Assembly (NCBI GenBank): GCA_919901855.1 | Contig: CAKKQC010000028.1 | Coordinates: forward strand, 1 to 64,000 | From: a bacterium | Lineage (GTDB): Bacteria; Oederibacteriota; CAKKQC01 | Direction of reading: 5' to 3' | Length of the DNA stretch: 64,000 bases | In this document: positions 1 to 64,000 of the stretch, one piece after another | How positions within the stretch are numbered: the stretch's first letter is position 1 | How the letters are laid out: every line of letters begins with the position of its first letter | Program-made: the position numbers and the translations under genes | Notes under the pieces: generated by a model | What the model was told of the DNA's origin: nothing | Databases searched by the model: none | Seen by the model: only the letters and a program-made list of their open reading frames with translations

Positions 1-369
1 GGGTGGCTGATGTTGATCGGGTTCAACCTGGCACTCAACCACCTGAGGGGGGTCCGCCGCCGGCACGAACAGCCGCTCGAGGGGCCGGACGATCAGGTGC
101 CCGACTGGATGGTCGACACGGCTTCGCTGGGACCCGAAGCGAGGGCGGAGATGTCCGAGGAGATGGCGCTGTACCGGTCCCTGCTCGGACAGCTCTCGGA
201 GGAACAGCAGGAGGTGGTGCGCATGGTGCACGAGACGGGGATGGAGATCCGGGACGTGGCGGAGGAGCTCGAGATCGCGCCGGGAACGGTCAAGTCGCGG
301 CTTCATTACGCGAGGCAGCGCCTCGCCAAGGACTGGAAGGACATTTCGGGAGAAGGAGGCGACCGATGA
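1..369 (+). CDS. ECF-type RNA polymerase sigma factor, C-terminal part (5' end outside window)
   Basis: The reading frame is open at the left edge, so only the last 122 residues are seen. The first residues (GWLMLIGFNLALNHLRG) match the end of sigma region 2, where a W-L-x-x-I-x-x-N-x-x-x-D/N-x-x-R pattern is usual. Residues about 55-115 are a sigma-70 region 4 helix-turn-helix (LSEEQQEVVRMV, then IRDVAEELEIAPGTVKSRLHYARQRL). The stop codon overlaps the start of the fused RNA polymerase gene by 4 bp (ATGA), so the two are translationally coupled. That makes this a candidate dedicated initiation factor for the miniature polymerase, which is an inference. The family is certain; the promoter and regions 1-2 are not visible. 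Confidence 0.85.
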   Translation, partial: GWLMLIGFNLALNHLRGVRRRHEQPLEGPDDQVPDWMVDTASLGPEARAEMSEEMALYRSLLGQLSEEQQEVVRMVHETGMEIRDVAEELEIAPGTVKSRLHYARQRLAKDWKDISGEGGDR

Positions 370-3300
370 CGCACCCCTGGTACACGGCCCCGTGGCACCG
401 CGAATCCTACGACCGGTTCGTGGAGGCCGGGCTCCCGGAGCTCATCTCCTCCCGTCTGCCCCTCCAGGCCTGGAGTGTCGCCCCGGCGACCGGGCGCGTG
501 CGGCGAGTGTCGCTCACTATTGGCAACGGTGGCGGGATCGGCCACCTCGAGGCGGACCTCCCCGAGCCGGATGCGGACGGCATCTTCGAGATCGGCGGAC
601 GGCGGTTCGTCGTCGTGCCCGTGGCGTCCACCGAGCACCTGGAACGCGCCGAGATCCGGTGCGTGGGCGAGCAGTTCCGGGACTTCCTCGAGCCGCGACT
701 GGGGGAGGCGCCTCCCGGGATGAACTGGGACGACGCCGCGGTGCGGACGTGGCTGCCGTTCGAGGCCTGGATGCGCGACTTCTTCGGCCTGGGCGCCGGG
801 CCCGGGGTCCGGGTCAACGTGCTCGACGACACGAACTGGCTCGCCCGGGCCGAGCATCTGCGCCGGATCGTGATCCCGGACCGGGTGAAGGTGATCACCG
901 GGTCCCAAGTCGGGCGCACGGACCCCTTCTCGACGCCCGAAGGGCCCAACATCGGCAAGATGCTGTCGGTGGCCCGGGGCGCCACGATCCGGGACGGCCG
1001 GATCGTGGTCGTGGACGACGCGCCGGCGGCGGGGCTGTCCGTGACGTCGTCCATGATCCCGCTCGTCGAACACGACGACCCGAACCGGACGCTCATGGGG
1101 GCCAACATGACGCGCCAGTGGCTCGTGCTCCCCGACCCCGAGCCCGCGCTCGTCCGGACGGGGTCCGAGCCCGACGTGGACCGGTTCTGGTGCGGCCGGA
1201 ACCTGCTCACGGCCTATGTCTCCTGGGGCCTCGATACGTTCGAGGACGCGATCGTGATCAGCGAGTCGGGCGCGCGGAAGCTCTTCACCGACGCGGCCAT
1301 CGAGCCGGGGGACAAGCTGTCGAACCGGCACGGGGGCAAGGGCGTCATCAGCCGGATCCTGCCCGACGACGAGATGCCGCATCTCGCCGACGGCACGCCG
1401 GTGGAGCTCGTCTACAGCTTCCTCGGACTCCAGACCCGGATGAACTTCGGCCAGGTCCGCGAGTCCGTGCTCGGCCGGATTGCGAAAGCCGAGGGGAAGC
1501 CGGTCGTGGCGCCGGCGTTCGCGGGACCGAAGGCCCGCGAGATCAAGGGGCGGCTCAAGGCGGCGGGCCTGCCCGAGTCGGGGATGGAAGTGCTGACGAT
1601 GGGGAAGAACGGGCCCGCGCTCGCCCGGCCGAGCACGGCCGGCTGGGTGTACTGGGGTGTCACGCACCATCAGGTGCGCGGCAAGATCCACGCAACCACG
1701 GGCAAGGACCGGGCCCAACGGCAGGGAGACGAATCCATGATGCTGGCCTCCATGGGCGCCTTCGAGACGATTCTCGAGCACTTCAACACGTGCGCGTGCG
1801 AACGGAAGGGATCCGGGAGTCTGGCGGCGCAGGTGGCCAGGGGCCCGGTCGAGCAGGCCGAGCCGCCCACGCCGTCGTTCGCCGACCTCGAGCGCCGGCT
1901 CGCCGCCGCGGGAATCCGGGCGGCGTACGAGGGAGGCCGGGTCGGCTTCTCGCTGGCGGCGCCGCAGGGCACCCGGCTCACGCTCGCGTGCCCGGTCCGG
2001 CATCCGTGGCTCCATGACCGGGACCTGACCGAGGTCGGCGCGGTTCCGGATCTCGCCGAATACCGGGCGCTGGCCGAGGCCAACGCCCAGCTCGAGCGCG
2101 TCCTCGCGAGCCATGCGCCCGAGAGCCTGACGAGCCGTTCGCGTCAGAGCCTCGCCCGGTGCGTGCGGTCGCTCTTCGGGGAGCTGGTCACGCCCGACCA
2201 CGTCCGGCTCAACGCGAGCACGGCGTTCTCGGGCCGGAGCGTGATCGCGCCCGGCCGGGACCTCCAGCCGGACCAGTTGGGGCTTCCCGACGAGATCGCG
2301 TGGACGCTGTTCGGGCCCGCCGTTACCCGCGATCTGGGGCAGGCGGACGAGGTCGCGAACCGGACGGAGAAGGCCGCGGCCAAGCTCGACGAGGTCATGG
2401 CCGGATCCTGGGTCGTCCTCGAACGGGCCCCCGCGGTGATGCCGACCGCGTTCCTCGCGTTCCATCCCGTCCGCGTCCCGGGCCGCGCGATCCGGGTGCA
2501 TCCCCTGATCTGCATGGCGATCAACGGCGATTTCGACGGGGACATGGTCGCGGTCTTCCTGCCGCTGACGGAGGCGGGACAGCGGGAGGCCGGGGAAGTC
2601 CTGTCGATCGCCGGCCACGTGCGCCGGGACCCCGCGCTCCTGCAATGGTTCCGGCCCGTGCAGGAGATGGTGTGGGGGCTCGCCGACCTCGGGCGGACGC
2701 CCGGCGGGAAGGACAAGATCGACGCGGCGGCCGGCATTCCGGTGCCCGTGGCGGCCGGGCTCGTCACCCGCGACACGATCCTCGAAGCCCTGCGCGGCGT
2801 GCTGGCCCGGGACGGGATCGGGAAGACGCTCGAGGCCATGGACCGGCTCATGCGGCTCGGGTTCGAGGCGACGAAGGCGTCGGGGGCCTCCATCAATCCG
2901 TTCCTCGGGTCGAGCCTGCCTCCGCTCGCCGAGCCCGAGACGACCGACCCCGTGGAGTGGATGCGGTATGGCGACGAGATCATGGAGCGGCTGGCGTCGT
3001 TGACGGCGTACGACGATCCCGATCTCGGGCCCCAGCTCCTGGCGGTCCGGACCGGCGCCCGGGGCAACATGCGCCAGCTCCACCGGCTGACCGGTCCGTG
3101 CGTCCTCGAGGACTACGACGGCCAGCTCGTGATCGTCCGGAGCACGTTCCGGGACGGGTACACGGGGCCGGACATGTTCATCACCGTCCGTGGCGCCCGG
3201 GAGGGGCTCGCGAAAGTCGTCAACGACTTCGACCTCATGCGCGCAGCATACGGCGTGCGGAAGCCCTCCCCGCCGGGCGGGTTCAACGTCTTCGCCCGGG

Positions 3301-3410
3301 CGATCCGCGCCGCCGAGCCCGGCCTCGTCTTCGCCCGCGCCGCCGCGAACGGCGAGTCCGACCCCCTCACCGACCCCGACGCCCGGCTCTTCGTGGGACT
3401 GAAACCCTAG
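366..3410 (+). CDS. Miniature single-chain RNA polymerase: fused beta and beta-prime cores
   Basis: A 1014-residue protein carrying, in order, motifs of both large RNA polymerase subunits. Beta part (to about residue 480): STPEGPNIG (189-197), EHDDPNRTLMGANM (235-248), FEDAIVIS (E293-D294) and GDKLSNRHGGKG with both conserved lysines (K317, K325). Beta-prime part: a clamp coiled coil (about 560-612), AFSGRSV (620-626), the catalytic NGDFDGD loop with three aspartates (720-726), a bridge helix TGARGNMRQL (896-905) and GAREGL (943-948). Bacterial beta plus beta-prime is about 2750 residues. Missing here are the flap (20 residues lie between FED and GDK), the beta-prime N-terminal zinc ribbon, the trigger loop, the jaw and the beta-prime C-terminus. 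The ATG at 366 overlaps the sigma stop. The catalytic residues suggest an active polymerase; template and promoter specificity are unknown. Confidence 0.93.
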   Translation: MTHPWYTAPWHRESYDRFVEAGLPELISSRLPLQAWSVAPATGRVRRVSLTIGNGGGIGHLEADLPEPDADGIFEIGGRRFVVVPVASTEHLERAEIRCVGEQFRDFLEPRLGEAPPGMNWDDAAVRTWLPFEAWMRDFFGLGAGPGVRVNVLDDTNWLARAEHLRRIVIPDRVKVITGSQVGRTDPFSTPEGPNIGKMLSVARGATIRDGRIVVVDDAPAAGLSVTSSMIPLVEHDDPNRTLMGANMTRQWLVLPDPEPALVRTGSEPDVDRFWCGRNLLTAYVSWGLDTFEDAIVISESGARKLFTDAAIEPGDKLSNRHGGKGVISRILPDDEMPHLADGTPVELVYSFLGLQTRMNFGQVRESVLGRIAKAEGKPVVAPAFAGPKAREIKGRLKAAGLPESGMEVLTMGKNGPALARPSTAGWVYWGVTHHQVRGKIHATTGKDRAQRQGDESMMLASMGAFETILEHFNTCACERKGSGSLAAQVARGPVEQAEPPTPSFADLERRLAAAGIRAAYEGGRVGFSLAAPQGTRLTLACPVRHPWLHDRDLTEVGAVPDLAEYRALAEANAQLERVLASHAPESLTSRSRQSLARCVRSLFGELVTPDHVRLNASTAFSGRSVIAPGRDLQPDQLGLPDEIAWTLFGPAVTRDLGQADEVANRTEKAAAKLDEVMAGSWVVLERAPAVMPTAFLAFHPVRVPGRAIRVHPLICMAINGDFDGDMVAVFLPLTEAGQREAGEVLSIAGHVRRDPALLQWFRPVQEMVWGLADLGRTPGGKDKIDAAAGIPVPVAAGLVTRDTILEALRGVLARDGIGKTLEAMDRLMRLGFEATKASGASINPFLGSSLPPLAEPETTDPVEWMRYGDEIMERLASLTAYDDPDLGPQLLAVRTGARGNMRQLHRLTGPCVLEDYDGQLVIVRSTFRDGYTGPDMFITVRGAREGLAKVVNDFDLMRAAYGVRKPSPPGGFNVFARAIRAAEPGLVFARAAANGESDPLTDPDARLFVGLKP

Positions 3411-3411
3411 C

Positions 3412-4719
3412 TCAGGGGGTTTCCGCCAGGGCCTTCTCGATCTCGGCGATCCCGCGCCGCTCGAGGGCCAGGAGGGTTCTCAATACGTTCGCATGCGCGT
3501 GCCGCATCGCGGGCGTCCATTTCTTTGCGTTGTCCAGGTCCCATGGGAACATGTTCCAGGGCTCCCGAAGATCCTCCCGCTTGGTCTCCATGACCGTCAC
3601 CATTTCCGTGTAGATGCCCTTGGCTCTTGAGAGCGATGCGGCTCTCTCGCCGCTGGTTGCCTTGGCGGCGGCGCCCAGGAACCGGACCGCGGACTTGCGC
3701 GCCGAATCGAGGCAGTTGTACGCGTATCCGCTGGACAGGCAGGCTCCCACGAAGGCGTTCTCGGGCATTCCAGCGAAGCGCTGGTCCTGCTCGAGCTGTT
3801 CGATCCAGAGCTCGTAGGCGCGGAACCCGCTGGCGAACTCGCCGAACGACGGTGTCTTTGCCAGCATGACCGCCCGATCCAGGGCGGATTCGAGAAGCGT
3901 CTCCCGGTCCTGGCTCACCCGCTTCTCCAGGATTCCGGCGACGGCCCAGGGCCACTCTCCGACGGGCGCGTAGCCGACGTTGCCTTCCTGAAGCTTGAAC
4001 CCGTGATGGCGCCTGTAGAGGGAACCGTCCTTTCGGGAATACCCCACGACGACACTGCATTCCTCCTCGTTGAAGAGCACGGGGTATCCCCGGTCGATGC
4101 TTTCCCTGGCGGCCTGGAGCAGTCGCTTCCGCTCTTCCTCGTTACCGGCGTTCGCGGCCACCCAGGTGAAGCGGTACCCCATGGCGTCCGCGGCGGCCAC
4201 GACGCAGTCGAATCCCACCGCCGAGTTCGTCTCCTCCGGATGCCACTCCGGCTGTTTCAGCAGGAGCCGGAAGGAAGAGCCCGACATGGCCATGACGTAG
4301 TCGTAGTTGATGTCCTTCTCTCCAAGCGCCTGGAAGACGGCGGTCAGCGCTCCGATGCACGTATCCTGCTGTTCGCCGTAGCCGCCCCACCAGGCTTTCT
4401 CGAGCCCGGGGATGAGCACCACGTCGTTCTCCACGGTCGGCTTCGATGCCACGCCCGGCGCATCCTTGGACAGGCCGAGGACATGCCGCTTGAGCTCGTT
4501 CCAGTCCGTGAACCCGTAGTCCCTGGCCATGGCGAACTGGACGTCGGCCAAGGAAACATGGGCTCCGAGGATCGCCTCGTCGGGCGAATGGGCGAACCGG
4601 GGGATACTGCGGAGCACCTCGCACACACTAGCGTCACCCTTCCTGTGGTTGCGGAGGAGCGTCTTGGCCTGCTTACGGAGGTTCTCGAAGTTCGGTGCGG
4701 AAGGCAACGGTTTAGCCAC
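3412..4719 (-). CDS. BtrH/C39-like domain protein with N-terminal LPxxPxxExLRKQAK helical module
   Basis: 435 residues. The start is a GTG preceded at 5 nt by a perfect AGGAGG. Residues 1-80 form a module (LPSAPNFENLRKQAKTLLR ... MARDYGFTDWNELKRHV) that in other bacteria often precedes ankyrin-like or unrelated domains; the PilM-type gene at 40877 begins with the same module. Residues about 95-290 (LEKAWWGGYGEQQDTCIGALTAVF, then FDCVVAAADAMGYRF) resemble BtrH_N / papain-like C39 domains, with Cys in the N-terminal helix. The C-terminal 150 residues are helical and unassigned. By eye the codon use is less GC-rich than in neighbours. Peptidase or acyltransferase activity cannot be decided from sequence. 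The gene lies 171 bp downstream of the sigma-HEAT gene on the same strand. Confidence 0.7.
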   Translation of the reverse strand: MAKPLPSAPNFENLRKQAKTLLRNHRKGDASVCEVLRSIPRFAHSPDEAILGAHVSLADVQFAMARDYGFTDWNELKRHVLGLSKDAPGVASKPTVENDVVLIPGLEKAWWGGYGEQQDTCIGALTAVFQALGEKDINYDYVMAMSGSSFRLLLKQPEWHPEETNSAVGFDCVVAAADAMGYRFTWVAANAGNEEERKRLLQAARESIDRGYPVLFNEEECSVVVGYSRKDGSLYRRHHGFKLQEGNVGYAPVGEWPWAVAGILEKRVSQDRETLLESALDRAVMLAKTPSFGEFASGFRAYELWIEQLEQDQRFAGMPENAFVGACLSSGYAYNCLDSARKSAVRFLGAAAKATSGERAASLSRAKGIYTEMVTVMETKREDLREPWNMFPWDLDNAKKWTPAMRHAHANVLRTLLALERRGIAEIEKALAETP

Positions 4720-4890
4720 AAAGGCCTCCTTTCAAAGGTCCGCTCGGGGTCTGCCGTCTCGAGCTGAAAGAAGGCTCCGTTTTGCCGTCATCCTTGAGGT
4801 GGGCTTGGCCCTTTCCGCAGACCTGGGGGCGTCCTTCAACCGCCTGTACAGACTCTAGGCGGGTATCTGGATGAAGTCAACCTGCCAACC

Positions 4891-6114
4891 CTACTTGGGG
4901 GGTTTCCCACCGCTGATGATGGCGCCGCTGGAATCGAGATGGCATCCGCATTCCGCGCATCTTCCCTTCACCGACAACGCAGCCACGTGGCGGATCTTGT
5001 GCTTCTCGTCCTTGGCCGCGCGCTGGAAGGCTGCGTCCACGCGTACATCCTTCAGCCGGGCATATGGCCTGAGGGCCAGGACGCACACCCAGCGGTTCTT
5101 CACAATCGGGTCCTTGAGACACGCGATCAGGCTTTCTATGCCGTCCGGCACCTTCTCTGCCCAGGTCCGGAACTGGTTGGATATGCTGTTTTCGAAGTCG
5201 TACCCCTCCGAGTGACCGAGAAGCGAGGCGTAGCTCCTGATCGCGCCCCTACGGACGACCACATTTTCGTCTTCGAGAAGCTTGGCCAAATGCTCACGGC
5301 CCCGTTGGTCGCGGGATAGACCGAAGTGCAGCGCTGCCTTCGCCCTGACCTTGGCATGTGGCGAGCGTGAGAGCTCCACCGCCATCCGGAATCCCTCTTC
5401 CCCAGAGCGCAGAAGCTCGGACACTTTGGCCACTACTTGGCGGTGCCATACCGATCTCATCTGGTCATGCGCGGGGCCGTTCATCGCATAGACCCGAATT
5501 GCATCTGCGATCCGGTGGGAGAAGCCGGGGTCTGGCGCCATGCCTCGCACCTCGTGCTCCACCAGCGTCATCAGGTGCTCCTTGAGTCTGCCTCGGGCCG
5601 AATGCAGGCGGCTCTTTACCGTGGATGTGGGAAGGCCCAGAAACTCCGCAATCTCGGCATGTGGCCGATCCTCCATGTAGAACATGAACGTGACCACCCG
5701 TTCCCCTTTGGGCAGGCTGTCGATGGCGTCCGATACCGCCTTTCTTACTTCCATTTCCTCCGCCCTTTCCGCCGGCCCCGGCGATGTCGATGCGATTACG
5801 CTGTCATCGTCTATCGGCACCACCTGCAGCTTCTTTCTCCGCATCCTGCGATCGCAATGCTTGAAGATGATCTTCCGAAGCCAGGCCGGAAAGGCGCCCA
5901 GGTTGCGCAAGGCGCCCAGCTTGAAGTACGCCTCGACGAACGCTTCCTGAGCCACATCCTGCGCCAAGTGGAAGTCCCTCAGGACACCGGCTCCATAGGC
6001 TATGGCCATTCGTTGAAATCGCCGCACGATTTCCTCGTATGCAGCCGCATCCCCGCCCCGCGCGGCGATCAGCAGGCCGTCGAGATCCTTGCCCATACCG
6101 CCATTCTCGCTCAT
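4891..6114 (-). CDS. ECF sigma factor fused to HEAT-like repeats and a Cys-rich tail
   Basis: About 407 residues from the ATG at 6114 (an alternative ATG lies at 6096). Sigma region 2 (DLDGLLIAARGGDAAAYEEI, then LAQDVAQEAFVEAYFKLGALRN) and region 4 (LPKGERVVTFMFYME, then HAEIAEFLGLPTSTVKSRLHSARGRL) occupy residues 1-190. They are followed by about 180 residues of helical HEAT-like repeats (VRAKAALHFGLSRDQRGREH, VVRRGAIRSYASLLG, NRWVCVLALRPYARL, KIRHVAALSV). The end, RCAECGCHLDSSGAI, has three closely spaced Cys and may bind metal. Known ECF sigmas with C-terminal extensions use them as built-in sensors or anti-sigma-like controls; that role here is inferred. The start lies 8 nt beyond the tRNA-like gene, so no room is left for a Shine-Dalgarno at 6114. 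Confidence 0.82.
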   Translation of the reverse strand: MSENGGMGKDLDGLLIAARGGDAAAYEEIVRRFQRMAIAYGAGVLRDFHLAQDVAQEAFVEAYFKLGALRNLGAFPAWLRKIIFKHCDRRMRRKKLQVVPIDDDSVIASTSPGPAERAEEMEVRKAVSDAIDSLPKGERVVTFMFYMEDRPHAEIAEFLGLPTSTVKSRLHSARGRLKEHLMTLVEHEVRGMAPDPGFSHRIADAIRVYAMNGPAHDQMRSVWHRQVVAKVSELLRSGEEGFRMAVELSRSPHAKVRAKAALHFGLSRDQRGREHLAKLLEDENVVVRRGAIRSYASLLGHSEGYDFENSISNQFRTWAEKVPDGIESLIACLKDPIVKNRWVCVLALRPYARLKDVRVDAAFQRAAKDEKHKIRHVAALSVKGRCAECGCHLDSSGAIISGGKPPK

Positions 6115-6121
6115 GACGCGG

Positions 6122-6196
6122 TGGGTGGTGCTGGAATGGAACCAGCCTCCTCGTCGCGCCAAGCGCGCCGCCGCTCTACCACTGAGCTAACCACCC
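6122..6196 (-). tRNA. tRNA-like gene, isotype undetermined, irregular anticodon arm
   Basis: On the minus strand the acceptor stem GGGTGGT/ACCACCC pairs fully. The D arm (GCTC-AGTGGTA-GAGC) and T arm (GCTGG-TTCCATT-CCAGC) are perfect, and the discriminator is A. CCA is not encoded (CCG follows). The 26 nt between the D and T stems are GC-rich and about 3 nt longer than in a standard class I tRNA. No 5-bp stem with a 7-nt loop and U33 can be drawn; the only Ts are in CTTGG, and CGCG-CTTGG-CGCG gives a 5-nt loop. It may be a degenerate tRNA, a tRNA with an insertion, or a sequence error. Confidence 0.6.
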
Positions 6197-6253
6197 TCTG
6201 GTAAGAGAGACCCGGTTGGGGCCGAAAAGGTTGGTGGCTTGCGGCGTCAGATG

Positions 6254-6259
6254 TACCAT
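6254..6259 (+). promoter_or_regulatory. -10 element TACCAT for a leaderless transcript
   Basis: TACCAT ends 6 nt before the ATG at 6266. This is the same spacing seen before many starts in this window and would place transcription initiation at the start codon. No convincing -35 is seen. Confidence 0.4.
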
Positions 6260-6265
6260 GAACCG

Positions 6266-6316
6266 ATGAAGGACGAGGACGCCGAGGCCCCCTGGACCCA
6301 CAGGCTATCCCCATGA
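6266..6316 (+). CDS. Putative 16-residue leader peptide coupled to the zinc-ribbon gene
   Basis: A short frame MKDEDAEAPWTHRLSP begins 6 nt after a TACCAT box. Its stop overlaps the start of the next gene (ATGA at 6313-6316). No Shine-Dalgarno precedes the downstream ATG, so translation of the leader followed by reinitiation is a plausible way to express it. The evidence is positional only; the peptide has no recognised similarity. Confidence 0.35.
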   Translation: MKDEDAEAPWTHRLSP

Positions 6317-6993
6317 GCGATCCAGTGGGGGCTTCATCAGTCCTTCCCGTCTGGGCGCCGCGGGTGGAGCCGTCGAAGATCCGGCGGCTCTACGAAAGCG
6401 ACGCGCGGGGGCTTATGGACGAGGAGTTGCTGGACGAGGTGGGGACAGGTTTCTACGCCCGCGTCCAAAGCATCCTTGTCGTACAGGATGCCGTGGAGGG
6501 TCGAGTTCATTGTCCGGCGTGCGGAACGGTTTTCCCGCGGCAGGAATCCATCTTGAGCTGTCCTTCTTGTCAGTGGTCTGTGCCGTGGAGAGCGTATCTC
6601 AAGACCTACCAGAGCAAGCGGCTGACGGGAGGTTACGCCACGCCTGAGTTCAGAGTGTTCATCGAGGGCTGGGGCAAGGCGCGAACGGTCAGGGACAAGA
6701 TGCTGGCCGTGGACCGGTTGATAAATGCGATCCACACGGAATCGGCGGCGATGCCAGAGGAAGGCGGCCGGCCGGCCGCCGTGTGCGTGATCGAAGGGAA
6801 CATGTGGGAGGTTGTCCTGTTCCTGGATTCGCTTGCCTTTGGGGAGAAGAGCACGCCTGGCATAATCGAGGCCCACCGGGTTTGGGTTGCCCGGGTGAAC
6901 CGCGCATTCGCACGCTGGTCGAAGAACAGTCCAGATGGTGGGAAAGGCCGGGATTCCATTGAAGCCGTGCGCCGGGCGAGGCCCAAGCCCTGA
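6313..6993 (+). CDS. Zinc-ribbon protein of unknown function
   Basis: 226 residues. Residues 67-86 hold a CxxC-x12-CxxC zinc ribbon (C67, C70, C83, C86) followed by W-S-V-P-W-R-A-Y-L-K-T-Y-Q. The helical part before it (DEELLDEVGTGFYARVQSIL) and the part after it (FIEGWGKARTVRDKMLAVDRLINAIH, then RPAAVCVIEGNMWEVVLFLDSLAFG) look like a conserved domain that I recall only as hypothetical proteins in actinobacteria-like and soil bacteria genomes. No catalytic motif is evident. The likely start is the ATG overlapped by the preceding mini-ORF. Nucleic-acid binding is possible because of the ribbon, but is not shown. Confidence 0.75.
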   Translation: MSDPVGASSVLPVWAPRVEPSKIRRLYESDARGLMDEELLDEVGTGFYARVQSILVVQDAVEGRVHCPACGTVFPRQESILSCPSCQWSVPWRAYLKTYQSKRLTGGYATPEFRVFIEGWGKARTVRDKMLAVDRLINAIHTESAAMPEEGGRPAAVCVIEGNMWEVVLFLDSLAFGEKSTPGIIEAHRVWVARVNRAFARWSKNSPDGGKGRDSIEAVRRARPKP

Positions 6994-7046
6994 GCGAGAC
7001 GTGCTGCGGATCATCGGCGGAAGTCCGGGCTTTGCCCTTCCGTCGG

Positions 7047-7253
7047 TCAGAGCAGTGCGAGGAACTCGTCGCGCATGATGCCGAGTTTCCGCGCGTTCAA
7101 CAGATATAGCTCGACGGCCTCGACCAGGGCCTTCCGCGCCAATACCGGACTGCGGCCGAAAGAGGCGACCCCCAGCTCCGGGCACTTGGAAACGTAGTGC
7201 CGCCCTTCCTTCCAGATCACCGCGGTGAGCCTGTAGCGCGTCATCCTGGCCAT
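7047..7253 (-). CDS. HicB-like antitoxin-fold protein
   Basis: 68 residues (MARMTRYRLTAVIWKEGR...). The pattern (beta strands RYRLTAVIWKEGRHYVSKC, PELGVASFGRS, then a helix ARKALVEAVELYLLN) fits the HicB / UPF0150 half-RNase-H fold of type II antitoxins. The C-terminus is only a short helix, with no obvious HTH or RHH DNA-binding domain. The start overlaps the stop of the nucleotidyltransferase gene (TAATG), so they are coupled. No HicA partner (small dsRBD-like toxin) is present next to it, so the partner, if any, would be the nucleotidyltransferase. Confidence 0.6.
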   Translation of the reverse strand: MARMTRYRLTAVIWKEGRHYVSKCPELGVASFGRSPVLARKALVEAVELYLLNARKLGIMRDEFLALL

Positions 7254-8071
7254 TAGCGTACGCGGTCGGCCGGCTTCGCCAGCCCAATAACCGGAATGCC
7301 GTCCTCGAGTAGTCCGCCTCCGGCATGCATCCGCCGGAGGTCCGCGATCAGGGGCAGCCAGTAGGACCTTCCCCGGTCCTGGTGTGCCTGCGCGGCGATC
7401 GAGAGCAGGCGGGAGGCCCTGGCGAGTTGCCTCAGGGACGGCGTGCCGCCGCGCCGCCATACTCCATGCATCATCCGGACGGCGGGGGATAGCGCGAGCT
7501 CGCGCGGGCCGATCAACGAGCCCCATTCCCGGATGACCTTCCACAGGTCCTCCGCCCGGAAGATGTTGCGCAACGCCCACCAAAGCGCCCGGTGCGAGGG
7601 CGCTCCACCCCGGGCGATCCGGATCATCGACAGGTTGGTGATGATCTCGTAGTCCGCCGGCCGGTTCGTCTTCTTCAACTCCACGAGGTCCTCCAGCGAG
7701 ACCACCGGAAGGTTGCCCCAGCGCGTCGGGATGTGCTCGGCCCGCGAGAGGGACGCTGCGAAACCGCCGACGCGGGGTGGACGCCCCATGACGTCGAGAT
7801 GCAACGCATTCGTTCCTTTCCCGGGAACGACGAAGTGGAAGCCGTGACCGCGACGGAGATTACCGGCCGTCAGGGGAGGCGTGAGCTTGTGGACGCGCGC
7901 CCCGAGTCTGCCCAGCGCCCGGATGAGCGCCCGGATGTTCCGGGGGGTGGGCTCGACCCACAAGTCCAGGTCTTCGGAGAAGAGGGCGGCGCCGTAGATG
8001 ACGGACGCCTGCCCGCTGATTACGAGGTAGCGTACCCCGCAAGCGTCAAGAGAGCGGAAGAGGGAGCGCAT
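7253..8071 (-). CDS. MNT-fold nucleotidyltransferase (AbiEii/DUF6036-like)
   Basis: 272 residues. The N-terminal region VRYLVISGQASVIYGAALF followed by SEDLDLWVEPT gives the G-x-A/S and D-x-D pattern of minimal nucleotidyltransferases; the acidic pair is in EDLD. VSLEDLVELKKTNRPADYEII matches the second conserved part of AbiEii-like proteins (the K-x-x-x-R-x-x-D helix). Such proteins act as toxins that modify tRNA, or in antibiotic modification. The activity here is unknown. The gene sits between a 69-residue protein (overlapping its start) and a HicB-like gene (overlapping its stop), a three-gene unit like a toxin-antitoxin module. Confidence 0.72.
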   Translation of the reverse strand: MRSLFRSLDACGVRYLVISGQASVIYGAALFSEDLDLWVEPTPRNIRALIRALGRLGARVHKLTPPLTAGNLRRGHGFHFVVPGKGTNALHLDVMGRPPRVGGFAASLSRAEHIPTRWGNLPVVSLEDLVELKKTNRPADYEIITNLSMIRIARGGAPSHRALWWALRNIFRAEDLWKVIREWGSLIGPRELALSPAVRMMHGVWRRGGTPSLRQLARASRLLSIAAQAHQDRGRSYWLPLIADLRRMHAGGGLLEDGIPVIGLAKPADRVR

Positions 8072-8255
8072 CCTCCGGATCGCGGAGTTTCTTGAGCATC
8101 CGCCTCATGCGCCAGGACCGCGCGAGCCTGGCGCCGGGGGAAAGGGCGAGCCAATGGCGCCTGAACGGCTCCGTTTCGGACTCGATCAGCCAGCCGTCGA
8201 TCCGGTACCGCTGTTTCGCATCCGCCTTGCGCCCGCCAGGCTTTCTCCGTCCCAT
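8046..8255 (-). CDS. Small basic protein upstream of nucleotidyltransferase
   Basis: About 69 residues from the ATG at 8255, very rich in Arg and Lys (MGRRKPGGRKADAKQRYRI...), with a central DGWLIESETEPFRRHWLAL. It is not recognised as a family. The start choice follows the TATCAT box at 8263-8268, which sits 7 nt upstream; an in-frame ATG at 8264 lies inside that box. The 3' end overlaps the nucleotidyltransferase start by 26 bp, arguing for co-expression. It could be an antitoxin or RNA-binding accessory, but this is inferred only from position and charge. Confidence 0.5.
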   Translation of the reverse strand: MGRRKPGGRKADAKQRYRIDGWLIESETEPFRRHWLALSPGARLARSWRMRRMLKKLRDPEDALPLPLS

Positions 8256-8262
8256 GGGTCTC

Positions 8263-8268
8263 ATGATA
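8263..8268 (-). promoter_or_regulatory. -10 element TATCAT
   Basis: On the minus strand TATCAT ends 7 nt before the ATG at 8255, fitting the leaderless spacing of this window. It would drive the three-gene nucleotidyltransferase unit. Confidence 0.4.
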
Positions 8269-8353
8269 TCAGGGCGGGTCCGCGGACAGGGATCGTTGAA
8301 CGATGAAGCACGGAGTGCGAAGATACCGTGGCCGAAGGAAGAGGGGAGCCACC

Positions 8354-9337
8354 ATGCCGTTCATCGAAGCCGAGCATCTGGTCAAGACGTTCCATGTGTC
8401 CGAGCGGGAACCCGGCATCGGGGGCGCCCTGCGCGGGCTCTTCCACCGCCGCGGACGCGAGGTCCGCGCGCTGGACGGCGTCTCGTTTGCCATCCGCGAA
8501 GGCGAGATGCTCGGGTACATCGGGCCCAACGGCGCGGGCAAGTCCACGACGGTCAAGGTGCTGGGGGGCATCCTGGTCCCCGACTCCGGGACCTGCACGG
8601 TCATGGGCCGGGTGCCGTGGAAGGACCGCGTGGCCCACGTCCGGACGATCGGGGCCGTGTTCGGCCAGCGCACGCAGTTGTGGTGGGGCCTGCCCGTGGT
8701 CGAGTCCTTCGACCTCCTGCGGGACATCTACGGCGTGGCCGCCGCCGAGCACGCGCGCGTGCTAGCCGAGCTCGTCGAGGTCCTGGAGCTGGGCCCCCTG
8801 CTCTCCACCCCGGTCCGCCAGTTGTCGCTGGGGCAGCGCATGCGGTGCGACCTGGCCGCCTCGCTCCTCCATTCGCCCCGCATCCTGTTCCTGGACGAGC
8901 CCACGATCGGCCTGGACGCGCCGGCGAAGCTCGCCGTGCGCGACTTCCTGCGCAAGCTCAACCGCGAGAAGGGCGTGACCGTCCTCCTGACCACGCACGA
9001 CCTGGACGACATCGAGGCACTGTGCGAACGCGTCCTGCTCATCAACCACGGGCGCATCCTGCACGACGGCACCCTCGCCGACCTGCGCCGGCGGGTCACC
9101 GGCGAGAAGCGCGTCGTGCTCGACCTGGCAGACGACGGCCGCGACGTCTCCGACCCCGACGCGACGGTGATCCGGCGCGAGGGCAAGCGGATCCACCTGA
9201 GCTTCGACCCCACCCGGGTGACCGCGTCCGCGCTCATCAGCCGGCTGACCGCGAACCACCCGGTGAGGGACCTCACCGTTGAGAACCCGCCGATCGAGGA
9301 GATCATCGCCCGCATCTACAAGGACACGGCGGCGTGA
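8354..9337 (+). CDS. ABC-2 exporter ATP-binding protein
   Basis: 327 residues from the ATG at 8354, preceded by a GAGGGGAG Shine-Dalgarno; an in-frame ATG further upstream lacks one. Walker A is GPNGAGKST, the signature is LSLGQRMR, Walker B is ILFLDEPTIGLD and the H-loop is TTHDLDD. The insertion after the first strand (EREPGIGGALRGLFHRRGREVRALDG) is typical of the ATPase subgroup paired with two DUF990-type ABC-2 permeases. The downstream permease overlaps the stop (GTGA). It powers export of an unknown substrate, possibly a lipid, glycan or drug. Confidence 0.93.
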   Translation: MPFIEAEHLVKTFHVSEREPGIGGALRGLFHRRGREVRALDGVSFAIREGEMLGYIGPNGAGKSTTVKVLGGILVPDSGTCTVMGRVPWKDRVAHVRTIGAVFGQRTQLWWGLPVVESFDLLRDIYGVAAAEHARVLAELVEVLELGPLLSTPVRQLSLGQRMRCDLAASLLHSPRILFLDEPTIGLDAPAKLAVRDFLRKLNREKGVTVLLTTHDLDDIEALCERVLLINHGRILHDGTLADLRRRVTGEKRVVLDLADDGRDVSDPDATVIRREGKRIHLSFDPTRVTASALISRLTANHPVRDLTVENPPIEEIIARIYKDTAA

Positions 9338-10125
9338 GACCCGTGTTCGCGATCTTCAGCGCCAGGTTCCGGGGCCTCCTCCAGTACCGCGCCGCCGCGC
9401 TGGCCGGGCTGGCCACCCAGTTCTTCTGGGGCCTCATCCGGCTCATGATCTTCGACGCCTTCTACCGGTCCTCGACGGCTCCCCAGCCCATGGACTACGC
9501 CCAGGTGGCCGTCTACATCTGGCTGGGCCAGGCATTCTTCGCCCTCCTGCCCCAGTGGATGGACGGCGAGATCCAGGAATCCCTCAGGTCCGGCACCGTC
9601 GCCTACGAGATGCTCCGCCCGGTCGGCCTCTACGAGCTCTGGTTCGCGCGCAACCTGGCCTCCCGAACGGCTCCCGTGATCCTGCGGGCCGTGCCCCTGC
9701 TGGCCATTGCGATCCCGTTCCTCGGGCTGGGCCTGCCGGCGTCCTGGACCGCGGCGGGGGCATTCTGCGTCGCCATGGTCGCCGCCGCCCTGCTCAGCGC
9801 CGCGATTGCCACCCTCATGACGACGACGCTACTCTGGACCGTCTCGGGGGAGGGCATCTGGCAGTTGCTCGCCCTGACCATGTGGCTGTTCTCGGGGACC
9901 CTGATCCCGCTCCCGTTCTTCCCGGAGTGGCTCCAGCCGTTGGTCAACGCCCTGCCGTTCCGGGGGTTGATGGACGTCCCCTTCCGCATCTGGTCCGGGC
10001 ACATCCCGCCGTCGGCGGTCCTCCCCAACCTTGCCTCGGTGGCCTGCTGGACGGCGGTCATCATCGGCATGGGCCGGCTCCTGATCGCCCGGGGCACGCG
10101 GAAACTGGTCGTGCAGGGGGGATGA
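9334..10125 (+). CDS. ABC-2 type permease, first subunit
   Basis: 263 residues starting at a GTG that overlaps the ATPase stop. It has about six hydrophobic segments (for example AALAGLATQFFWGLIRLMIF, VILRAVPLLAIAIPFLGLGL, LLALTMWLFSGTLIPLPFF). The N-terminal pattern RFRGLLQYRAAALAGL and the motif FSGTLIPLPFFPEWL fit the ABC-2/DUF990 permease family, whose members come as unlike pairs. It acts in the inner membrane with the preceding ATPase and the following permease. Confidence 0.9.
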   Translation: MRPVFAIFSARFRGLLQYRAAALAGLATQFFWGLIRLMIFDAFYRSSTAPQPMDYAQVAVYIWLGQAFFALLPQWMDGEIQESLRSGTVAYEMLRPVGLYELWFARNLASRTAPVILRAVPLLAIAIPFLGLGLPASWTAAGAFCVAMVAAALLSAAIATLMTTTLLWTVSGEGIWQLLALTMWLFSGTLIPLPFFPEWLQPLVNALPFRGLMDVPFRIWSGHIPPSAVLPNLASVACWTAVIIGMGRLLIARGTRKLVVQGG

Positions 10126-10934
10126 AGATCAAGGGCTCCCTCCGACTCCTCCTGCACTACGTGGCCGTGTCCGTGCGCGGCCAGATGCAGTACAAGACGT
10201 CGTTCGCCATCGGGCTCGTCGCCCAGTTCCTGCTGATGGGCGTCGAATGGATCGCGATCTGGAGCCTCTTCGCCCGGTTCGGGAATCTCGCCGGCTGGAC
10301 GCTGCCCGAGGTGGCCCTGCTCTACGGCATGGCCAACATGGCGTTCGCCATCTCCGAAACCGCGGCGCGCGGCTTCGACATCTTCGGGTACCGGGTGGTC
10401 AAGCAGGGCGACTTCGACTGGCTGCTCCTGCGACCCCGCTCGACCGCGCTCCAGGTGGCCGGCCTCGAGTTCCGCCTCCGCTACCTCGGCCGGTTCGCCC
10501 AGGGGGCGGTGGTGCTGGCGTGGGCGACGGCCAAGCTGGGGATCGGCTGGACGCTCGCCAAGGCGGGGCTGGCCGCCGCCGCGATCCTGGGAGGCGCGTG
10601 CATGTTCTCGGGGCTCTTCGTCCTCCAGGCGGTGCTGTCGTTCTGGACCACGGAGTCCCTCGAGATCCTCAACACCGTGACCTACGGCGGGGTGGAAACC
10701 GCGCAGTACCCCCTGGCCATCTACCGGGACTGGTTCAGGAAGTTCTTCACCTACGTGATTCCGCTGGCCTGCCTCAACTACTTTCCCGCGCTCGCGATCC
10801 TGGGCCGCACCGACCCCTCCGGCGTCCCGGCCGTCATCCAGTGGATGTCGCCCGTGTTCGGCATGCTCTTCCTGCTCGTCACCCTCCGCATCTGGGACTT
10901 CGGCGTCCGGCACTACCGCTCCACGGGGTCCTGA
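10122..10934 (+). CDS. ABC-2 type permease, second subunit
   Basis: 270 residues starting at an ATG overlapping the previous stop (ATGA). The N-terminal YVAVSVRGQMQYKTSFAIGL followed by hydrophobic segments (FLLMGVEWIAIWSLF, AAAAILGGACMFSGLFVL, FFTYVIPLACLNYFPALAIL) matches the second DUF990-like permease of this exporter type, with the conserved VIPxAxLNYxPA motif near the C-terminus. It completes a three-gene transporter. Substrate unknown. Confidence 0.9.
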   Translation: MKIKGSLRLLLHYVAVSVRGQMQYKTSFAIGLVAQFLLMGVEWIAIWSLFARFGNLAGWTLPEVALLYGMANMAFAISETAARGFDIFGYRVVKQGDFDWLLLRPRSTALQVAGLEFRLRYLGRFAQGAVVLAWATAKLGIGWTLAKAGLAAAAILGGACMFSGLFVLQAVLSFWTTESLEILNTVTYGGVETAQYPLAIYRDWFRKFFTYVIPLACLNYFPALAILGRTDPSGVPAVIQWMSPVFGMLFLLVTLRIWDFGVRHYRSTGS

Positions 10935-10952
10935 CGATGGATGCCCTTCCGG

Positions 10953-10958
10953 TACAAT
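10953..10958 (+). promoter_or_regulatory. -10 element TACAAT
   Basis: TACAAT ends 8 nt before the ATG at 10967. It therefore favours that ATG over the in-frame ATG at 10937 as the start of the acetyltransferase. Confidence 0.5.
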
Positions 10959-10966
10959 CGCAGGCA

Positions 10967-11443
10967 ATGAAAGCCAGACAGGCGGTGCGCAGGGACGTCG
11001 CGGCGATCAACGAACTCGCGCTGGAGGCCCACGCGTTCCACGTGAAGGGCGTCCCCGGGGTCTTCCGCATGCCGACGTCGGGCCCCGCCAACCTCCGGTA
11101 TTGGGCCTCGGCGTTGAAGGGTCGGAACACGGCCGTGCTCGTGGCCGAGGATGACGGACGGCTGGCCGGGTATGTGCAGGTCGGGATCCGGGACGCGATG
11201 CGTCTGCCCGTGCTCAAGCGGCGGCGGTTCGGGTACGTCTCCAATCTTGGCGTCGGCCGCCGCTGGCGGCGTCGCGGCGTCGGGAGGCTGTTGATGCAGG
11301 CGGCCCACCAGTGGCTTCGGCAGAGGCACATCCGCGAGATCGAGCTCAACGTCTGGTCGTTCAACCGCGGGGCGCTACGGTTCTACGAGCGCCTCGGCTA
11401 CCGGTTCCTCAGCCATCGGATGGGCAAGGGGCTCGCGCGCTAG
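10967..11443 (+). CDS. GNAT family N-acetyltransferase
   Basis: 158 residues from the ATG at 10967 (alternative 10937, which would place the promoter inside the gene). The acetyl-CoA motif A is clear: VSNLGVGRRWRRRGVGRLLM (R/Q-x-x-G-x-G/A), with motif B NVWSFNRGALRFYERLGYRF. The N-terminus VRRDVAAINELALEAHAFHV is the usual alpha1-alpha2 substrate region. It has its own promoter after the ABC exporter, so co-function is not implied. The acceptor substrate is unknown. Confidence 0.88.
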   Translation: MKARQAVRRDVAAINELALEAHAFHVKGVPGVFRMPTSGPANLRYWASALKGRNTAVLVAEDDGRLAGYVQVGIRDAMRLPVLKRRRFGYVSNLGVGRRWRRRGVGRLLMQAAHQWLRQRHIREIELNVWSFNRGALRFYERLGYRFLSHRMGKGLAR

Positions 11444-11460
11444 GGGCCGTCCCGGCCCGG

Positions 11461-12894
11461 TCAGTCGAGGTCGGGACGCGGCTGGGTGCTCAGGATCGCG
11501 CCCTGCGCCCGCAGGGCGCGCTGGAGGTCCTTGACGTCGACGCCGCGGACCGCGCCGCCCGCGCGGACGGCGAGCGCGGCGGCCGTCCCGGCCGCGTGGC
11601 CGATCGCCCAGCACGCGGGCATGCCCCGCAGCGAGGCGTGCGCGTCGTGGTCGACGGAGACGCACCGGCCCGCGACCAGGACGTTCGAGAGCCCCTTGGG
11701 GATCAGCGACCGGTACGGGATGTCGTGATTGCCCCTGGAGCGCTCGTACTCGAAGACGGTACCGGCGAGGTGCCGGTCGAGCCCGCGCGCGTTTAGTCCG
11801 ACGACATCCGGGAACCGGGCGTTCCGCTTCCAGTCGTCGAGCGTGACCGTGTACTCCCCGACGATCCGCCGGGATTCGCGGACGCCGAGCGGCGACTGCG
11901 CTACGACGAATGCGTCCTCGAACCCGGGGACATTTCGCTTGAGGTGGTCCAGATGCCGCAGGGCGCCGCGCCGCCCCACGACCTCGGTCCACGTGATCGC
12001 GCGCACGTCGGTGGGGTCCACGCCGTCGCCGTTGCCCTGGATGCGCACGCACGACCGCCGGACCATGGCCTTGATGGTCGGCATCGAGCCCACGCGACGC
12101 ATGAAGCCCTCGCGGTTGACGGCGCCGCCCTCGCCGCCGGTCTCGGGCCGGGTCATGATGAAGACGTACGGGGGGCGCAGGCCTTCGGTCCCGCCGTCGT
12201 CCTCCGGGAGCCTGGCGCCCCAGCTCTCGTCCGCATGGGCGCTACCCCAGGCCATGACTTTCCTCCCGTCGACGTTGCAGGCGAGGAGGTCCACGGAAAC
12301 CTGCTGCCGGGTGGCGCCGTCGTACGTCTCGCAGGCCGCTCCCGCGCCGGCGGCGAGATCGGCGTCGCCGGTCGCGTCGACGAAGACCGAGCCCTCGACG
12401 GCGAAGAGGCCGTTCTTCGAGAGGAGTACGGCCGCCGTCACCCGGCCGTCCCGGACCAGCGGCCGGCAGAGCCAGGCGTGGAGGAGGAGGTCGACGCCGG
12501 CCTCGAGGACGATCTCCTGCGCCACGAGCTTCATGTGCTCGGGGAAGTTCGAGAACCCGTGGTCGCCCGTGACGCGCAGCGCCCCGCCGGTGGCGACCAT
12601 GCGCTCCTCGATCTCCCAGCCGATGCCGCCCAGGACCCGCTGTCCGTCCGAGTCGAACATCGTCCCCGGCCCGGTGTTGAACGTGCCCGTGGTCATCCCG
12701 CCGAGGTAGCCGTAGCGCTCGACTAGGAGGACGGAGGCGCCCGTGCGCGCCGCCGCCACCGCCGCCGCGACCCCGGCGTTTCCCCCGCCGGCCACGACGA
12801 CATCGGCCCGCGCGATCACGGGCACGCGCGCCGCCGGCACCTCCACCGCTCCCAGCACCTCGGTCGTCCGCTTCGGCTCCGCTGGTCCGTTCAT
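11461..12894 (-). CDS. FAD-dependent oxidoreductase (FAD_oxidored family)
   Basis: 477 residues. The dinucleotide-binding fold is near the N-terminus: ADVVVAGGGNAGVAAAVAAA, then LLVERYGYLGGMTTGTF. Further family motifs are VFVDATGDADLAAGAGA, then PLGVRESRRIVGEYTVT and NVLVAGRCVSVDHDAHASLRGMPACWAIGHAAGTAAAL at the FAD-binding C-terminus. This family is common in planctomycete-like and glycan-degrading bacteria as proteins of unknown substrate. The ATG at 12894 follows GGGAGGA. It lies downstream of a prolyl oligopeptidase and a small broken frame whose other-frame stop overlaps this start (ATGA). Confidence 0.88.
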   Translation of the reverse strand: MNGPAEPKRTTEVLGAVEVPAARVPVIARADVVVAGGGNAGVAAAVAAARTGASVLLVERYGYLGGMTTGTFNTGPGTMFDSDGQRVLGGIGWEIEERMVATGGALRVTGDHGFSNFPEHMKLVAQEIVLEAGVDLLLHAWLCRPLVRDGRVTAAVLLSKNGLFAVEGSVFVDATGDADLAAGAGAACETYDGATRQQVSVDLLACNVDGRKVMAWGSAHADESWGARLPEDDGGTEGLRPPYVFIMTRPETGGEGGAVNREGFMRRVGSMPTIKAMVRRSCVRIQGNGDGVDPTDVRAITWTEVVGRRGALRHLDHLKRNVPGFEDAFVVAQSPLGVRESRRIVGEYTVTLDDWKRNARFPDVVGLNARGLDRHLAGTVFEYERSRGNHDIPYRSLIPKGLSNVLVAGRCVSVDHDAHASLRGMPACWAIGHAAGTAAALAVRAGGAVRGVDVKDLQRALRAQGAILSTQPRPDLD

Positions 12895-13042
12895 GCGCGA
12901 TCCTCCCGTGTGGCCCGCGCGGCGTCCTCCCGCCGGTGCCGGTTCAGGTCGTACGATACCGCGTCCAGGAGGGGGACGCGGCCCGCTGGACGCGTTGCGG
13001 GTGCCGGTTGATGTACGCCCGGATCTCCTTCGGCATCGCCAT
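12891..13042 (-). pseudogene. Small gene broken by a probable one-base frameshift
   Basis: From the ATG at 13042 the frame reads MAMPKEIRAYINRHPQRV and ends early at 12944. Shifting frame at the CCCCC run near 12976 continues as LLDAVSYDLNRHRREDAARA, ending at a TGA that overlaps the FAD oxidoreductase start (ATGA). The joined product would be about 50 residues and fit neatly between the peptidase and the oxidoreductase. It is either a genuine decay or a homopolymer sequencing error. Confidence 0.35.
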
Positions 13043-13046
13043 GGCC

Positions 13047-15092
13047 CTAGCTTCCCAGCGTCTTGAGCAGGAACGTGTAGATGTCGGCCTGTTCCTCGAT
13101 CCGCTTCCACGTGGGCTTGCCGCCGCCGTGGCCGGCCTTGGTCTCGACCCGGAGCAGGATCGGCCCCGGGCCGGTGTCCGCGGCCTGGAGCGCGGCCGCG
13201 AACTTCTTCGCGTGCGACGCCACGACGCGGTCGTCGGTGTCGGCGGAGGTGATCAGGATCGCGGGGTAGGCGGTGCCCGGCACGACCCGGTGCAGGGGGG
13301 AGTAGGCGTGGAGGACCCGGAACTGCTCCGGCGAGGCGTCGGCGGAGCCGTACTCGCCGGTCCAGTACCGGCCCACGGTGAACCGGTGATACCTCAGCAT
13401 GTCCGTGAGCGGCACCGCGCAGACGACGGCGCCGAAGAGGTCCGGGCGCTGGGTCAGGCAGGCGGCCACGAGGAGCCCGCCGTTGCTCCCGCCCTCGATC
13501 CCGAGCCGGCGCGGCGAGGTGACGTGATGGGCGACCAGCCACTCGCCGCAGGCGATGAAGTCGTCGAAGACATTCTGCTTCTTCTCCAGCATGCCGGCCC
13601 GGTGCCAGTCCTCGCCGTATTCGCAGCCGCCCCGCAGGTTCGCGACCGCGTAGACGCCGCCGTGTTCGAGCCAGGCGACTGACATCCCGAGGAAGCCCGG
13701 GGTCAGGTTCACTTGGAAACCGCCGTAGCCGTAGAGGTTGACGGGATGGGATCCGTCGAGCACGAGGCCCCGGCGATGGACGAGGTACAGGGGAATCCGG
13801 GTGCCGTCCTTCGAGGTCGCGAACTCCTGCCGGACCTCGTACGGGGCGGGGTCGAAGTCGACTTCAGAGGACCGGAAATGCGTGACGGCGCCGGTCGCGA
13901 TCTCCAGCCGGTACTGGGTCGGCGGCTGGATGTGGGACTCGAACGAGAAGAAGACTTCCTTGTCCTTCTGCCGGCCGCCAAAGCCCCAGGCGGAGCCGAG
14001 GCCCGGGAGGGCGATCTCTCGAACGGGCACGCCGTCGAGCGTGAAGACCCGGACGACGCTGTGGGCGTCGTGCAGGTAGACGAGCGTGAGCACGCCGCCC
14101 GCGAGGTTGACGTCCTCGAGGGTATCCGGCTGTTCGGGCACGATCTCGCGCCAGGACTCGCGCGCGGGGGTCCGGAGGTCGATCGCGATGACGCGGCCGC
14201 GGGGGGCGCCTAGGTCGGTCTTGAAATAGAAGACGGGACCGACGTTGTCGACAAACTGGTAGCCGGCGTCGAAGCCGTCGAGCAGGCGGACGAAATCACC
14301 GTTGCCGGACGCGGGCCGGTAGTAGATCCCGTTCTGGGGGTCGGTGCCGCGCGAGACCCAGAGCAGGAGGTACTCGCCGTCCTCCGTGATCATGGGGCCG
14401 AACATGCGCTCGGGCTGGCCGGGGTCCTCGAAGACGATCCGGTCCCTGCTTTGGGGGTCGCCGAGCGCGTGCCAGTAGACCTTGTTGTGCAGGTGCTCGT
14501 CCGCCGTGTCCGCGCCGGTCATCGACGGGTACCGGTTGTAGAAGAACCCGAAGTTGTCGTGGCGCCACGCGATCCCCGTGAACTTGCAGTGGACGAGATG
14601 GTCCGGCAGGTATTCGTCCGTATCCACCCGCCGGACCCTGAACTCCTGCATGTCGCTCCCGCTCGTCGAGATGCCGCAGGCGAAGAGGGTGCCGTCGTGG
14701 GAGAGGTGCGCCGACGCCGAGACCGTGCCGTCGGGGCTCAGGAGGTTGGGGTCGAAGACGACCCGTGGCAGGGCGTCGAGCGTGTCCTGGACGTAGAGGA
14801 CGTAGTGGTGCTGGAGTCCGTCGTTCTTGTGGAAGAAGAACCGGCGGCCCCGCCGGAACGGGAGGCTATAGCGCGGGTAGTCCAGCATCTTCTTCATGCG
14901 CTCGGCGAGCCGGCCCTTGAGGTCGCCGGCGTCCAGGAACTCGCGGGTCAGCCGGTTCTGGGCCTCGACGAACGCCTGCGTTTCGGGTGCTTCGGGCTCC
15001 TCGAGCCACCGGTACGGGTCGGCGACCGGCGTGCCGTGGTGCGTGTCGACCACGTCACCGCGCCGGGCCGGGGGGTAGCTCCACGTGGCCAT
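13047..15092 (-). CDS. Prolyl oligopeptidase family serine peptidase (S9A)
   Basis: 681 residues, the usual length for the S9A family. The N-terminal [20 protein letters not shown] followed by [20 protein letters not shown] is the typical start, followed by a beta-propeller. The C-terminal hydrolase domain has the nucleophile in GGSNGGLL (S536), an Asp in SADTDDRVV and His in AGHGGG (H655). It cleaves short peptides after proline. No signal peptide is visible, so it is probably cytoplasmic. The start ATG is 6 nt after a TGTAAT box. Confidence 0.96.
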
Positions 15093-15098
15093 GCCGCC

Positions 15099-15104
15099 AT
15101 TACA
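15099..15104 (-). promoter_or_regulatory. -10 element TGTAAT
   Basis: On the minus strand TGTAAT ends 6 nt before the ATG of the prolyl oligopeptidase, the modal leaderless spacing here. Confidence 0.4.
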
Positions 15105-15181
15105 CCATCAGGAAACCGGTGGCTGCTTCCTCGGAAAGAGCGTATTCTTGAACCCAGAGAGCTTGAAGAAGGAGTTGTTCA

Positions 15182-16222
15182 GTGACCAGCGATCACGAGT
15201 CTTCCCTGAGTTTCCTCTCCTGCCGGATCGCGTTGAGTGCCGATTCCGGCGAACCCTTAGAGGCCATCAAGAGCTTCTTCTCCAGCCATTTCGCCTTCGC
15301 GGACTTGGTTTCGGCTGAACCCGTGCTTGCGCACGTGCACCTCACCCGCTCGCCGTTTCCGAGCCCGTCTTCCATCTTTGACCACGCGGACGTCGTGTTC
15401 CTGCGGCTGAGCGACAGCCCGTTCTTCACGATTCCCGGCCGTCGAACCCGGCTGGACGGCGAAGAGCTCGTGCGATGCGACAAGAGTGGCACGGTCATCC
15501 GCTACCGGGGCTCGGAGATCACGGTCCATGTCCAGGAATCCGGCTACGGCCTGGATCTGATTGAGCTCATTCGTGACCTGGTGTTCAAGGACCTCGAGCG
15601 CACCGGAGTGCTGATTCTCCATTCGACGGTCGTGGCGCGCGATGGCCGCGCCGTCCTGATCGTCGGCGGGAAGGGCGCGGGCAAGAGCACGATCGCCCTG
15701 CATCTGGCCACCCGGCACGGGTTCGCCTTCATGAGCGGCGACAAGGCGTTCATCTCCGTCGACCGCGGCCGTCCGATGGTGGCCGGGTGGCCCGACTACC
15801 CGCACATCGGCGTGGGCACTCTGCGCGATCTGCCCGATCTGGCGCCCAAGTTTGGTATGCCGTTGTCCGAAATGGAGGGACTCTCCCCGAGTGACAAGGT
15901 GGAGCTCTCGCCGCACAAGTTCCGGCAAGCCATCGTCCACACCGGTCCGGGCGGTCTTCTCCCGGTCGACTGCGTCCTCTATCCCCGGGTGGACCCTCTC
16001 GCGGCAAGCTCGGTGTCGGCCATCGGGAATCACCGAGTCCTACTCGACCAGAATACGGAAACCGCGTTTGGACTCCACTCCGGCTGGAACAGCTTCCAGG
16101 AGCCCGCGCCCGTGGCGCTCGCTCCGCTGATCGAGCAGGTCAGCCTGCGCCCGGGTTGGCGGGTGGAGGGCATCGGCGTGCCGGACCTGTCGTGGTTCGA
16201 TTCAGGGAAGCAGAAGGAGTGA
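15182..16222 (+). CDS. HPr-kinase-like P-loop protein
   Basis: 346 residues from a GTG at 15182 preceded by AAGAAGGAG. The P-loop GGKGAGKST (residues 162-170) after a GVLILHSTVVARDGRAVLIV strand, and the downstream MSGDKAFISV Asp, resemble HprK-related kinases rather than classical HprK; the capture-loop and regulatory domains of classical HprK are not evident. Residues 1-100 are an unassigned alpha/beta domain. It is followed by a deacetylase gene overlapping its stop (GTGA). Such kinases often occur in peptide or cell-surface modification loci; the substrate here is unknown. Confidence 0.75.
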   Translation: MTSDHESSLSFLSCRIALSADSGEPLEAIKSFFSSHFAFADLVSAEPVLAHVHLTRSPFPSPSSIFDHADVVFLRLSDSPFFTIPGRRTRLDGEELVRCDKSGTVIRYRGSEITVHVQESGYGLDLIELIRDLVFKDLERTGVLILHSTVVARDGRAVLIVGGKGAGKSTIALHLATRHGFAFMSGDKAFISVDRGRPMVAGWPDYPHIGVGTLRDLPDLAPKFGMPLSEMEGLSPSDKVELSPHKFRQAIVHTGPGGLLPVDCVLYPRVDPLAASSVSAIGNHRVLLDQNTETAFGLHSGWNSFQEPAPVALAPLIEQVSLRPGWRVEGIGVPDLSWFDSGKQKE

Positions 16223-16932
16223 CGAACCCGGAGGGGCGTCTAGGGCGGATCACCTTCACCTTCGACGACGGCAAGTTGTCGACACATACGAACGTGTTCC
16301 CGCTTCTGCGGGGGGCCGGGCTTCGGGGCCAGCTTGCCGTGATCACGGACTCGGTCGGGCAGGATCAGCAGTACTCATGGGACCACGTCGCGGAGATGGC
16401 GGCGGCGGGATGGGAGATCCTGAGCCACTCTCGCACTCACGACTTCGCCATCATGAACGACGAGAAGATGCGTGCCGAGGTGGTGGGAAGCCGGGATCTC
16501 CTTCGCGCGCGCGGCTATCCTGCGCGGGTGTTCAGCATGCCCGGCGGGCCCTGGGGCGACGATCCCCAATTCGAGCCGGGGTCGCCATTCGTGGCGCTGG
16601 TGCGGCGGACGTATGCGGCGTTCACGCCCGAATCGTCCGGACCGCACCTGATGAAGAATCCCGTCGATCCGTACAACCTCGGGTATATGTGCTGTGAATG
16701 CTACGGTGTGGCCGAATGGGAGTATCCGCTGGAGACGATCCTGCAGGCGATCGATGCCGTTGCCCAGGACGGCCTTTGGGTCGATCTGGTGTGGCACGAT
16801 GTCCGCGGCTTCTACGTCCAGAAGCTGGAGGCCGTGGTCGCCCATGCCCTGCCGCTCGTCCGGTCCGGGCGGCTCGTGAACGTCACGATCAGCGAGGCCA
16901 TCGGTCTGGCGACGAACGGGCCGCGACCATGA
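16219..16932 (+). CDS. Polysaccharide deacetylase (NodB) family protein
   Basis: 237 residues from the GTG at 16219. ITFTFDDGKLSTHTNVFPLL gives the NodB motif 1 (TFDDG), followed by EILSHSRTHDF in the position of the H-S/T-x-x-x-H metal motif (SHSRTHDF). No signal peptide is present, so action in the cytoplasm or on a soluble substrate is likely. GYPARVFSMPGGPWGD supplies motif 3-like residues. It overlaps the kinase gene before it and the adenosine deaminase after it (ATGA). Confidence 0.85.
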   Translation: MTNPEGRLGRITFTFDDGKLSTHTNVFPLLRGAGLRGQLAVITDSVGQDQQYSWDHVAEMAAAGWEILSHSRTHDFAIMNDEKMRAEVVGSRDLLRARGYPARVFSMPGGPWGDDPQFEPGSPFVALVRRTYAAFTPESSGPHLMKNPVDPYNLGYMCCECYGVAEWEYPLETILQAIDAVAQDGLWVDLVWHDVRGFYVQKLEAVVAHALPLVRSGRLVNVTISEAIGLATNGPRP

Positions 16933-17969
16933 TGCCCGGCGATCTCGAAGAGGTCATTCGCGCGATGCCCAAGGTCGAACTGCACGTCCATTTGGAGGGG
17001 GCGATGGAACCCGAGACCGTGTGGGGACTCGCGGAGCGCAACGGCATCCCCCTGCCGGCGGCCTCGGCGAAGGCTTGGCGTGCCCAGTACGGGTTCCGCG
17101 ACTTCAACCACTTCATCGAGCTCTACGCCCTCGCCACGAGCACCGTCCGGACCGCGGACGACTTCGTGTTCCTCGTCGAGCGGTTCTGCGCGGGACAGGC
17201 GGCCCAGCACATCCTCCACAGCGAGGTATCCCTGAGCACGTCGCTCCATCTCGAGAAGCTCCCGGGCGAGGCGCTGGCGGACGCGCTGGCCGAGGGCGTA
17301 CGCCGCGGGCGGGCTGCCCATGGGGTCAGCGCGGTCATCCTGGCGGACATTTCACGGCACCTTCCCGCCAGCGCTCCCGGCGTCCTCGAGTTCCTAGTGA
17401 TGGCAAGAGCGCGGCACCCCGATGTCTTCGTCGGCCTCCAGCTCGGCGGCAAGGAGGAGGGATACCCGCCCGAGTTATTCACCGAGGTGTATGCCCAAGC
17501 GCGGCAGGCCGGCCTGCGCGTCGTCGCCCATGCCGGCGAGGACGACGGACCGAGGAGCGTCCGCGGGGCGGTCGAGGCCCTGCACGCGGAACGCATCGGC
17601 CACGGCATCCGGTGCCTCGAGGACCCGGCCGTGGTGGAGCTCCTGCGCGCCCGGCGGATTCCGCTCGAGGTCTGCCCGACCAGCAACGTCTGCCTCAAGG
17701 TCGTGCCCGATCTTTCCAGCCATCCGCTGCCGCACCTGATGCAGAAGGGTCTCGTCGTCACGCTCAACTCCGACGATCCGCCCATGTTCGGCACCACGCT
17801 GACTGATGAGTACCTGCGGTGCGTGCGCACCTTCGGCTTCGAGGCGGACGCGATCGAAGCCCTGTCGTTGAACGCCGTCCGGGCTTCGTTCCTGCCGGCC
17901 GAGGCCCGGTCGACCATGGAACGGGAGTTCTCGACTTCCTTCTCCCGGCTCCGGAACGCGCGGGGTTGA
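16929..17969 (+). CDS. Adenosine deaminase-like amidohydrolase
   Basis: 346 residues, typical of adenosine deaminase. Metal ligands HVH (H19, H21) in PKVELHVHLEGA, the catalytic HAGE in VVAHAGEDDGP, IGHGIRCLED with the conserved GHG and NSDDPPMFGTTLTDEY at the C-terminal Asp pair are all present. It deaminates adenosine, or possibly adenine or another purine; the active-site details do not settle the substrate. It is the third gene of the overlapping operon from 15182. Confidence 0.92.
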   Translation: MMPGDLEEVIRAMPKVELHVHLEGAMEPETVWGLAERNGIPLPAASAKAWRAQYGFRDFNHFIELYALATSTVRTADDFVFLVERFCAGQAAQHILHSEVSLSTSLHLEKLPGEALADALAEGVRRGRAAHGVSAVILADISRHLPASAPGVLEFLVMARARHPDVFVGLQLGGKEEGYPPELFTEVYAQARQAGLRVVAHAGEDDGPRSVRGAVEALHAERIGHGIRCLEDPAVVELLRARRIPLEVCPTSNVCLKVVPDLSSHPLPHLMQKGLVVTLNSDDPPMFGTTLTDEYLRCVRTFGFEADAIEALSLNAVRASFLPAEARSTMEREFSTSFSRLRNARG

Positions 17970-17972
17970 GGC

Positions 17973-19031
17973 GTGACGTCCAAGGAGCGGGTCCTGACGG
18001 CGCTGGCGCGCCGGGAGCCGGACCGGGTGCCCATCAACTACATGGCGAACCCGGGCATCCACCAACGTCTCGAGGCGCACTTCGGGGGCCGGGACGTGCT
18101 GAAGGCGCTCGGAGTCGACTTTCGGGGGATCTGGGTGCCGTACGCCGGCTCGCCGCTGCACGGCAAGGCGGCGGACCGGCACGTCGATCCGGAGTGGGGA
18201 TTCCACACGCGCTGGGTCGAGCACGGTAGCGGCGGATACTGGGACTACTGCGACTTCCCGCTCGAGGACGCGGACGAGGCGGCGGTAGCCGCCTGGCCGA
18301 TGCCGTCGCCGGACGACTACGACTACCGGGGCGTCCTCGCCGGGTGCCGGCGCCTCGGTGCGTTCGCCGTCCACGTGGGGAACCCCGGGCTCGGCGACGT
18401 CATCAACTCCACGGGCTTCCTCTGCGGCATGGCCCGGGTGCTCGAGGGCCTGCTGGAGGACGATCCCGCGATCCTGCGGCTGATCGACCGGCGGCTGGCC
18501 GTCCAGCTTGAGGTCACCCGCCGGACCCTCGAGGCCGCCCGGGGCGGAGTCGACTTCGTCTGGATGGGCGAGGACCTCGGCGCGCAGAATCTCCCGCTCA
18601 TCTCCGTCGAGCTGTACCGCCGGCACCTGCGTCCGCGCCACCAGGCCTTCGTCGACCTCGCGAAGGCCTTCCGCCTGCCGGTCATGATCCACACGTGCGG
18701 GTCCAGCAGTTGGGCCTACGAGGATTTCATCGCCATGGGGATCGACGCCGTGGATACGCTCCAGCCGGAGGCGAGGAACATGTCGCCGGCGTATCTCAAG
18801 AAGACGTTCGGCGGACGGCTGGCGTTCCATGGGTGCGTCTCGACCGCGGGCCCGGTGGCGTTCGGCACCGTCGCGGAGGTGACGGCCAGCGTCCGGGAGA
18901 CGCTCGAGATCATGATGCCCGGGGGTGGCTACTGCCTGTCGCCCACCCACCAGCTCCAGGACAACTCGCCGACCGAGAACGTCCTGGCCATGTACGACGC
19001 CGCGCGCACCTACGGGAGGTACCGCGTATGA
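17973..19031 (+). CDS. Uroporphyrinogen decarboxylase-family protein (methyltransferase-type)
   Basis: 352 residues from a GTG. It starts with the family signature MTSKERVLTALARREPDRVP. VMIHTCGSSSWAYEDFIAMG and IDAVDTLQPEARNMSPAYLKK are typical of the UroD/MtaA-like group found outside heme operons, with FGGRLAFHGCVSTAGPVAFG near the end. The PGGGYCLSPTHQLQDNSP motif supports this subgroup, which includes corrinoid methyltransferases and many uncharacterised proteins. It is unlikely to be the heme-pathway HemE. It lies 3 nt after the adenosine deaminase. Confidence 0.85.
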   Translation: MTSKERVLTALARREPDRVPINYMANPGIHQRLEAHFGGRDVLKALGVDFRGIWVPYAGSPLHGKAADRHVDPEWGFHTRWVEHGSGGYWDYCDFPLEDADEAAVAAWPMPSPDDYDYRGVLAGCRRLGAFAVHVGNPGLGDVINSTGFLCGMARVLEGLLEDDPAILRLIDRRLAVQLEVTRRTLEAARGGVDFVWMGEDLGAQNLPLISVELYRRHLRPRHQAFVDLAKAFRLPVMIHTCGSSSWAYEDFIAMGIDAVDTLQPEARNMSPAYLKKTFGGRLAFHGCVSTAGPVAFGTVAEVTASVRETLEIMMPGGGYCLSPTHQLQDNSPTENVLAMYDAARTYGRYRV

Positions 19032-19438
19032 TCCAACCTATGATCGTCAGGAGCGCGACCGCCGGGGACATCCCCGCGATGCTCGCCCTCTGGCGGCAGT
19101 TCTGGAAGCCCCAGCCGTACGAGGCCAACCTCCCGATGAAGATCGAGAGGGAGCCCGACCTCGTGGTCGTGGCCGAAGACGGCGGCCGGATCGTGGGCAC
19201 CGTGATCGGCGGGTCCGACCTGTGGTGGGCCTGGATCTACCGGGTGGCGGTGGATCGCGAATGCCACCAGAAGGGGGTCGGGACGGCCCTGCTCAAGGAG
19301 ATCCTCCAGCGCTTCAAGGCCCGGGGCATTCACGGCGCCGACCTGATCGTCTCTCCCGGGAACGAGCCGATGCTCGCGCTCGTCCGGAAGCTCGGAGGCC
19401 GCGAACACGCCGACCGGCGCTACTCGATCGGGTTCTGA
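19028..19438 (+). CDS. GNAT family N-acetyltransferase
   Basis: 136 residues; the ATG at 19028 overlaps the UroD-like stop (ATGA). Motif A is WIYRVAVDRECHQKGVGTAL, and the N-terminus IVRSATAGDIPAMLALWRQF is typical. The C-terminal strand LIVSPGNEPMLALVRKLGGR replaces the usual N-x-x-A-x-x-x-Y loop. It is the last gene of the five-gene operon. Confidence 0.87.
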   Translation: MIQPMIVRSATAGDIPAMLALWRQFWKPQPYEANLPMKIEREPDLVVVAEDGGRIVGTVIGGSDLWWAWIYRVAVDRECHQKGVGTALLKEILQRFKARGIHGADLIVSPGNEPMLALVRKLGGREHADRRYSIGF

Positions 19439-19470
19439 CCCGGTCCGGACGGCTCGACGGGGCCCGCGGC

Positions 19471-19476
19471 TATAAT
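19471..19476 (+). promoter_or_regulatory. -10 element TATAAT
   Basis: A consensus TATAAT ends 10 nt before the ATG at 19487, within otherwise GC-rich sequence. No clear -35 or Shine-Dalgarno is seen. Confidence 0.55.
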
Positions 19477-19486
19477 CAGGCCGGTC

Positions 19487-20065
19487 ATGAAGATCGGGTT
19501 CCTCGCGTCGCACCGGGGCAGTGACATGCAGGCGGTTCTCGACGCGTGCAGGGCCGGGCGCCTGCATGCCACGCCGGCCGTCGTGATCAGCAACAACGGC
19601 GACGCGGAAGCGCTCGTCCGGGCCGAGCGGGAGGGGATTCCCCACTACCACCTGAGCGGCACGACGCATTCCGATCCGGAGGCTTTGGATGCCGCCATTC
19701 TCGACTCGCTGGTGGGCCACGGTGTGGAGTGGGTCCTGCTGGCCGGATATCTCAAGAAGCTGGGGCCGCGGACCCTCGGTGCCTTTCGGGGCCGCGTCCT
19801 GAACATCCATCCGGCCCTCCTCCCCAAGCACGGGGGGCAGGGCCTGTACGGCGACCGCGTGCACGCGGCCGTGCTGGCGGCGGGGGAGCGGGAGACCGGG
19901 GTGACGATCCACCTGGTGGACGAGGAGTACGATCACGGCGCGATCGTGGCGCAGTGCACGGTTCCGGTCGTGGCCGGGGATACCGTGGCCTCGCTCTCCG
20001 CGCGCGTGATCGAGCGTGAGCACGTGTTCCTGGTCGAGACGCTGGAGCGTCTCGCGGTACAATAG
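19487..20065 (+). CDS. Phosphoribosylglycinamide formyltransferase-like protein
   Basis: 192 residues. GFLASHRGSDMQAVLDAC matches the N-terminal nucleotide-binding loop of PurN. The catalytic set is present: N106 and H108 in NIHPALLPKHGG, and D145 in LVDEEYDHG (E. coli PurN N106, H108, D144). It transfers formyl from 10-formyl-tetrahydrofolate, in purine synthesis if it is true PurN. It is alone among accessory genes, with no other pur genes nearby, so it may be a second copy or act on another substrate. Confidence 0.85.
   Translation: MKIGFLASHRGSDMQAVLDACRAGRLHATPAVVISNNGDAEALVRAEREGIPHYHLSGTTHSDPEALDAAILDSLVGHGVEWVLLAGYLKKLGPRTLGAFRGRVLNIHPALLPKHGGQGLYGDRVHAAVLAAGERETGVTIHLVDEEYDHGAIVAQCTVPVVAGDTVASLSARVIEREHVFLVETLERLAVQ
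20058..20063 (+). promoter_or_regulatory. -10 element TACAAT
   Basis: TACAAT overlaps the end of the PurN-like gene and ends 9 nt before the GTG of a mini-ORF at 20073. It would start the toxin-antitoxin transcript. Confidence 0.45.
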
Positions 20066-20072
20066 GGCCAGA

Positions 20073-20132
20073 GTGAAAGATCGGCTGGCGACCACGCAGG
20101 TCAACCCAGCCGATGCAGGAGGCCCGACTTGA
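20073..20132 (+). CDS. Putative 19-residue leader peptide of the RelE-type module
   Basis: A short frame beginning GTG-AAA-GAT (VKDRLATTQVNPADAGGPT). Its stop overlaps the TTG start of the antitoxin (TTGA at 20129-20132), and an AGGAGG lies inside it. This resembles a coupled upstream peptide; the function is inferred from the layout only. Confidence 0.3.
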   Translation: MKDRLATTQVNPADAGGPT

Positions 20133-20326
20133 CCAAGGCGCAGATCAAAGAGATGGAACCACTCATCACCGAGATCGTCGAGCAGAAGCTCATCGAGATC
20201 CTCGGGGATCCGGATTCCGGCTACGAGCTGAAACCGGCCATCAAGGCCAGGCTCCGCAAACGCCTCGTTTCGGGTCACCTCATCCCCGCGCAGAAGGTGG
20301 CCCGCGACCTTGGGCTCAAGTGGTGA
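20129..20326 (+). CDS. Antitoxin of RelE-type toxin-antitoxin pair
   Basis: 65 residues from a TTG start preceded by AGGAGG. The sequence LIEILGDPDSGYELKPAIKA followed by RLRKRLVSGHLIPAQKVARDLGLKW matches the small antitoxins that accompany RelE/ParE toxins, with a LGDPDxGxEL motif. The downstream toxin follows in the same frame right after the stop. It presumably neutralises the toxin and autoregulates the operon. Confidence 0.7.
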   Translation: MTKAQIKEMEPLITEIVEQKLIEILGDPDSGYELKPAIKARLRKRLVSGHLIPAQKVARDLGLKW

Positions 20327-20329
20327 CGT

Positions 20330-20596
20330 CTGGCTGAGGTCGAGTTCACCCCGGAGGCCGCTGGGGACATGGCCGGGCTTGATCAGACGGTCGCCCAGCG
20401 AGTGTTGACGAAGATTCGTTGGCTTGCGGAGAACCTCAACGTCATCACGCCGATCCGGTTGACCGGCAAGCTTCGCAATATCTGCAAGCTCCGGGTGGGG
20501 GATTGGCGGGTTTTCTACGAATACCAGGCCGATGCCGACCGTATGGTCATCCGGGCCGTTGGCAATCGACGGGAGGTCTACCGTCCCCACCGCTGA
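20330..20596 (+). CDS. RelE/ParE superfamily toxin, possible CTG start
   Basis: AEVEFTPEAAGDMAGLDQTV at the N-terminus, LRNICKLRVGDWRVFYEY and MVIRAVGNRREVYR fit a RelE-like mRNA interferase or ParE-like toxin of usual length (88 residues). The first ATG, at 20369, would remove the conserved N-terminal strand EVEFTPEA. The only codon between the antitoxin stop (20324-20326) and that strand that could start translation is CTG at 20330. Translation may be coupled to the antitoxin. Confidence 0.72.
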   Translation: MAEVEFTPEAAGDMAGLDQTVAQRVLTKIRWLAENLNVITPIRLTGKLRNICKLRVGDWRVFYEYQADADRMVIRAVGNRREVYRPHR

Positions 20597-20666
20597 CCGG
20601 CGACGACATCCGAACAGCGAAGCCCTTCCGGTTGGTGAGGTGTAGAGTTCCCGCAGAGGAGGTCCA

Positions 20667-21422
20667 TTGAAGCGGACGCGGTACGACGAGATCGCGGAGA
20701 AGTACCACGAGGACCGCAGGCACCGGGACATCGGCCCGGCGGACCTCGTAAAGGAAAGACTGGAAGAGGCGAGTACTCCCGTGGCTGTCCTGGATGTCGG
20801 CTGTGGTACCGGAATCTGGCTGGCCGCGCAGACAAGACACTTCGCGGGGCGATCCGTCCGGTGGGTCGGCGTGGACCCCTCGGGAGGGATGCTCGCGGTG
20901 GCGAAACGAGCCCTTCCCGGCGTCGAGCTGATCCAGGGTCGGGCGGAGCGGTTGCCGTTCCCGGCCGAATCGTTCGATGTCGTGGTTTCGATCACGGCCT
21001 TCCATCATTTCGAGGACAAGCCGGCGGCGGTGTCGGAGATGGCGCGAGTGTTGAAGCCCGGCGGCACGATCCGGATTGCGAACATCGAGCCCTGGAGCAT
21101 GCGCCGGTGCTGGATCTACACGCGATTCCCGGAGACGTGGGAGGGTGACCAGGAGCGGTTCTGGCCCGTGGAGCGCATGGTGGCCGAGTTCGCGCGCCAC
21201 GGGTTCACGTGCGCCATCGACATCGCGAAGAGCACGGCGACGCATCGCCTGTCGGACCACCTGGCGGAGGCCGAGCGGCGTACGACTTCCCAGCTCGACG
21301 TCCTCGACGATGCCGCCTACGAGCGCGGGCTGGCCACCCTCCGGGCGGACGTGTCCGCCAATCCGGAGCGGGGTCTTGAGTCCGAGGGTGCGTTCCTGAC
21401 CCTGACCGCGAGGAGGCCCTGA
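20667..21422 (+). CDS. Class I SAM-dependent methyltransferase
   Basis: 251 residues from a TTG preceded by AGAGGAGGT. Motif I is VAVLDVGCGTGIWL, motif II WVGVDPSGGMLAVAKRAL, the acidic motif III region FDVVVSITAFHHFEDK and post-motif VLKPGGTIRIANIEPWSM. It belongs to the UbiE/COQ5-like small-molecule methyltransferases. The next gene starts at its stop (TGATG), so they are coupled with the GNAT and HAD genes. Substrate unknown. Confidence 0.9.
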   Translation: MKRTRYDEIAEKYHEDRRHRDIGPADLVKERLEEASTPVAVLDVGCGTGIWLAAQTRHFAGRSVRWVGVDPSGGMLAVAKRALPGVELIQGRAERLPFPAESFDVVVSITAFHHFEDKPAAVSEMARVLKPGGTIRIANIEPWSMRRCWIYTRFPETWEGDQERFWPVERMVAEFARHGFTCAIDIAKSTATHRLSDHLAEAERRTTSQLDVLDDAAYERGLATLRADVSANPERGLESEGAFLTLTARRP

Positions 21423-21862
21423 TGAAGCGGAGGTACTCAAAGATGAGTGACGCACCGGTCCGGATCAGGACGATGCGGGCACGGGATGTCGGGGCCGCGA
21501 CGAGGCTGTGGCGGCGCTCCAGCGGACTGGGCCAAGACACGCCCGCGACGGTGCTCCGGTTCCTGCGGAGGAATCCGGGCATGTCGTTCGTGGCCTTCAG
21601 GGGCCGAACCATGGTGGGGGCCGTTCTGGGCGGACACGACGGGCGGCGGGGGACGCTGTGGCATCTCGCCGTCGCGCCCTCGGTGCGCCGGTCCGGCCTC
21701 GGGACCACGCTCACGAACCGCGTGCTGGCCGCCCAGCGGGCGAAGGGCATCCGCAAGACCATCATCCTCGTGCTCCGGGACAATCCGAAGGCGGTCTCCT
21801 TCTGGCGCCGGACCGGGTGGACCGCCATGCCGGTGGTGGCTCTCTCGAAGCCGGGGCGGTGA
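21422..21862 (+). CDS. GNAT family N-acetyltransferase
   Basis: 146 residues. Motif A is LWHLAVAPSVRRSGLGTTLT, and IILVLRDNPKAVSFWRRTGW is the C-terminal N-x-x-A-x-x-F-W-x-x-x-G-W pattern. The N-terminus VRIRTMRARDVGAATRLWRR is typical. It overlaps the methyltransferase before it and the HAD gene after it, forming a three-gene operon 20667-22587. Confidence 0.9.
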   Translation: MKRRYSKMSDAPVRIRTMRARDVGAATRLWRRSSGLGQDTPATVLRFLRRNPGMSFVAFRGRTMVGAVLGGHDGRRGTLWHLAVAPSVRRSGLGTTLTNRVLAAQRAKGIRKTIILVLRDNPKAVSFWRRTGWTAMPVVALSKPGR

Positions 21863-22587
21863 GCGAGATCGCCGTCCTCTTCGACCTCGGCGGCACCCTC
21901 GTGGACTACTACGAGTGGACCGAGTGGCCGGCCGTCTACGCCGAGTGCATCGAGCGGGCGGTGTCCTTCCTGAAGACGCGCAGCATTCCCGCGTTGGACG
22001 ACGCCGAGGTCGTCCGCCGCATGGACTCGATCCGTGAAGAGGAACGACAGCGGCTCCGCGTCAGGGGTGACTGGCGCGTCTGGCCGATCGAGGAACGGAT
22101 GAAGCTGGCGCTGTTCCCCGACGGATCCGCCGTCGAGGCCGGACTGCTGCAACTGGTCGGCCGTGAGTTCATTGCTCCGATGTTGGCCCGGGCGAGACTG
22201 ATCCCGGGGTCGTTGCCGGCCCTCGAGGCCCTGCGGAACCGGGGGCTGCCGATGGCGATCGTGACGAACACGCCGTGGGGGAGTCCGCGCGAGCCCTGGG
22301 TCGAGGAGATTCACCGGCATGGCCTGGACGAGTTCACGAAGACCTTCGTGACGTGCCGGGACGCGGGGTGGCGCAAGCCGGACCGACGGGTGTTCGCGCT
22401 GGCCTGTGATCGCCTCGGGGTTCGCGCGGAGCACTGCTGGTTCGTCGGCGACGAACCGGTCTGGGACTACGAAGGCGCGGCCGCGGCCGGGATGAAACCC
22501 GTCCTGCTGGACCGCAAGGGCCAGCACGCGGGCAAGGGCCTGACCGTCATCCGGCAGTTGGGCGAACTGGTCGGCCTTCTGGAGTAG
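21859..22587 (+). CDS. HAD superfamily hydrolase
   Basis: 242 residues from a GTG overlapping the GNAT stop (GTGA). Motif I is LFDLGGTLVDYY; the second residue after the nucleophile Asp is G instead of the usual D (DLGGT), as in some non-phosphatase HADs. Motif II is AIVTNTPWG, motif III RKPDRRVF and motif IV WFVGDEPVWDYEGAAAAGM. It is probably a phosphatase or dehalogenase-like enzyme of unknown substrate. Confidence 0.87.
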   Translation: MSEIAVLFDLGGTLVDYYEWTEWPAVYAECIERAVSFLKTRSIPALDDAEVVRRMDSIREEERQRLRVRGDWRVWPIEERMKLALFPDGSAVEAGLLQLVGREFIAPMLARARLIPGSLPALEALRNRGLPMAIVTNTPWGSPREPWVEEIHRHGLDEFTKTFVTCRDAGWRKPDRRVFALACDRLGVRAEHCWFVGDEPVWDYEGAAAAGMKPVLLDRKGQHAGKGLTVIRQLGELVGLLE

Positions 22588-22642
22588 CCGTTACCGCTTT
22601 CTCGCGAACGTGTCGGAGGTCGCGCGAGCCCCTGGGGGACGG

Positions 22643-23056
22643 TCAGGGCACGATCCGGAACCCCCGGCGTCCGCCGAGCCGGTAGGTCGAGAACCCCCGG
22701 CGGTCGAGCGTGAAGATCCGGTCGCATCCCAGATCCTCCGCCAGCACAACCAGCGACGCGTCGGCGTAGTCCATGGGCGTGTCCCGGTATTTCCTGACCA
22801 ACACGAGGGACCGGCGAAGCGACTCCGGGGTGGCCGGGGCGATGGTCACGCCCGCTTCGAGCAGGAACTCCAGGCAACGCTCGGCCCCGGCCGGGGCCCG
22901 GGCGAGGAGGTGGCAGGCCTCGGTCACGACGGCCTCGGTGGTGACCAGTGCACTCTCTAGGGATCCGTAGACGGCCCGGCAGGCGGTATGGTCGGTCTGG
23001 CCGCGGTCGAGCAGCGACACCAGCGCGCCGGTGTCCAGGATTACCTCAGCGGGCAC
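22643..23056 (-). CDS. vapC: PIN-domain toxin (VapC-like)
   Basis: 137 residues. Acidic residues of the PIN RNase fold are in VILDTGALVSLLDRG, then TTEAVVTEACHL, MDYADASLVVLAE and DRIFTLDRRGFSTYR. The gene overlaps the antitoxin gene by 11 bp. Such toxins cleave RNA (often tRNA or rRNA) when free; target not known here. Confidence 0.87.
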   Translation of the reverse strand: MPAEVILDTGALVSLLDRGQTDHTACRAVYGSLESALVTTEAVVTEACHLLARAPAGAERCLEFLLEAGVTIAPATPESLRRSLVLVRKYRDTPMDYADASLVVLAEDLGCDRIFTLDRRGFSTYRLGGRRGFRIVP

Positions 23057-23303
23057 GGCGCAAGGATTCGATCAGGTATTCGCGATGGCGCCTTGCCAGG
23101 TCGGGAACGCCCGTGTTGACCGAGCCGATCAGCCGCTTGGCCCGTTCCCGTGCCGCACGTCCGTTACCGTTCGCGTGGATCGCGACCCACTGCTCCACGG
23201 CCAGGCGCACGACGTCCGACCGACGGCGGGTCAGCCGCTTCGCCGCCGCGTCGACCTCGCGAACCAGCTTGTCGGGCATCCTGACCACGATCTGTGATGA
23301 CAT
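23046..23303 (-). CDS. vapB: Ribbon-helix-helix antitoxin (VapB-like)
   Basis: 85 residues from an ATG preceded by AGGAGGAC. MSSQIVVRMPDKLVREVDAA followed by RLTRRRSDVVRLAVEQWV is a ribbon-helix-helix DNA-binding domain; the C-terminal half would bind the toxin. It is the first gene of the pair. An inverted repeat covers its -10 box, fitting autoregulation. Confidence 0.82.
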   Translation of the reverse strand: MSSQIVVRMPDKLVREVDAAAKRLTRRRSDVVRLAVEQWVAIHANGNGRAARERAKRLIGSVNTGVPDLARRHREYLIESLRRAR

Positions 23304-23314
23304 TGGTAGTCCTC

Positions 23315-23335
23315 CTGCATCCCATTGTAATGCAG
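23315..23335 (-). promoter_or_regulatory. Operator-promoter of the VapBC-like pair
   Basis: An inverted repeat CTGCAT...ATGCAG spans 23315-23335 and encloses TACAAT on the minus strand (23324-23329), a -10 box for the antitoxin gene. A repressor bound here would block the promoter. Confidence 0.5.
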
Positions 23336-23350
23336 GTGCACTATCCGCGG

Positions 23351-23619
23351 CTAGGTGCGGAGGACCATGTCGGTCACTCCACAAGGCCCTGGATCGCCGA
23401 CCGGGGAGAACCCGTGAGCCATGTAGAAGCGTTTCAGCGGTTCGATGTTCCGGTGGACGGCGGTGAGGAAGAACTGGCGGAGGCCGTCCGCGTGCGCACG
23501 AGCGAGCAGGGCGCGAAGGAGTCGTCCGCCCAGAGCCGCTCGAGACGGGCCACCTGATCGAGTTCGGCGGGAAGGCACGGGCCGATCTCGACCGGAGGAT
23601 TCTGCGGGGTCGTTGTCAC
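23351..23619 (-). pseudogene. Remnant of a GNAT acetyltransferase (internal deletion and frameshift)
   Basis: From a GTG at 23619, overlapping the stop of the methyltransferase before it (GTGA), the frame reads VEIGPCLPAELDQVARLERL and then leaves the family pattern. In another frame, LLRALLARAHADGLRQFFLT followed by HRNIEPLKRFYMAHGFSPVG is the C-terminal half of a GNAT. The middle, including the acetyl-CoA motif A (about 70-80 residues), is missing. The junction is near 23540. Confidence 0.7.
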
Positions 23620-24407
23620 CGCTTCCTTGCGAACGCGTAGAGTTTGCGGCCGTGCATGGCGGCGGCGCCGGGCGGGCCCTCGGTTGAGCCCGTGAGATCG
23701 GATTCCCGGAACACGCGGTTGTCGTAGCCGGCGAGCCACTCGAACCCGGCCCCCTCGACCAGTTGCCGGGCCTCCTCGGGGTAGAGAAGCCGGTACTCGG
23801 CGTAGTCTTCTACGTCCGGCTGCCCGGGAATCAGCCAGGTTCGCTTCCGCTTGAGGAGCCGGGCGGAACGGTCCAGCGTGTGGATCGAGATCGTCGTTGC
23901 CGCGAACCCGGGAACGTCTACGCGGGCTTCGATCCGTTCCTGGAATCCATTGCCGTCCAGGTAGCACCGGGCATTCAGCACGTCGAAGATGAGGAGCGAT
24001 TGGGAGCGGGAATGCGCGGCGAACGTGGAAAGAGTCCGCCCGAGGTCCTCGTCCGTCAGGGCGTATGACAGCGGGTTGCCCAGACTCACGATGGCATCGA
24101 AGGTCCGGCCCAGCCGGATCGTGCGCATGTCGCCCTGCCGGATGACGAGTCGGAGTCTCATCTTGCGCGCATAGGCCACATTGGACTCGAGGAAATCCAC
24201 TCCCCAGCATTCGGGGATCGTTCTGGAAAGCCGCTCGAGCTCCCTGCCGGTACCGCACCCCACATCGAGCACGGACTGCGGTGGAACCGCGAGCCAACGC
24301 GAGAAGGCGGTCAGACACATGGCCAGCGTGGTCTCGCTCGCGTCGGGAAAGACCAGGTCGTACAGAGCGGGCCGGTCATAGAGGAGGCTGTGCACCCGGG
24401 CGTCCAT
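23616..24407 (-). CDS. Class I SAM-dependent methyltransferase
   Basis: 263 residues from the ATG at 24407 (alternative ATG at 24425). Motif I is SVLDVGCGTGRELERL, then CWGVDFLESNVAYARKM, with FDAIVSLGNPLSYALTDEDL as motif III region and SLLIFDVLNARCYLDG after it. The C-terminal beta-rich insert is like that of glycine/sarcosine-type methyltransferases. A TACCGT box 6 nt before 24407 favours that start. The dead GNAT is coupled to its stop. Substrate unknown. Confidence 0.88.
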   Translation of the reverse strand: MDARVHSLLYDRPALYDLVFPDASETTLAMCLTAFSRWLAVPPQSVLDVGCGTGRELERLSRTIPECWGVDFLESNVAYARKMRLRLVIRQGDMRTIRLGRTFDAIVSLGNPLSYALTDEDLGRTLSTFAAHSRSQSLLIFDVLNARCYLDGNGFQERIEARVDVPGFAATTISIHTLDRSARLLKRKRTWLIPGQPDVEDYAEYRLLYPEEARQLVEGAGFEWLAGYDNRVFRESDLTGSTEGPPGAAAMHGRKLYAFARKR

Positions 24408-24413
24408 GAGCTG

Positions 24414-24419
24414 ACGGTA
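24414..24419 (-). promoter_or_regulatory. -10 element TACCGT
   Basis: On the minus strand TACCGT ends 6 nt before the ATG at 24407. It lies a few bases from the divergent CATAAT box at 24430. Confidence 0.35.
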
Positions 24420-24429
24420 CCACATGGGT

Positions 24430-24435
24430 CATAAT
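24430..24435 (+). promoter_or_regulatory. -10 element CATAAT
   Basis: CATAAT ends 6 nt before the GTG at 24442, so it supports that GTG as the start of the HIT gene and not the ATG at 24424, which precedes the box. Confidence 0.5.
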
Positions 24436-24441
24436 GGTGCC

Positions 24442-24885
24442 GTGGCAAACGACTTCCTCCCGGGGTGCAAGGTCTGCGAGCGCATGGCGGCGGAGGCGAA
24501 GCGCGGAAACCCGTACCTGATCGCGGAGTTCGAGCATTCGTTCTTCGTGGTGGGGGACCACCAGTACTGCCCCGGATACAGCCTGACCCTGCTCAAGCGG
24601 CACGCGCGGGAACTGCACGAGCTGTCCGAGCCCGAGCTCGACGCCGTCTTCGCCGAGATGATGAAGGGCTACCGGGCGGTCGAGAAGACTTTCAAGCCGT
24701 GGAAGATGAACGTGCTTTCGCTCGGGAACGGGGACGAGCACGTGCACTGGCACATCTTTCCGAGGTACGAGTCCGATCCCAACCACCGCCGCGACCCGTT
24801 CTTCAACAGCCCGCAGTTCAAGGACCACCTGATCACGCTCGATCAGGCCCGCGAGATCGCGGCCAAGATCCGGGCGAATCTCTGA
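24442..24885 (+). CDS. HIT family hydrolase
   Basis: 147 residues from a GTG. The histidine triad is HVHWHIFP, and an N-terminal CKVCERM pair probably binds zinc. LLKRHARELHELSEPELDAV is the conserved strand-helix before the triad. HIT proteins hydrolyse nucleotide conjugates (AppppA, AMP-lysine and similar). A paralogue with the same layout lies at 44307. The 9-bp gap to the next methyltransferase suggests an operon. Confidence 0.92.
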   Translation: MANDFLPGCKVCERMAAEAKRGNPYLIAEFEHSFFVVGDHQYCPGYSLTLLKRHARELHELSEPELDAVFAEMMKGYRAVEKTFKPWKMNVLSLGNGDEHVHWHIFPRYESDPNHRRDPFFNSPQFKDHLITLDQAREIAAKIRANL

Positions 24886-24893
24886 GTGGTGTC

Positions 24894-25592
24894 ATGGCTG
24901 ACCTGATCGAGGAGCAGAAGGCCTACTACGAGGCCCGCGCGGGCGAGTACGACGAGTGGTGGAACCGCCGGCGGCGGTACGACCTCGGCCCCGACGGCAA
25001 CCGGGCGTGGGGCCGGGAAGCGGAAGCCGTGGTCCGGATGCTCGACGAGCTCCCACTGGGCGGAGAAATCCTCGAGTTCGCGGGCGGCACCGGGATCTGG
25101 TCCACGTACCTCGCGCGGCGGGCGAAGCGGGTCGTCGTGCTCGATGTCTCCCCGGCGATGACCGCGATCGGCCGGGCGAAGCTCGACGCGGCGGGGCTGC
25201 TCGACCGCGTGGAGTACCGGATGATCGACCTTTTTGCCTGGAAGCCGTCGGAGCAGTTCGATCATGCGTTCGCGGGGTTCTGGGTCTCGCACATCCCCGA
25301 GGACCGGCTCGACGCCTTCTTCACCAAGGCCGCCGCGTCGCTGAAGCCAGGGGGGATCTTCATGATTCTCGAAGGCCAGACGTCACGGCTGAGGACAGCC
25401 AAGCAGGGCACCTCGCGCGTCGATGCAGATATCGAGGCGCGGACCTTGAACGACGGGACGACCTTCCACATCGTCAAGCGTGAGATAGATCGCGAGGACC
25501 TGATCGAGCGGCTGGGCCGAGCCGGGCTCCAGGCCCGGGTCAGGCAGACCGCCCAGCAGTTCCAGCTCGCCATTGCCCGCAAGCAGGGGTGA
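24894..25592 (+). CDS. Class I SAM-dependent methyltransferase
   Basis: 232 residues. The N-terminus LIEEQKAYYEARAGEYDEWW is typical of small-molecule methyltransferases. Motif I is GEILEFAGGTGIWSTYLA (E-F-A-G-G-T-G in place of D-x-G-x-G), then VVVLDVSPAMTAIGRAKLDA, FDHAFAGFWVSHIPEDRLDA and LKPGGIFMILEGQ. It follows the HIT gene on the same strand. Substrate unknown. Confidence 0.9.
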   Translation: MADLIEEQKAYYEARAGEYDEWWNRRRRYDLGPDGNRAWGREAEAVVRMLDELPLGGEILEFAGGTGIWSTYLARRAKRVVVLDVSPAMTAIGRAKLDAAGLLDRVEYRMIDLFAWKPSEQFDHAFAGFWVSHIPEDRLDAFFTKAAASLKPGGIFMILEGQTSRLRTAKQGTSRVDADIEARTLNDGTTFHIVKREIDREDLIERLGRAGLQARVRQTAQQFQLAIARKQG

Positions 25593-25674
25593 CCCCACGA
25601 GCACGTCCAAGCCGGTCAGGGCTTGGATTTCGGGCGGCGGACAATTCCCCGGACAGCCCGGCATGAGCAGGTAG

Positions 25675-26346
25675 ATGGGGAAAGGCGGGGCGTCCGAACT
25701 CCCAGACGACCTGCGCGAGCGGATCGAGCGGCATCCCTGGGACCTGACCTTGCCGCGCCTGCTCGCGCACGCCCGGGCCCGGATCCGGGAACGGTTCTGG
25801 TCGGGCGTCCTGTCCGGGCCCATCCCGGGAGGCATCCAGGCGGAAGACATGGTGAACATGGCTGTCGAGAAGCTCATGGGCCGGCAGCGGCGGTGGGATC
25901 CCGTCCGCCAGCCTGATCTGGAGGACTACCTCAAGGGCGTGATCGACAGTGAGATCAACCACCTGGCGGAAGGATGGGAGAACCGCCACGTGAGGCCGGA
26001 GGCCGTGTTCCCCGGTGCCGAGGGGGAGAAGGGCGTCCTGGACGGGATTCCCGAGGAAATGGCGGGCGTGGAGGAGCGGATGGCGGAGCGTCAGGAGCAC
26101 GGCCGGGCGGAGGCGTTCGCCGCGGGCTTCCTGGCTTCGCTCGCGGACGAGCCGCTCCTCCAGCGGGTGGCGGAATGCATCGTGGACGGGCTGGGGAAGC
26201 CGGCGGAGATCGCCGCCCGGCTTGGGATCGGGGCGGACGAGATCTACCGCGTCCGCAAGAGGCTGCAGAGGCGACTCGAGGACTACTACGAACACTGGCG
26301 GAAATCCGGCAAGCCGGGCCGGGGAGGAGACATGCCATGGGGATGA
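25675..26346 (+). CDS. Atypical sigma-70-like factor
   Basis: 223 residues. Residues about 25-105 (LLAHARARIRERFWSGVLSG, then IQAEDMVNMAVEKLMGRQRR, DLEDYLKGVIDSEINHL) resemble sigma region 2, with the E-D-x-V-x-x-A/T helix and the F/Y-L-x-x-V-I-x-x-x-I-N helix. Residues about 180-210 (GKPAEIAARLGIGADEIYRV, RKRLQRRLEDYY) are a region 4-like helix-turn-helix. The linker is long and acidic. It is a divergent family member; promoter recognition is inferred. The next gene begins inside its last codons, so the two are coupled. Confidence 0.65.
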   Translation: MGKGGASELPDDLRERIERHPWDLTLPRLLAHARARIRERFWSGVLSGPIPGGIQAEDMVNMAVEKLMGRQRRWDPVRQPDLEDYLKGVIDSEINHLAEGWENRHVRPEAVFPGAEGEKGVLDGIPEEMAGVEERMAERQEHGRAEAFAAGFLASLADEPLLQRVAECIVDGLGKPAEIAARLGIGADEIYRVRKRLQRRLEDYYEHWRKSGKPGRGGDMPWG

Positions 26347-27614
26347 ACGGGGCCGTCGAGATGAAGGTCGAGGGGGTGCGCAGCGTGGTGCGGGCGTTCG
26401 AGCAGGATTCGCAGGCCGTGATCCTGTCCGCGGCCGGGGGGGAGACCACGCTGGCGATCTGGGTCGGCGAGAAGGAGGCGGAGTGCATCCAGCTCGCGCT
26501 GGAGGGCAAGCCGCACCCCGGGGGCCTCACGGAACCCCACGCGCTCCTCGCGAACACGATCGCGCTCATGAACGGGGTGGTCCGGCGGGCGGAGATCACG
26601 GCCATGTGGGACTTCAACTTCTACGCGGCCATCGTGGTGGAGCAGGACGGCCAGGAGCGCGTGATTGAGGCCCGTCCATCGGACGCGATCGTGATCGCGG
26701 CCAGCAGCCGGGTTCCCATCCGGGTGGCTCCGGATGTGCTGAAGGAGGCCGGCATCGGGAAGGGTGACGGGCGCGACCTGGTCGCGGGGGCGTCGAAGGG
26801 GGATCTGCTCCGGCTGGCCTACGGCTGGCTGTCGCTCGGCCGCACCGACGATGCGGTGGCGGCGGGGGAGCGCCTCCTCGAACTCGAGCCGACCCAGCTC
26901 TACGTAACCGACGAGCTGGCCAAGACGTACGCGGGGATGGGGTCCCTGCACCGGGCGTGGGGTGTCTACGAGCGGGGCATCCGGGCGTGTCTGGATCGGG
27001 GCAACGGCCAATGGGCCGCGGTCCTTGCCCGCGGGCTCGCCGCGCTGGCTCCGCAGGAACTGAAGAAGAAGCCCCCTGTCCATGTGAGCGCCCCGCGCGT
27101 CATCGACGACTTCGGGGAAGTCTCGGCCAACGGCTGGTGGGCGTGGGGCGGCTCGTCGGAGGGCGGGAGCGTGCCGGCTCCGGCCGGCCGGGCGGGCCGG
27201 GCCTACCGGTTCGCGTTCGAGTACGCGGAGAACCCGTGGCCGTGGTTCTACCTCGAGTTCGGCCCGAACCAGATCTGGGACGCCGCGCAGGCGATCGCGT
27301 TCGCCGTCCATCTCGGGGAGGATCCGGCCCGGAAGGAACCGGTCAGGATGATCCTCGACATCCCGTTCTGGAACAAGACGGCATCCTCGTTTCAGACTCC
27401 CGTGGTCGAGCTCAAGCCCGGGTGGAACGAGTTCCGCTGGCCGTTCGCCGACCCCACGTGGGGCTGGAAGGAACACCGGCGGGGCGATCTGGTGGAGCGC
27501 GTGCCGTTCCCCCTCCCGTCGAAGGAAGCCATCCGGGGCGTGACCTTCTTTTTCCCCGGCGAGGGGCGAAAGGGCCGGGTGACGGTCCACATCGCGAACG
27601 TCCGGCTGGAGTAG
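26337..27614 (+). CDS. Bifunctional-nuclease (DUF151) domain, repeat region and jelly-roll C-terminal domain
   Basis: 425 residues from the ATG at 26337, which sits a suitable distance after GGAGGAG. Residues about 15-140 (AVILSAAGGETTLAIWVGEK, then NFYAAIVVEQDG, VIEARPSDAIVIAASSRVPI) are a BFN/DUF151 domain, known from nucleases in bacteria and plants. A TPR-like helical segment (about 150-230) follows. From 245, VIDDFGEVSANGWWAWGGSS to the end IANVRLE resembles a CBM11/CIA30-type jelly roll. No signal peptide is seen. The combination is unusual, and coupling to a sigma-like gene suggests a signalling pair. Confidence 0.72.
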   Translation: MGMNGAVEMKVEGVRSVVRAFEQDSQAVILSAAGGETTLAIWVGEKEAECIQLALEGKPHPGGLTEPHALLANTIALMNGVVRRAEITAMWDFNFYAAIVVEQDGQERVIEARPSDAIVIAASSRVPIRVAPDVLKEAGIGKGDGRDLVAGASKGDLLRLAYGWLSLGRTDDAVAAGERLLELEPTQLYVTDELAKTYAGMGSLHRAWGVYERGIRACLDRGNGQWAAVLARGLAALAPQELKKKPPVHVSAPRVIDDFGEVSANGWWAWGGSSEGGSVPAPAGRAGRAYRFAFEYAENPWPWFYLEFGPNQIWDAAQAIAFAVHLGEDPARKEPVRMILDIPFWNKTASSFQTPVVELKPGWNEFRWPFADPTWGWKEHRRGDLVERVPFPLPSKEAIRGVTFFFPGEGRKGRVTVHIANVRLE

Positions 27615-27629
27615 GCCGAAGCCCTGTGC

Positions 27630-28421
27630 CTACTTTCCTGACCACTCCAGGCTGTAGGTGGTTTCGCCCGGGATGAACCCGACCGACTCGTAGATGCGGG
27701 CCGCGTGATAGCCGGGGTCGGCCCCCAAGGCGAGGGTCGAGATGCCGTATTCCCGAAGGGCAAGTGATGACGCCGCATGGACCAGGGTTCCGCAGATGCC
27801 CTGCCGCGCGAACTCGGGATTCGTGGCAACGTCCAGGATCAGCCCGGTCTTTCCGTCGTGGAACAGACCAAGCTGGCCCGCCAGCCGGTCGCCCAGAAAG
27901 GCGCCGAACCAGTTGCCCATGCCTGCGTTCGCCATGGCCTGATAGGTGGCCATCCGCCTCCGCGAGAACTCCCGGTAGGAAGCCGGATCGAAACCTCCGC
28001 CGCAGGTGAGTTGCATGAGTTCGACCGCCTGGTCGACCTCGCCCGCGATCGGGCGGATCAGGACCTTGTCGTTCGGTCTTGGTGGGGCGTTAACCTTGGA
28101 GGCGTAGAGAGAGAGGTCCTTGTCAACGCTGAAACCCGCGTTCACAAACTCATGGGTCTCTCCCTGTTCCTGGAGGGCGAGGTCCCACGCGAACGCCATG
28201 TGCGTGATCCGGTCGTAGTACGGAAACTCGTCGCGATAGAGAGCCGTCCATCGGGCGCAATCGCCCTGGCGCGGCGCGGCGGAGAACAGGATGTAGTTCC
28301 CCCAGTAGTAGTCGGCGTGCGAGGGCGTCCGGACGACCGTGTATTCGCCCCGGTCGAACACCTCGCCCTCGAACCGCGCGAGGTTGAGTTCCGTCCGGTG
28401 CACGAGCGAATGGACCAGCAT
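27630..28421 (-). CDS. GNAT family acetyltransferase, two-domain
   Basis: 263 residues from the ATG at 28421. The C-terminal half has motif A LILDVATNPEFARQGICGTL and HAARIYESVGFIPGETTYSL. The N-terminal half (ARFEGEVFDRGEYTVVRTPS, then ADYYWGNYILFSAAP) is a second, degenerate GNAT-like domain. A CATAAT box lies 12 nt upstream of the start; a close divergent acetyltransferase starts at 28490. Substrate unknown. Confidence 0.83.
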   Translation of the reverse strand: MLVHSLVHRTELNLARFEGEVFDRGEYTVVRTPSHADYYWGNYILFSAAPRQGDCARWTALYRDEFPYYDRITHMAFAWDLALQEQGETHEFVNAGFSVDKDLSLYASKVNAPPRPNDKVLIRPIAGEVDQAVELMQLTCGGGFDPASYREFSRRRMATYQAMANAGMGNWFGAFLGDRLAGQLGLFHDGKTGLILDVATNPEFARQGICGTLVHAASSLALREYGISTLALGADPGYHAARIYESVGFIPGETTYSLEWSGK

Positions 28422-28433
28422 GACGATTGGTCC

Positions 28434-28439
28434 ATTATG
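28434..28439 (-). promoter_or_regulatory. -10 element CATAAT
   Basis: On the minus strand CATAAT ends 12 nt before the ATG at 28421, a somewhat longer gap than usual in this window. Confidence 0.4.
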
Positions 28440-28477
28440 GAACTCGCGTCCCGGGGACACAACGGCAGGTAGGCGGG

Positions 28478-28483
28478 TAGAAT
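28478..28483 (+). promoter_or_regulatory. -10 element TAGAAT
   Basis: TAGAAT ends 6 nt before the ATG at 28490, and no Shine-Dalgarno can fit between them. Confidence 0.5.
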
Positions 28484-28489
28484 ACGCCA

Positions 28490-28975
28490 ATGGAGTTCGA
28501 GGTCGGCGAGATTCCGGTTGTGGAGCTGGCCAGGGTCATCGGGCCGATCATCGCGATTCGCACGTCGGCCTATGAGCGGTGGAACGGCCAAAAGTCGGAA
28601 GAAGACCAGCGCAAGGAAGCCGAGGCGTGGCTCCAGAAGATTCCGAGCCGCGACGGGGCGGCCATCTTCGTCGCCAAGACGGGCGGAGAGTGCATCGGGT
28701 ATCTCTGGGGCAACGAGCGGACGTCCGGCGATTTCTACATCTCCCATGTGGGAGTCAGGCAGGACGGCAAGCGCGGTGGGATTGGCCGGGCGCTGGTCAA
28801 GGCCAGCGAGGATCTGGCGAGGAAGCGCGGATGCCGTGTGCTGAGCACTTCGACCTACAACCGGTTCGCGGGCATGCTCATCCTGCTTCTCAGCGAGGGG
28901 TTCGAGATCGTGGGTACCACGAAGCCAGAGGGGAAGACCGATGTCCGGATCGAGCTCGAGAAGCGGTTGGTCTGA
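28490..28975 (+). CDS. GNAT family N-acetyltransferase
   Basis: 161 residues. Motif A is YISHVGVRQDGKRGGIGRAL, with a Q/R-x-x-G-x-G/A loop somewhat altered (GKRGGIGR). LSTSTYNRFAGMLILLLSEG corresponds to the N-x-x-A/M-x-x-L-Y-x-x-x-G-F part, followed by the last strand FEIVGTTKPEGKTDVRIELE. The start is fixed by the TAGAAT box 6 nt upstream. Divergent from another GNAT; substrate unknown. Confidence 0.86.
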   Translation: MEFEVGEIPVVELARVIGPIIAIRTSAYERWNGQKSEEDQRKEAEAWLQKIPSRDGAAIFVAKTGGECIGYLWGNERTSGDFYISHVGVRQDGKRGGIGRALVKASEDLARKRGCRVLSTSTYNRFAGMLILLLSEGFEIVGTTKPEGKTDVRIELEKRLV

Positions 28976-28985
28976 ACGGTCCAGC

Positions 28986-29648
28986 ATGATCTTCTTCGAT
29001 CTGGATGGCACGCTCCTGGACGACGATGCCGAGGTGCAGGCGGCCGTCGCGAGGTTCCACGACCGGTTCCGCCAGGAGCTTCCCGCGGACCCGGCCGCGT
29101 TCCTCGTCAGGTGGAGGGAATTGTCGGAATGCTGGTTCAACCGGTATCTCAAGGGCGAGGTCGGGTTTCAGGGGCAGCGGCGAGGGCGGATGCGCGAGCT
29201 GTTCCCGGAGCTCGACGACGAGGAGGCGGACCGCCGGTACTCGGTCTTCCTGGCGGGGTACGAGCAGAACTGGCGGCTCTTCCCGGACGTCCAGCCGGCG
29301 CTGGCAGCGCTTGCCGGAAAGCCGTTGGGGATCATCACGAACGGGGATTCGGTCCAGCAGCGCTCGAAGCTCGACCGGATGGGGATCGCGGACCGGTTCT
29401 CCGTCGTCATCATCTCGGGGGAGATGGGAGTTGCCAAGCCCGAACCCGGAATCTTCGCGGAGGCGTGCCGCCGGGCCGGGGAGGCGCCGGGACTCTGCTG
29501 GTACGTGGGCGACCGTCTCGAGACCGATGCGATGGCCGCGGTGGCGGCCGGGATGCGCGGCGTCTGGCTTAACCGGGATCCGGCCCGCCCCGCCGATCCG
29601 CGCGTCCCCACGATCCGGACGCTGGCGGAGGTCCCCGCTCTCGTCTGA
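28986..29648 (+). CDS. HAD superfamily hydrolase
   Basis: 220 residues from the ATG at 28986. Motif I is MIFFDLDGTLLDDDAEV, motif II LGIITNGDSVQQRSKLDRMG, motif III GVAKPEPGIF and motif IV WYVGDRLETDAMAAVAAGM. It is similar to phosphoglycolate- or YjjG-type nucleotidases with a C1 helical cap. It lies 10 bp after the GNAT gene and probably shares its transcript. Confidence 0.92.
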   Translation: MIFFDLDGTLLDDDAEVQAAVARFHDRFRQELPADPAAFLVRWRELSECWFNRYLKGEVGFQGQRRGRMRELFPELDDEEADRRYSVFLAGYEQNWRLFPDVQPALAALAGKPLGIITNGDSVQQRSKLDRMGIADRFSVVIISGEMGVAKPEPGIFAEACRRAGEAPGLCWYVGDRLETDAMAAVAAGMRGVWLNRDPARPADPRVPTIRTLAEVPALV

Positions 29649-29753
29649 CGGCTGGCGCAGGCGCTGTTCGGGTTGGGCGGGGGTATCTTGGCCGGCAAGA
29701 TTGTCAGGCCCTGTAAGCAGAAGAGCCGGCAATCCAAGCCGGACTCCAATCGT

Positions 29754-29759
29754 TAGGCT
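29754..29759 (+). promoter_or_regulatory. Possible -10 element TAGGCT before norZ
   Basis: TAGGCT ends 11 nt before the ATG of a six-codon mini-ORF and 28 nt before norZ. No FNR-like or NnrR-like palindrome was recognised nearby. Confidence 0.25.
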
Positions 29760-29770
29760 GGAAGACATTT

Positions 29771-29791
29771 ATGACCATGGAGGCACCATGA
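29771..29791 (+). CDS. Putative six-residue leader peptide before norZ
   Basis: ATG-ACC-ATG-GAG-GCA-CCA-TGA. The stop overlaps the norZ start (ATGA at 29788-29791), and the norZ Shine-Dalgarno GGAGG lies within it. The layout matches two other coupled mini-ORFs in this window. It may be incidental. Confidence 0.25.
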   Translation: MTMEAP

Positions 29792-32031
29792 CGAATCCGC
29801 GGGTCCGGGTACTGTTGCTGCTCATGCTCGCCGCCTGTTTCGGCATCCTGCTCATCGGCGGACGGATGATCCACCGGGACAAGCCGCCCATCCCTGAGTC
29901 CGTGGTGACGGGCAAGCGGCAGGTGGTCTTCACCGGTGCCGACGTCATGGCCGGGCAGCAGCACTACTTCAGCCGGGGCGGTCAGCACATCGGGTCGATC
30001 TGGGGACACGGGTCGTACCTCGCGCCGGACTGGTCCGCGGACTGCCTCCACCGGACGGGGCTCTACGTCGCGGCGAGGAAGCTGGGGAAGAACCCCGCCC
30101 AGGCCCGCGCCTTCGCGCAGGCGGACCTCGACGCGCTGGATCCCGTCGTGCGCGCGACCGTCGAGGCGAAGGTCGTCGCCGAGCTCAAGCCGAACCGGTA
30201 CGACGCCGTGACGGGGGTCCTGACATTCACGCCGCTCCAGGCCGAGGCGTTCAAGGCGCTCGTGCCGTACTACACCGGGCTCTTCCGGGACGGCAACGAC
30301 CGGATGGGTCTCCAGGCGGGCATCGTCAAAGACGAGGCCGAGGGCCGCGCCATGACGAGCTTCTTCGCGTGGCTGGCGTGGGCGGCGGTCACCAACCGGC
30401 CCGGCCAAGCCGTGACCTACACGAGCAACTGGCCGTTCGACCCGCTCGTCGGGAACGGCCCGCTCCCGGGCACGTTGATCTGGTCGATCGCGAGCGTCAT
30501 CCTGCTCATCCTGGCCGTCGGCCTCGTGATCTTCTTCTATATGAGGTACATCCGCGAGGACTCGTACGAGGCCAAGCCGGTGGCGGCGCTGGCGGAGCCC
30601 GCTCCCACCCCGAGCCAGAAGGTCACGCTCGCGTTCTTCTCCGTCGCGATGGCCCTCTTCGCCCTCCAGGCCGTACTCGGGTCCGGCGTCGGCCACTTCG
30701 TAGTCGAGGGCACCCGGTTCGCGGGGTTCCCGATCGCGCACTACCTGCCGTACGCGGCCCTGCGGACCTGGCACCTCCAGCTCGCGATCTTCTGGATCGC
30801 GACCTGCTTCGTGGCGGCGGGCCTCTTCGTCGGACCCTGGATCTGCACCGAGCCGCGCGCCCAGGCGCCGTGGGCGATCTTCGTCCTCGTCGCGGTCGCG
30901 ATCGTGATCGTGGGGACGCTCGTGGGCACCTGGGCTTCGGTGCAGGGCCTCATGGGGAACGCGTGGTTCCCGTTCGGCCACCAGGGATATGAGTATCTCG
31001 AGCTCGGCCGCGTCTGGCAGATCCTGCTGGCCGCCGGTCTCGCGGTCTGGCTCGTCCTCGTCTACCGCGCCATCCGGCCCGCGCTCGAGGGGGAGGCGGA
31101 CCGCGGCGGGATCATTCACCTCCTCCTGTACAGCTCCGTGAGCATCCCGCTGTTCTACGTCCCCGCGCTTTTCTACTGGCGCGGCGCGCATATCTCGGAC
31201 GCGGAATACTGGCGCTGGTGGGTCGTCCACCTCTGGGTCGAGGGGTTCTTCGAGGTATTCGCCACGGTCCTGATGGCGTTCTTCCTCTCGCGGCTCGGGG
31301 TCATCACCGAGAAGTTCGGGCTGCTGACCATCTACCTCTCGGTCTTCCTGTACCTGGGCGCCGGCGTCGTCGGCACGTTCCACCATCTCTACTGGACCGG
31401 GACCCCGGTGCCGATCATGGCGCTGGGCGCGATGTTCTCCGCACTCGAGATCGTGCCGCTCACGATCCTGGGGTTCGAGGCCGCGATCAACGTGCGCGCG
31501 ATCGCGGGGGGCGGTCAGGCCTGGCCGTTCCGGTGGCCGGTCGCGTTCTTCATCGCGGTCGCGTTCTGGAACATGGTCGGAGCCGGCGTCTTTGGGTTCC
31601 TGATCAACCCGCCGATCGTCCTCTACTACATCCAGGGCACGAACACGACGCCCCTGCACGCGCACACGGCGCTCTACGGCGTGTACGGCACGTTCGCGAT
31701 CGCGCTCATGCTGTTCTCGATGCGGCACATCGTGCCGCTCCACGCGTGGTCCGACCGTCTGCTCAAGTGGGCGTTCTGGTGCCTGAACGGCGGCCTGGTC
31801 GCGATGACGCTCTTCAGCCTGCTCCCCGCGGGTTTCTACCAGTTCTACTACGCCGTGAAGTACGGCATGTGGTACGCGCGGAGCCCCGAGGTCACGTCCG
31901 GGCCCGTCCTGCGCGCGCTCGGTTACGCCCGGATCGTGCCCGACCTCGTGTTCTGGGCCGGCGCGATCCTGATCCTGGCGTTCACCGTGCGCGCCACGGC
32001 GCTGACCTTCCTGAAGCGGAAGGCGTCGTAG
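29788..32031 (+). CDS. norZ: Quinol-dependent nitric oxide reductase (qNOR)
   Basis: 747 residues, the usual qNOR length, with an N-terminal membrane anchor, a periplasmic domain (about 35-225) and a NorB-like 12-14-helix core. Ligands are in place: H329 in RTWHLQLAIFW (heme), H481 and E485 in VVHLWVEGFFEVF, H532-H533 in TFHHLYWTGTP (non-heme iron) and H624/H626 in PLHAHTALYGVYG. It reduces two NO to N2O with electrons from quinol at the inner membrane. All iron ligands fit a reductase, not an NO dismutase. It stands alone, without other denitrification genes, suggesting NO detoxification or partial denitrification. Confidence 0.97.
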   Translation: MTNPRVRVLLLLMLAACFGILLIGGRMIHRDKPPIPESVVTGKRQVVFTGADVMAGQQHYFSRGGQHIGSIWGHGSYLAPDWSADCLHRTGLYVAARKLGKNPAQARAFAQADLDALDPVVRATVEAKVVAELKPNRYDAVTGVLTFTPLQAEAFKALVPYYTGLFRDGNDRMGLQAGIVKDEAEGRAMTSFFAWLAWAAVTNRPGQAVTYTSNWPFDPLVGNGPLPGTLIWSIASVILLILAVGLVIFFYMRYIREDSYEAKPVAALAEPAPTPSQKVTLAFFSVAMALFALQAVLGSGVGHFVVEGTRFAGFPIAHYLPYAALRTWHLQLAIFWIATCFVAAGLFVGPWICTEPRAQAPWAIFVLVAVAIVIVGTLVGTWASVQGLMGNAWFPFGHQGYEYLELGRVWQILLAAGLAVWLVLVYRAIRPALEGEADRGGIIHLLLYSSVSIPLFYVPALFYWRGAHISDAEYWRWWVVHLWVEGFFEVFATVLMAFFLSRLGVITEKFGLLTIYLSVFLYLGAGVVGTFHHLYWTGTPVPIMALGAMFSALEIVPLTILGFEAAINVRAIAGGGQAWPFRWPVAFFIAVAFWNMVGAGVFGFLINPPIVLYYIQGTNTTPLHAHTALYGVYGTFAIALMLFSMRHIVPLHAWSDRLLKWAFWCLNGGLVAMTLFSLLPAGFYQFYYAVKYGMWYARSPEVTSGPVLRALGYARIVPDLVFWAGAILILAFTVRATALTFLKRKAS

Positions 32032-32057
32032 CCACAGTAGGGACGGTCAGCGGGAGT

Positions 32058-32639
32058 TCAGTTCCGGGCGGCTTCGGGGATTTCGTCGATCGCGACCTCG
32101 GCGACGGTGACCGTGGTCATCTTGTCGCCCATGACGATCTTCTGAACGACGTCGATGCCCTCGAACACCTGCCCGAAGGTCGCGTATTGGCGGTCGAGGC
32201 TCGGCAGGGCGTCGAGGCAGATGTAGAACTGGCTGCCGGCCGAGTTCGGGTCGCTGGTCCGCGCCATCGCGACCGTGCCGAGCAGGTGCTTGCGCTCCGA
32301 GAACTCGCCCTTGATGGCCCAGCCCGGCCCGCCGGAGCCGTTGCCGGCGGGGTCGCCGCCCTGGATGACGAAGCCCGGGACGACCCGGTGGAACGAGAGG
32401 CCGTCGTAGAACCTCTTCTCCACGAGTTTGACGAAGTTGTCCACGGTGGCCGGCGCGTACTGCGGCAGGAGCGTGAACTTGATGGTGCCTTTCGTGGTCT
32501 GCATGGTGACTACCTTCATGGTTGGTTTGTCGCTCCTTGCCGGCTTGTTTTCGGGCGTGGTGTTCGTGGTGGTCTTCGTGCAGGATGAGATCATGGCGAT
32601 GAGTCCGGTGACGGCGATCAGAGTCCTGGATATCTTCAT
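32058..32639 (-). CDS. Cyclophilin-type peptidyl-prolyl isomerase, lipoprotein
   Basis: 193 residues from the ATG at 32639, preceded by GGAGGAG. A lipobox is at LIAMISSC, so the protein is probably membrane-anchored outside the cytoplasm. After a Thr/Asn-rich linker the cyclophilin domain runs to the end: FYDGLSFHRVVPGFVIQGGD, then GTVAMARTSDPNSAGSQFYI and YATFGQVFEGIDVVQKI. It helps fold exported proteins. It is convergent with norZ and divergent from the deacetylase gene at 32735. Confidence 0.95.
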   Translation of the reverse strand: MKISRTLIAVTGLIAMISSCTKTTTNTTPENKPARSDKPTMKVVTMQTTKGTIKFTLLPQYAPATVDNFVKLVEKRFYDGLSFHRVVPGFVIQGGDPAGNGSGGPGWAIKGEFSERKHLLGTVAMARTSDPNSAGSQFYICLDALPSLDRQYATFGQVFEGIDVVQKIVMGDKMTTVTVAEVAIDEIPEAARN

Positions 32640-32722
32640 CGATTCTCCTCCATCCGTGGAATGTCCTGATCGTACCATGGGTTCAGGGCCCGATCGCACA
32701 GCCGATCCCTTGACACCCCGTC

Positions 32723-32728
32723 GACAAT
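32723..32728 (+). promoter_or_regulatory. -10 element GACAAT
   Basis: GACAAT ends 6 nt before the ATG at 32735. A TTGACA occurs close upstream (32710-32715), but its spacing of 7 nt is too short for a -35. Confidence 0.4.
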
Positions 32729-32734
32729 GAATGC

Positions 32735-35359
32735 ATGAAGATCGTCTGCGCCGTTGCACCGCTCGCCGTCCTGATCGGTCTTGCCGGGCCGGCAGGCGCC
32801 GCGCCCGCGTCCAAGCGGGACTGCCAGGTCGTCATGGACACGTATGTTCAGGAGTTCACGATCGGGTTCGCGAGCGAGGAGGCGGCGGGGAAGGCCTTGG
32901 TCGAGATGACTCCCCTTTACGAGGGCCGTGAATGGGCCATCTCCTCGCGGTGGGACGACAACCGGTGGTCCGACCTCGAGATGAAGCGCGTGCTGGAGAA
33001 ATACGGCTACAAGGCCACCTGGTACCTGAACGAGACGACGATGAACTACTTCGGCTCGGACTACGGCCTGCTCGAACGGGGCAACGGCGGGGCCCGCCTC
33101 GCCATGCGGCTGGGGGCGAACGGGTTCTCGATCGGCGGCCACACGCTTTCGCATTCGTGGATGGAAGCCTTGAACCGCAACCGCGCCTGGTGGGAGATGA
33201 TGGGGGTTCGCATCGACCGCGAGTCCGAGACGGACCGGCCCGTGATCTCGTACGGCACGCCGTTCGGGTTCACCAGGGACATCACCGCCGGCCGCGATCT
33301 TTTCGACGACCTGGACGATCTGGTCGTCCGCGCGGGCTACTATCACGGCGACGGGCCGGACTGCTTCATCGGGATCAACTACCTGCCCGGCGACGGTGCC
33401 AACATCGACCGCGCGCTGGCCACGACCCTCGCGGACCCCAAAACGATGGCCGCGAACCCGAGCATGTGCCTCGGGTACCACGTCGAGTTCGGGACCCCGG
33501 ACGCGTGGAGACTCTTCGAAGCGCAGTTGAAGAAGTACGCGCACAACCCGAAGTGGTGGTACTGCAACTGGAACGAGTACGCGGCGTACCGCTGGCAGGT
33601 GCTCCATACGCAGGTCAGGACCGCCCGGCTCGGGAACGGCAAGCTCGGGGTGACACTGGTCCGTCCGGAGCTGGTCGAGCTCAACGACGCGGTGCCGCTC
33701 ACGTTCGTGATCAGGGGCGTGCGGCCGCGGTCCGTCAAGGCAATCGAGAGCCGGGGCGCGGTCGGCAAGCTGACCACCATCGGCGGCGCCTACGCGTTCA
33801 ATCTCGGCCACGACGCGCCGCGCGCGCTCCCGGCCCGGATCGACCAGCTCGCGACCGGCCGGGGCACGCCGGGCAAGTTCCCGTTCCTCTCGGCGTCCCT
33901 CACGAGGAAGGGGACCGAGCTGGAGCTGGAGATCGGCAACTCGGGAGACCAGCCCCTGCGGGACGTGCGGCTCGTGTACCGGCTGCCCTTGGCCTGGAAG
34001 AACGGGCTGGTGAAGAGGAAGCCGGGGGACATTCCCGCGAAGGGAAGCGCCAAGGACACGCTCGCGCTCGCATCCGGCCGGACGGACTGGCCCTACCGCG
34101 CGGGAGCGTCGCAGTGCGTGGCCCAACTGGACTTCACCCGTGGAGGCGAGCCGGGCCGGCTCTACGTCGTGCTCACGGAGCCGGAGGCCGGGGCCGACGC
34201 CTCCTACCCGCGGTCGGGATTCCTCACGCTGGGGCCGCTGTCCGCGAAGCTGAGCGACGTGCGCGCGATTGCGGCGGCGGTCTCCACCTCCCAGGGCCGG
34301 ACCGAGCGGATCCTCCTCGACGGGGGACGGTCGGTGGCCTGGACGCGGGTAGCCGGGCCGCGGGCAGAGCGGGTCGGCGCCGAGATCGTGTGCACGGTCG
34401 GGGACTCGAAGTCCCCCGACGACAAGCCGTATCACTATCTACTGCTGACCAGCGTGACGTCTGATCGCCGGCGGCGGGCCCGCATCGTGGGACAGAGCAA
34501 CGCGTTTCCCGCCGTCTATCTCGACGGGAAGGAGGTTTCCGGGGACGGCCTCGAGCTCCGGAAGGGCCCGAACGATCTCCTGCTCGTGTACGCTTCGGGC
34601 GGCGACAACTACTCGCCGCGCCATTTCGGGCCCTTCCTCCGGATCGTGGACGCGAAGACGGGTGCGCGGCTGACGGGGATCGAGTACCGCCCGGAGCAGG
34701 TCGTGCTCGATGCCGGCAAGACGACTTCCCTGGCGGGGGCGCCGGCGGCGGGGAAGGCCCGCCGGGTCGTGTTCGACGATTTCGAGGATGGCGACATGAC
34801 CAACCTTGCCGGGTCCAACGGCATCACGGACAGCAACGGCACGTGGGTCGCGAGCGCCGACGGGTTCTCGGGCTCGAAGGTCCAGGTGGAGGTGGCCGCG
34901 GCGTCGGGCAATCCGAGCAAGGCGGCCATGCACGTGACGGGTTTCCGCGGCCGGAACGATCCCGCCGCGAGCAAGTACTCCTGGGTGACCGTGGCCGGGG
35001 CGACCTCGGCGCGCAGCGGGACCGGGATGGGGAGCAATCTCGCGGGGACGACGGGGATCTCGTTCCGCGCGCGTTCCGCCAAGCCCGCCAAAGCGGAGTG
35101 GCACGCGCAGGAGATCTTCAACGGCCGGGACCTATCCCGCAACGGGTCCTCGCACCGCGCCGGGTTCGACACGGGCCCCGAGTGGCGGGACTACGCGATA
35201 TCCTGGGACGACTTCACCCAGCCGGACTGGCTCTGTCCGGGCGAGTCCTGCGCCGGAGCGGTCGTCGTGAGCAACATCCTGAGCCTGACGCTCAACTTTC
35301 CGGTCGACGGCGCGGACGTCGATCTCTGGCTCGACGACGTCGCCCTGGTCTACAAGTAG
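32735..35359 (+). CDS. Exported polysaccharide-deacetylase-like protein with C-terminal jelly-roll domain
   Basis: 874 residues with a signal peptide (IVCAVAPLAVLIGLAGPAGA, then APA). Residues about 60-270 resemble a NodB deacetylase: WAISSRWDDNRWSDLEMKRV in the TFDDG position and FSIGGHTLSHSW for the metal His pair. Middle regions are beta-rich, unassigned. The last 190 residues (VVFDDFEDGDMTNLAGSNGI to WLDDVALVYK) form a CBM11/CIA30-like module shared with the phosphoesterase at 46254. It heads a cluster with a beta-helix protein, a further unknown and a sulfatase, suggesting action on exogenous or cell-surface glycans. Confidence 0.78.
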   Translation: MKIVCAVAPLAVLIGLAGPAGAAPASKRDCQVVMDTYVQEFTIGFASEEAAGKALVEMTPLYEGREWAISSRWDDNRWSDLEMKRVLEKYGYKATWYLNETTMNYFGSDYGLLERGNGGARLAMRLGANGFSIGGHTLSHSWMEALNRNRAWWEMMGVRIDRESETDRPVISYGTPFGFTRDITAGRDLFDDLDDLVVRAGYYHGDGPDCFIGINYLPGDGANIDRALATTLADPKTMAANPSMCLGYHVEFGTPDAWRLFEAQLKKYAHNPKWWYCNWNEYAAYRWQVLHTQVRTARLGNGKLGVTLVRPELVELNDAVPLTFVIRGVRPRSVKAIESRGAVGKLTTIGGAYAFNLGHDAPRALPARIDQLATGRGTPGKFPFLSASLTRKGTELELEIGNSGDQPLRDVRLVYRLPLAWKNGLVKRKPGDIPAKGSAKDTLALASGRTDWPYRAGASQCVAQLDFTRGGEPGRLYVVLTEPEAGADASYPRSGFLTLGPLSAKLSDVRAIAAAVSTSQGRTERILLDGGRSVAWTRVAGPRAERVGAEIVCTVGDSKSPDDKPYHYLLLTSVTSDRRRRARIVGQSNAFPAVYLDGKEVSGDGLELRKGPNDLLLVYASGGDNYSPRHFGPFLRIVDAKTGARLTGIEYRPEQVVLDAGKTTSLAGAPAAGKARRVVFDDFEDGDMTNLAGSNGITDSNGTWVASADGFSGSKVQVEVAAASGNPSKAAMHVTGFRGRNDPAASKYSWVTVAGATSARSGTGMGSNLAGTTGISFRARSAKPAKAEWHAQEIFNGRDLSRNGSSHRAGFDTGPEWRDYAISWDDFTQPDWLCPGESCAGAVVVSNILSLTLNFPVDGADVDLWLDDVALVYK

Positions 35360-36717
35360 TGTTGGCCGCCGTGCTCGCTGGCGTCGTCCGGGCGATGGTG
35401 GCGGCGGCGGCCCTGGCGGCTCCGCCGCCTCCCGCTGCAACCGCATTCTACGTGGACCCCACATACACGGGCACGGGCGACGGGTCGGCGCGCGCGCCAT
35501 GGCGGACTCTGGTCGAGGACCGCAATCCCGGCTTCGCGGAACAGTGGGCGGCGATCAACCGCGCGCTTGCGGACGGGTCCGTAACCGTCTACTTCTCCGC
35601 CCGGCAGGCGCGGCGGGACGAGCCCGAGGAGCTCGTCGGGTCGGTCCGGGTGGAGCGGACGGACAAGTCCGGACACCGGCTGACCCTGGACGGGATGTCG
35701 ATGTGGAACGCGGACGACGCCGCGCCCCGATGGAAGTCCTACACCGGGACCGCGCGGATGCGCATCCGGATGACCCGCGGGTGCTGTTTCTCCATCGGGT
35801 GGGATGACGACGTGCCGCGGGACCACGTCACCATGCGCGGGTTCGAGGTCACGGGGAGCGGCGCCCGGATCCGGTGGGGCGGGAGCGACACGGTCCTGGA
35901 GTACATCTGGTCGCACGACGTGAAGGGAGTCGGGGCCACCGTCCAGTTCAACGCCGCGGTCACGGACTGGCCCGAGTGCCGGGACCTCGGCCGGTGCGAG
36001 GGGATCACGATCCGGAACAACACGATCGAGCGCGGCATCGGCGAGGGGATCTACCTCGCGGGAACGTACACGCGGACGCAGGACGGGGGGTGTCCGGGGT
36101 ACGGCGTCACGCACCGGTCCATCCTGATCGAGGGCAACACGATCGTCGATCCCGGGCTCAACGGCGAGGAAGGGGACGGCATCGACCTCAAGGCCGGGCT
36201 CGTGGACGTAACGGTCCGGAACAACGTGATCCGGAATCCGCACGCCGGCAGACGCGGGGCCGACGGCATCACGTGCCTCGGAGAACCCGGGGGGAGCCGG
36301 ACGAACTACGTCATCGAGGGCAATAGGATCACGGGCGCCAGGCACGGCATGATCCTGGGGGGCTTGAACGGGGCGGTCATCCGCGACAACGCCGTGGTGG
36401 GATCGACCCGCGTCGGGATCTACCTCTGCGCCGACCCCGGCCGGCCGGACCGGGCGGTCGAGATTACCCACAACACTGTCCGAGGCTCCGGCATCGGGCT
36501 CGGCGAGGTGGACGGCGTGGTCCTGCGCCGCAACCTCCTCACGGGCCGGGGTAGGCAAATCACGGGATGGAACGCCAGGGGGGTCGACAGCGACTGGAAC
36601 TTCATGGCGCCCGCGGGGTCCGAGTTCCCGGAGGGGCCGCACTCGGTCGTGGACGGACGGGCGCCCGACGGATTCGGCGCGCCGGTCCGGTCCGGCGGAG
36701 GGCCGCAGGGGCCATGA
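35359..36717 (+). CDS. Exported right-handed beta-helix protein
   Basis: 452 residues from a GTG overlapping the previous stop by one base (TAGTG), with a signal peptide rich in Ala (MLAAVLAGVVRAMVAAAALA). YVDPTYTGTGDGSARAPWRT is the usual N-terminal cap of parallel beta-helix proteins. Many N-x-I/V repeats follow (ITIRNNTIERGIGEGIYLAG, ILIEGNTIVDPG, VTVRNNVIRNPH, AVIRDNAVVGS, VEITHNTVRGSG). This fold is found in pectate lyases and other polysaccharide-active enzymes; no catalytic set can be named. It is coupled to the deacetylase-like gene. Confidence 0.85.
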   Translation: MLAAVLAGVVRAMVAAAALAAPPPPAATAFYVDPTYTGTGDGSARAPWRTLVEDRNPGFAEQWAAINRALADGSVTVYFSARQARRDEPEELVGSVRVERTDKSGHRLTLDGMSMWNADDAAPRWKSYTGTARMRIRMTRGCCFSIGWDDDVPRDHVTMRGFEVTGSGARIRWGGSDTVLEYIWSHDVKGVGATVQFNAAVTDWPECRDLGRCEGITIRNNTIERGIGEGIYLAGTYTRTQDGGCPGYGVTHRSILIEGNTIVDPGLNGEEGDGIDLKAGLVDVTVRNNVIRNPHAGRRGADGITCLGEPGGSRTNYVIEGNRITGARHGMILGGLNGAVIRDNAVVGSTRVGIYLCADPGRPDRAVEITHNTVRGSGIGLGEVDGVVLRRNLLTGRGRQITGWNARGVDSDWNFMAPAGSEFPEGPHSVVDGRAPDGFGAPVRSGGGPQGP

Positions 36718-37523
36718 GCGGGCTGATTCGTCTTCGCCGTGTCCGGACTCCCGACTGGTATGACGGATTGGGCCTCGAACTCGAGGTCCCGGCGGTTCCT
36801 GGAACGGCGTTCCACCTCTGGCCGCAGGAGGCGTGGGGGGTTGCGGGGGAGGCCGGGGCGAACGGGGACGACTGGGAGTTCGTCCGGCTGAGCCATCTGC
36901 GGGACCTGACGGAACACCCGGATGGCAGCGTGAGTTACCGCACCTGCGGCCTGTACCTGTCCGACGTCGAGTTCGCCGTCCGGATCGTGCCGGGCCCCGA
37001 CGTGCTGGAGATCGAGTATGCTCTCGCCAACCGCGGGAGCAGACGCCGGTACGTGACGATCGCGCCGTGTCTCCAGCTTCCCGAGGATGTCTTCGGCGGC
37101 GAGGCGACGGCGCGGCGGCGGGAGCGGGTCTGGGTGGTGACGAGGGAGAGCGGCTTGACCCGGATCAGCGGGACCCGCCACGCCGACGAACCCGGCGGGA
37201 AGCCGTGGTCCCAGATCTACTACTCGGATGGGGTCCCCTCCCGGCCCGCCCGACACGGGTTCGGACTGAGCCCGGACACGGCCGCGGCGGGATTCGCGGC
37301 GGCGGAGAGCGTGGACGGCCGGGCCGTCGCGGCCGTGGCGGCCGAGGATGTCGTGGCGACCGGCTATGCGCTCATGAACTGCCTGCACGTCAATCCCGGC
37401 CGGTGGTGCGGGCCCGGGGAGAGCAGGACCTTGCGATGGCGCGCGTACTTCCTGGCCGGCGCGGGTCTCGACGGGATCGTGGACCGGGCGGAACGCGAGC
37501 TCCCACGCCTGCATGTGCGCTGA
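36714..37523 (+). CDS. Protein of unknown function in the glycan cluster
   Basis: 269 residues; the ATG overlaps the beta-helix stop (ATGA). It is beta-rich (GLGLELEVPAVPGTAFHLWP, VEFAVRIVPGPDVLEIEYAL, RYVTIAPCLQLPEDVFGG) with a late CLHVNPGRWCGPGESRTLRW followed by AYFLAG. The pattern fits a galactose-mutarotase-like or other carbohydrate-handling beta-sandwich, but no specific family is recognised. No signal peptide is evident, which is odd after two exported neighbours. Confidence 0.7.
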   Translation: MSGLIRLRRVRTPDWYDGLGLELEVPAVPGTAFHLWPQEAWGVAGEAGANGDDWEFVRLSHLRDLTEHPDGSVSYRTCGLYLSDVEFAVRIVPGPDVLEIEYALANRGSRRRYVTIAPCLQLPEDVFGGEATARRRERVWVVTRESGLTRISGTRHADEPGGKPWSQIYYSDGVPSRPARHGFGLSPDTAAAGFAAAESVDGRAVAAVAAEDVVATGYALMNCLHVNPGRWCGPGESRTLRWRAYFLAGAGLDGIVDRAERELPRLHVR

Positions 37524-37569
37524 CCGCACGGACCGTGGCGTGCCGGGGCACGGCATGATGGGCGTCGCG

Positions 37570-37575
37570 TATGCT
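37570..37575 (+). promoter_or_regulatory. -10 element TATGCT
   Basis: TATGCT ends 8 nt before the GTG at 37584, supporting that start for the sulfatase over the ATG at 37599. Confidence 0.4.
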
Positions 37576-37583
37576 GGACGCGT

Positions 37584-39086
37584 GTGGTTAGCGGAAACAT
37601 GGCGAGGACACGACCGAACGTACTCCTGATCTGCGCCGACCAGTGGCGCGGGGACTGCCTCTCGATCGAGGGGCACCCGGCGCTCCACACGCCGTGGCTC
37701 GACCAGCTCGCGCTGGGGGGCGTCCGGTTCACGCGCGCGTACTCGGCGGTTCCGACCTGCATCGCCGCGCGGGTCGCGCTGTTCACGGGGCTGGCGCAGG
37801 GCTCGCACGGCCGGGTCGCGTACGCGGACGGCGTGCCGTGGCGGTACCCGGTAACGCTGGGAGGGGAGTTCACGCGGCACGGGTACGATACGATCGCGAT
37901 CGGGAAGATGCACGCCTATCCCGAGCGCAACCGGGTCGGGTTCAAGCGCGTGATCCTGCACGACGGGTACCTGCACTTCGGCCGCAACGCCCACCGGAAG
38001 CGCCTCGCGGCCGTGGACGATTACCTGCCATGGCTGGCCAGGCAGCTCGGGCGCAAGGCGGACTACTTCGACCACGGGATCAACTGCAACTCGCACGTGG
38101 CGCGGCCCTGGGACAAGCCCGAGTACACGCATCCCACGAACTGGGCCGTCTCGCAGGCGGTCGACTACCTCGTCAACCGCGACGGGCGGAAGCCGTTCTT
38201 CATGTTCCTGTCCTTCCACCGGCCGCACCCGCCCTACGACCCGCCGGCGTGGGCCTTCGAGCAGTACCTGCATGCGGACATGCCCGGCGTGCCGGCCGGG
38301 GACTGGGCCACGGCGGCCCGCCTCGGGGAACTGACAGGCCGGGATTTCAGCGGTTCGGACCCGTGGATCAACGCCCGGCGTCCCGACACGCCGTGGGGCA
38401 TCGTGCGTCCCGAGATCCTGCGGCGCGCCCGGGCCGGCTACTGGGGGCTCATGACCCAGATCGACCACCAGGTGAACCGGCTCCTGGAGACGCTGGACGA
38501 GATGCGCGTGCTCGGAGATACCTGGGTCTGCTTCGTCTCGGACCATGGCGAACTCATGGGGGATCATCACTTCTTCCGGAAATCCATGCCGTACGAAGGG
38601 TCGGCCCGCGTGCCGCTGATCCTGTCGGGTCCCGGTGGCTCCGGCCTCCTGCGCAATGCCGCGCTGGCGCAGCCGGTCGAACTGCGTGACGTGATGCCAA
38701 CTCTCCTCGAGTGCGCTGGCCTGCCGGTGCCGGCGTCCGTGGAGGGCCGGAGCCTCCTGCCGCTCGCGCGCGGCGGGACTCCCGCTTGGCGCGAGTATGT
38801 GCACGGCGAGCACGGAGCCTTCGGCCAGTCCGTGCAGTGGATCGCAACCGGGCGGGAGAAGTACGTCTGGTTCAGCGGCACCGGCGCGGAGCAGTTCTTC
38901 GACCTGGCCGCGGACCCGACGGAGTCCCGGGACCTGGCTCCCTCCGGCGATCCCCGCCTCCTCCGCTGGCGCGCCGCCCTGATCCGGGAGCTCGAGGGAC
39001 GGGAGGAGGGCTTCGTTCGGGACGGCGCTCTCGTGCCCGGCCGGCCGGTTAGGGCCACACTCCGGCGGACGGTCGCGCGATCCTAG
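37584..39086 (+). CDS. Sulfatase (type I, formylglycine-dependent)
   Basis: 500 residues from the GTG at 37584 (alternative ATG 37599). NVLLICADQWRGDCLSIEGH is the metal-binding start. The formylglycine motif is C59 in CIAARVALFTG (C-x-A-x-R, R63). IGKMHAYPERNRVGFKRV, then FMFLSFHRPHPPYDPP and CFVSDHGELMGDHHFFRKSM complete the alkaline-phosphatase fold. No signal peptide is visible. It hydrolyses sulfate esters, or phosphonate/choline esters in close relatives; it would need a maturation enzyme (FGE or anSME), not seen in this window. Confidence 0.94.
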   Translation: MVSGNMARTRPNVLLICADQWRGDCLSIEGHPALHTPWLDQLALGGVRFTRAYSAVPTCIAARVALFTGLAQGSHGRVAYADGVPWRYPVTLGGEFTRHGYDTIAIGKMHAYPERNRVGFKRVILHDGYLHFGRNAHRKRLAAVDDYLPWLARQLGRKADYFDHGINCNSHVARPWDKPEYTHPTNWAVSQAVDYLVNRDGRKPFFMFLSFHRPHPPYDPPAWAFEQYLHADMPGVPAGDWATAARLGELTGRDFSGSDPWINARRPDTPWGIVRPEILRRARAGYWGLMTQIDHQVNRLLETLDEMRVLGDTWVCFVSDHGELMGDHHFFRKSMPYEGSARVPLILSGPGGSGLLRNAALAQPVELRDVMPTLLECAGLPVPASVEGRSLLPLARGGTPAWREYVHGEHGAFGQSVQWIATGREKYVWFSGTGAEQFFDLAADPTESRDLAPSGDPRLLRWRAALIRELEGREEGFVRDGALVPGRPVRATLRRTVARS

Positions 39087-39096
39087 CCGGTCCGGC

Positions 39097-39702
39097 ATGT
39101 TCACCCTTCGGACGAAGCGGCTGCTCCTGCGCGACCTGGTGCCGGGGGACGTCCCCCGGTTGCACCCGTTCTTCTCGGATCGCAGGGTAACGCGGTACAT
39201 GGATTTTGTCAGGACCAGGAAGCTCCGGCAGACCGGAGCCTGGGTGAAGCGCGCCATCCGCCATAACCGCAAGTGGCCGCGATTTGCGTACAGCCTTGCC
39301 GTCGTGTCGAAGAAGGACCGGTCGGTCGTCGGCTGGATCGGGTTCGGCCAGACGGACAAGCGTAAACGCCACCTCGGTGAGCGTGACTTCGGGTTCGCGT
39401 TCCGCCGGGACTGCTGGGGGAAGGGCTACGGGACCGAGAGCCTGCGGGCGATCACGCGGTTCATCTTTGGAACACTCAAGGGGAAATCGTTCTGGGGCGA
39501 GCACTCGCTCGCGAACCCCGCCTCGGGCCGGGTCATGCGGAAGTGCGGGTTCCGGCGTATGACCCCGCCCGTGCGCGGGATCCGCGTCCGATCCGCCGGC
39601 TACCTACTGACCCGTGCCCGTGCGGCCGGCGCCGGGCTGGCGGCTACCCGGCTAGCGGGGCGACGAAGAGCACGAGCGTCAGCCCGGCCACGAGGAGACT
39701 GA
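39097..39702 (+). CDS. RimJ/RimL-type GNAT acetyltransferase
   Basis: 201 residues. The N-terminus LRTKRLLLRDLVPGDVPRLH is typical of RimJ/RimL relatives, with GFAFRRDCWGKGYGTESLRA as motif A and HSLANPASGRVMRKCGFRRM as the N-x-x-S-x-R-V-x-x-K-x-G-F motif. The last 40 residues are low-complexity, basic and run over the 3' end of the convergent PilC-like gene (59 bp overlap), so the true stop may have been lost. Confidence 0.85.
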   Translation: MFTLRTKRLLLRDLVPGDVPRLHPFFSDRRVTRYMDFVRTRKLRQTGAWVKRAIRHNRKWPRFAYSLAVVSKKDRSVVGWIGFGQTDKRKRHLGERDFGFAFRRDCWGKGYGTESLRAITRFIFGTLKGKSFWGEHSLANPASGRVMRKCGFRRMTPPVRGIRVRSAGYLLTRARAAGAGLAATRLAGRRRARASARPRGD

Positions 39703-40666
39703 TCCCGGCCGCGAGGCTCACGGTCCGGGCCAGCGGCCAGGTGAGGCTGGCCTCGACCTCGGCGTCGTAGAAGTCCGCGATCTTGAACAACATCTGGTCG
39801 AGCTTGCCCGTTTCCTCGCCGGCCGCCATCATCTGGATCACCATGGCCGGGAAGATGCCCGACTCCTTCAGGGGCCCGGAGAGGCCGGTCCCCTCCTTGA
39901 TCTTCTTCCTCAGGTCCATGACCGTGTCCTCGATGATGCGGTTTCCGATGCTCTTCGCCACGATCTCGAGTCCGTCCAGGATCGGGACCCCGCTCGAGAG
40001 CGTGGTCGCCAGGATCCGGGAGAACCGTGCCACCACCAGCGCGCGGACCCGCCGCCCCGCCAGGGGGCACCGCAGGAGAAGGCCGCCGGCCAGCTTGGAT
40101 GTCCCCGCGAACGCGACCATCGAGACGACAGCCGCCACGAGGAGGACGAGCAGGCCCAGCAGCGGCACTGCGTTGAACCAGATCCACGCCATGACGCCCA
40201 GGCATGCCGCGGTCGCCGCCGGGATCGTCCGGCCGGCGGCGGCCAGATGCGCGACGAGCACGGCCGCGTACTGCGCGACGAGCCAGAGGCCGGCGGCCGC
40301 CGAGGCGGCGGCGACGGTGAACGGCAGGAGCACCCGGTTCCGGATCGCCCGCTTGGCGGCCTGGGCGGCCTCCAGGTGGTTCGCGAGCCGGTCCAGGATC
40401 ACGTCCAGGTTGCCGCCGATGTCGCCGCACTTGACCATGTTCGCGTAGAGGGGGTCGAAGGTTCCGGGGTGCTTCGCGAGGGCTTCGGGGAACGAGGCCC
40501 CGGCCACGACATCGTCCTTGACCGTCGTGAGCGTGTCGCGAAACCGGCCGGGCTCGGTCTGCTCCGCGATGATCCCGATGGCCTGCGGCAGGGGCAGGCC
40601 GGCGGCGACCATGGTGGCGAGCTGGCGGCTGAAGAGGGTCACTTGGGCGGCCCGGGAGTGCGTCAT
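39644..40666 (-). CDS. PilC/GspF-type inner-membrane platform protein
   Basis: 340 residues from the ATG at 40666. The two family repeats are present: TLFSRQLATMVAAGLPLPQA with MVKCGDIGGNLDVILDRLAN, and RFSRILATTLSSGVPILDGL with MMAAGEETGKLDQMLFKIAD, plus three hydrophobic segments including the end LAAGISLLVAGLTLVLFVAP. It anchors the pilus or pseudopilus assembly motor. It is shorter than E. coli-type PilC (about 400 residues) because the N-terminal part is brief. It is divergent from a PilM-domain gene. Confidence 0.92.
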   Translation of the reverse strand: MTHSRAAQVTLFSRQLATMVAAGLPLPQAIGIIAEQTEPGRFRDTLTTVKDDVVAGASFPEALAKHPGTFDPLYANMVKCGDIGGNLDVILDRLANHLEAAQAAKRAIRNRVLLPFTVAAASAAAGLWLVAQYAAVLVAHLAAAGRTIPAATAACLGVMAWIWFNAVPLLGLLVLLVAAVVSMVAFAGTSKLAGGLLLRCPLAGRRVRALVVARFSRILATTLSSGVPILDGLEIVAKSIGNRIIEDTVMDLRKKIKEGTGLSGPLKESGIFPAMVIQMMAAGEETGKLDQMLFKIADFYDAEVEASLTWPLARTVSLAAGISLLVAGLTLVLFVAPLAG

Positions 40667-40672
40667 GGCCCG

Positions 40673-40678
40673 ATGATA
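40673..40678 (-). promoter_or_regulatory. -10 element TATCAT
   Basis: On the minus strand TATCAT ends 6 nt before the ATG at 40666 of the PilC-like gene. Confidence 0.45.
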
Positions 40679-40712
40679 CACCCGGGAGTCCCGCGCATCC
40701 CGGTCCGTTGAA

Positions 40713-40742
40713 TTGACACGCCCCGGAAGACGGGCGTAGGCT
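40713..40742 (+). promoter_or_regulatory. Sigma-70-like promoter TTGACA-18-TAGGCT
   Basis: TTGACA (40713-40718) and TAGGCT (40737-40742) are separated by 18 bp. Transcription from about 40750 would give a leader of about 127 nt before the PilM-domain gene. The leader can form a small GGGG-ACAA-CCCC hairpin and matches no riboswitch I can recognise. Confidence 0.5.
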
Positions 40743-40876
40743 CAAGACAGGCTGAAGGGCAGCCGCCGGTCCACGGAAAGGGGACAACCCCGCCAGACAG
40801 TGACTGCAAAAACGAGTTCGAACCTTCTTTCGCTCCGGCGATGTGGACGGCCGGTCATTCGCCGAAGGGGGGTTCC

Positions 40877-42253
40877 ATGACACCGACAACGCCGCTTCCC
40901 GCCCGCCCGGATCTCGAGCATCTCAAGAACCAGTCCGAGGCCCTCGCCCGTTCATTCGCCGCCGGAGACCCGCAGGCCCGTGCGCGGGTTGCAGCCATCA
41001 CGCGGCTCCGCGACCTGGCGCATGGACCCCCGCGCCCGCTGACCGTCGCGCAGTCCCTGCTGGTCATTGCCCGCGAGTACGGCTTTCCGAGCTGGCCGTC
41101 ACTCAAGCGCCACGTCGAATCCCGGCACGGCCGGGTCACCGAGGAGGTTTCCATGAACACGCTCAAGATCAACCTGCATAAGCCTTCCGCGTCCGCCGGA
41201 ACGGCCCCGCTGGCCGGGCTCGATCTCGGGTCTGCCGGCATGCGCGCGGTCCTGCTGGACCGGGCGGGTGACGGGGTGATCGCCGCGGGGCTGGCGGCGG
41301 GGGAGGTCGGGGCGGAGGCGGCCGGGGCGCTGGCCCGACTGGTCCGGGACTGTGGATTCCCCCTCCACCGGGTGGCCGTCGGGCTGGCGGGCGACCGCGC
41401 CCATATCCGGGCGTCCGAGATGCCGAAGATGGGAAGCGACGAGTTCCGCGCGGGCCTCCCGCTGGAGATCGAGCAGTACCTGCCGATCGATCCCGAGGAG
41501 AGCGTCATGGACTTCGAGATCCATGGTGACTCGAAGACGAACTCCTCGAACATGGATGTCCTGCTGGCCGCGGGGCGAGCGGAGGCGGCCAAGGTCCTGC
41601 TGGAGCTGGCGGCCGGGGCCGGGCTGGAGCCGGGAATCGTCGACGTCGACGAGCTGGCGCTCGCGAACATGTTCGCGCTCAACTACGGCGACGACCCCGC
41701 GTACCGGGACGGGACGTGCCTGATCAACGTCGGTCACCGGATGACCTCCGTCGTGATCCTCTCGGATGGCCGGTTCAGCTGGTCGAGGCCGATCATGCTG
41801 GCCGGGGAGTCGTTCACCAAGGACATCCGGGCGGAGTTCGCGCTGGACATGTGGCAGGCCGAGGAGTTCAAGCGCGAGAAGGGCAAGGTCGTGGTGGAGA
41901 ACTCGCCGGGCCTCGCCCCCTCCCCGGAGGAGCTGGAGAACGGCGTCCTGCGGGCGGCGGAAGCCATGATGGGTTCGCTGAACAACCTCCTGGCCGAGGT
42001 CAAGCGCTGTCTCGACTTCCACGAGACAAAGCTCGACGCCCGCGGGGTGAAGCGGATCATGCTCTGCGGCGGCGGCTCCCGGCTCCGGAACCTGGACCGA
42101 TTCCTGGGCGGCTCACTGGAGCTTCCCGTGGAGTTCGCGAACCCGTTCAGGAAGATCCGGGTCGACGCCGGCGTCCCGGGGGCGGGGCTGGCGGCCGCGC
42201 ACGCGGCCATTTTCGGCGTCGCGGTCGGGCTGGCCCTGCGCCGGTTCGACTGA
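40877..42253 (+). CDS. PilM-like actin-fold ATPase with N-terminal LPxxPxxExLKNQ module
   Basis: 458 residues from the ATG at 40877 (Shine-Dalgarno GAAGGGGGG). Residues 1-92 (LPARPDLEHLKNQSEALARS, then VIAREYGFPSWPSLKRHVES) are the same helical module as in the C39-like protein at 3412-4719. From about residue 108, APLAGLDLGSAGMRAVLLDR, LAGDRAHIRASEMPKMGSDE, LPLEIEQYLPIDPEESVMDF and IMLCGGGSRLRNLDRFLGGS make a complete PilM. A strong GAGGAGG stands 6 nt before an in-frame ATG at 41153 (residue 93), so a free PilM of 366 residues could also be made. PilM links the pilus motor to PilN/PilO in the cytoplasm. Confidence 0.88.
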   Translation: MTPTTPLPARPDLEHLKNQSEALARSFAAGDPQARARVAAITRLRDLAHGPPRPLTVAQSLLVIAREYGFPSWPSLKRHVESRHGRVTEEVSMNTLKINLHKPSASAGTAPLAGLDLGSAGMRAVLLDRAGDGVIAAGLAAGEVGAEAAGALARLVRDCGFPLHRVAVGLAGDRAHIRASEMPKMGSDEFRAGLPLEIEQYLPIDPEESVMDFEIHGDSKTNSSNMDVLLAAGRAEAAKVLLELAAGAGLEPGIVDVDELALANMFALNYGDDPAYRDGTCLINVGHRMTSVVILSDGRFSWSRPIMLAGESFTKDIRAEFALDMWQAEEFKREKGKVVVENSPGLAPSPEELENGVLRAAEAMMGSLNNLLAEVKRCLDFHETKLDARGVKRIMLCGGGSRLRNLDRFLGGSLELPVEFANPFRKIRVDAGVPGAGLAAAHAAIFGVAVGLALRRFD

Positions 42254-43286
42254 CCGGACGGAGCGCGTCCCGGGCCGCGAACAGGAAGAGCGCGAGCCCG
42301 GCCGTTCCGAAGACCCAGTAGAAGGCGACGATCCATGCGACATGGTTGCCGGGCACGAAGTTCAGCCCGGCGGAAGTGAGCGTGAGCGCGAGGGAGACCG
42401 CGAGGAAGGCTCGCCAGGAGAACGGTTCGGGATCGCAGCCCCGGGTGGGTGTCATCCGGGCCGATCGCCGGAGGCTGAGGAAGAGAAGCGCGAACAGGAT
42501 TGCGTAGATGCCCCAGACGATCGCCTGGGGGCCCCAACCCGGGAGCGCCTCCCGCCGCATGCCGATGCCGAAGACGATATAGATGGCGAGCAGGAGTCCG
42601 AGCATGATGCGGAAGGCTGTCGGGCCCGGGAGCAGGTCTCGCATGGGCCACGTCCGGCCCCGGGTCAGCCGGAACCACGCGTGGAAGAGGAGCGCAAGCA
42701 CGCCGAACGACGAGACCCCGGACAGGACCGATTGCAGGGGCGACGGGGAGTTGAACGACTGGAAGGCGCCGCAAGCCACCGCGAGCGCGACGAGCCCGGC
42801 GAATCCCGCCGGCCCGCGGCGGAAGACGCGCTGGACTTGCAGCGGCAGGAAGTCCCAGCTCTCCCGCGATCGTGTGAATACGCGTTCACCGATGACTACG
42901 GGGATGATGAAAGCCAGGATGGGATGCCAGAAGAACGAGATAACGGCGGTCTCCACGGTCGCGATCCCGCCGAGCGACAGCATGGACGGCCCCCAGGTGG
43001 GCGACCACACGACCTTGGTGAGGTAGGCCTCGTACATGCCGAAGACGAACCCGGCCAGCAGGAGGGTGGGGAACCGTGCGCGGCCCCACCGGTAGATGAC
43101 CGTGGCGAGTACGAGGATATGAAGGCCGTACAGGGGCAGACAGACGAGGACCCACCACGGGTGCAGGAGCGGGTACAGCCCGGCGCCGGAGACGCCCTCG
43201 GCGAGGTAGCTCGAGAGGGAGGCGAGAATCAGCCAGAAGAGGAGTTTCACCCGAAGGGGTGGCGCGGTCCGCGAGAGTCCGGGCAT
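42147..43286 (-). CDS. Multi-pass membrane protein of unknown function
   Basis: 379 residues from the ATG at 43286 (ATGs at 43295 and 43298 lie inside a TATGAT box). About ten hydrophobic segments are seen (LLFWLILASLSSYLAEGVSG, LVCLPLYGLHILVLATVIYR, AFRIMLGLLLAIYIVFGIGM, AWIVAFYWVFGTAGLALFLF). No family motif is recognised. The last 36 residues are basic, proline-rich and overlap the convergent PilM-domain gene by 107 bp. Confidence 0.75.
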   Translation of the reverse strand: MPGLSRTAPPLRVKLLFWLILASLSSYLAEGVSGAGLYPLLHPWWVLVCLPLYGLHILVLATVIYRWGRARFPTLLLAGFVFGMYEAYLTKVVWSPTWGPSMLSLGGIATVETAVISFFWHPILAFIIPVVIGERVFTRSRESWDFLPLQVQRVFRRGPAGFAGLVALAVACGAFQSFNSPSPLQSVLSGVSSFGVLALLFHAWFRLTRGRTWPMRDLLPGPTAFRIMLGLLLAIYIVFGIGMRREALPGWGPQAIVWGIYAILFALLFLSLRRSARMTPTRGCDPEPFSWRAFLAVSLALTLTSAGLNFVPGNHVAWIVAFYWVFGTAGLALFLFAARDALRPVSRTGAGPARPRRRKWPRARPPAPPPGRRRRPGSS

Positions 43287-43293
43287 CGCTGCC

Positions 43294-43299
43294 ATCATA
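43294..43299 (-). promoter_or_regulatory. -10 element TATGAT
   Basis: On the minus strand TATGAT ends 7 nt before the ATG at 43286. Confidence 0.4.
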
Positions 43300-43330
43300 A
43301 CGCCGCGGCTGTGGAGCCCCGGCGGTTTGG

Positions 43331-43336
43331 TAGGGT
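43331..43336 (+). promoter_or_regulatory. -10 element TAGGGT
   Basis: TAGGGT ends 7 nt before the ATG at 43344 of the UroD-like gene. Confidence 0.35.
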
Positions 43337-43343
43337 GGGGGAC

Positions 43344-44297
43344 ATGGAAACAGGGGAGGATCGCCGCCGAATCCCGATCTCGGCGTGGATCGAGCCGGCG
43401 GCGTGGATCAGGCACCGCGAGGCGATGTCCCGGATCGTGGCCCGGCACCCGCTCCTGTTCGGGGAGGGGGCGGGCGCCACCCGGGATTACGATGCGGTCT
43501 CCGGCACCTATGCGGCGGGGGCGCACACGGACGCGTGGGGATGCGTCTGGACGAACGTGCACCCGGGCATGGAGGCCGTCGTGACCGGCCACCCCGTGCC
43601 GACCCGCGAGTACGTGCACGCCCTCGAATTCCCGCGCGAGGACATCGGGTTCCCGCACGGGTTCATGTACCTGCGGCTCCTGGACCTGCGGGGATTCGAG
43701 GAGGCCATGTGTGACTTCGCCGAGGAGCCCCCCGAGCTCCAGCTCCTGATCGACAAGGTGCTCGAGTACAACCTGCGGCAGGCGCAGCTCCGGCTGGCCG
43801 GGCTGACGGAGCGGAGCTCGCTTGTCGTCTTCGGCGACGACCTCGGGATGCAGAAGGGGCTCGCGATCGGGGCGGCGAAGTGGCGGCGATATCTCAAGCC
43901 CTGCTTCACCCGGATCTACGCGCCGTTCAAGGCCGCAGGCCATCGCATCTACATGCACACGGACGGCTGGATCCTGGACATTATCCCGGACCTCGCGGAC
44001 TGCGGTGTGGACGTGCTGAATCCACAGGTGCGGGCGAACGGGCTCGCGAACCTGGCTGCCGTCTTCCGCGCCGGAATGTCCATGGACCTCGACCTCGACC
44101 GGCAGTTGTTTCCTCTCGCCACGCCTGATGCAATACGGAGGCACGTGATGGAAGCGGTGGAGACGCTGGGGCAGGGACCGGGCCGGCTCTCGCTCAAGGG
44201 CGAGATCGGACCCGACGTGCCTCTCGAGAACGCGGAAGCCCTGTTCGCGGCCATGGAAGAGGTCTCCGGCTACCGGGGAAACGCTTCCGTGGGATAA
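43344..44297 (+). CDS. Uroporphyrinogen decarboxylase-like protein
   Basis: 317 residues. The N-terminal half is divergent; the C-terminal barrel carries FGDDLGMQKGLAIGAAKWRR, then YLKPCFTRIYAPFKAAGHRI, YMHTDGWILDIIPDLADCGV and DVLNPQVRANGLANLAAVFR, which match the non-heme UroD-family group. It is shorter than typical members (about 340-350). It is distant from the copy at 17973. Its stop is 9 bp before the HIT gene, but a GATAAT box overlapping its end suggests the HIT gene has its own promoter. Confidence 0.8.
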   Translation: METGEDRRRIPISAWIEPAAWIRHREAMSRIVARHPLLFGEGAGATRDYDAVSGTYAAGAHTDAWGCVWTNVHPGMEAVVTGHPVPTREYVHALEFPREDIGFPHGFMYLRLLDLRGFEEAMCDFAEEPPELQLLIDKVLEYNLRQAQLRLAGLTERSSLVVFGDDLGMQKGLAIGAAKWRRYLKPCFTRIYAPFKAAGHRIYMHTDGWILDIIPDLADCGVDVLNPQVRANGLANLAAVFRAGMSMDLDLDRQLFPLATPDAIRRHVMEAVETLGQGPGRLSLKGEIGPDVPLENAEALFAAMEEVSGYRGNASVG

Positions 44298-44298
44298 T
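44293..44298 (+). promoter_or_regulatory. -10 element GATAAT
   Basis: GATAAT overlaps the stop of the UroD-like gene and ends 8 nt before the ATG at 44307 of the HIT gene. Confidence 0.5.
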
Positions 44299-44306
44299 CG
44301 GGCTGG

Positions 44307-44726
44307 ATGAAGAAGGGGTGTGCGATCTGTGAGCGGCTGGCCCTGTGGCGACAGGGCAGTAATACCGACGTGGTCAGGGAGTTCAACCAGTCCGTCCTCG
44401 TGATCGGGATGAACCAGCACTTCCGGGGGTACGCGCTCCTGCTCCTCAAGCGGCACGTGCGGGAGCCGCACCAACTCCCGCCGAAAGCCCGGCGCGAGCT
44501 GTTCGAGGAACTCATGCGGTCCGCGGACGCCGTCTGGCGGTGCTTCAAGCCCTGGAAACTCAACTACGCCTGCTACGGCAACGCCGTCCCGCACATGCAC
44601 TGGCACATCATCCCAAGGAAGGTGAAGGGTCCGCCGCCGTGGCTGGTCCGCGAGTTCCGGGAGGCGAAGCCGGCGTCTGAAGCGCACCGTACCCGTCTCG
44701 CCCGGCGCCTCCGGCGGTTCATGTGA
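44307..44726 (+). CDS. HIT family hydrolase
   Basis: 139 residues. The histidine triad is HMHWHIIP. An N-terminal CAICERL pair and the strand LLLLKRHVREPHQLPPKARR follow the same plan as the HIT protein at 24442, of which it is a paralogue. The stop overlaps the next gene's GTG (GTGA), coupling it to an HD-domain hydrolase. Likely a nucleotide-conjugate hydrolase or transferase. Confidence 0.92.
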   Translation: MKKGCAICERLALWRQGSNTDVVREFNQSVLVIGMNQHFRGYALLLLKRHVREPHQLPPKARRELFEELMRSADAVWRCFKPWKLNYACYGNAVPHMHWHIIPRKVKGPPPWLVREFREAKPASEAHRTRLARRLRRFM

Positions 44727-45319
44727 CGGGGCGCGGTCGCCTGCTCGGCCGGCAGCTCCGGTTCGTGAAGGAGATCGACCGGCTGAAGAGGGTCCTCCGC
44801 CAGACCTGGATCATGGACGGCTCGCGGCGCGAGAACTCCGCCGAGCATTCGTGGCATCTGGCCGTGATGGTCCTGCTCCTGCACGGGCATGCGCGGCAGC
44901 GGGTGAACGTCCTGAAATGCCTCAAGATGGCCTTGATTCACGACATTCCCGAGATTCACGCCGGAGATGTCTTCATATACAGCAGGCGGGATCGGGGAGC
45001 GTACCAGAGGCAGGAGCTGGTGGCCGCGAAGCGGCTCTTCGGCCGGCTGCCGCGCCGGCAGGCCGCCGAATACCTCGCCCTCTGGCGGGAGGTCGAGACC
45101 GGGGATAGCCCCGAGGCCCGGTTCGTGAAGGCCATGGACCGGCTCGAGCCGATCATGTGCAACTACGCGACGAAGGGCCGGGCGTGGCGTAAGCACGGGA
45201 TCCGGGCCTCGCAGGTGCGCGCCGTGAACATGCCCCGGATGAAGGCCGTTCCTGAGATCGGCCGGTACGTGGACGCCCTGATCACGAGCGCCGTCCGGAA
45301 ACGCTACCTTCCCGGGTAA
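44723..45319 (+). CDS. HD-domain hydrolase (YfbR/HDDC2-like)
   Basis: 198 residues from a GTG. The metal residues are in ENSAEHSWHLAVMVLLLHGH, LIHDIPEIHAGDVF (HD) and FVKAMDRLEPIM (D). The order R-x-E-N-S-A-E-H-S-W-H is typical of YfbR-like 5'-deoxyribonucleotidases. Coupling to a HIT nucleotide hydrolase supports a role in nucleotide clean-up, as an inference. Confidence 0.92.
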   Translation: MTGRGRLLGRQLRFVKEIDRLKRVLRQTWIMDGSRRENSAEHSWHLAVMVLLLHGHARQRVNVLKCLKMALIHDIPEIHAGDVFIYSRRDRGAYQRQELVAAKRLFGRLPRRQAAEYLALWREVETGDSPEARFVKAMDRLEPIMCNYATKGRAWRKHGIRASQVRAVNMPRMKAVPEIGRYVDALITSAVRKRYLPG

Positions 45320-45365
45320 CGGCCGCAAGCGCACCCTTCGCCGGACGTTGCTGCCGAAGCGGCAG

Positions 45366-45371
45366 TAAGAT
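45366..45371 (+). promoter_or_regulatory. -10 element TAAGAT
   Basis: TAAGAT ends 7 nt before the ATG at 45379 and overlaps the alternative ATG at 45370, so it favours the downstream start. Confidence 0.4.
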
Positions 45372-45378
45372 GAATGAC

Positions 45379-46230
45379 ATGAGGCTCTGCGTGACCAGCG
45401 TGATGCTGCCCCGGTGGACGCTCGACGAGACCTTCGACCGGCTGCGGGAGGCGGGGTTCGACGGCCTCGAGCTCCGGGTGCGGCCCGATGCGGGGAAGCC
45501 CGGCGAGGCCCCGTCGTTCTGGGGACGGCACGTGGCCGACGTCAGCCCCGCCAACGTGCTGGAGAAGGCCCCGGCGATCCGGGCCGCCGCGGCGCGGACC
45601 GGGATCACGGTCGTCGCGCTCGCGCCGTGGGTGACGGCCGCGGACGCCGAGGCTACCGACATCCTGTTCCGGGGGGCGGTGGCGATCGACCCGAAGAACC
45701 CTCCGATGATCCGGGTGGGCGTGGCCGGGTACGACCGGGCGAAGCCGTACCTGCCGCAGTTCGATGCCGCCCGGGACGCGTTCGCGGGGGCGGTGAAGCG
45801 GGCGAAGCCGTTCGGCGTCAAGTGCATCTACGAAATTCACGCCGGCACTCTGGCCATGTCCGCGACCCGGGCCAGCGCGTTGCTGGCGGGGCTCGACCCG
45901 CGGCACGCGGGTGCGATCTACGACATCCCGAACATGTCCCGGGTCGGGCTCGAGGACACGCGGCAGGGGATGGAGGCGCTGGGTCCGTACCTGGCTCATT
46001 GCCACATCGGCGGCTCCCGGCCGGTAGTGAAGCCGGGCGAGCGCGATGAGTGGAGCTGGGAGTTCTGCGACCTGCGCCGCGGGATCGCGAACATCCCCGC
46101 AATCCTGGACGACTTCCGGCACGTCGGGTACGGCGGCTGGCTCTCGCTCGAGGACTTCTCGCCGGGCGACGACGGGGTCAAGATCCGGGAGCAGGGCGCG
46201 TGGTTGAAATCGCTGGGCGTGGGTTCGTAA
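45379..46230 (+). CDS. Xylose-isomerase-like TIM-barrel protein (sugar phosphate isomerase/epimerase)
   Basis: 283 residues from the ATG at 45379. RLCVTSVMLPRWTLDETFDR and EAGFDGLELRVRPDAG are the usual first strands; KCIYEIHAGTLAMSATRASA supplies the metal-binding E and H, GAIYDIPNMSRVGLEDTRQG the Asp-type strand, and LAHCHIGGSRPV with WLSLEDFSPGDDG the last ligands. Members isomerise or epimerise sugars or act as hydrolases on related compounds. The substrate is not predictable. Confidence 0.88.
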   Translation: MRLCVTSVMLPRWTLDETFDRLREAGFDGLELRVRPDAGKPGEAPSFWGRHVADVSPANVLEKAPAIRAAAARTGITVVALAPWVTAADAEATDILFRGAVAIDPKNPPMIRVGVAGYDRAKPYLPQFDAARDAFAGAVKRAKPFGVKCIYEIHAGTLAMSATRASALLAGLDPRHAGAIYDIPNMSRVGLEDTRQGMEALGPYLAHCHIGGSRPVVKPGERDEWSWEFCDLRRGIANIPAILDDFRHVGYGGWLSLEDFSPGDDGVKIREQGAWLKSLGVGS

Positions 46231-46253
46231 CGGTTGCGAACAGGAGGTCCAAG

Positions 46254-47969
46254 GTGAAGCGGATGAAGTTCGTCGTGCGGTCGCTGTCCCTCGTCCTCGT
46301 TTCCGTCCTCGCCATCGGCGCTCGGTTCGATCCGACGAAGCCCGCGGGGATGGCCGGCGGCCAGGCGGACTTATCTTTCGCCGTGATCAGCGACGTCCAG
46401 GAGCCGCCCATGTTCTCCGCCAACGTCGGGTGGCTTGGCACGATCACCTCAGAGTTCTTCGTCATCGTCGGCGATCACATACCCGGGTACACGGACCAGT
46501 CCAAGCTGATCGCGTTCTGGAACGGATTCGAGCAGACGGCGAACAGGCTCAAGAGCCCGTACGTGATGGTGCCGGGCAACCACGACTGTTACGACGCCAT
46601 GAGCGAGGGAGTCTGGCGGGATCGATACGGTCCGTTGTGGTTCTCATGGAATCACCGGGGCTGTCACTTCGTCGCCCTGGACTCCGTCGAGATCGGGTCG
46701 GAGGGGTTCATCCGCGGCGCGCAGTTGGAGTGGCTGAAGAAGGACCTCGCGGGGGCCAAGGAGGCGCGGGCCACCTTCGTCTTCGTGCACTGGCCGCTGT
46801 GGAAGCCCGGATACAAGGACCAGGCCTGGTTCGCCGACGTCCACCCCCTGCTCGCGGCCGCCGGCGTGGAGTACGTCTTCGCCGGGCACGAGCACCACTA
46901 CGAGGTGGACGACACGAAAGACGGCGTCCGGTACATCGTGCTCGGCCCCACCGCGGGGAACACGGGTGAGGACTTCGGCAGCTTCACGAATGCGCTCCTG
47001 GTCGAGGTGAAGGGAACCGCCGCCACCTATCGGCTCCTCACGCCCGACGGCGAGCGGCGCGCGGACTTCTACACCCGCGCGGTCGAGCTCGAGGCCGGGA
47101 GGCCCATCACGATCGAGCCGGTCACGAAGATCGGCAAGAACCGGCCGGTGGAGCTGGCCATGACCGTGGGGAATCCGTGGAAGGACCGGCCGGTCCAGGT
47201 TATCGCCTCGGTCAATCCGGGGGGGGGATCCTGGAAAGCGGGGCGGGTGGAGCGGACGCTCGTGGCGGGGGCGCGGGAGCGGATCGTGCTCAAGACGCGG
47301 ACCGGCGCGACCGTGATGCCGCTCCCGACGGTCTCGGTCGAAATCCGGTGCGAGGGCGAGCGGGTCGTGCTCAAGGAGGTCCTGCCGGTCATCACGGCGA
47401 GGATTCCGGGCCTGAAGGAGCGCGTCGTTGACGACTTCCAGGACGGCGACGACTACAACCTGGCCGCGAAGTCGGGGATAGCCCTGCGCGGCGGGCGCTG
47501 GGTGCGGTCGGTGGACAGGTACGGGGAGTCGAAGATGGAGCTCGCGTTCGCGGACGGCGCCCTGCACGTGACCGGGGTCCACGGCAAGAGCCTTCCCCCC
47601 AACTACACCTACACGAACTTCACCTCCTGGCTGGCGGGGGAGGAGCCCGTGAACCTCACGGGATCCACGGGGATCTCGTTCCGCGCCCGGGCGGACCGTC
47701 CCGGTCGCTGGGAGACCGGGCTCGAGTTGACGGTGGGCGGTAAGAAGCTCTCGCGCACGGGCCGGGGGCACCGGGTGGGTTTCGAGCCGGGCAGGGAATG
47801 GAAGGAATACCGGTTCTTCTGGCACGAGTTCGCCCAGCCCGACTGGGTGACGGCGGCGGAACGCATCAGCCCGATGACCGTGGACGCGGTCGAGGGAATC
47901 TCGTGGAACATGGGGGTCGACGGCCCGTTCGACCTCTGGCTGGACGACGTCAAGCTGATCTACGAGTAG
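46254..47969 (+). CDS. Exported calcineurin-like phosphoesterase with jelly-roll C-terminus
   Basis: 571 residues from a GTG preceded by AGGAGG, with an N-terminal signal (FVVRSLSLVLVSVLAIGARF). The metallophosphoesterase motifs are FAVISDVQ (Gln in place of the usual His after D-x), FVIVGDHIPG, VMVPGNHDCYD, FVHWPLW and FAGHEHHYE. A beta-rich middle precedes the module VVDDFQDGDDYNLAAKSGIA to WLDDVKLIYE, similar to the end of the deacetylase-like protein at 32735. Probably acts in the periplasm on phosphoesters or nucleotides. Confidence 0.87.
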   Translation: MKRMKFVVRSLSLVLVSVLAIGARFDPTKPAGMAGGQADLSFAVISDVQEPPMFSANVGWLGTITSEFFVIVGDHIPGYTDQSKLIAFWNGFEQTANRLKSPYVMVPGNHDCYDAMSEGVWRDRYGPLWFSWNHRGCHFVALDSVEIGSEGFIRGAQLEWLKKDLAGAKEARATFVFVHWPLWKPGYKDQAWFADVHPLLAAAGVEYVFAGHEHHYEVDDTKDGVRYIVLGPTAGNTGEDFGSFTNALLVEVKGTAATYRLLTPDGERRADFYTRAVELEAGRPITIEPVTKIGKNRPVELAMTVGNPWKDRPVQVIASVNPGGGSWKAGRVERTLVAGARERIVLKTRTGATVMPLPTVSVEIRCEGERVVLKEVLPVITARIPGLKERVVDDFQDGDDYNLAAKSGIALRGGRWVRSVDRYGESKMELAFADGALHVTGVHGKSLPPNYTYTNFTSWLAGEEPVNLTGSTGISFRARADRPGRWETGLELTVGGKKLSRTGRGHRVGFEPGREWKEYRFFWHEFAQPDWVTAAERISPMTVDAVEGISWNMGVDGPFDLWLDDVKLIYE

Positions 47970-48116
47970 CGGACCGCGCGAAGGTTGAGACCTGCGCACC
48001 CACCCGGCAGGATCCCGCGGAGTTCCAGGCGCTCATCCGGCCGTGCCCGGCGGATTGGCTCACGCTCCACCCGGTGTCGAAGAAGGTGAACGACCCCCAC
48101 CACGACGGCCCGGATC

Positions 48117-48818
48117 TCATTGCGCAGGAGGCCGGGCCGCCTTGAGCCGGCGGCCCACTTCGTCCCAGTTAACGAGATGCCACCATGCGGCCACGTAGTC
48201 GGCACGGCGGTTCTGGTACTTGAGGTAGTAGGCGTGCTCCCAGACGTCCACGACCAGGAGGGGCGTCTTCCCGTCCGAGATCGGCGAATCCTGGTTGGGC
48301 GTCGTCACGATCTCGAGCGTGCCGTGGTCGTCCACGAGCCAAGCCCACCCGCTGCCGAACCGGCCGAGCGCGGCGGCGGTAAACAGCTCCTTGAACTTCC
48401 CAAAGCTGCCGAAGGCGACATCGATGGCGCCGGCCATCTCCCCCGTCGGCGCGCCTCCCATGCCCGGGCCCATGCAACGCCAGTAAATGGCATGGTTGGC
48501 GACCCCGCCGGCGTTGTTCCGGACCCCCGTGCGGGTTCCCTCCGGCAGCCGGTCGAGGTGCCTGAGCAGTTCCTCGACGGGCATGGCCGAGTACGCGGTT
48601 GCCCCCTCCAGCGCCCTGTTCAGGTTGGCAACGTAAGCCCGGTGGTGCTTGTCGTGGTGGATCTCCACCGTCAGTCTATCGATGTATGGCTCGAGCGCGT
48701 TGTACGCGTACGGCAGCTTGACGAGCATATGTGGGCCAGGCTCGGCGGCTTGGGAACCGGTGGCGAGAAGGCAGGTGACGGCCAGGGCGAGCATGGCGAT
48801 CGGTCTCTTGGTGTCCAT
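48117..48818 (-). CDS. sodB: Superoxide dismutase (Fe/Mn), exported
   Basis: 233 residues from the ATG at 48818 with a signal peptide ([20 protein letters not shown]). The Fe/Mn SOD fold is complete: [50 protein letters not shown] and [20 protein letters not shown], giving the three His and one Asp metal ligands. Metal choice cannot be told reliably from these motifs, so the symbol is tentative. Periplasmic location suggests defence against external superoxide. Confidence 0.95.
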
Positions 48819-48824
48819 TCTTGC

Positions 48825-48830
48825 AGCATA
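48825..48830 (-). promoter_or_regulatory. -10 element TATGCT
   Basis: On the minus strand TATGCT ends 6 nt before the ATG at 48818 of the superoxide dismutase gene. Confidence 0.4.
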
Positions 48831-48913
48831 GGGGGCGGTGCGGGGCCGGGGCCATGGCGAGAGCGTAAACCGTGTGTGACGGGAGTATGACACGGAGGCC
48901 ACCGCTCGTCACG

Positions 48914-48940
48914 TTGACGGCCCGGCGGACGAGCTGATAT
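48914..48940 (+). promoter_or_regulatory. Possible promoter of the ABC-F gene
   Basis: TTGACG (48914-48919) and TGATAT (48935-48940) are 15 bp apart. The resulting leader of about 85 nt contains ATGTGA, a start codon followed at once by a stop (48951-48956), and ends with a GGAGG before the ATG at 49032. Confidence 0.35.
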
Positions 48941-49031
48941 CGTCCAATCAATGTGATCCTCTGAGTCTCCTTCCGGAAACCAGCGCGTCGTCGCCACACC
49001 AGGAGACCTGTCCGCCAACGGAGGATTCACC

Positions 49032-50639
49032 ATGCCAGCCACCGGTACCAGCCATATCAGCGTCGAGCACGTGACCTTCGCCGTGCCCGACGGGACCGAG
49101 ATCATCTCGGACGTCTCGTGCGTATTCGCCCGGAAGCGGATCGGGCTCGTCGGCGACAACGGGGTCGGCAAGACCACGCTCCTGAAGCTGCTTCTCGGCC
49201 GGCTCAAGCCCACGAAGGGCAGAATAACCGTGGACGGCACGCTCGGGTACCTGCCCCAGGATCTCCAGGTTCCCGGCAACGCGACGGTCGCGGATGTCCT
49301 GAACGTGCGGGAGAAGATCGAGGCCCTCGACCGGCTGGATCGCGGGGACGCCGATCCCGCGGGTACGCTCCAGGGAATCGTCGGCGACGACTGGAACCTG
49401 CGGGACCAGGTGGAGCGCCTCCTGCGGTCGTTCGGGCTGGACCTGCCGCTGGACCGCCCGGGACTCGCGCTCAGCGGCGGGGAGCTCGTCAGGCTCCACC
49501 TGGTCGGCCTGATCGTGAACCGGTACAACTTCCTCGTTCTCGACGAACCGACGAACAACCTCGATGTGGAGTCGCGGCAGGCGCTCTACCGGTTCATCGA
49601 GACGGCGAACGTGGGCGTGGTTGCGGTCAGCCACGACCGCGCCCTCCTTGGACGAATGGACGAAATCGTGGAGATGTTCCGGGACGAGCTCCGGGTCTAT
49701 GGCGGCAACTACGCCTTCTACCGGGAGCAAAGGCACGTGCATGCGGAGGCGCTCGAGCGGCTGATCGTGACGAAGGCCGGCGAGGTCGAGGCGGCGCACG
49801 AGACCGCCCGGAAGGCCACGGAGCGCAACGCCAAGCGGGCGCGGGTGGGGAAGAAGCACGCCGTCAAGGCGAACCTGCCCGCGATCGTGATGGGGGCGAT
49901 GAAGAACGCGGCGGAGGCCCACGCGGGGAAGAGCCGGCTGGTCCACGAGCGCGTGCTGGGGGAACGGGAGGACGAGCTCCGGGCCCTGCGGGAGCGGCGG
50001 CGGCCCGACAACGCGATCAAGCTGGAACTGCCGAAGACGAAGGTCCCGGCCGACAAGGTCGTCTTCGCTCTGAAGGGAGTTTCATTCCGGTATCCGGGGG
50101 GCCCGGAACTCTTCCCGGCGCTTTCGTACACGATGATGGGGCCCGAGCGGCTGGTACTCCGCGGCCGCAACGGGTCCGGGAAGACGACGCTGGCCCGGAT
50201 CATCCGGGGCGAACTGGCGCCGGCGTCGGGTACCGCCTCCGTCGGCGTGAAGTCGGTCGGCTACCTGGACCAGCTCACGCGGAGCCTGCCAGAGAATCGC
50301 AGCGTCCTCGAGATCGTGCGCGAGGTCGCTCCGGAGATACCCGAAGGTCACGTCCGGATCTACCTCGCCCGGCTCAAGTTCCACCGCGACGCCGTCCATA
50401 AACGCGTGGAAGTCCTGAGCGGCGGGGAACGCATCCGGCTGGCGCTTGCCCGGGAGTTCCTGAAGACCGACCCGCCCCGGCTCCTGATCCTGGATGAGCC
50501 GACGAACAACCTCGACCTCAACTCGATCGAACGGCTGGAGAGCGCCCTGTCCTGCTACGAGGGCGCGCTGGTCGCCATCTCCCACGACGAGTCCTTCCTC
50601 CGGGCCATCGGGATCATGTCCGAGATTACTTTGGGATGA
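49032..50639 (+). CDS. ABC-F family ATPase
   Basis: 535 residues, two ABC domains without membrane segments. First P-loop GDNGVGKTT with signature LSGGELVRLH and LVLDEPTNNLDVESRQAL; second P-loop GRNGSGKTT, signature LSGGERIRLA and LILDEPTNNLDLNSIERL. The linker (about 225-330) is long, charged and helical (EAAHETARKATERNAKRARV), as in ribosome-binding ABC-F proteins. Its role may be translation rescue or antibiotic protection. The protein lacks a recognisable arm that would name a subfamily. Confidence 0.93.
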   Translation: MPATGTSHISVEHVTFAVPDGTEIISDVSCVFARKRIGLVGDNGVGKTTLLKLLLGRLKPTKGRITVDGTLGYLPQDLQVPGNATVADVLNVREKIEALDRLDRGDADPAGTLQGIVGDDWNLRDQVERLLRSFGLDLPLDRPGLALSGGELVRLHLVGLIVNRYNFLVLDEPTNNLDVESRQALYRFIETANVGVVAVSHDRALLGRMDEIVEMFRDELRVYGGNYAFYREQRHVHAEALERLIVTKAGEVEAAHETARKATERNAKRARVGKKHAVKANLPAIVMGAMKNAAEAHAGKSRLVHERVLGEREDELRALRERRRPDNAIKLELPKTKVPADKVVFALKGVSFRYPGGPELFPALSYTMMGPERLVLRGRNGSGKTTLARIIRGELAPASGTASVGVKSVGYLDQLTRSLPENRSVLEIVREVAPEIPEGHVRIYLARLKFHRDAVHKRVEVLSGGERIRLALAREFLKTDPPRLLILDEPTNNLDLNSIERLESALSCYEGALVAISHDESFLRAIGIMSEITLG

Positions 50640-50657
50640 AGGCGGCGAGAGCCCTGG

Positions 50658-50679
50658 TGTGTACACATATGTTGACACA
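50658..50679 (+). promoter_or_regulatory. Twin palindromes overlapping the Phd/PIN promoter
   Basis: A perfect 10-bp palindrome TGTGTACACA (50658-50667) and a second, imperfect copy TGTTGACACA (50670-50679) lie 12 bp apart, centre to centre. The second contains a -35-like TTGACA (50672-50677) with a TGATAG 15 bp downstream. The layout fits operator sites for the antitoxin. Confidence 0.5.
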
Positions 50680-50719
50680 AAGCGGTCCGCCCTGATAGCC
50701 TGATGTCGGAGGCAACAAA

Positions 50720-50992
50720 ATGCAGATCACGGGTATCAGGGAGTTCAGGAGCCGGGCTCCGGAGTTGCTGAAGGGGAGGGAGCTCGTATTCGTCACCCGG
50801 CACGGCAAGGTGTCGAGTCTCATCGTGCCCCTCAACGGGGCGGAAGCGATCCCGGTGGACCTGCGCAGGGAGTTGATCGAGCGGCTGGGCGGGGCGATCT
50901 CGACCCAGCTCGCGAGGTCCGGTGTGACCGAGAAGCGGGTGGAACGTGATTTCAAGGCCTGGCGCGACAAGCATCGAGCGCGTCGCCGCTGA
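50720..50992 (+). CDS. Phd/YefM-type antitoxin
   Basis: 90 residues preceded by GGAGG. MQITGIREFRSRAPELLKGR followed by VFVTRHGKVSSLIVPL is the Phd/YefM DNA-binding fold; the C-terminal helices would bind the toxin. It overlaps the PIN-domain gene by 47 bp. Paired palindromes in front suggest autoregulation. Confidence 0.83.
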   Translation: MQITGIREFRSRAPELLKGRELVFVTRHGKVSSLIVPLNGAEAIPVDLRRELIERLGGAISTQLARSGVTEKRVERDFKAWRDKHRARRR

Positions 50993-51377
50993 CGCCAACG
51001 TCATCCTCTCCGCGGTCACCGGACGGGCCGCCCTCCGGGTCTTCACGCAATCCGGCGTTGCCGTGGTCTCGACGGCGTCCGTGCTCGGAGAGGTCCGCGA
51101 GTACCTCCCCGTGATGGCAGAATCCTATGGTTTGGCAGTAGAACTTCTGGAGACTCAACTGCGGCTCCTCGCGATCAAGGAGCACCCGATAGAGGATTTC
51201 AGGCGCAGCATTCCGAAGGCGATCCGCCTGATCGGTGGGCGGGATCCGGACGACACCCATCTCCTCGCGCTGGCCCTGGCCCTCGGCATTCCGGTCTGGA
51301 CCAACGACCGGGATTTCGAGGGGACCGGGGTCGAGTGCTACACGACGGCCAAGTTGCTTAAGGTGCTGGGCCTATGA
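50946..51377 (+). CDS. PIN-domain toxin
   Basis: 143 residues if started at the GTG at 50946; the conserved fold begins only at VAADANVILSAVTGRAALRV, so a later start is possible. Acidic residues lie in ADANVIL, STASVLGEVREYLP, GGRDPDDTHLLALALAL and VWTNDRDFEGTG. It is a predicted ribonuclease. Its stop overlaps the nucleotidyltransferase start (ATGA), an unusual third partner. Confidence 0.82.
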   Translation: MISRPGATSIERVAADANVILSAVTGRAALRVFTQSGVAVVSTASVLGEVREYLPVMAESYGLAVELLETQLRLLAIKEHPIEDFRRSIPKAIRLIGGRDPDDTHLLALALALGIPVWTNDRDFEGTGVECYTTAKLLKVLGL

Positions 51378-52237
51378 AGATGGCGAGACCGGTGCGCACG
51401 GCGCACACGAGATGGGTGCAACGGGTGCGAGAGGATCTACCGGATGTCGTGTTCTCGTATCCCGCACTTCGGCCGTTGCGCGAGCGCGCGACGATGCTCC
51501 TCCATGGTTCGGCCTCGAGGGGGGTGCACGACCGGTGGTCGGACCTCGACGTCTGGCTCTGGGTGTCTCCCCGCGAACTCCGTGCGATCGACGCGGCGTC
51601 GCCGACCCGGTTCTTCGAGTTCTTCCTCGGCGGGCGCCCGGGTCATGCCAACGCGGAGTCCCGCGACCACGTCCTCGCTATGATCCGGGGGTGCGACTTC
51701 GGGCTGATCCACGAACTGCGAAGAGCGATCGTGGTCCGGGACCCCGACGGATTCGGGCGGAAGATGATCGCGCTGGCGCGTCGGCCGATGCGCGCCGCGC
51801 TTCGCCGGAGGCTGTTCTTCTACCACTACGTCGAGATGCGGGGGTACCACCGGAATCTGGACAATCCGCTCAACCGCGGCGACCGCGCTTCCGTGCTGCT
51901 CGCCCTGGGAGTGACGCTCGGCCATGCCCTGCGCGCGGCCATGGTCCTGGATGGGGCGCCGCCGCCGTACGACAAGTGGCTGCCCCAGGCGGCGGCGGAG
52001 ACCCCGACGGGCCGGCTGGTCGTGCAGGCATTCGCGCGTATCATGCTGCTCGTGGGACGGGGCGCGCTGAACCGCGCGCAGGACGAGGTCCGGCACCCGG
52101 TAAACCTCGAACTGCGCAAGATCCGGGCCGGCCTAGTCGACGCGGCGCATCGCCATGGCATCCGGGAGCCCTGGCTCGGGAAGTGGTACCTCCACATCGA
52201 CCAGGCGAGGGCGGCGGGGGTCCGGGCGCGGTGGTAG
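51374..52237 (+). CDS. MNT-type nucleotidyltransferase domain protein
   Basis: 287 residues. MLLHGSASRGVHDRWSDLDV followed by WLWVSP gives the G-S-x10-D-x-D signature of polymerase-beta-like nucleotidyltransferases. The C-terminal helical part (LFFYHYVEMRGYHRNLDNPL, then RGDRASVLLALGVTLGHALR) resembles the DUF4037/HEPN-like region of aminoglycoside nucleotidyltransferase relatives. It is translationally coupled to a PIN toxin. A related enzyme is at 52891. Substrate unknown (drug, tRNA or protein). Confidence 0.8.
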   Translation: MKMARPVRTAHTRWVQRVREDLPDVVFSYPALRPLRERATMLLHGSASRGVHDRWSDLDVWLWVSPRELRAIDAASPTRFFEFFLGGRPGHANAESRDHVLAMIRGCDFGLIHELRRAIVVRDPDGFGRKMIALARRPMRAALRRRLFFYHYVEMRGYHRNLDNPLNRGDRASVLLALGVTLGHALRAAMVLDGAPPPYDKWLPQAAAETPTGRLVVQAFARIMLLVGRGALNRAQDEVRHPVNLELRKIRAGLVDAAHRHGIREPWLGKWYLHIDQARAAGVRARW

Positions 52238-52265
52238 GGCGTTGCGTCCGCGCGGCGGAAAAGGG

Positions 52266-52271
52266 TACAAC
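52266..52271 (+). promoter_or_regulatory. -10 element TACAAC
   Basis: TACAAC ends 7 nt before the ATG at 52279 of the lipoprotein gene. Confidence 0.35.
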
Positions 52272-52278
52272 GCGAAGC

Positions 52279-52881
52279 ATGAAACGGATCGCGGTGATGG
52301 TCGTGGCCGGCGTGCTGGCGGCGGGGTGCGGACTCCTCGACCAGGTCTCGCAGATGCGCAACTTCGCCAAGTGCAAGTTCCGGATGTATGGGGTCGAGCA
52401 GACGCGGCTCGCGGGTGTGCATATCGAGGGGAAGACCTCGCTCAAGCAGGTCAGCCTCCTCGACGGGATCAAGCTGGCCGCGGCGCTCAAGAGCGGGCGA
52501 CTGCCCCTCCAGTTCGTGCTCGACATCGAGGTCAAGAACCCGAATGCGGAGACGGCGGGGATGAACCGGATGGCGTGGATTCTCCTGATCGACGGCCGCG
52601 AGATGCTCCGGGGCGACCTCGACCGCCATATCGAGATCGCCCCGAACGGCGGGGTGGCGCCCCTGCCCCTCGAGATCGAGCTGGACCTGCGACAGGTGTT
52701 GTCGGGGGAGTCCAGGGAATCGATGCTCAACTTCGCATTCAACGTGGCCGGTGAGGGTACGCACCCGACGCACGTGACATTGCAGGTGAAGCCCTCGATC
52801 CTGATCGCCGGGCAGTCCGTGGACTTTCCCGACTACATCACCATCTCGACCGAGTTCGGCGGAGGCGCGGGACAGCCCTAG
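52279..52881 (+). CDS. LEA14-like (WHy domain) lipoprotein
   Basis: 200 residues with a lipobox (VVAGVLAAGC). The rest has the pattern of a LEA type 2/WHy beta-sandwich: YGVEQTRLAGVHIEGKTSLK, PLQFVLDIEVKNPNAETAGM, NRMAWILLIDGREMLRGDLD. Such proteins are exported and linked to desiccation or envelope stress. It is convergent with the next nucleotidyltransferase. Confidence 0.78.
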   Translation: MKRIAVMVVAGVLAAGCGLLDQVSQMRNFAKCKFRMYGVEQTRLAGVHIEGKTSLKQVSLLDGIKLAAALKSGRLPLQFVLDIEVKNPNAETAGMNRMAWILLIDGREMLRGDLDRHIEIAPNGGVAPLPLEIELDLRQVLSGESRESMLNFAFNVAGEGTHPTHVTLQVKPSILIAGQSVDFPDYITISTEFGGGAGQP

Positions 52882-52890
52882 CGGTCCGGG

Positions 52891-54012
52891 CTACTCCTCC
52901 GGGAACGCCCGCTCCGTGAACAAGATCAGCTCGTCCACGGCCGCGGTCTGCGCCTCCCAGGGGGCGAGGGACAGCGCGGCGCAGGCCCGGTCGCGGGCGG
53001 CGAGGAGCTGATCGCCGGACACGGGGTGCGCGGGTGCGTGGCCGGGCGGCCTCCGCTCCGCGGCGATCCGGGGAACACGGGCCAGGTCGTGTTCGTGGAG
53101 GGTCTCGTTCACGCTCCCGAGGTGGAGCAGGCAGGATCGCTCCAGGGCATGCGGCACCGACTGGATCGTGTGGCGGGCGTAGACGCAATCCGCGATGGTC
53201 CGGTCGACGGCCGGATCCCCGGTGGGGTAGAGCGTCAGCAGGTCGTCGAGGCTCCCGGAGTAGAGCCCGAGCAGGTCGCCGAACGCCCGGACGATCGCGT
53301 CCCGCCGGACCGGCACGTCCTCCACGCCTTCCGCCCGGCGGAACAGCCCCCGAAGCTCCGGTGCCCCGAGCCGGTCCCCGATCTCGCCCAGCCCCGGGTC
53401 CAGTTCCTTGTGGCTCACGATGCGTTGCCCGGCCTCCAGCCAGAGGATGGCCAGAACGTCGATCGCGCACCGGTGCAGCCACACGCCGGTCCACGGCTCC
53501 TTCGGGTACGACTCCAGGCTCGCCCGGTGCTCGGCTTTCGCCCGCGCCAGCAGCCGCGGACGGCGCGGCCGGACCACCTCGAGCGCGAACCGCCGCGGGG
53601 TCATGAACGCCCGGAGGGTGGCCAGCCGGCCCGCCGGATCGTGGAGGGGCTCCATGGCGACCAGTCCATCGAGCGCCCAGGTCGCGTCGAGGATCCACTT
53701 GCCGGACGCCTGGTCGACGACGCTCGCGGGATACCCGTCCCGCAGTCCCTCGGCCGTCTCCCATGGCTCGAGGACGCCGTGGATGACTACGCCGTTCCGA
53801 ACGGTCCATCGGAACGGGTTCTCGACCGGCCGCTCGGTGATGATGAGGATGTCGAGGTCGCTGCTCGGCCAGAGCCGGCCGGTGCTCAGCGAGCCGGTCA
53901 GCCCGACGGCTTCGGCCTCGCCGGTCGCGACCATCGCCGCCGTCTCGGCCTCCGCGATGGCGCGGAGCCGGGCCGTCGTCTGCTCCGGGGATTCCATCGC
54001 CGGAATGCTCAC
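52891..54012 (-). CDS. Nucleotidyltransferase domain protein
   Basis: 373 residues from the GTG at 54012. AVGLTGSLSTGRLWPSSDLD followed by ILIITERP is the G-S-x-x-x-G-x9-D-x-D signature. The helical remainder (RPRRPRLLARAKAEHRASLE, KEPWTGVWLHRCAIDVLAIL, YARHTIQSVPHALERSCLLH) may be a substrate domain as in kanamycin-type nucleotidyltransferases. A TAAGAT box 6 nt upstream supports the GTG start. Function unknown. Confidence 0.8.
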   Translation of the reverse strand: MSIPAMESPEQTTARLRAIAEAETAAMVATGEAEAVGLTGSLSTGRLWPSSDLDILIITERPVENPFRWTVRNGVVIHGVLEPWETAEGLRDGYPASVVDQASGKWILDATWALDGLVAMEPLHDPAGRLATLRAFMTPRRFALEVVRPRRPRLLARAKAEHRASLESYPKEPWTGVWLHRCAIDVLAILWLEAGQRIVSHKELDPGLGEIGDRLGAPELRGLFRRAEGVEDVPVRRDAIVRAFGDLLGLYSGSLDDLLTLYPTGDPAVDRTIADCVYARHTIQSVPHALERSCLLHLGSVNETLHEHDLARVPRIAAERRPPGHAPAHPVSGDQLLAARDRACAALSLAPWEAQTAAVDELILFTERAFPEE

Positions 54013-54018
54013 GCCGTG

Positions 54019-54024
54019 ATCTTA
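54019..54024 (-). promoter_or_regulatory. -10 element TAAGAT
   Basis: On the minus strand TAAGAT ends 6 nt before the GTG at 54012. Confidence 0.4.
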
Positions 54025-54082
54025 CCGCCGCTTCGGCGGCAAGGTCTGGCACAGGCACACTCGAGGACCTTATCGCCTGTGC

Positions 54083-54088
54083 TAGAGT
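54083..54088 (+). promoter_or_regulatory. -10 element TAGAGT before a structured leader
   Basis: TAGAGT at 54083-54088 would start transcription near 54095, leaving a leader of about 126 nt before the methyltransferase. Most other boxes of this type lie directly before a start codon, so this is an exception. Confidence 0.4.
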
Positions 54089-54108
54089 GAAACCAGAATG
54101 ATCACTGC

Positions 54109-54170
54109 CTGACTGTCACCGGCGGTGTCGGTGCCTGCGCCGAAGGCGCAGGCCCTGCACCCGCTGTCAG
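54109..54170 (+). ncRNA. Structured 5' leader, class unknown
   Basis: CTGAC (54109-54113) pairs with GTCAG (54166-54170) and encloses two hairpins: CACC-GGC-GGTG (54117-54127) and a perfect 9-bp GCCTGCGCC-GAA-GGCGCAGGC (54133-54153), which GTG/CAC (54131-54133, 54158-54160) may extend. This three-way-junction shape suggests a cis-regulatory RNA for the operon 54221-56714. I do not recognise a known riboswitch consensus. Confidence 0.4.
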
Positions 54171-54220
54171 CCAAGATTCACCACCAGGCTGCATCGCTCT
54201 AAGTGTGACAGGAGGGTTCC

Positions 54221-54982
54221 ATGGACCAGCTTTATGACCACCCGAAGTACTACGAGATAGCGTTCTCGTTCCGCGACATTCCCCGTGAGGTTGACGTCTT
54301 CGAGGCATGCTTCCAGCGGTTCTCACGCATCCCGGTGAAGTCCGTGCTCGAAGTCGCGTGCGGGAACGCCCCCCACCTGGAGGAACTTGCGAAGCGCGGG
54401 TACCGGTACACGGGCCTCGATCTGAACGAGGCCATGCTCGCGTACAGCGGGGAGAAGGCGAAACGGATCGGAGCCGACGCGAGGTTCATCCGGGCCGACA
54501 TGGCCGGATTCCGGATCGAGCCGCCGGTCGACTTTGCCTACGTCATGCTCGGGTCCCTTCAGGTGCCGGACACGGCCGCGCTCATGGGACATTTCGACTC
54601 GATGGCCGCGTCGGTGAAGCCGGGCGGGCTGTACTTCCTGGATTGGTGCATCTCGACCGGGTCGGGCGAGCCGGGAGGGGAAACGTGGGAGGTGGAGCAG
54701 GAGGGCATCCGGATCAAGGTCAGCTACATCCCGGAGGCCGTGGACCCGATCGCGCAGACGTCGCGGGGGCTCGACACGCTGGAGGTGGACGACCATGGGA
54801 GGCGGTTCACGCTCCAGGACGTGTCCGTGAAGCGGGACATCTACCCGCAGGAGTTCCTGCTCCTGCTCAAGGCGCGCGGCGACTTCGAGTTCGTGGGCTG
54901 GTGGAACAACTGGGACCTGGACCAGCCGCTCAGCGGGTCGCAGAAGATCGCTCGCCCGATCACGGTCATCCGGAGGGTATGA
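54221..54982 (+). CDS. Class I SAM-dependent methyltransferase
   Basis: 253 residues preceded by AGGAGG. LYDHPKYYEIAFSFRDIPRE is a family N-terminus. Motif I is VLEVACGNAPHLEELAKRGY (E-V-A-C-G in place of D-x-G-x-G), then YTGLDLNEAMLAYSGEKAKR, VDFAYVMLGSLQVPDTAALM and SVKPGGLYFLDWCIS. It resembles the methyltransferase at 23616. It heads an operon with overlapping stop-starts and an amidohydrolase next. Substrate unknown. Confidence 0.87.
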   Translation: MDQLYDHPKYYEIAFSFRDIPREVDVFEACFQRFSRIPVKSVLEVACGNAPHLEELAKRGYRYTGLDLNEAMLAYSGEKAKRIGADARFIRADMAGFRIEPPVDFAYVMLGSLQVPDTAALMGHFDSMAASVKPGGLYFLDWCISTGSGEPGGETWEVEQEGIRIKVSYIPEAVDPIAQTSRGLDTLEVDDHGRRFTLQDVSVKRDIYPQEFLLLLKARGDFEFVGWWNNWDLDQPLSGSQKIARPITVIRRV

Positions 54983-55806
54983 ATATGAGGATCGACGTGC
55001 ATGCTCACGTGTGCCTCCTTCCGGAACCGTGTCGGGGTGAGCCCTACCGGACCTTCCCGGAGGTCATCGGAAACCTGAAGCGATCCATGCAGGCGAACGG
55101 CATTGACCACACGATCCTGATCCCGGACAACAAGGACGGTGGGGCGGAGATGCCGGGGCTCGCTCAGCTCATGGAACTCCTTCGGGGGGAGACGTGCTTC
55201 TCGTACCTGGGGTGTCCGAACATCCTGCAGGAGCAGCCCGGCGACCTGGCGCGATTCCGGGATCTGCTGGTCCGCGGAGTCGTGAAGGGCCTCAAGTTCT
55301 TTCCCGGCCACGATCCGTTCCACGCCAATGACGCGCGGTGCGATCCGTACTTCGGGCTCTGCCAGGAACTGGGGGTTCCCGTCATCATCCACTCGGCGAA
55401 CAGCCCGTCCCATCCCCCGGGCCGGATGAACGGGCCGTGCACGGACCCGGCATTGATCGTGGAGGTGGCGAGGCGGTTCCCGAACCTGCATCTCGGAATC
55501 GCGCATTTCTACTGGCCGAAGTTCGAGTACTGCCGGGAGACGGTCGAGGCGTTCCCCAACATCTTCATCGACCTGTCCGGGGTCGTGGACGACGACGAGA
55601 TCGCCGGCCGGGAGCGCGTCCGGGAGCCGCTGCTCAAACTGCTCGCCCGCGATCCGCGCCGGGTCGTGTTCGGGACGGACTGGATGGAATGCGACACGGC
55701 CAAGCACGTGGCCATGGTGGAGGCACTGCCGGTTGACGATAAGATCAAGGAGATGATCTTCAGCGAGAATGCGCGACGAATCTATCGCCTGGACTTGGCC
55801 ACGTGA
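54979..55806 (+). CDS. Amidohydrolase-2 family metal hydrolase
   Basis: 275 residues, the ATG overlapping the methyltransferase stop (ATGA). Metal sites are HAH in MRIDVHAHVCLLP, His in PVIIHSANSPSHPPG, HLGIAHFYWPKFEY and the Asp in VVFGTDWMECDT. The family includes decarboxylases and lactonases. GVVKGLKFFPGHDPFHANDA is typical of strand 3. The substrate is unknown; the neighbours suggest modification of a small molecule. Confidence 0.88.
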   Translation: MNMRIDVHAHVCLLPEPCRGEPYRTFPEVIGNLKRSMQANGIDHTILIPDNKDGGAEMPGLAQLMELLRGETCFSYLGCPNILQEQPGDLARFRDLLVRGVVKGLKFFPGHDPFHANDARCDPYFGLCQELGVPVIIHSANSPSHPPGRMNGPCTDPALIVEVARRFPNLHLGIAHFYWPKFEYCRETVEAFPNIFIDLSGVVDDDEIAGRERVREPLLKLLARDPRRVVFGTDWMECDTAKHVAMVEALPVDDKIKEMIFSENARRIYRLDLAT

Positions 55807-56714
55807 ACCCGGCCTGGATCTTCTTCGATGTGGGGTGGACCCTCGTGGACGAGACCCCGGCGCTCATGCACTATTTCGAGGGCGTGCGCGCGGCGATGGC
55901 GAACCCCGGCGCCACCACGGCTCGCGGCCTTCTCGGACGGTACCGGGTCGCGATTCGGGATGACGCGCCGGATCCGCGCGAACGGGTCCTGGCGGAGGCC
56001 GGCCTTCCAGGCGGGGACTGGAAGCGCTTCGGCTGGGATTACGAGCGCGTCCGGCCGTACCGGGACGCGGGTCCTGCCCTGCGCGCGCTTCGCGGTACCG
56101 TCAAACTCGGTGTCCTTGCCAATCAGGGGCCGGGCCTGCCAGAGCGGCTCGATCGATGGGGGTTCACCGGCGTATTCGACCTCATCCTGGGGTCCGGGGA
56201 CTGCGGCGTGAAGAAGCCATCCCCGGAGATCTTCGCGCTCGCGGCGGAGCGGGCGGGAAGCCCGCCCGCGAAGCTCATGATGGCCGGAGACCGGCTCGAC
56301 AACGACATCGTCCCGGCGAAGCGGGCGGGCTGGCAGACGGCCTGGGTGCGTCGCGGCGACCATGCGAAACTTGAACCGCGCGGTCCGGAGGACTGCCCGG
56401 ACCGTATCGTCGGGAACCTCGTGCGGCTTGCCGGATTGTTCGTTCCCGCGGACCGGATCGCGCTTGCGGAGCACCTCGATGGGGCGGGTGTGATCGTGGA
56501 CTGGCCGGAGAAGCGGCGGGACCAGCGGCTGGTGGTCGAGTATCTCGCCACCCGGTTCGAACCGCACCGGGGATACGCCGAGGCCGAAGTGAACCGGGTG
56601 ATCGATACGTACCACCGGTTCGGCGACTACGCGCTGTTGCGGCGCGAACTCGTGAGCCACGGCCTGCTGACGCGGGACGACGACGGCCGCCGGTACCGGC
56701 GGCCCGGGCTCTAG
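55803..56714 (+). CDS. HAD hydrolase fused to a DUF2087 domain
   Basis: 303 residues from a GTG overlapping the previous stop (GTGA). The HAD part (1-215) has motif I AWIFFDVGWTLVDETPALMH (G in place of the second Asp, DVGWT), motif II LGVLANQGPGLPERLDRWGF, motif III GVKKPSPEIF and motif IV MMAGDRLDNDIVPAKRAGW. The last 75 residues (VIVDWPEKRRDQRLVVEYLA, then EVNRVIDTYHRFGDYALLRR and ELVSHGLLTRDDDGRRYRR) are a DUF2087 domain, usually found alone or with ArsR-type regulators. The pairing with a HAD enzyme is unusual. Confidence 0.85.
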   Translation: MNPAWIFFDVGWTLVDETPALMHYFEGVRAAMANPGATTARGLLGRYRVAIRDDAPDPRERVLAEAGLPGGDWKRFGWDYERVRPYRDAGPALRALRGTVKLGVLANQGPGLPERLDRWGFTGVFDLILGSGDCGVKKPSPEIFALAAERAGSPPAKLMMAGDRLDNDIVPAKRAGWQTAWVRRGDHAKLEPRGPEDCPDRIVGNLVRLAGLFVPADRIALAEHLDGAGVIVDWPEKRRDQRLVVEYLATRFEPHRGYAEAEVNRVIDTYHRFGDYALLRRELVSHGLLTRDDDGRRYRRPGL

Positions 56715-57244
56715 AGCGTCAGCAGGAGGTAGACGCGGGCGTCGAAGCCGGTGAACCCGGTCGGGCCGCGGCGATAGCCGGCTTCGACGCCGACGTCCAG
56801 GGACTTGGCCGCGTCGGGCCCGGTCGGGGGCGCGGTCGGAGTCGGCAGGACATCGGGCGCCATCAACCGGGCCGGGCAGATGAGCACGCCGGCCTGCACG
56901 CGACCCACCCAGGCCTTCCTGGTTCCGCCGGCCTTGAGCGTGTCGCGTTCGATCCCGGGGCCCCCGTAGACCATGTAGCCCTTGTGGCCGATGAGCCGGA
57001 AGTTGAGCCGGCCGGCCATCGTCGTGAGCGTCGAGGTCTTCTTCGCGTCCTTCATCTGCCCGTAGGCGAATTGCCAGAAGCCCTGTCCCTCGGGGCCGAA
57101 GGCCACGAGTCCGGCTTCCCAGCCCAGGAGCCGGGTAGCGCCGGCCTGGTCGGGCTGGAAGACCTGGCCTCCCCCGGCGGGACCCCAGACGGCCCCGGCG
57201 GGGGAGGCCGCCAGGAGGAGGGCAAGGGCGAAGCGCCGGCGCAT
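56711..57244 (-). CDS. Exported protein of unknown function
   Basis: 177 residues from the ATG at 57244 (a TTG at 57253 is possible). It has a signal peptide (RRRFALALLLAASPAGA) and then Gly-rich, probably beta-strand segments (GGQVFQPDQAGATRLLGWEA, FWQFAYGQMKDAKKTSTLTT, VGVEAGYRRGPTGFTGFDAR, VYLLLTL at the end), which could be a small outer-membrane barrel. Divergent from the amino-acid operon at 57285 and convergent with the HAD gene. Confidence 0.6.
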   Translation of the reverse strand: MRRRFALALLLAASPAGAVWGPAGGGQVFQPDQAGATRLLGWEAGLVAFGPEGQGFWQFAYGQMKDAKKTSTLTTMAGRLNFRLIGHKGYMVYGGPGIERDTLKAGGTRKAWVGRVQAGVLICPARLMAPDVLPTPTAPPTGPDAAKSLDVGVEAGYRRGPTGFTGFDARVYLLLTL

Positions 57245-57266
57245 CACCTTCAAAGTCTATCAGAGT

Positions 57267-57272
57267 TAGAAT
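57267..57272 (+). promoter_or_regulatory. -10 element TAGAAT of the amino-acid operon
   Basis: TAGAAT ends 12 nt before the ATG at 57285. A weak CCGGAG lies between, so the transcript may be leaderless or have a very short leader. Confidence 0.45.
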
Positions 57273-57284
57273 CTTCCGGAGCCC

Positions 57285-58547
57285 ATGAAGTACGCGCTGA
57301 TCGTACCCGACGGAGCCGCGGATCGCCCGCTGGCGGAGCTGGGAGGGAAGACGCCCCTCCAGGTCGCGAAGACGCCCAATCTGGACCGGCTGGTCCGGGA
57401 GGGATCGATCGGGCTCGTCCGCACCTGCCCGACGGGCATGACGCCCGGGACCGAAGTCTGCCTCATGGACCTAATGGGATACGACCCCCGGGAGTACTTC
57501 AGGGGCCGGGGGCCCCTCGAGGCCCTCGGGGAGGGGATCGAGCTCAAGAAGAGCGAGGTCGCGTTCCGGTGCAACCTCGTGACGGTGCAGGGGGAGCTGC
57601 TCGACGACTACAGCGCGGGGCACATCACCGACGCCGAGGGAAAAGAGATCATCCAGATGCTCGACAAGCGGCTCGGCTCCGACGAGATCCGGTTCCTTCC
57701 CGGCGCGTCCTACCGGCACCTGATGATATGGAGAGGCGGGTCGGACGAGGTGAAGACCATCGGACCGCACCACATCATGGGGCAACCGTGGAAGGCGAAC
57801 CTGCCGAAGGGCAAGGGGGAGGCGAAGCTGCTCCAGATGATGGAAGACTCCCGCGTCCTGCTCATGGGCCACGAGGTCAACCGGGCGCGGCGGATGAAGA
57901 AGCTGAAAGTCGCGAACATGATCTGGCTCTGGAGCCCGGGCCGGTTGCCGTCGATGCCGGACTACCGGACGAAGTTCGGACTCGGGGGCGTCATGATCAC
58001 GGCCGTGAACATAGGCCGCGGGATGGGCAAGCTCGCGGGGCTGGAGATCGTGAAGGTCCCCGGGGCCACCGGATACTTCGACACCAACTACAAGGGCAAG
58101 GGCGACGCGGCGGTGAAGGCGCTCAAGACGAACGATCTCGCCGTCGTCCACATCGAAGCCCCGGACGAGGCCGGCCACGACGGGAACGTCGCCGAGAAGG
58201 TCCGCGCGATCGAGGCTGTCGACGAGTTCGTGATCGGGGCGCTCCTGAAGGCCCAGCCGAAGCTGGGGGCTCTCTCGATCCTCGTCCTGCCGGACCACGC
58301 GACGCCGGTCGAGGTGAAGAATCACACCGACGAGCCCGTGCCGTTCGTGATCTGGCGGGGTCAGCCCGTGCCAGCGGGGAAGATGCCGGCGATGGAGGAG
58401 GGCCCGGGGTTCGATGAGGCCGCGGGGGCGGCGAGCGGCGTGATCGTGGAGGAGGGTTGGACGCTTCTGGACCGGTTCTTCCTCCCGCGCGGCGCCTCCG
58501 TCCCGGCCGAAGCCGCCGACCCGCCCGCCACTCCGCCCGCCGCGTGA
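57285..58547 (+). CDS. Cofactor-independent phosphoglycerate mutase homologue, probable homoserine kinase type
   Basis: 420 residues of the archaeal-type phosphoglycerate mutase family in the alkaline-phosphatase fold. It starts MKYALIVPDGAADRPLAELG; the nucleophile position is Thr56 in PGTEVCLMDLMGYDPREYF (Ser in many mutases). VVHIEAPDEAGHDGNVAEKV and LVLPDHATPVEVKNHTDEP hold metal ligands. In several bacteria this family, next to aspartate kinase, is proposed to be an alternative homoserine kinase (TIGR02535 group). The neighbours here, aspartate kinase and citramalate synthase, support threonine/isoleucine supply. A mutase role is not excluded. Confidence 0.85.
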   Translation: MKYALIVPDGAADRPLAELGGKTPLQVAKTPNLDRLVREGSIGLVRTCPTGMTPGTEVCLMDLMGYDPREYFRGRGPLEALGEGIELKKSEVAFRCNLVTVQGELLDDYSAGHITDAEGKEIIQMLDKRLGSDEIRFLPGASYRHLMIWRGGSDEVKTIGPHHIMGQPWKANLPKGKGEAKLLQMMEDSRVLLMGHEVNRARRMKKLKVANMIWLWSPGRLPSMPDYRTKFGLGGVMITAVNIGRGMGKLAGLEIVKVPGATGYFDTNYKGKGDAAVKALKTNDLAVVHIEAPDEAGHDGNVAEKVRAIEAVDEFVIGALLKAQPKLGALSILVLPDHATPVEVKNHTDEPVPFVIWRGQPVPAGKMPAMEEGPGFDEAAGAASGVIVEEGWTLLDRFFLPRGASVPAEAADPPATPPAA

Positions 58548-58589
58548 TAGGATTAGTTTCCGGCTGACAGTCCGCTTCGGAGGAGGCTC

Positions 58590-59924
58590 ATGTCGCTTAT
58601 CGTGCAGAAATACGGGGGAACGTCCGTCGCGACTCCCGAGCGGATCAACGCGGTCGCGGCCCTGGCGCTCAAGCGCGCCCGGCGGGGCGACCAATTGCTC
58701 ATCGTGGTGTCCGCCATGGGCGACGCCACCGACGACCTCATCGCGCTCGCCAAGTCGATCACGTCGAAACCCGACCCGCGCGAGATGGACGTCCTGCTGG
58801 CAACGGGCGAGCAGGTGTCGATCGCGCTCCTGGCCATGGCCATCAAGGCCCAGGGCGGGAACGCCATGTCCTTCACCGGCGCCCAGGTCGGCATAATCAC
58901 CGACGCGCGGCACACGAAGGCGCGCATCCTGCGCGTCGAGGCGAAGGGCATCCGGAAAGCGCTCGGCGAGGGCCGGATCGCGATCGTCGCGGGGTTCCAG
59001 GGGGAGACCGAGACGGGCGAGGAGATCACGACGCTCGGCCGGGGCGGGTCGGACCTCACGGCCGTGGCGCTGGCGGCGGCGCTGGAGGCGGAGGCCTGCG
59101 AGTTCTACAAGGACGTGCCGGGGGTGCTGACGACCGACCCGAGGATCGTGCCGGAGGCGCGGCCCCTGCCGCGCATCACCTACGACGAGATGCTGGAAAT
59201 GGCGAGCATGGGGTCGCAGGTGCTCAACGCGCGGAGCGTGGAATACGCGAAGCGCTTCGGAGTGCCGCTCGTGGTGCGCTCGTCGTTCGAGGACGTGAAG
59301 GGAACGCTGATCGTTGAGGAGGAGCCGGGGATGGAAAAGGTACTGGTGCGCGGAATCACGTACGCGAAGAACGAGGCCAAGGTGACGGTGCTCGGGGTGC
59401 CCGACCGGCCCGGGGTGGCCGCCGAGCTGTTCCGCGCGCTCGCGGCGGCGGACCTCAACGTCGACATGATCATCCAGGACGTGTCCGAGTCGGGCGTCAC
59501 GAACATCTCATTCACGGTGACGCAGGGGGACCTGGCGCGGACGCTCGAGGTGTCGCGCGGCGTGGCGGCCCGGGTCAAGGCCGTGGACGTCCATTCCGAC
59601 GAACACGTGGGCAAGGTCTCGATCATCGGTGTCGGCATGCGCTCGCACTCGGGGGTCGCGGCCGCCATGTTCGAGGCGCTCGCCCAGGCGGGGATCAACA
59701 TCCAGATGATCTCGACCTCCGAGATCAAGGTCTCGGTCGTCATCGAGAAGACGAAGATCGAGGAGGCCGTGCGCGTCCTGCACCGCCGGTTCGGACTCGA
59801 GACCGAGCAGGTCGAGCTCGCGCGCCCGTTCATCACCGCGCCGGAGGAAGTGGGGATGCTTACCCAGAGGATGAAGCGGCCGGCGAAACCTGCCGTTCGG
59901 GTGAAGGCCAGGCGGAAGCGGTGA
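58590..59924 (+). CDS. lysC: Aspartate kinase
   Basis: 444 residues preceded by GGAGGAGG. The catalytic half has MSLIVQKYGGTSVATPERIN, VAGFQGETETGEEITTLGRG, GSDLTAVALAAALEAEACEF and KDVPGVLTTDPRIV. Two ACT domains follow: KVTVLGVPDRPGVAAELFRA and KVSIIGVGMRSHSGVAAAMF, sites for lysine/threonine feedback. About 40 residues longer than typical monofunctional LysC (about 405) because of a basic tail (PAKPAVRVKARRKR). It makes aspartyl phosphate for Lys, Thr, Met and, with citramalate synthase nearby, Ile supply. Confidence 0.97.
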   Translation: MSLIVQKYGGTSVATPERINAVAALALKRARRGDQLLIVVSAMGDATDDLIALAKSITSKPDPREMDVLLATGEQVSIALLAMAIKAQGGNAMSFTGAQVGIITDARHTKARILRVEAKGIRKALGEGRIAIVAGFQGETETGEEITTLGRGGSDLTAVALAAALEAEACEFYKDVPGVLTTDPRIVPEARPLPRITYDEMLEMASMGSQVLNARSVEYAKRFGVPLVVRSSFEDVKGTLIVEEEPGMEKVLVRGITYAKNEAKVTVLGVPDRPGVAAELFRALAAADLNVDMIIQDVSESGVTNISFTVTQGDLARTLEVSRGVAARVKAVDVHSDEHVGKVSIIGVGMRSHSGVAAAMFEALAQAGINIQMISTSEIKVSVVIEKTKIEEAVRVLHRRFGLETEQVELARPFITAPEEVGMLTQRMKRPAKPAVRVKARRKR

Positions 59925-61513
59925 AGCCGCCCCCGGTCTCGCTCTACGACGCGACCCTGCGCGACGGCGCGCAGGGGGAAGGGGTCAAGTTCTCGGTCGA
60001 GGACAAGCTCACGCTCGCCCGGAAGATGGACTCACTCGGCATCGACTACATCGAGGGGGGCTGGCCCCATCCCGCGCGGCCCGAGGACGTGGAGTTCTTC
60101 CGCGAGGCGCGCCGCAGGATCAGGTTCACGCACTCGCGGCTCACCGCCTTCGGGTCGACGAGGCGCTCGCGCGTTCGCGCGCACGAGGACGAGGGGCTCA
60201 AGGACCTGATCGCGGCGAGGACGCCCGCGGTGACGATATTCGGCAAGGCCTGGGACCTGCACGTGAAGGTCGTTCTCCGGGTGACCCCGGAGGAGAACCT
60301 CGCCATGGTCGGGGAGTCCGTGCGGGTGCTCAAGCGCGCCGGCCGCGAGGTCGTGTATGACGCCGAGCACTTCTTTGACGGGTACCTCTCCGACCCCCAG
60401 TACGCGATCGCAACCCTGAGGGCGGCGCTGGTGGCGGGTGCAGACTGGCTCGTCCTCTGTGACACGAACGGGGGCATGATCCCGGGCAGGATCCGCGAGG
60501 TCATGACAGCGGTCCGGTCCCGGGTCCCCGGCCGGCTCGGCATACACACCCACAACGACACCGAGTGCGCGGTGGCGAACAGTCTCGTCGCGGTCGAGCT
60601 GGGGGCAAGGCAGGTGCAGGGCACGATCAACGGGTACGGCGAGCGGTGCGGCAACGCGAACCTGTGCTCGATAATCCCCGCGCTCAAGCTCAAGCTCGGC
60701 GTCGACTGCGTGAGCGACGCCCAGCTCAGGCAGTTGCGCGGCATATCGCTCCTGGCCTCAGAGCTCGTGACGAAGCCGCCGCGGGATGAGATGCCTTGGG
60801 TGGGCGCGAGCGCGTTCGCGCACAAGGCCGGCGTCCACGTTCACGCGGTCGAGCGCTTGCCGCGGACGTACGAGCAGGCGAACCCGGAGGCGACCGGGAA
60901 CAGGCGGCGGATCCTGGTCTCGGACATGGCCGGACTGGCCACGATACGGTGGAAGGCCGAGGGCTACGGGCTCAAGCTGGGCAAGGACGACGAGAGGGGG
61001 CGCCGGATCCTCTCCGAGCTCAAGCGGCTGGAGTCCGAGGGGCTGACCTTCGAGGGCGCCGAGGCGTCGTTCGAGCTTCTCGTGCGCCGTATCACGCGCG
61101 GGCTCAAGGCGCCGTTCGAGCTCGTGGACTTCCGGGTCGCGGTGGAGCAGAAGAAGGGGGCGTCGGTCTCGGAAGCCACCCTCAAGGTCAAGGTGGGCGA
61201 CCAGGTCGAGCACACGGTGGCCGAGGGTGACGGGCCTGTAAACGCCCTGGATTCCGCCCTGCGCAAGGCGCTCGGCCGGTTCTACCCCGGGGTCAAGGCC
61301 ATGCACCTGACCGACTACCGGGTGCGGGTCATCAACCCGCAGGCCGCCACCGCCGCCAAGGTCCGGGTCACGATCGAGACGACCGACGGGGCCGACACCT
61401 GGTCCACGGTCGGGGTCTCGGAGAACATCATCGAGGCGAGCTGGCAGGCGCTCGCCGACAGCGTGGCGTACAAGCTCTTCAAGGGGAAGCGCCGGAAGCC
61501 CGGGAAGCGGTAG
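59921..61513 (+). CDS. cimA: Citramalate synthase
   Basis: 530 residues from a GTG overlapping the lysC stop (GTGA). VSLYDATLRDGAQGEGVKFS is the start of the long-form citramalate synthase branch of the isopropylmalate-synthase family; LGIHTHNDTECAVANSLVAV gives the metal-binding H-x-H, and GTINGYGERCGNANLCSIIP and HKAGVHVHAVERLPRTYEQA follow. A C-terminal regulatory domain (about 390-530) is present. It condenses pyruvate and acetyl-CoA, the first step of the threonine-independent isoleucine route. It may be feedback-inhibited by isoleucine. Confidence 0.95.
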   Translation: MKPPPVSLYDATLRDGAQGEGVKFSVEDKLTLARKMDSLGIDYIEGGWPHPARPEDVEFFREARRRIRFTHSRLTAFGSTRRSRVRAHEDEGLKDLIAARTPAVTIFGKAWDLHVKVVLRVTPEENLAMVGESVRVLKRAGREVVYDAEHFFDGYLSDPQYAIATLRAALVAGADWLVLCDTNGGMIPGRIREVMTAVRSRVPGRLGIHTHNDTECAVANSLVAVELGARQVQGTINGYGERCGNANLCSIIPALKLKLGVDCVSDAQLRQLRGISLLASELVTKPPRDEMPWVGASAFAHKAGVHVHAVERLPRTYEQANPEATGNRRRILVSDMAGLATIRWKAEGYGLKLGKDDERGRRILSELKRLESEGLTFEGAEASFELLVRRITRGLKAPFELVDFRVAVEQKKGASVSEATLKVKVGDQVEHTVAEGDGPVNALDSALRKALGRFYPGVKAMHLTDYRVRVINPQAATAAKVRVTIETTDGADTWSTVGVSENIIEASWQALADSVAYKLFKGKRRKPGKR

Positions 61514-61516
61514 CCC

Positions 61517-64000
61517 GTGGAGGAGCACCCGTGGCGCGACATCGACCGGAAGTGGCAACAGTTCTGGGAGGAGCACGGCACCTTCCGGGCCGTTGACCGC
61601 TCGGACCGGAAGAAGTTCTACGCGCTCATGATGTTCCCGTACCCGTCGGGGAGCGCGCTCCACATGGGGCACGTGCGGAACTACGTCATCGGCGACGTCC
61701 TCACCCGGCTCAGGAAGATGCAGGGGCACAACGTCCTGCACCCCATGGGCTGGGACGCCTTCGGGCTTCCGGCCGAGAACGCGGCGATCAAGGCCGGCGT
61801 GCATCCCGCCGACTGGACCAGGAAGAACATCGCGACGATGAAACGCCAGCTCCAGGAGCTGGGGATCTCGTACGACTGGAGCCGGGAGATTTCCACCTGC
61901 GATCCGTCCTACTACAAGTGGACGCAGTGGATCTTCCTGAAGATGTACGAGCGGGGGCTCGCGTACCGGAAGAAGTCCTTCGTGAACTGGTGTCCGTCGT
62001 GCCAGACGACGATCGCGAACGAGGAAGTCCACGAGGGCACGTGCTGGCGGTGCCACTCCGTCGTGGTCCGCCGGGACCTCGAGCAGTGGTTCCTGAAGAT
62101 CACGCAGTACGCGGACCGGCTGCTCGACGACCTCACGCTCCTGGACAAGTGGCCGGAGCGGGTCCGGACCATGCAGGAGAACTGGATCGGGCGGAGCGAG
62201 GGCGCGCGGGTCGTGTTCCGCGAGCGCGACTCCGGCGCCGAGATGCCCGTCTTCACGACCCGGCCCGACACGCTCTTCGGCGTCACCTTCATGGTCATCG
62301 CTCCCGAGCACCCGATGGTTGGCGAGCTGGTGAAGGGACGTCCCGAGGAGCGCGAAGTCCTCGCGTACGTCGAGAAGGCGCTCACCCTCTCCGAGATCGA
62401 GCGCACGGGGGCCGACCGGGAGAAGACGGGCGTGCCTACGGGCCGGTTCGCGGTCAACCCCGTGAACGGTGACGCGGTCCCTCTTTTCGTCGCCGACTAC
62501 GTGGTCGCCGAGTACGGCTCCGGCATCGTCATGGGCGTGCCCGCGCACGACGATCGCGACTTCGCCTTCGCGCGGAAGCAGGGGTTGCCGGTCAAGGTCG
62601 TCATCCAGCCAGGGGCCACGCGGCTGGACGGCGCGACCATGGAGGCCGCTTTCCTCGAGGACGGCGTGCAGGCGAACTCGGGCGCGTTCGACGGCCTGCC
62701 GAACCGGGACGGGAAGAAGGCCATCACGGCGCATCTCGAGAAGAAGGGCTGGGGCGGACCGCTGGTAACGTACCGGCTTCGCGACTGGGGCATCTCGCGC
62801 CAGCGGTACTGGGGCGCGCCCATCCCGATGGTCACGTGCGCGGCATGCGGCCATGTCCCGGTGCCCGAGGCTGACCTCCCCGTCCTCCTGCCGCGGGACG
62901 TGGACTACTCACCCGGCGCGATATCGCCGCTCGAGAAGTCGAAGGAATTCGTCGAGGTTGCCTGCCCGAAGTGCGGCGGACCCGCGCGCCGGGAGACAGA
63001 CACGATGGGCACCTTCATGGATTCCTCGTGGTACTTCTACCGCTACACTTCTCCCCGCGAGGAGAAGGCGGTCTTCAACCGCGAGACCGCCGGATACTGG
63101 ATGCCCGTGGACCAGTACATCGGTGGGATCGAGCACGCCGTCATGCACCTGCTCTACGCGAGGTTCTTCCACAAGTTCTTCCAGGATCTCGGGCTCGTCG
63201 ACACGCCGGAGCCCTTTACCGCGCTCTTCACCCAGGGGCTGGTCCTCAAGGGCGGCGAGATGATGTCGAAGTCCACGGGCAACATCGTCTCGGCGGACGG
63301 GCTCGTGGCGAAGTACGGGTGCGACGTGCCCAGGGCGTATGTCCTATTCATCGCGCCGCCCGACAAGGAAGTCGAGTGGCAGGACGCCGGGATCGAGGGG
63401 ATCGCGAGGTGGTTGCATCGAGTGGGTGGTCTTGTGGATGGCTGGGCTCCCATGGACCTGCCGCCTAGCGACATGGACGTGCGCAAGTATCCTTTTGTCA
63501 ATGGAGAGGTCGTGGACCCGCGGCATCCGCATGCCAAGGAAGTGGTACGGATGACCCATGCCACGGTTCAGAAAGTAACGATGGACACTAGCGCGTCGTT
63601 CCACTTCAATACGGCGATCAGCAGCCTCATGGAGTTCACGAATGTTCTTGCCGGCTACAGTGCGAGGCGCGAGGCGCTTCCGGTCGTCCGGAGCTACCAG
63701 TCAGGAGACTCAACTCCCGACCCCGAGCACGATCCACGGGTGATGAGCTTTGCCCTCAAGCGACTGATCCTTCTGGTGGCGCCCTTCGCACCGCACCTTG
63801 CTGAGGAGTGGTGGAAGCGCTCAGGGGAGAAGCCGTCGGTCTTCGACGCAAGCTGGCCGACATTCGATCCCGCTGCGGCGGCCGAGGACGTGGTCGAAAT
63901 CCCCGTCCAGGTCAACGGAAAACACCGGGCCACGATCCGTGCCGCCAGGGGGGCCTCGGAGGACGCGCTGAAGACGCTCGTCTTGGGGGATGAGAAGATG
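61517..64000 (+). CDS. leuS: Leucyl-tRNA synthetase, 3' end outside window
   Basis: 828 residues are visible, open to the window end; the start is a GTG, 3 nt after the cimA stop. HIGH-type motif [20 protein letters not shown], zinc-type Cys ([21 protein letters not shown]; later TCAACGH and ACPKCGG), the editing domain ([40 protein letters not shown]), [12 protein letters not shown] and the KMSKS-type loop [11 protein letters not shown] are present. The anticodon-binding domain and part of the C-terminus follow ([12 protein letters not shown]). From about 63395 the codon use becomes clearly less GC-rich at third positions. It charges tRNA-Leu. Confidence 0.97.

Follow-up and report, generated by a model that had tools for sequence, protein, structure and literature searches.

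Does the left end of this window, the whole stretch of 64,000 nucleotides that was analysed, encode both catalytic cores of an RNA polymerase in one miniature chain, and what might such a chain do in a cell that has an RNA polymerase of its own? The preliminary description of this DNA had raised the question on the basis of beta and beta-prime motifs found in a single frame next to a sigma gene.

A miniature chain with both catalytic barrels

A single open reading frame on the forward strand of the window, from the ATG at 366 to a stop codon ending at 3410, encodes a protein of 1014 residues (P0001, here the mini-polymerase). Pfam and NCBIfam reported RNA polymerase domains alone in this protein, RNA_pol_Rpb2_6 at residues 311-444 (E 5e-34), Rpb1_2 at residues 672-747 (E 3e-16) and Rpb2_3 at residues 152-207 (E 4e-6), and no known anti-sigma domain. 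The double-psi barrel (DPBB) domains of both beta and beta-prime lie within it, confirming that a miniature chain with both catalytic barrels exists, as had been described. In place of separate full-length beta and beta-prime chains there is one chain of 1014 aa, far under the NCBIfam rpoB and rpoC cut-offs and, compared with the beta and beta-prime open frames of its own genome (1328 and 1417 aa), of about the one-third size originally estimated. Since these full-length rpoB and rpoC genes, which the preliminary description suggested looking for, are present in the same genome on a different contig, the mini-polymerase would be an extra enzyme. The features of the locus are as follows.

1..369, + strand: ECF sigma factor gene, its 5′ part cut by the contig edge; Sigma70_r4_2 in the visible part
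366..3410, + strand: single-chain miniature RNA polymerase, 1014 aa; its start overlaps the sigma stop (ATGA)
393..620, + strand: beta N-terminus remnant, residues 10-85, HRESYDRFV... DGIFEIGGRRFVVVP; hhalign matches it weakly to RpoB 58-183 (probability 24%)
819..986, + strand: beta fork or rifampicin-pocket segment with STPEGPNIG, residues 152-207; Pfam Rpb2_3, hhalign to RpoB
1194..1700, + strand: beta double-psi barrel and the following hybrid-binding part, residues 277-445, with FEDAIVIS, GDKLSNRHGGKG and RMNFGQ; Pfam Rpb2_6, hhalign
2052..2186, + strand: beta-prime clamp coiled coil, residues 563-607; nearly gap-free alignment to RpoC, hairpin in the second structure model
2217..2615, + strand: beta-prime double-psi barrel, residues 618-750; Pfam Rpb1_2, hhalign to RpoC 99.9%, Foldseek E 1e-20
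2529..2543, + strand: catalytic aspartate triad DFDGD (D722, D724, D726)
3024..3098, + strand: F-loop-like segment TGARGNMRQL, aligned with the GARG segment that precedes the bridge helix in canonical polymerases
3153..3251, + strand: bridge-helix remnant, from GAREGL onward; the canonical centre KTADAGYLTR is absent
3321..3398, + strand: family-specific C-terminal motif VFARAAANGESDPLTDPDARLFVG, conserved in all 11 copies

Two AF2 models of the protein were obtained (pLDDT 61 for the first; pLDDT 65.5 and pTM 0.62 for the second), using a modelling alignment that left out rows from whole-genome searches. VIA-align matched the beta barrel region to RPB2 with a Z of 27.8 (3.2 Å over 278 residues) and, for the second model, 27.6 (1.8 Å over 221 residues), and Foldseek matched the beta-prime barrel to beta-prime chains (E about 1e-20). 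The structure prediction bears out both barrel regions, which are confidently modelled and match RNA polymerase chains, while their predicted juxtaposition is of moderate confidence, as the pTM indicates. The second model also contains a helical hairpin (563-581/586-607) in a block with a pLDDT of about 72-81 over residues 561-600.

Parts retained and parts lost

The chain keeps the three aspartates D722, D724 and D726 of the DxDxD metal site, the two beta lysines K317 and K325 and, from a clamp that is mostly lost, the coiled coil. In the beta part, a deletion between FED and GDK has removed the flap, the RpoB 852-952 block in the numbering of its own genome. The zinc domain, rudder/lid, bridge-helix centre, trigger loop and jaw are likewise gone or eroded, and the lobe is deleted as well in comparison with cellular beta/beta-prime. 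The designation near-canonical thus suits the barrels and not the parts around them. All the motifs first listed are present, but TGARGNMRQL, then read as the bridge helix, is the F-loop-like segment, which is not conserved across the mini-polymerase family, and it is GAREGL that starts the bridge helix, of which the first part alone is left. Two canonical-invariant blocks have no counterpart in the protein, KTADAGYLTR and RSVLTCESRGG...TLRTFHVGG, and no trigger loop was found; trigger loop and jaw are deleted ahead of the C-terminal motif. This motif is possibly the C-terminus of beta-prime, as its register matches RpoC 1340-1364, a match that is not significant.

The clamp coiled coil is the usual docking site for sigma region 2 and the beta flap the usual dock for region 4. 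The region 2 dock is present in the mini-polymerase, as indicated by the hhalign alignment and the predicted hairpin, and the region 4 dock is absent.

A conserved cassette with its own sigma gene

The window opens with 55 bases that also close contig C54 without a mismatch; the right end of that contig holds the remaining 262 nt of the sigma gene, start codon included, and the promoter. Joining the two contigs gives a complete ECF sigma factor of 191 aa with Sigma70_r2 and Sigma70_r4_2, whose stop codon overlaps the polymerase ATG in the sequence ATGA at 366-369. The sigma gene lies directly upstream on the same strand both in the window and in 10/10 full-length homologs, where the linked sigmas are 45-51% identical to that of the window, so that the polymerase has its own sigma gene alongside in every full-length copy, as had been noticed for this one. 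No separate anti-sigma gene was seen beside the cassette.

A promoter-like element, TGAACNTTN12GGTGTC, precedes 11/11 sigma genes with identical architecture and 15-nt spacing. Written as TGAAC-N15-GGTGTC it has the extended -35 TGAACNTT, and the element can also be written TGAACTTTT-N11-GCGGTGTCATTTACAGT. Because the sigma gene adjoins every full-length copy and the element is shared, sigma and mini-polymerase are a conserved two-gene cassette. The exact motif has one copy in the genome of the window, ahead of the sigma gene, and its reversed control is nearly absent, which supports a private promoter, in line with the private regulon first suggested. In most genomes the exact promoter is carried by the cassette alone. 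Allowing up to two mismatches, a non-systematic inspection of downstream genes recognised no other shared site.

Homologs, selection and artefact checks

Homologs were found in 11 genomes of another phylum, ten of them full-length (45-52% identical) and one truncated; there were none in 44 other genomes of the window's own phylum. Within genus g345 dN/dS is 0.13-0.17, indicating purifying selection. Residues E293, D294, K325, R624, D724 and D726 are invariant across about 50% identity, D722 is present in 10/11 homologs, and every catalytic position examined is kept in 8/11 copies. The altered copies are those of G360 (D722N and R358L) and of G395 and G396, in which GDK has become GDA or GDT and K317 is lost. 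The copies in G390 and G404 are truncated or remnants; in G404, a complete genome, all but the last 55 residues of the mini-polymerase are lost, and the cassette is therefore dispensable.

In a phylogenetic tree the family forms a separate clade, outside the canonical clade and apart from the phage enzymes, and its descent from either host's own rpoBC is not supported. The apparent sister is L049, on a long branch, a position that may be an attraction artefact.

As the window begins at a contig edge, we considered that the gene might be an assembly or binning artefact, either rpoB and rpoC fragments joined into a chimera or a contig from a contaminant. This is exceedingly improbable: ten other full-length copies share the identical architecture, the GC3 of the gene (0.93) fits the GC-rich genome, and housekeeping genes on the window's contig (C28) are closest to the same family (70%, versus about 54% to the other phylum), by which contamination is rejected. 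The ten independent full-length homologs also rule out a chance open reading frame, a pseudogene or the chimeric assembly against which the preliminary description had cautioned. Ordinary chromosomal genes flank the locus on both contigs (C28 and C54), with no phage genes seen, and the contig is correctly binned, so that a prophage is rejected, as is a mobile element, one of the roles initially envisaged. PADLOC gave no match on the locus and therefore no support for a known defence system.

Comparison with known polymerases

With cellular RpoB and RpoC the mini-polymerase shares near-identical catalytic motifs, the clamp coiled coil and a sigma partner; hhalign aligned residues 87-526 with beta (100%) and 542-961 with beta-prime (99.9%). 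It differs in being one chain with many domains deleted and in falling outside the canonical clade. To our knowledge, phages are the main source of single-chain two-barrel polymerases, and those described act in the absence of a bacterial sigma. Like the mini-polymerase, the efficient and processive YonO of Bacillus phage SPbeta carries two barrels in one chain of about 100 kDa, with no detectable trigger loop (PMC5467207). It has no significant sequence similarity to our protein, however (HMM E 0.19 in a two-sequence search, hhalign probability 0.2%, no significant blastp match), and SPbeta was absent among the matches listed at E up to 10. YonO serves the late genes of a prophage, whereas the mini-polymerase is chromosomal and sigma-paired. 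By sequence, then, the mini-polymerase is not YonO-like and stands nearer to cellular beta/beta-prime than YonO does, in agreement with the preliminary description. Thermus phage P23-45 gp64 and gp96 are also single-chain two-barrel enzymes with a DFDGD or similar metal motif, reported to have a bridge helix and an N-terminal trigger loop (PMC10770324), but gp64 has no significant sequence match to the mini-polymerase (hhalign probability 0.6%).

The next best profile homologs besides canonical RpoB were chains from uncultivated phages (L023-L047) and bacterial MAGs (L049-L051), which likewise fuse both subunits, many with GDKxxNRHGGKG and DFDGD. Most of the complete ones are about 1900-2300 aa, with more domains retained; these chains fall in separate clades, and L051, unlike the mini-polymerase, keeps the trigger loop. 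Full-length beta-beta′ fusions (for example NCBIfam PRK14844 and PRK09603) also hold both subunits in one chain, yet these models span 2839-2890 positions, and the mini-polymerase scored 192 and 160 bits where the cut-offs are 4632 and 5372. Searches for closer relatives with 8-mers in genome and viral contigs gave nothing, a GDKxxxRHGGKG pattern search found phage and MAG single chains and no close relative, and tblastn against phages and plasmids returned canonical or phage subunits alone, none covering 80% of the query. In the literature searched we found no description of the family, though the survey of bacterial transcription by Iyer and Aravind (2012) may mention related proteins. The cassette is real and apparently undescribed.

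Possible function of the cassette

The explanation that we favour, at about even confidence, is a minimal RNA polymerase, slow and programmed by sigma, whose regulon is tiny and mainly autoregulatory. On this account the cassette would be self-contained: the ECF sigma would probably dock on the clamp coiled coil kept by the cut-down beta/beta-prime chain, recognise TGAAC-N15-GGTGTC and direct initiation at the promoter of the cassette itself and, in one lineage, also ahead of a pair of ABC-2 permease genes, giving a narrow, self-amplifying regulon apart from the host enzyme. Catalysis would proceed via the two barrels and the metal site with the bridge helix broken and no trigger loop, and slow or error-prone synthesis and short transcripts would therefore be expected. 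In favour of this explanation are the ten full-length homologs in another phylum, all with sigma upstream, the low dN/dS, the invariant catalytic residues, the coiled coil retained despite clamp loss, the shared promoter and the precedent of YonO, active without a detectable trigger loop (PMC5467207). Counting against it, 3/11 homologs are altered at positions normally fixed in RNA polymerase, the flap is missing and yet sigma retains region 4, the loss of trigger loop, bridge-helix centre, rudder/lid and zinc domain makes processivity doubtful, and the remnant in G404 marks the cassette as dispensable. Also counting against it, the residues with which the E. coli coiled coil contacts sigma are not conserved.

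The interpretation first offered for this locus is thus partly supported; its suggestion of RNA templates gains no support from the analysis. With slightly less than even confidence, we read the locus as a chromosomal orthogonal system in which a dedicated ECF sigma, a roughly 110-kDa polymerase reduced from a beta/beta-prime ancestor and a private promoter act together. If so, we would know of no smaller enzyme of the cellular RNA polymerase type that is programmed by a sigma; the system would reveal how far the cellular enzyme can be pared down for sigma-directed initiation, serve as a natural test of catalysis without a trigger loop or intact bridge helix, and offer synthetic biology a compact orthogonal transcription module.

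The main rival is an anti-sigma factor, or sigma trap, derived from RNA polymerase. Anti-sigma genes usually lie directly downstream of sigma and are often translationally coupled. The mini-polymerase gene occupies this position, with the ATGA overlap and an autoregulatory-looking promoter as in ECF sigma/anti-sigma operons, except that the downstream gene here is an RNA polymerase homolog of no known anti-sigma family. Sigma would then use the host core at its own promoter until the mini-protein binds it through the coiled coil and shuts it off, a self-limiting switch. The lack of another anti-sigma gene nearby, the loss of elongation parts with the region 2 site kept, the altered active sites in three homologs and the very narrow apparent regulon agree with this, and a divergent beta-prime of Beggiatoaceae has been proposed as a negative regulator (PMC4679880). 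A pure trap, however, needs neither a metal site nor a beta lysine, yet in eight of 11 copies every catalytic position examined has survived about 50% divergence, and constraint is strong on both barrels, not on the coiled coil alone. We therefore consider a trap unlikely, if worth keeping in view; it too would be new, the polymerase itself having given rise to a regulator.

Less likely still is an active polymerase that naturally makes something other than sigma-directed mRNA, for example short RNAs, primers or RNA-template copies, with sigma merely controlling its expression via the host core. The kept catalytic barrels, the lost trigger loop and processivity elements, the absent flap and the restriction of the exact promoter to the cassette in most genomes would fit, but the pairing of sigma and polymerase in two phyla and the retention of the coiled coil would become coincidental. 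That the gene is a decaying, functionless leftover from the RNA polymerase of a phage or plasmid is very improbable: viral contigs commonly carry single-chain beta-beta′ polymerases and the G404 and G390 copies are degraded, but the frame is full-length in 11 genomes under purifying selection, promoter and partner gene are conserved, and the tree sets the family apart from phage enzymes.

A single-chain polymerase homolog in a genome with a canonical pair

In a 4.68-Mb genome that is 93% complete, the window forms the left end of the 181,597-bp contig C28 and contains the following features:
366-3410 (+), mini-polymerase gene, a single open frame of 1014 codons whose ATG shares bases with the stop codon of the ECF sigma gene before it
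3412-4719 (-), gene of a 435-aa protein, running towards the polymerase gene, with the two stop codons 1 bp apart
4891-6162 (-), second ECF sigma gene, near the cassette, its product fused to C-terminal HEAT repeats
29005-32031 (+), 1008-aa frame whose NorB cytochrome-c-like and COX1 domains mark it as a quinol-type nitric oxide reductase

The mini-polymerase, P0001, carries Pfam domains from both large RNA polymerase subunits (Rpb2_6, Rpb1_2, Rpb2_3), and among the 60 matches listed its sequence retrieved only canonical beta and beta-prime chains from the PDB. The preliminary description had raised the question of whether the genome also has its own full-length rpoB and rpoC; contig C19 carries a canonical pair, with open frames of 1328 and 1417 aa, and thus P0001 is an additional enzyme. 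Its third-position GC of 0.93 fits a GC-rich genome, so any transfer was not recent. The convergent 435-aa protein had no match in Pfam, NCBIfam or PADLOC.

Window bases 1-55 are identical to the final 55 bases of contig C54 and have no other full match; once the two contigs are joined, the sigma frame codes for 191 aa and includes Sigma70 regions 2 and 4. The C54 genes upstream of it appear ordinarily chromosomal (judged by eye, they encode an MBL-fold protein and a GrpB-like one), and those downstream of the cassette include an ABC transporter, prolyl oligopeptidase, nitric oxide reductase, aspartate kinase and citramalate synthase. As the latter is nearer to a same-family genome (70% identity) than to the other phylum (about 54%), C28 is correctly binned, and contamination or misbinning was ruled out.

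Barrels are kept and elongation parts are lost

Aligned to profiles of 14 RpoB and 10 RpoC sequences, P0001 residues 87-526 matched RpoB (100%) and 542-961 RpoC (99.9%). At aligned positions, canonical-invariant residues identical in P0001 and all ten full-length homologs numbered 48 of 149 in beta and 37 of 196 in beta-prime, concentrated in the barrels. The clamp coiled coil, fork and both barrels are kept, the beta N-terminus and lobe survive in much reduced form, and the flap, beta-prime zinc region, rudder/lid, bridge-helix centre, trigger loop and jaw are missing. E293/D294, K325, R624, D724 and D726 are retained. The active-site exceptions are D722N and R358L in G360 and GDK changed to GDA/GDT in G395/G396. 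In the G360 homolog (L060:8373-11489), which reads NANFDGD for NADFDGD and LMN for RMN, the ORF, sigma and promoter are intact; it is probably a natural copy without catalysis.

Two AF2 models, built from alignments restricted to the window and DNA-search sequences, had mean pLDDT of 61 and 65.5 and pTM of 0.59 and 0.62. In most blocks of both barrel regions pLDDT exceeded 80, and residues 563-607 were modelled as a helical hairpin. The modelled beta part superposed on RPB2 (Z 27.8, 3.2 A, 278 residues; in the second model Z 27.6, 1.8 A, 221 residues), and the beta-prime part retrieved beta-prime chains with Foldseek.

A two-gene cassette with a conserved upstream element

Our collection covers about half of GTDB species, and samples were drawn from part of it. 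Among 384 genomes sampled around the host, one other, G360, from another phylum, had a full-length homolog, and homologs were found in 11 of 84 genomes of that phylum (eight of nine in family f248, two of two in f265, one truncated copy in f181). No homolog turned up in the 44 other genomes sampled from the window's own phylum, and a family-profile search of a further 386 genomes added none. The ten full-length homologs share 45-52% identity with P0001, and dN/dS within genus g345 is 0.13-0.17. The complete g345 genome G404 retains a 55-aa C-terminal remnant, 93% identical, beside bioD (L288:9476-9640), the rest having been deleted; the G390 copy starts abruptly at the GDK motif.

An ECF sigma gene lies directly upstream on the same strand in all ten full-length homologs (45-51% identical to the window's sigma, nine aligned). 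Because other neighbours are shared between close relatives only (within g345; G395 with G396), the unit is the two-gene cassette. Upstream of 11 of 11 sigma genes, the window's genome included, we found TGAACNTT-N12-GGTGTC, most commonly as TGAACTTTT-N11-GCGGTGTCATTTACAGT, which looks like an ECF -35/-10 promoter; its conservation suggests autoregulation. The exact element occurs once each in the host genome, G360, G397-G401 and G403, always at the cassette, and a reversed-motif control gave two matches in 22 genomes. G395 (L134, C27) and G396 (L135:2390, C1), of family f265, carry a second copy of the element ahead of tandem ABC-2-type permease genes, the first of which matches ABC2_membrane_2. 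Allowing two mismatches, we recognised no further shared site.

Candidate roles: polymerase or sigma trap

The simplest account of these sequences would be a minimal polymerase that its sigma directs to the cassette's own promoter. Its strongest rival is a sigma trap derived from RNA polymerase, since the gene occupies the usual anti-sigma position, the sigma dock is retained, elongation parts are gone and active sites are altered in three copies. Eight of 11 copies keep the catalytic positions at about 50% divergence, which favours polymerase activity.

Relation to other single-chain polymerases

In a maximum-likelihood tree of 397 core columns, P0001 and its homologs formed one clade (100%), separate from canonical RpoBC of both phyla (100%), phage single chains and a delta MAG single chain, with all members from the other phylum sister to the host copy. 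Neither YonO (839 aa) nor P23-45 gp64 (616 aa) was significantly similar to P0001 in sequence. YonO shows that an efficient single-chain polymerase is possible without a detectable trigger loop (PMC5467207), and P23-45-type enzymes are reported to have kept both a bridge helix and an N-terminal trigger loop (PMC10770324). Other single-chain beta-beta' polymerases were seen at these loci:
L049:1534-7219 (+), MAG 'bacterium isolate COS4_bin_33' (JAPOYM010000071.1), 1895 aa, very divergent, with a trigger-loop-like MKTFHGGG motif
L051:21-5424 (+) and L050 (-), secondary polymerases of two Deltaproteobacteria MAGs, HGW-Deltaproteobacteria-15 and Zod_Metabat.1176; the L051 frame has 1801 aa from the contig edge, with zinc domain and trigger loop
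L023-L047, IMG/VR contigs of a group of uncultivated phages, whose chains have GDKxxxRHGGKG and xDFDGD motifs and, when complete, mostly measure about 2000-2300 aa
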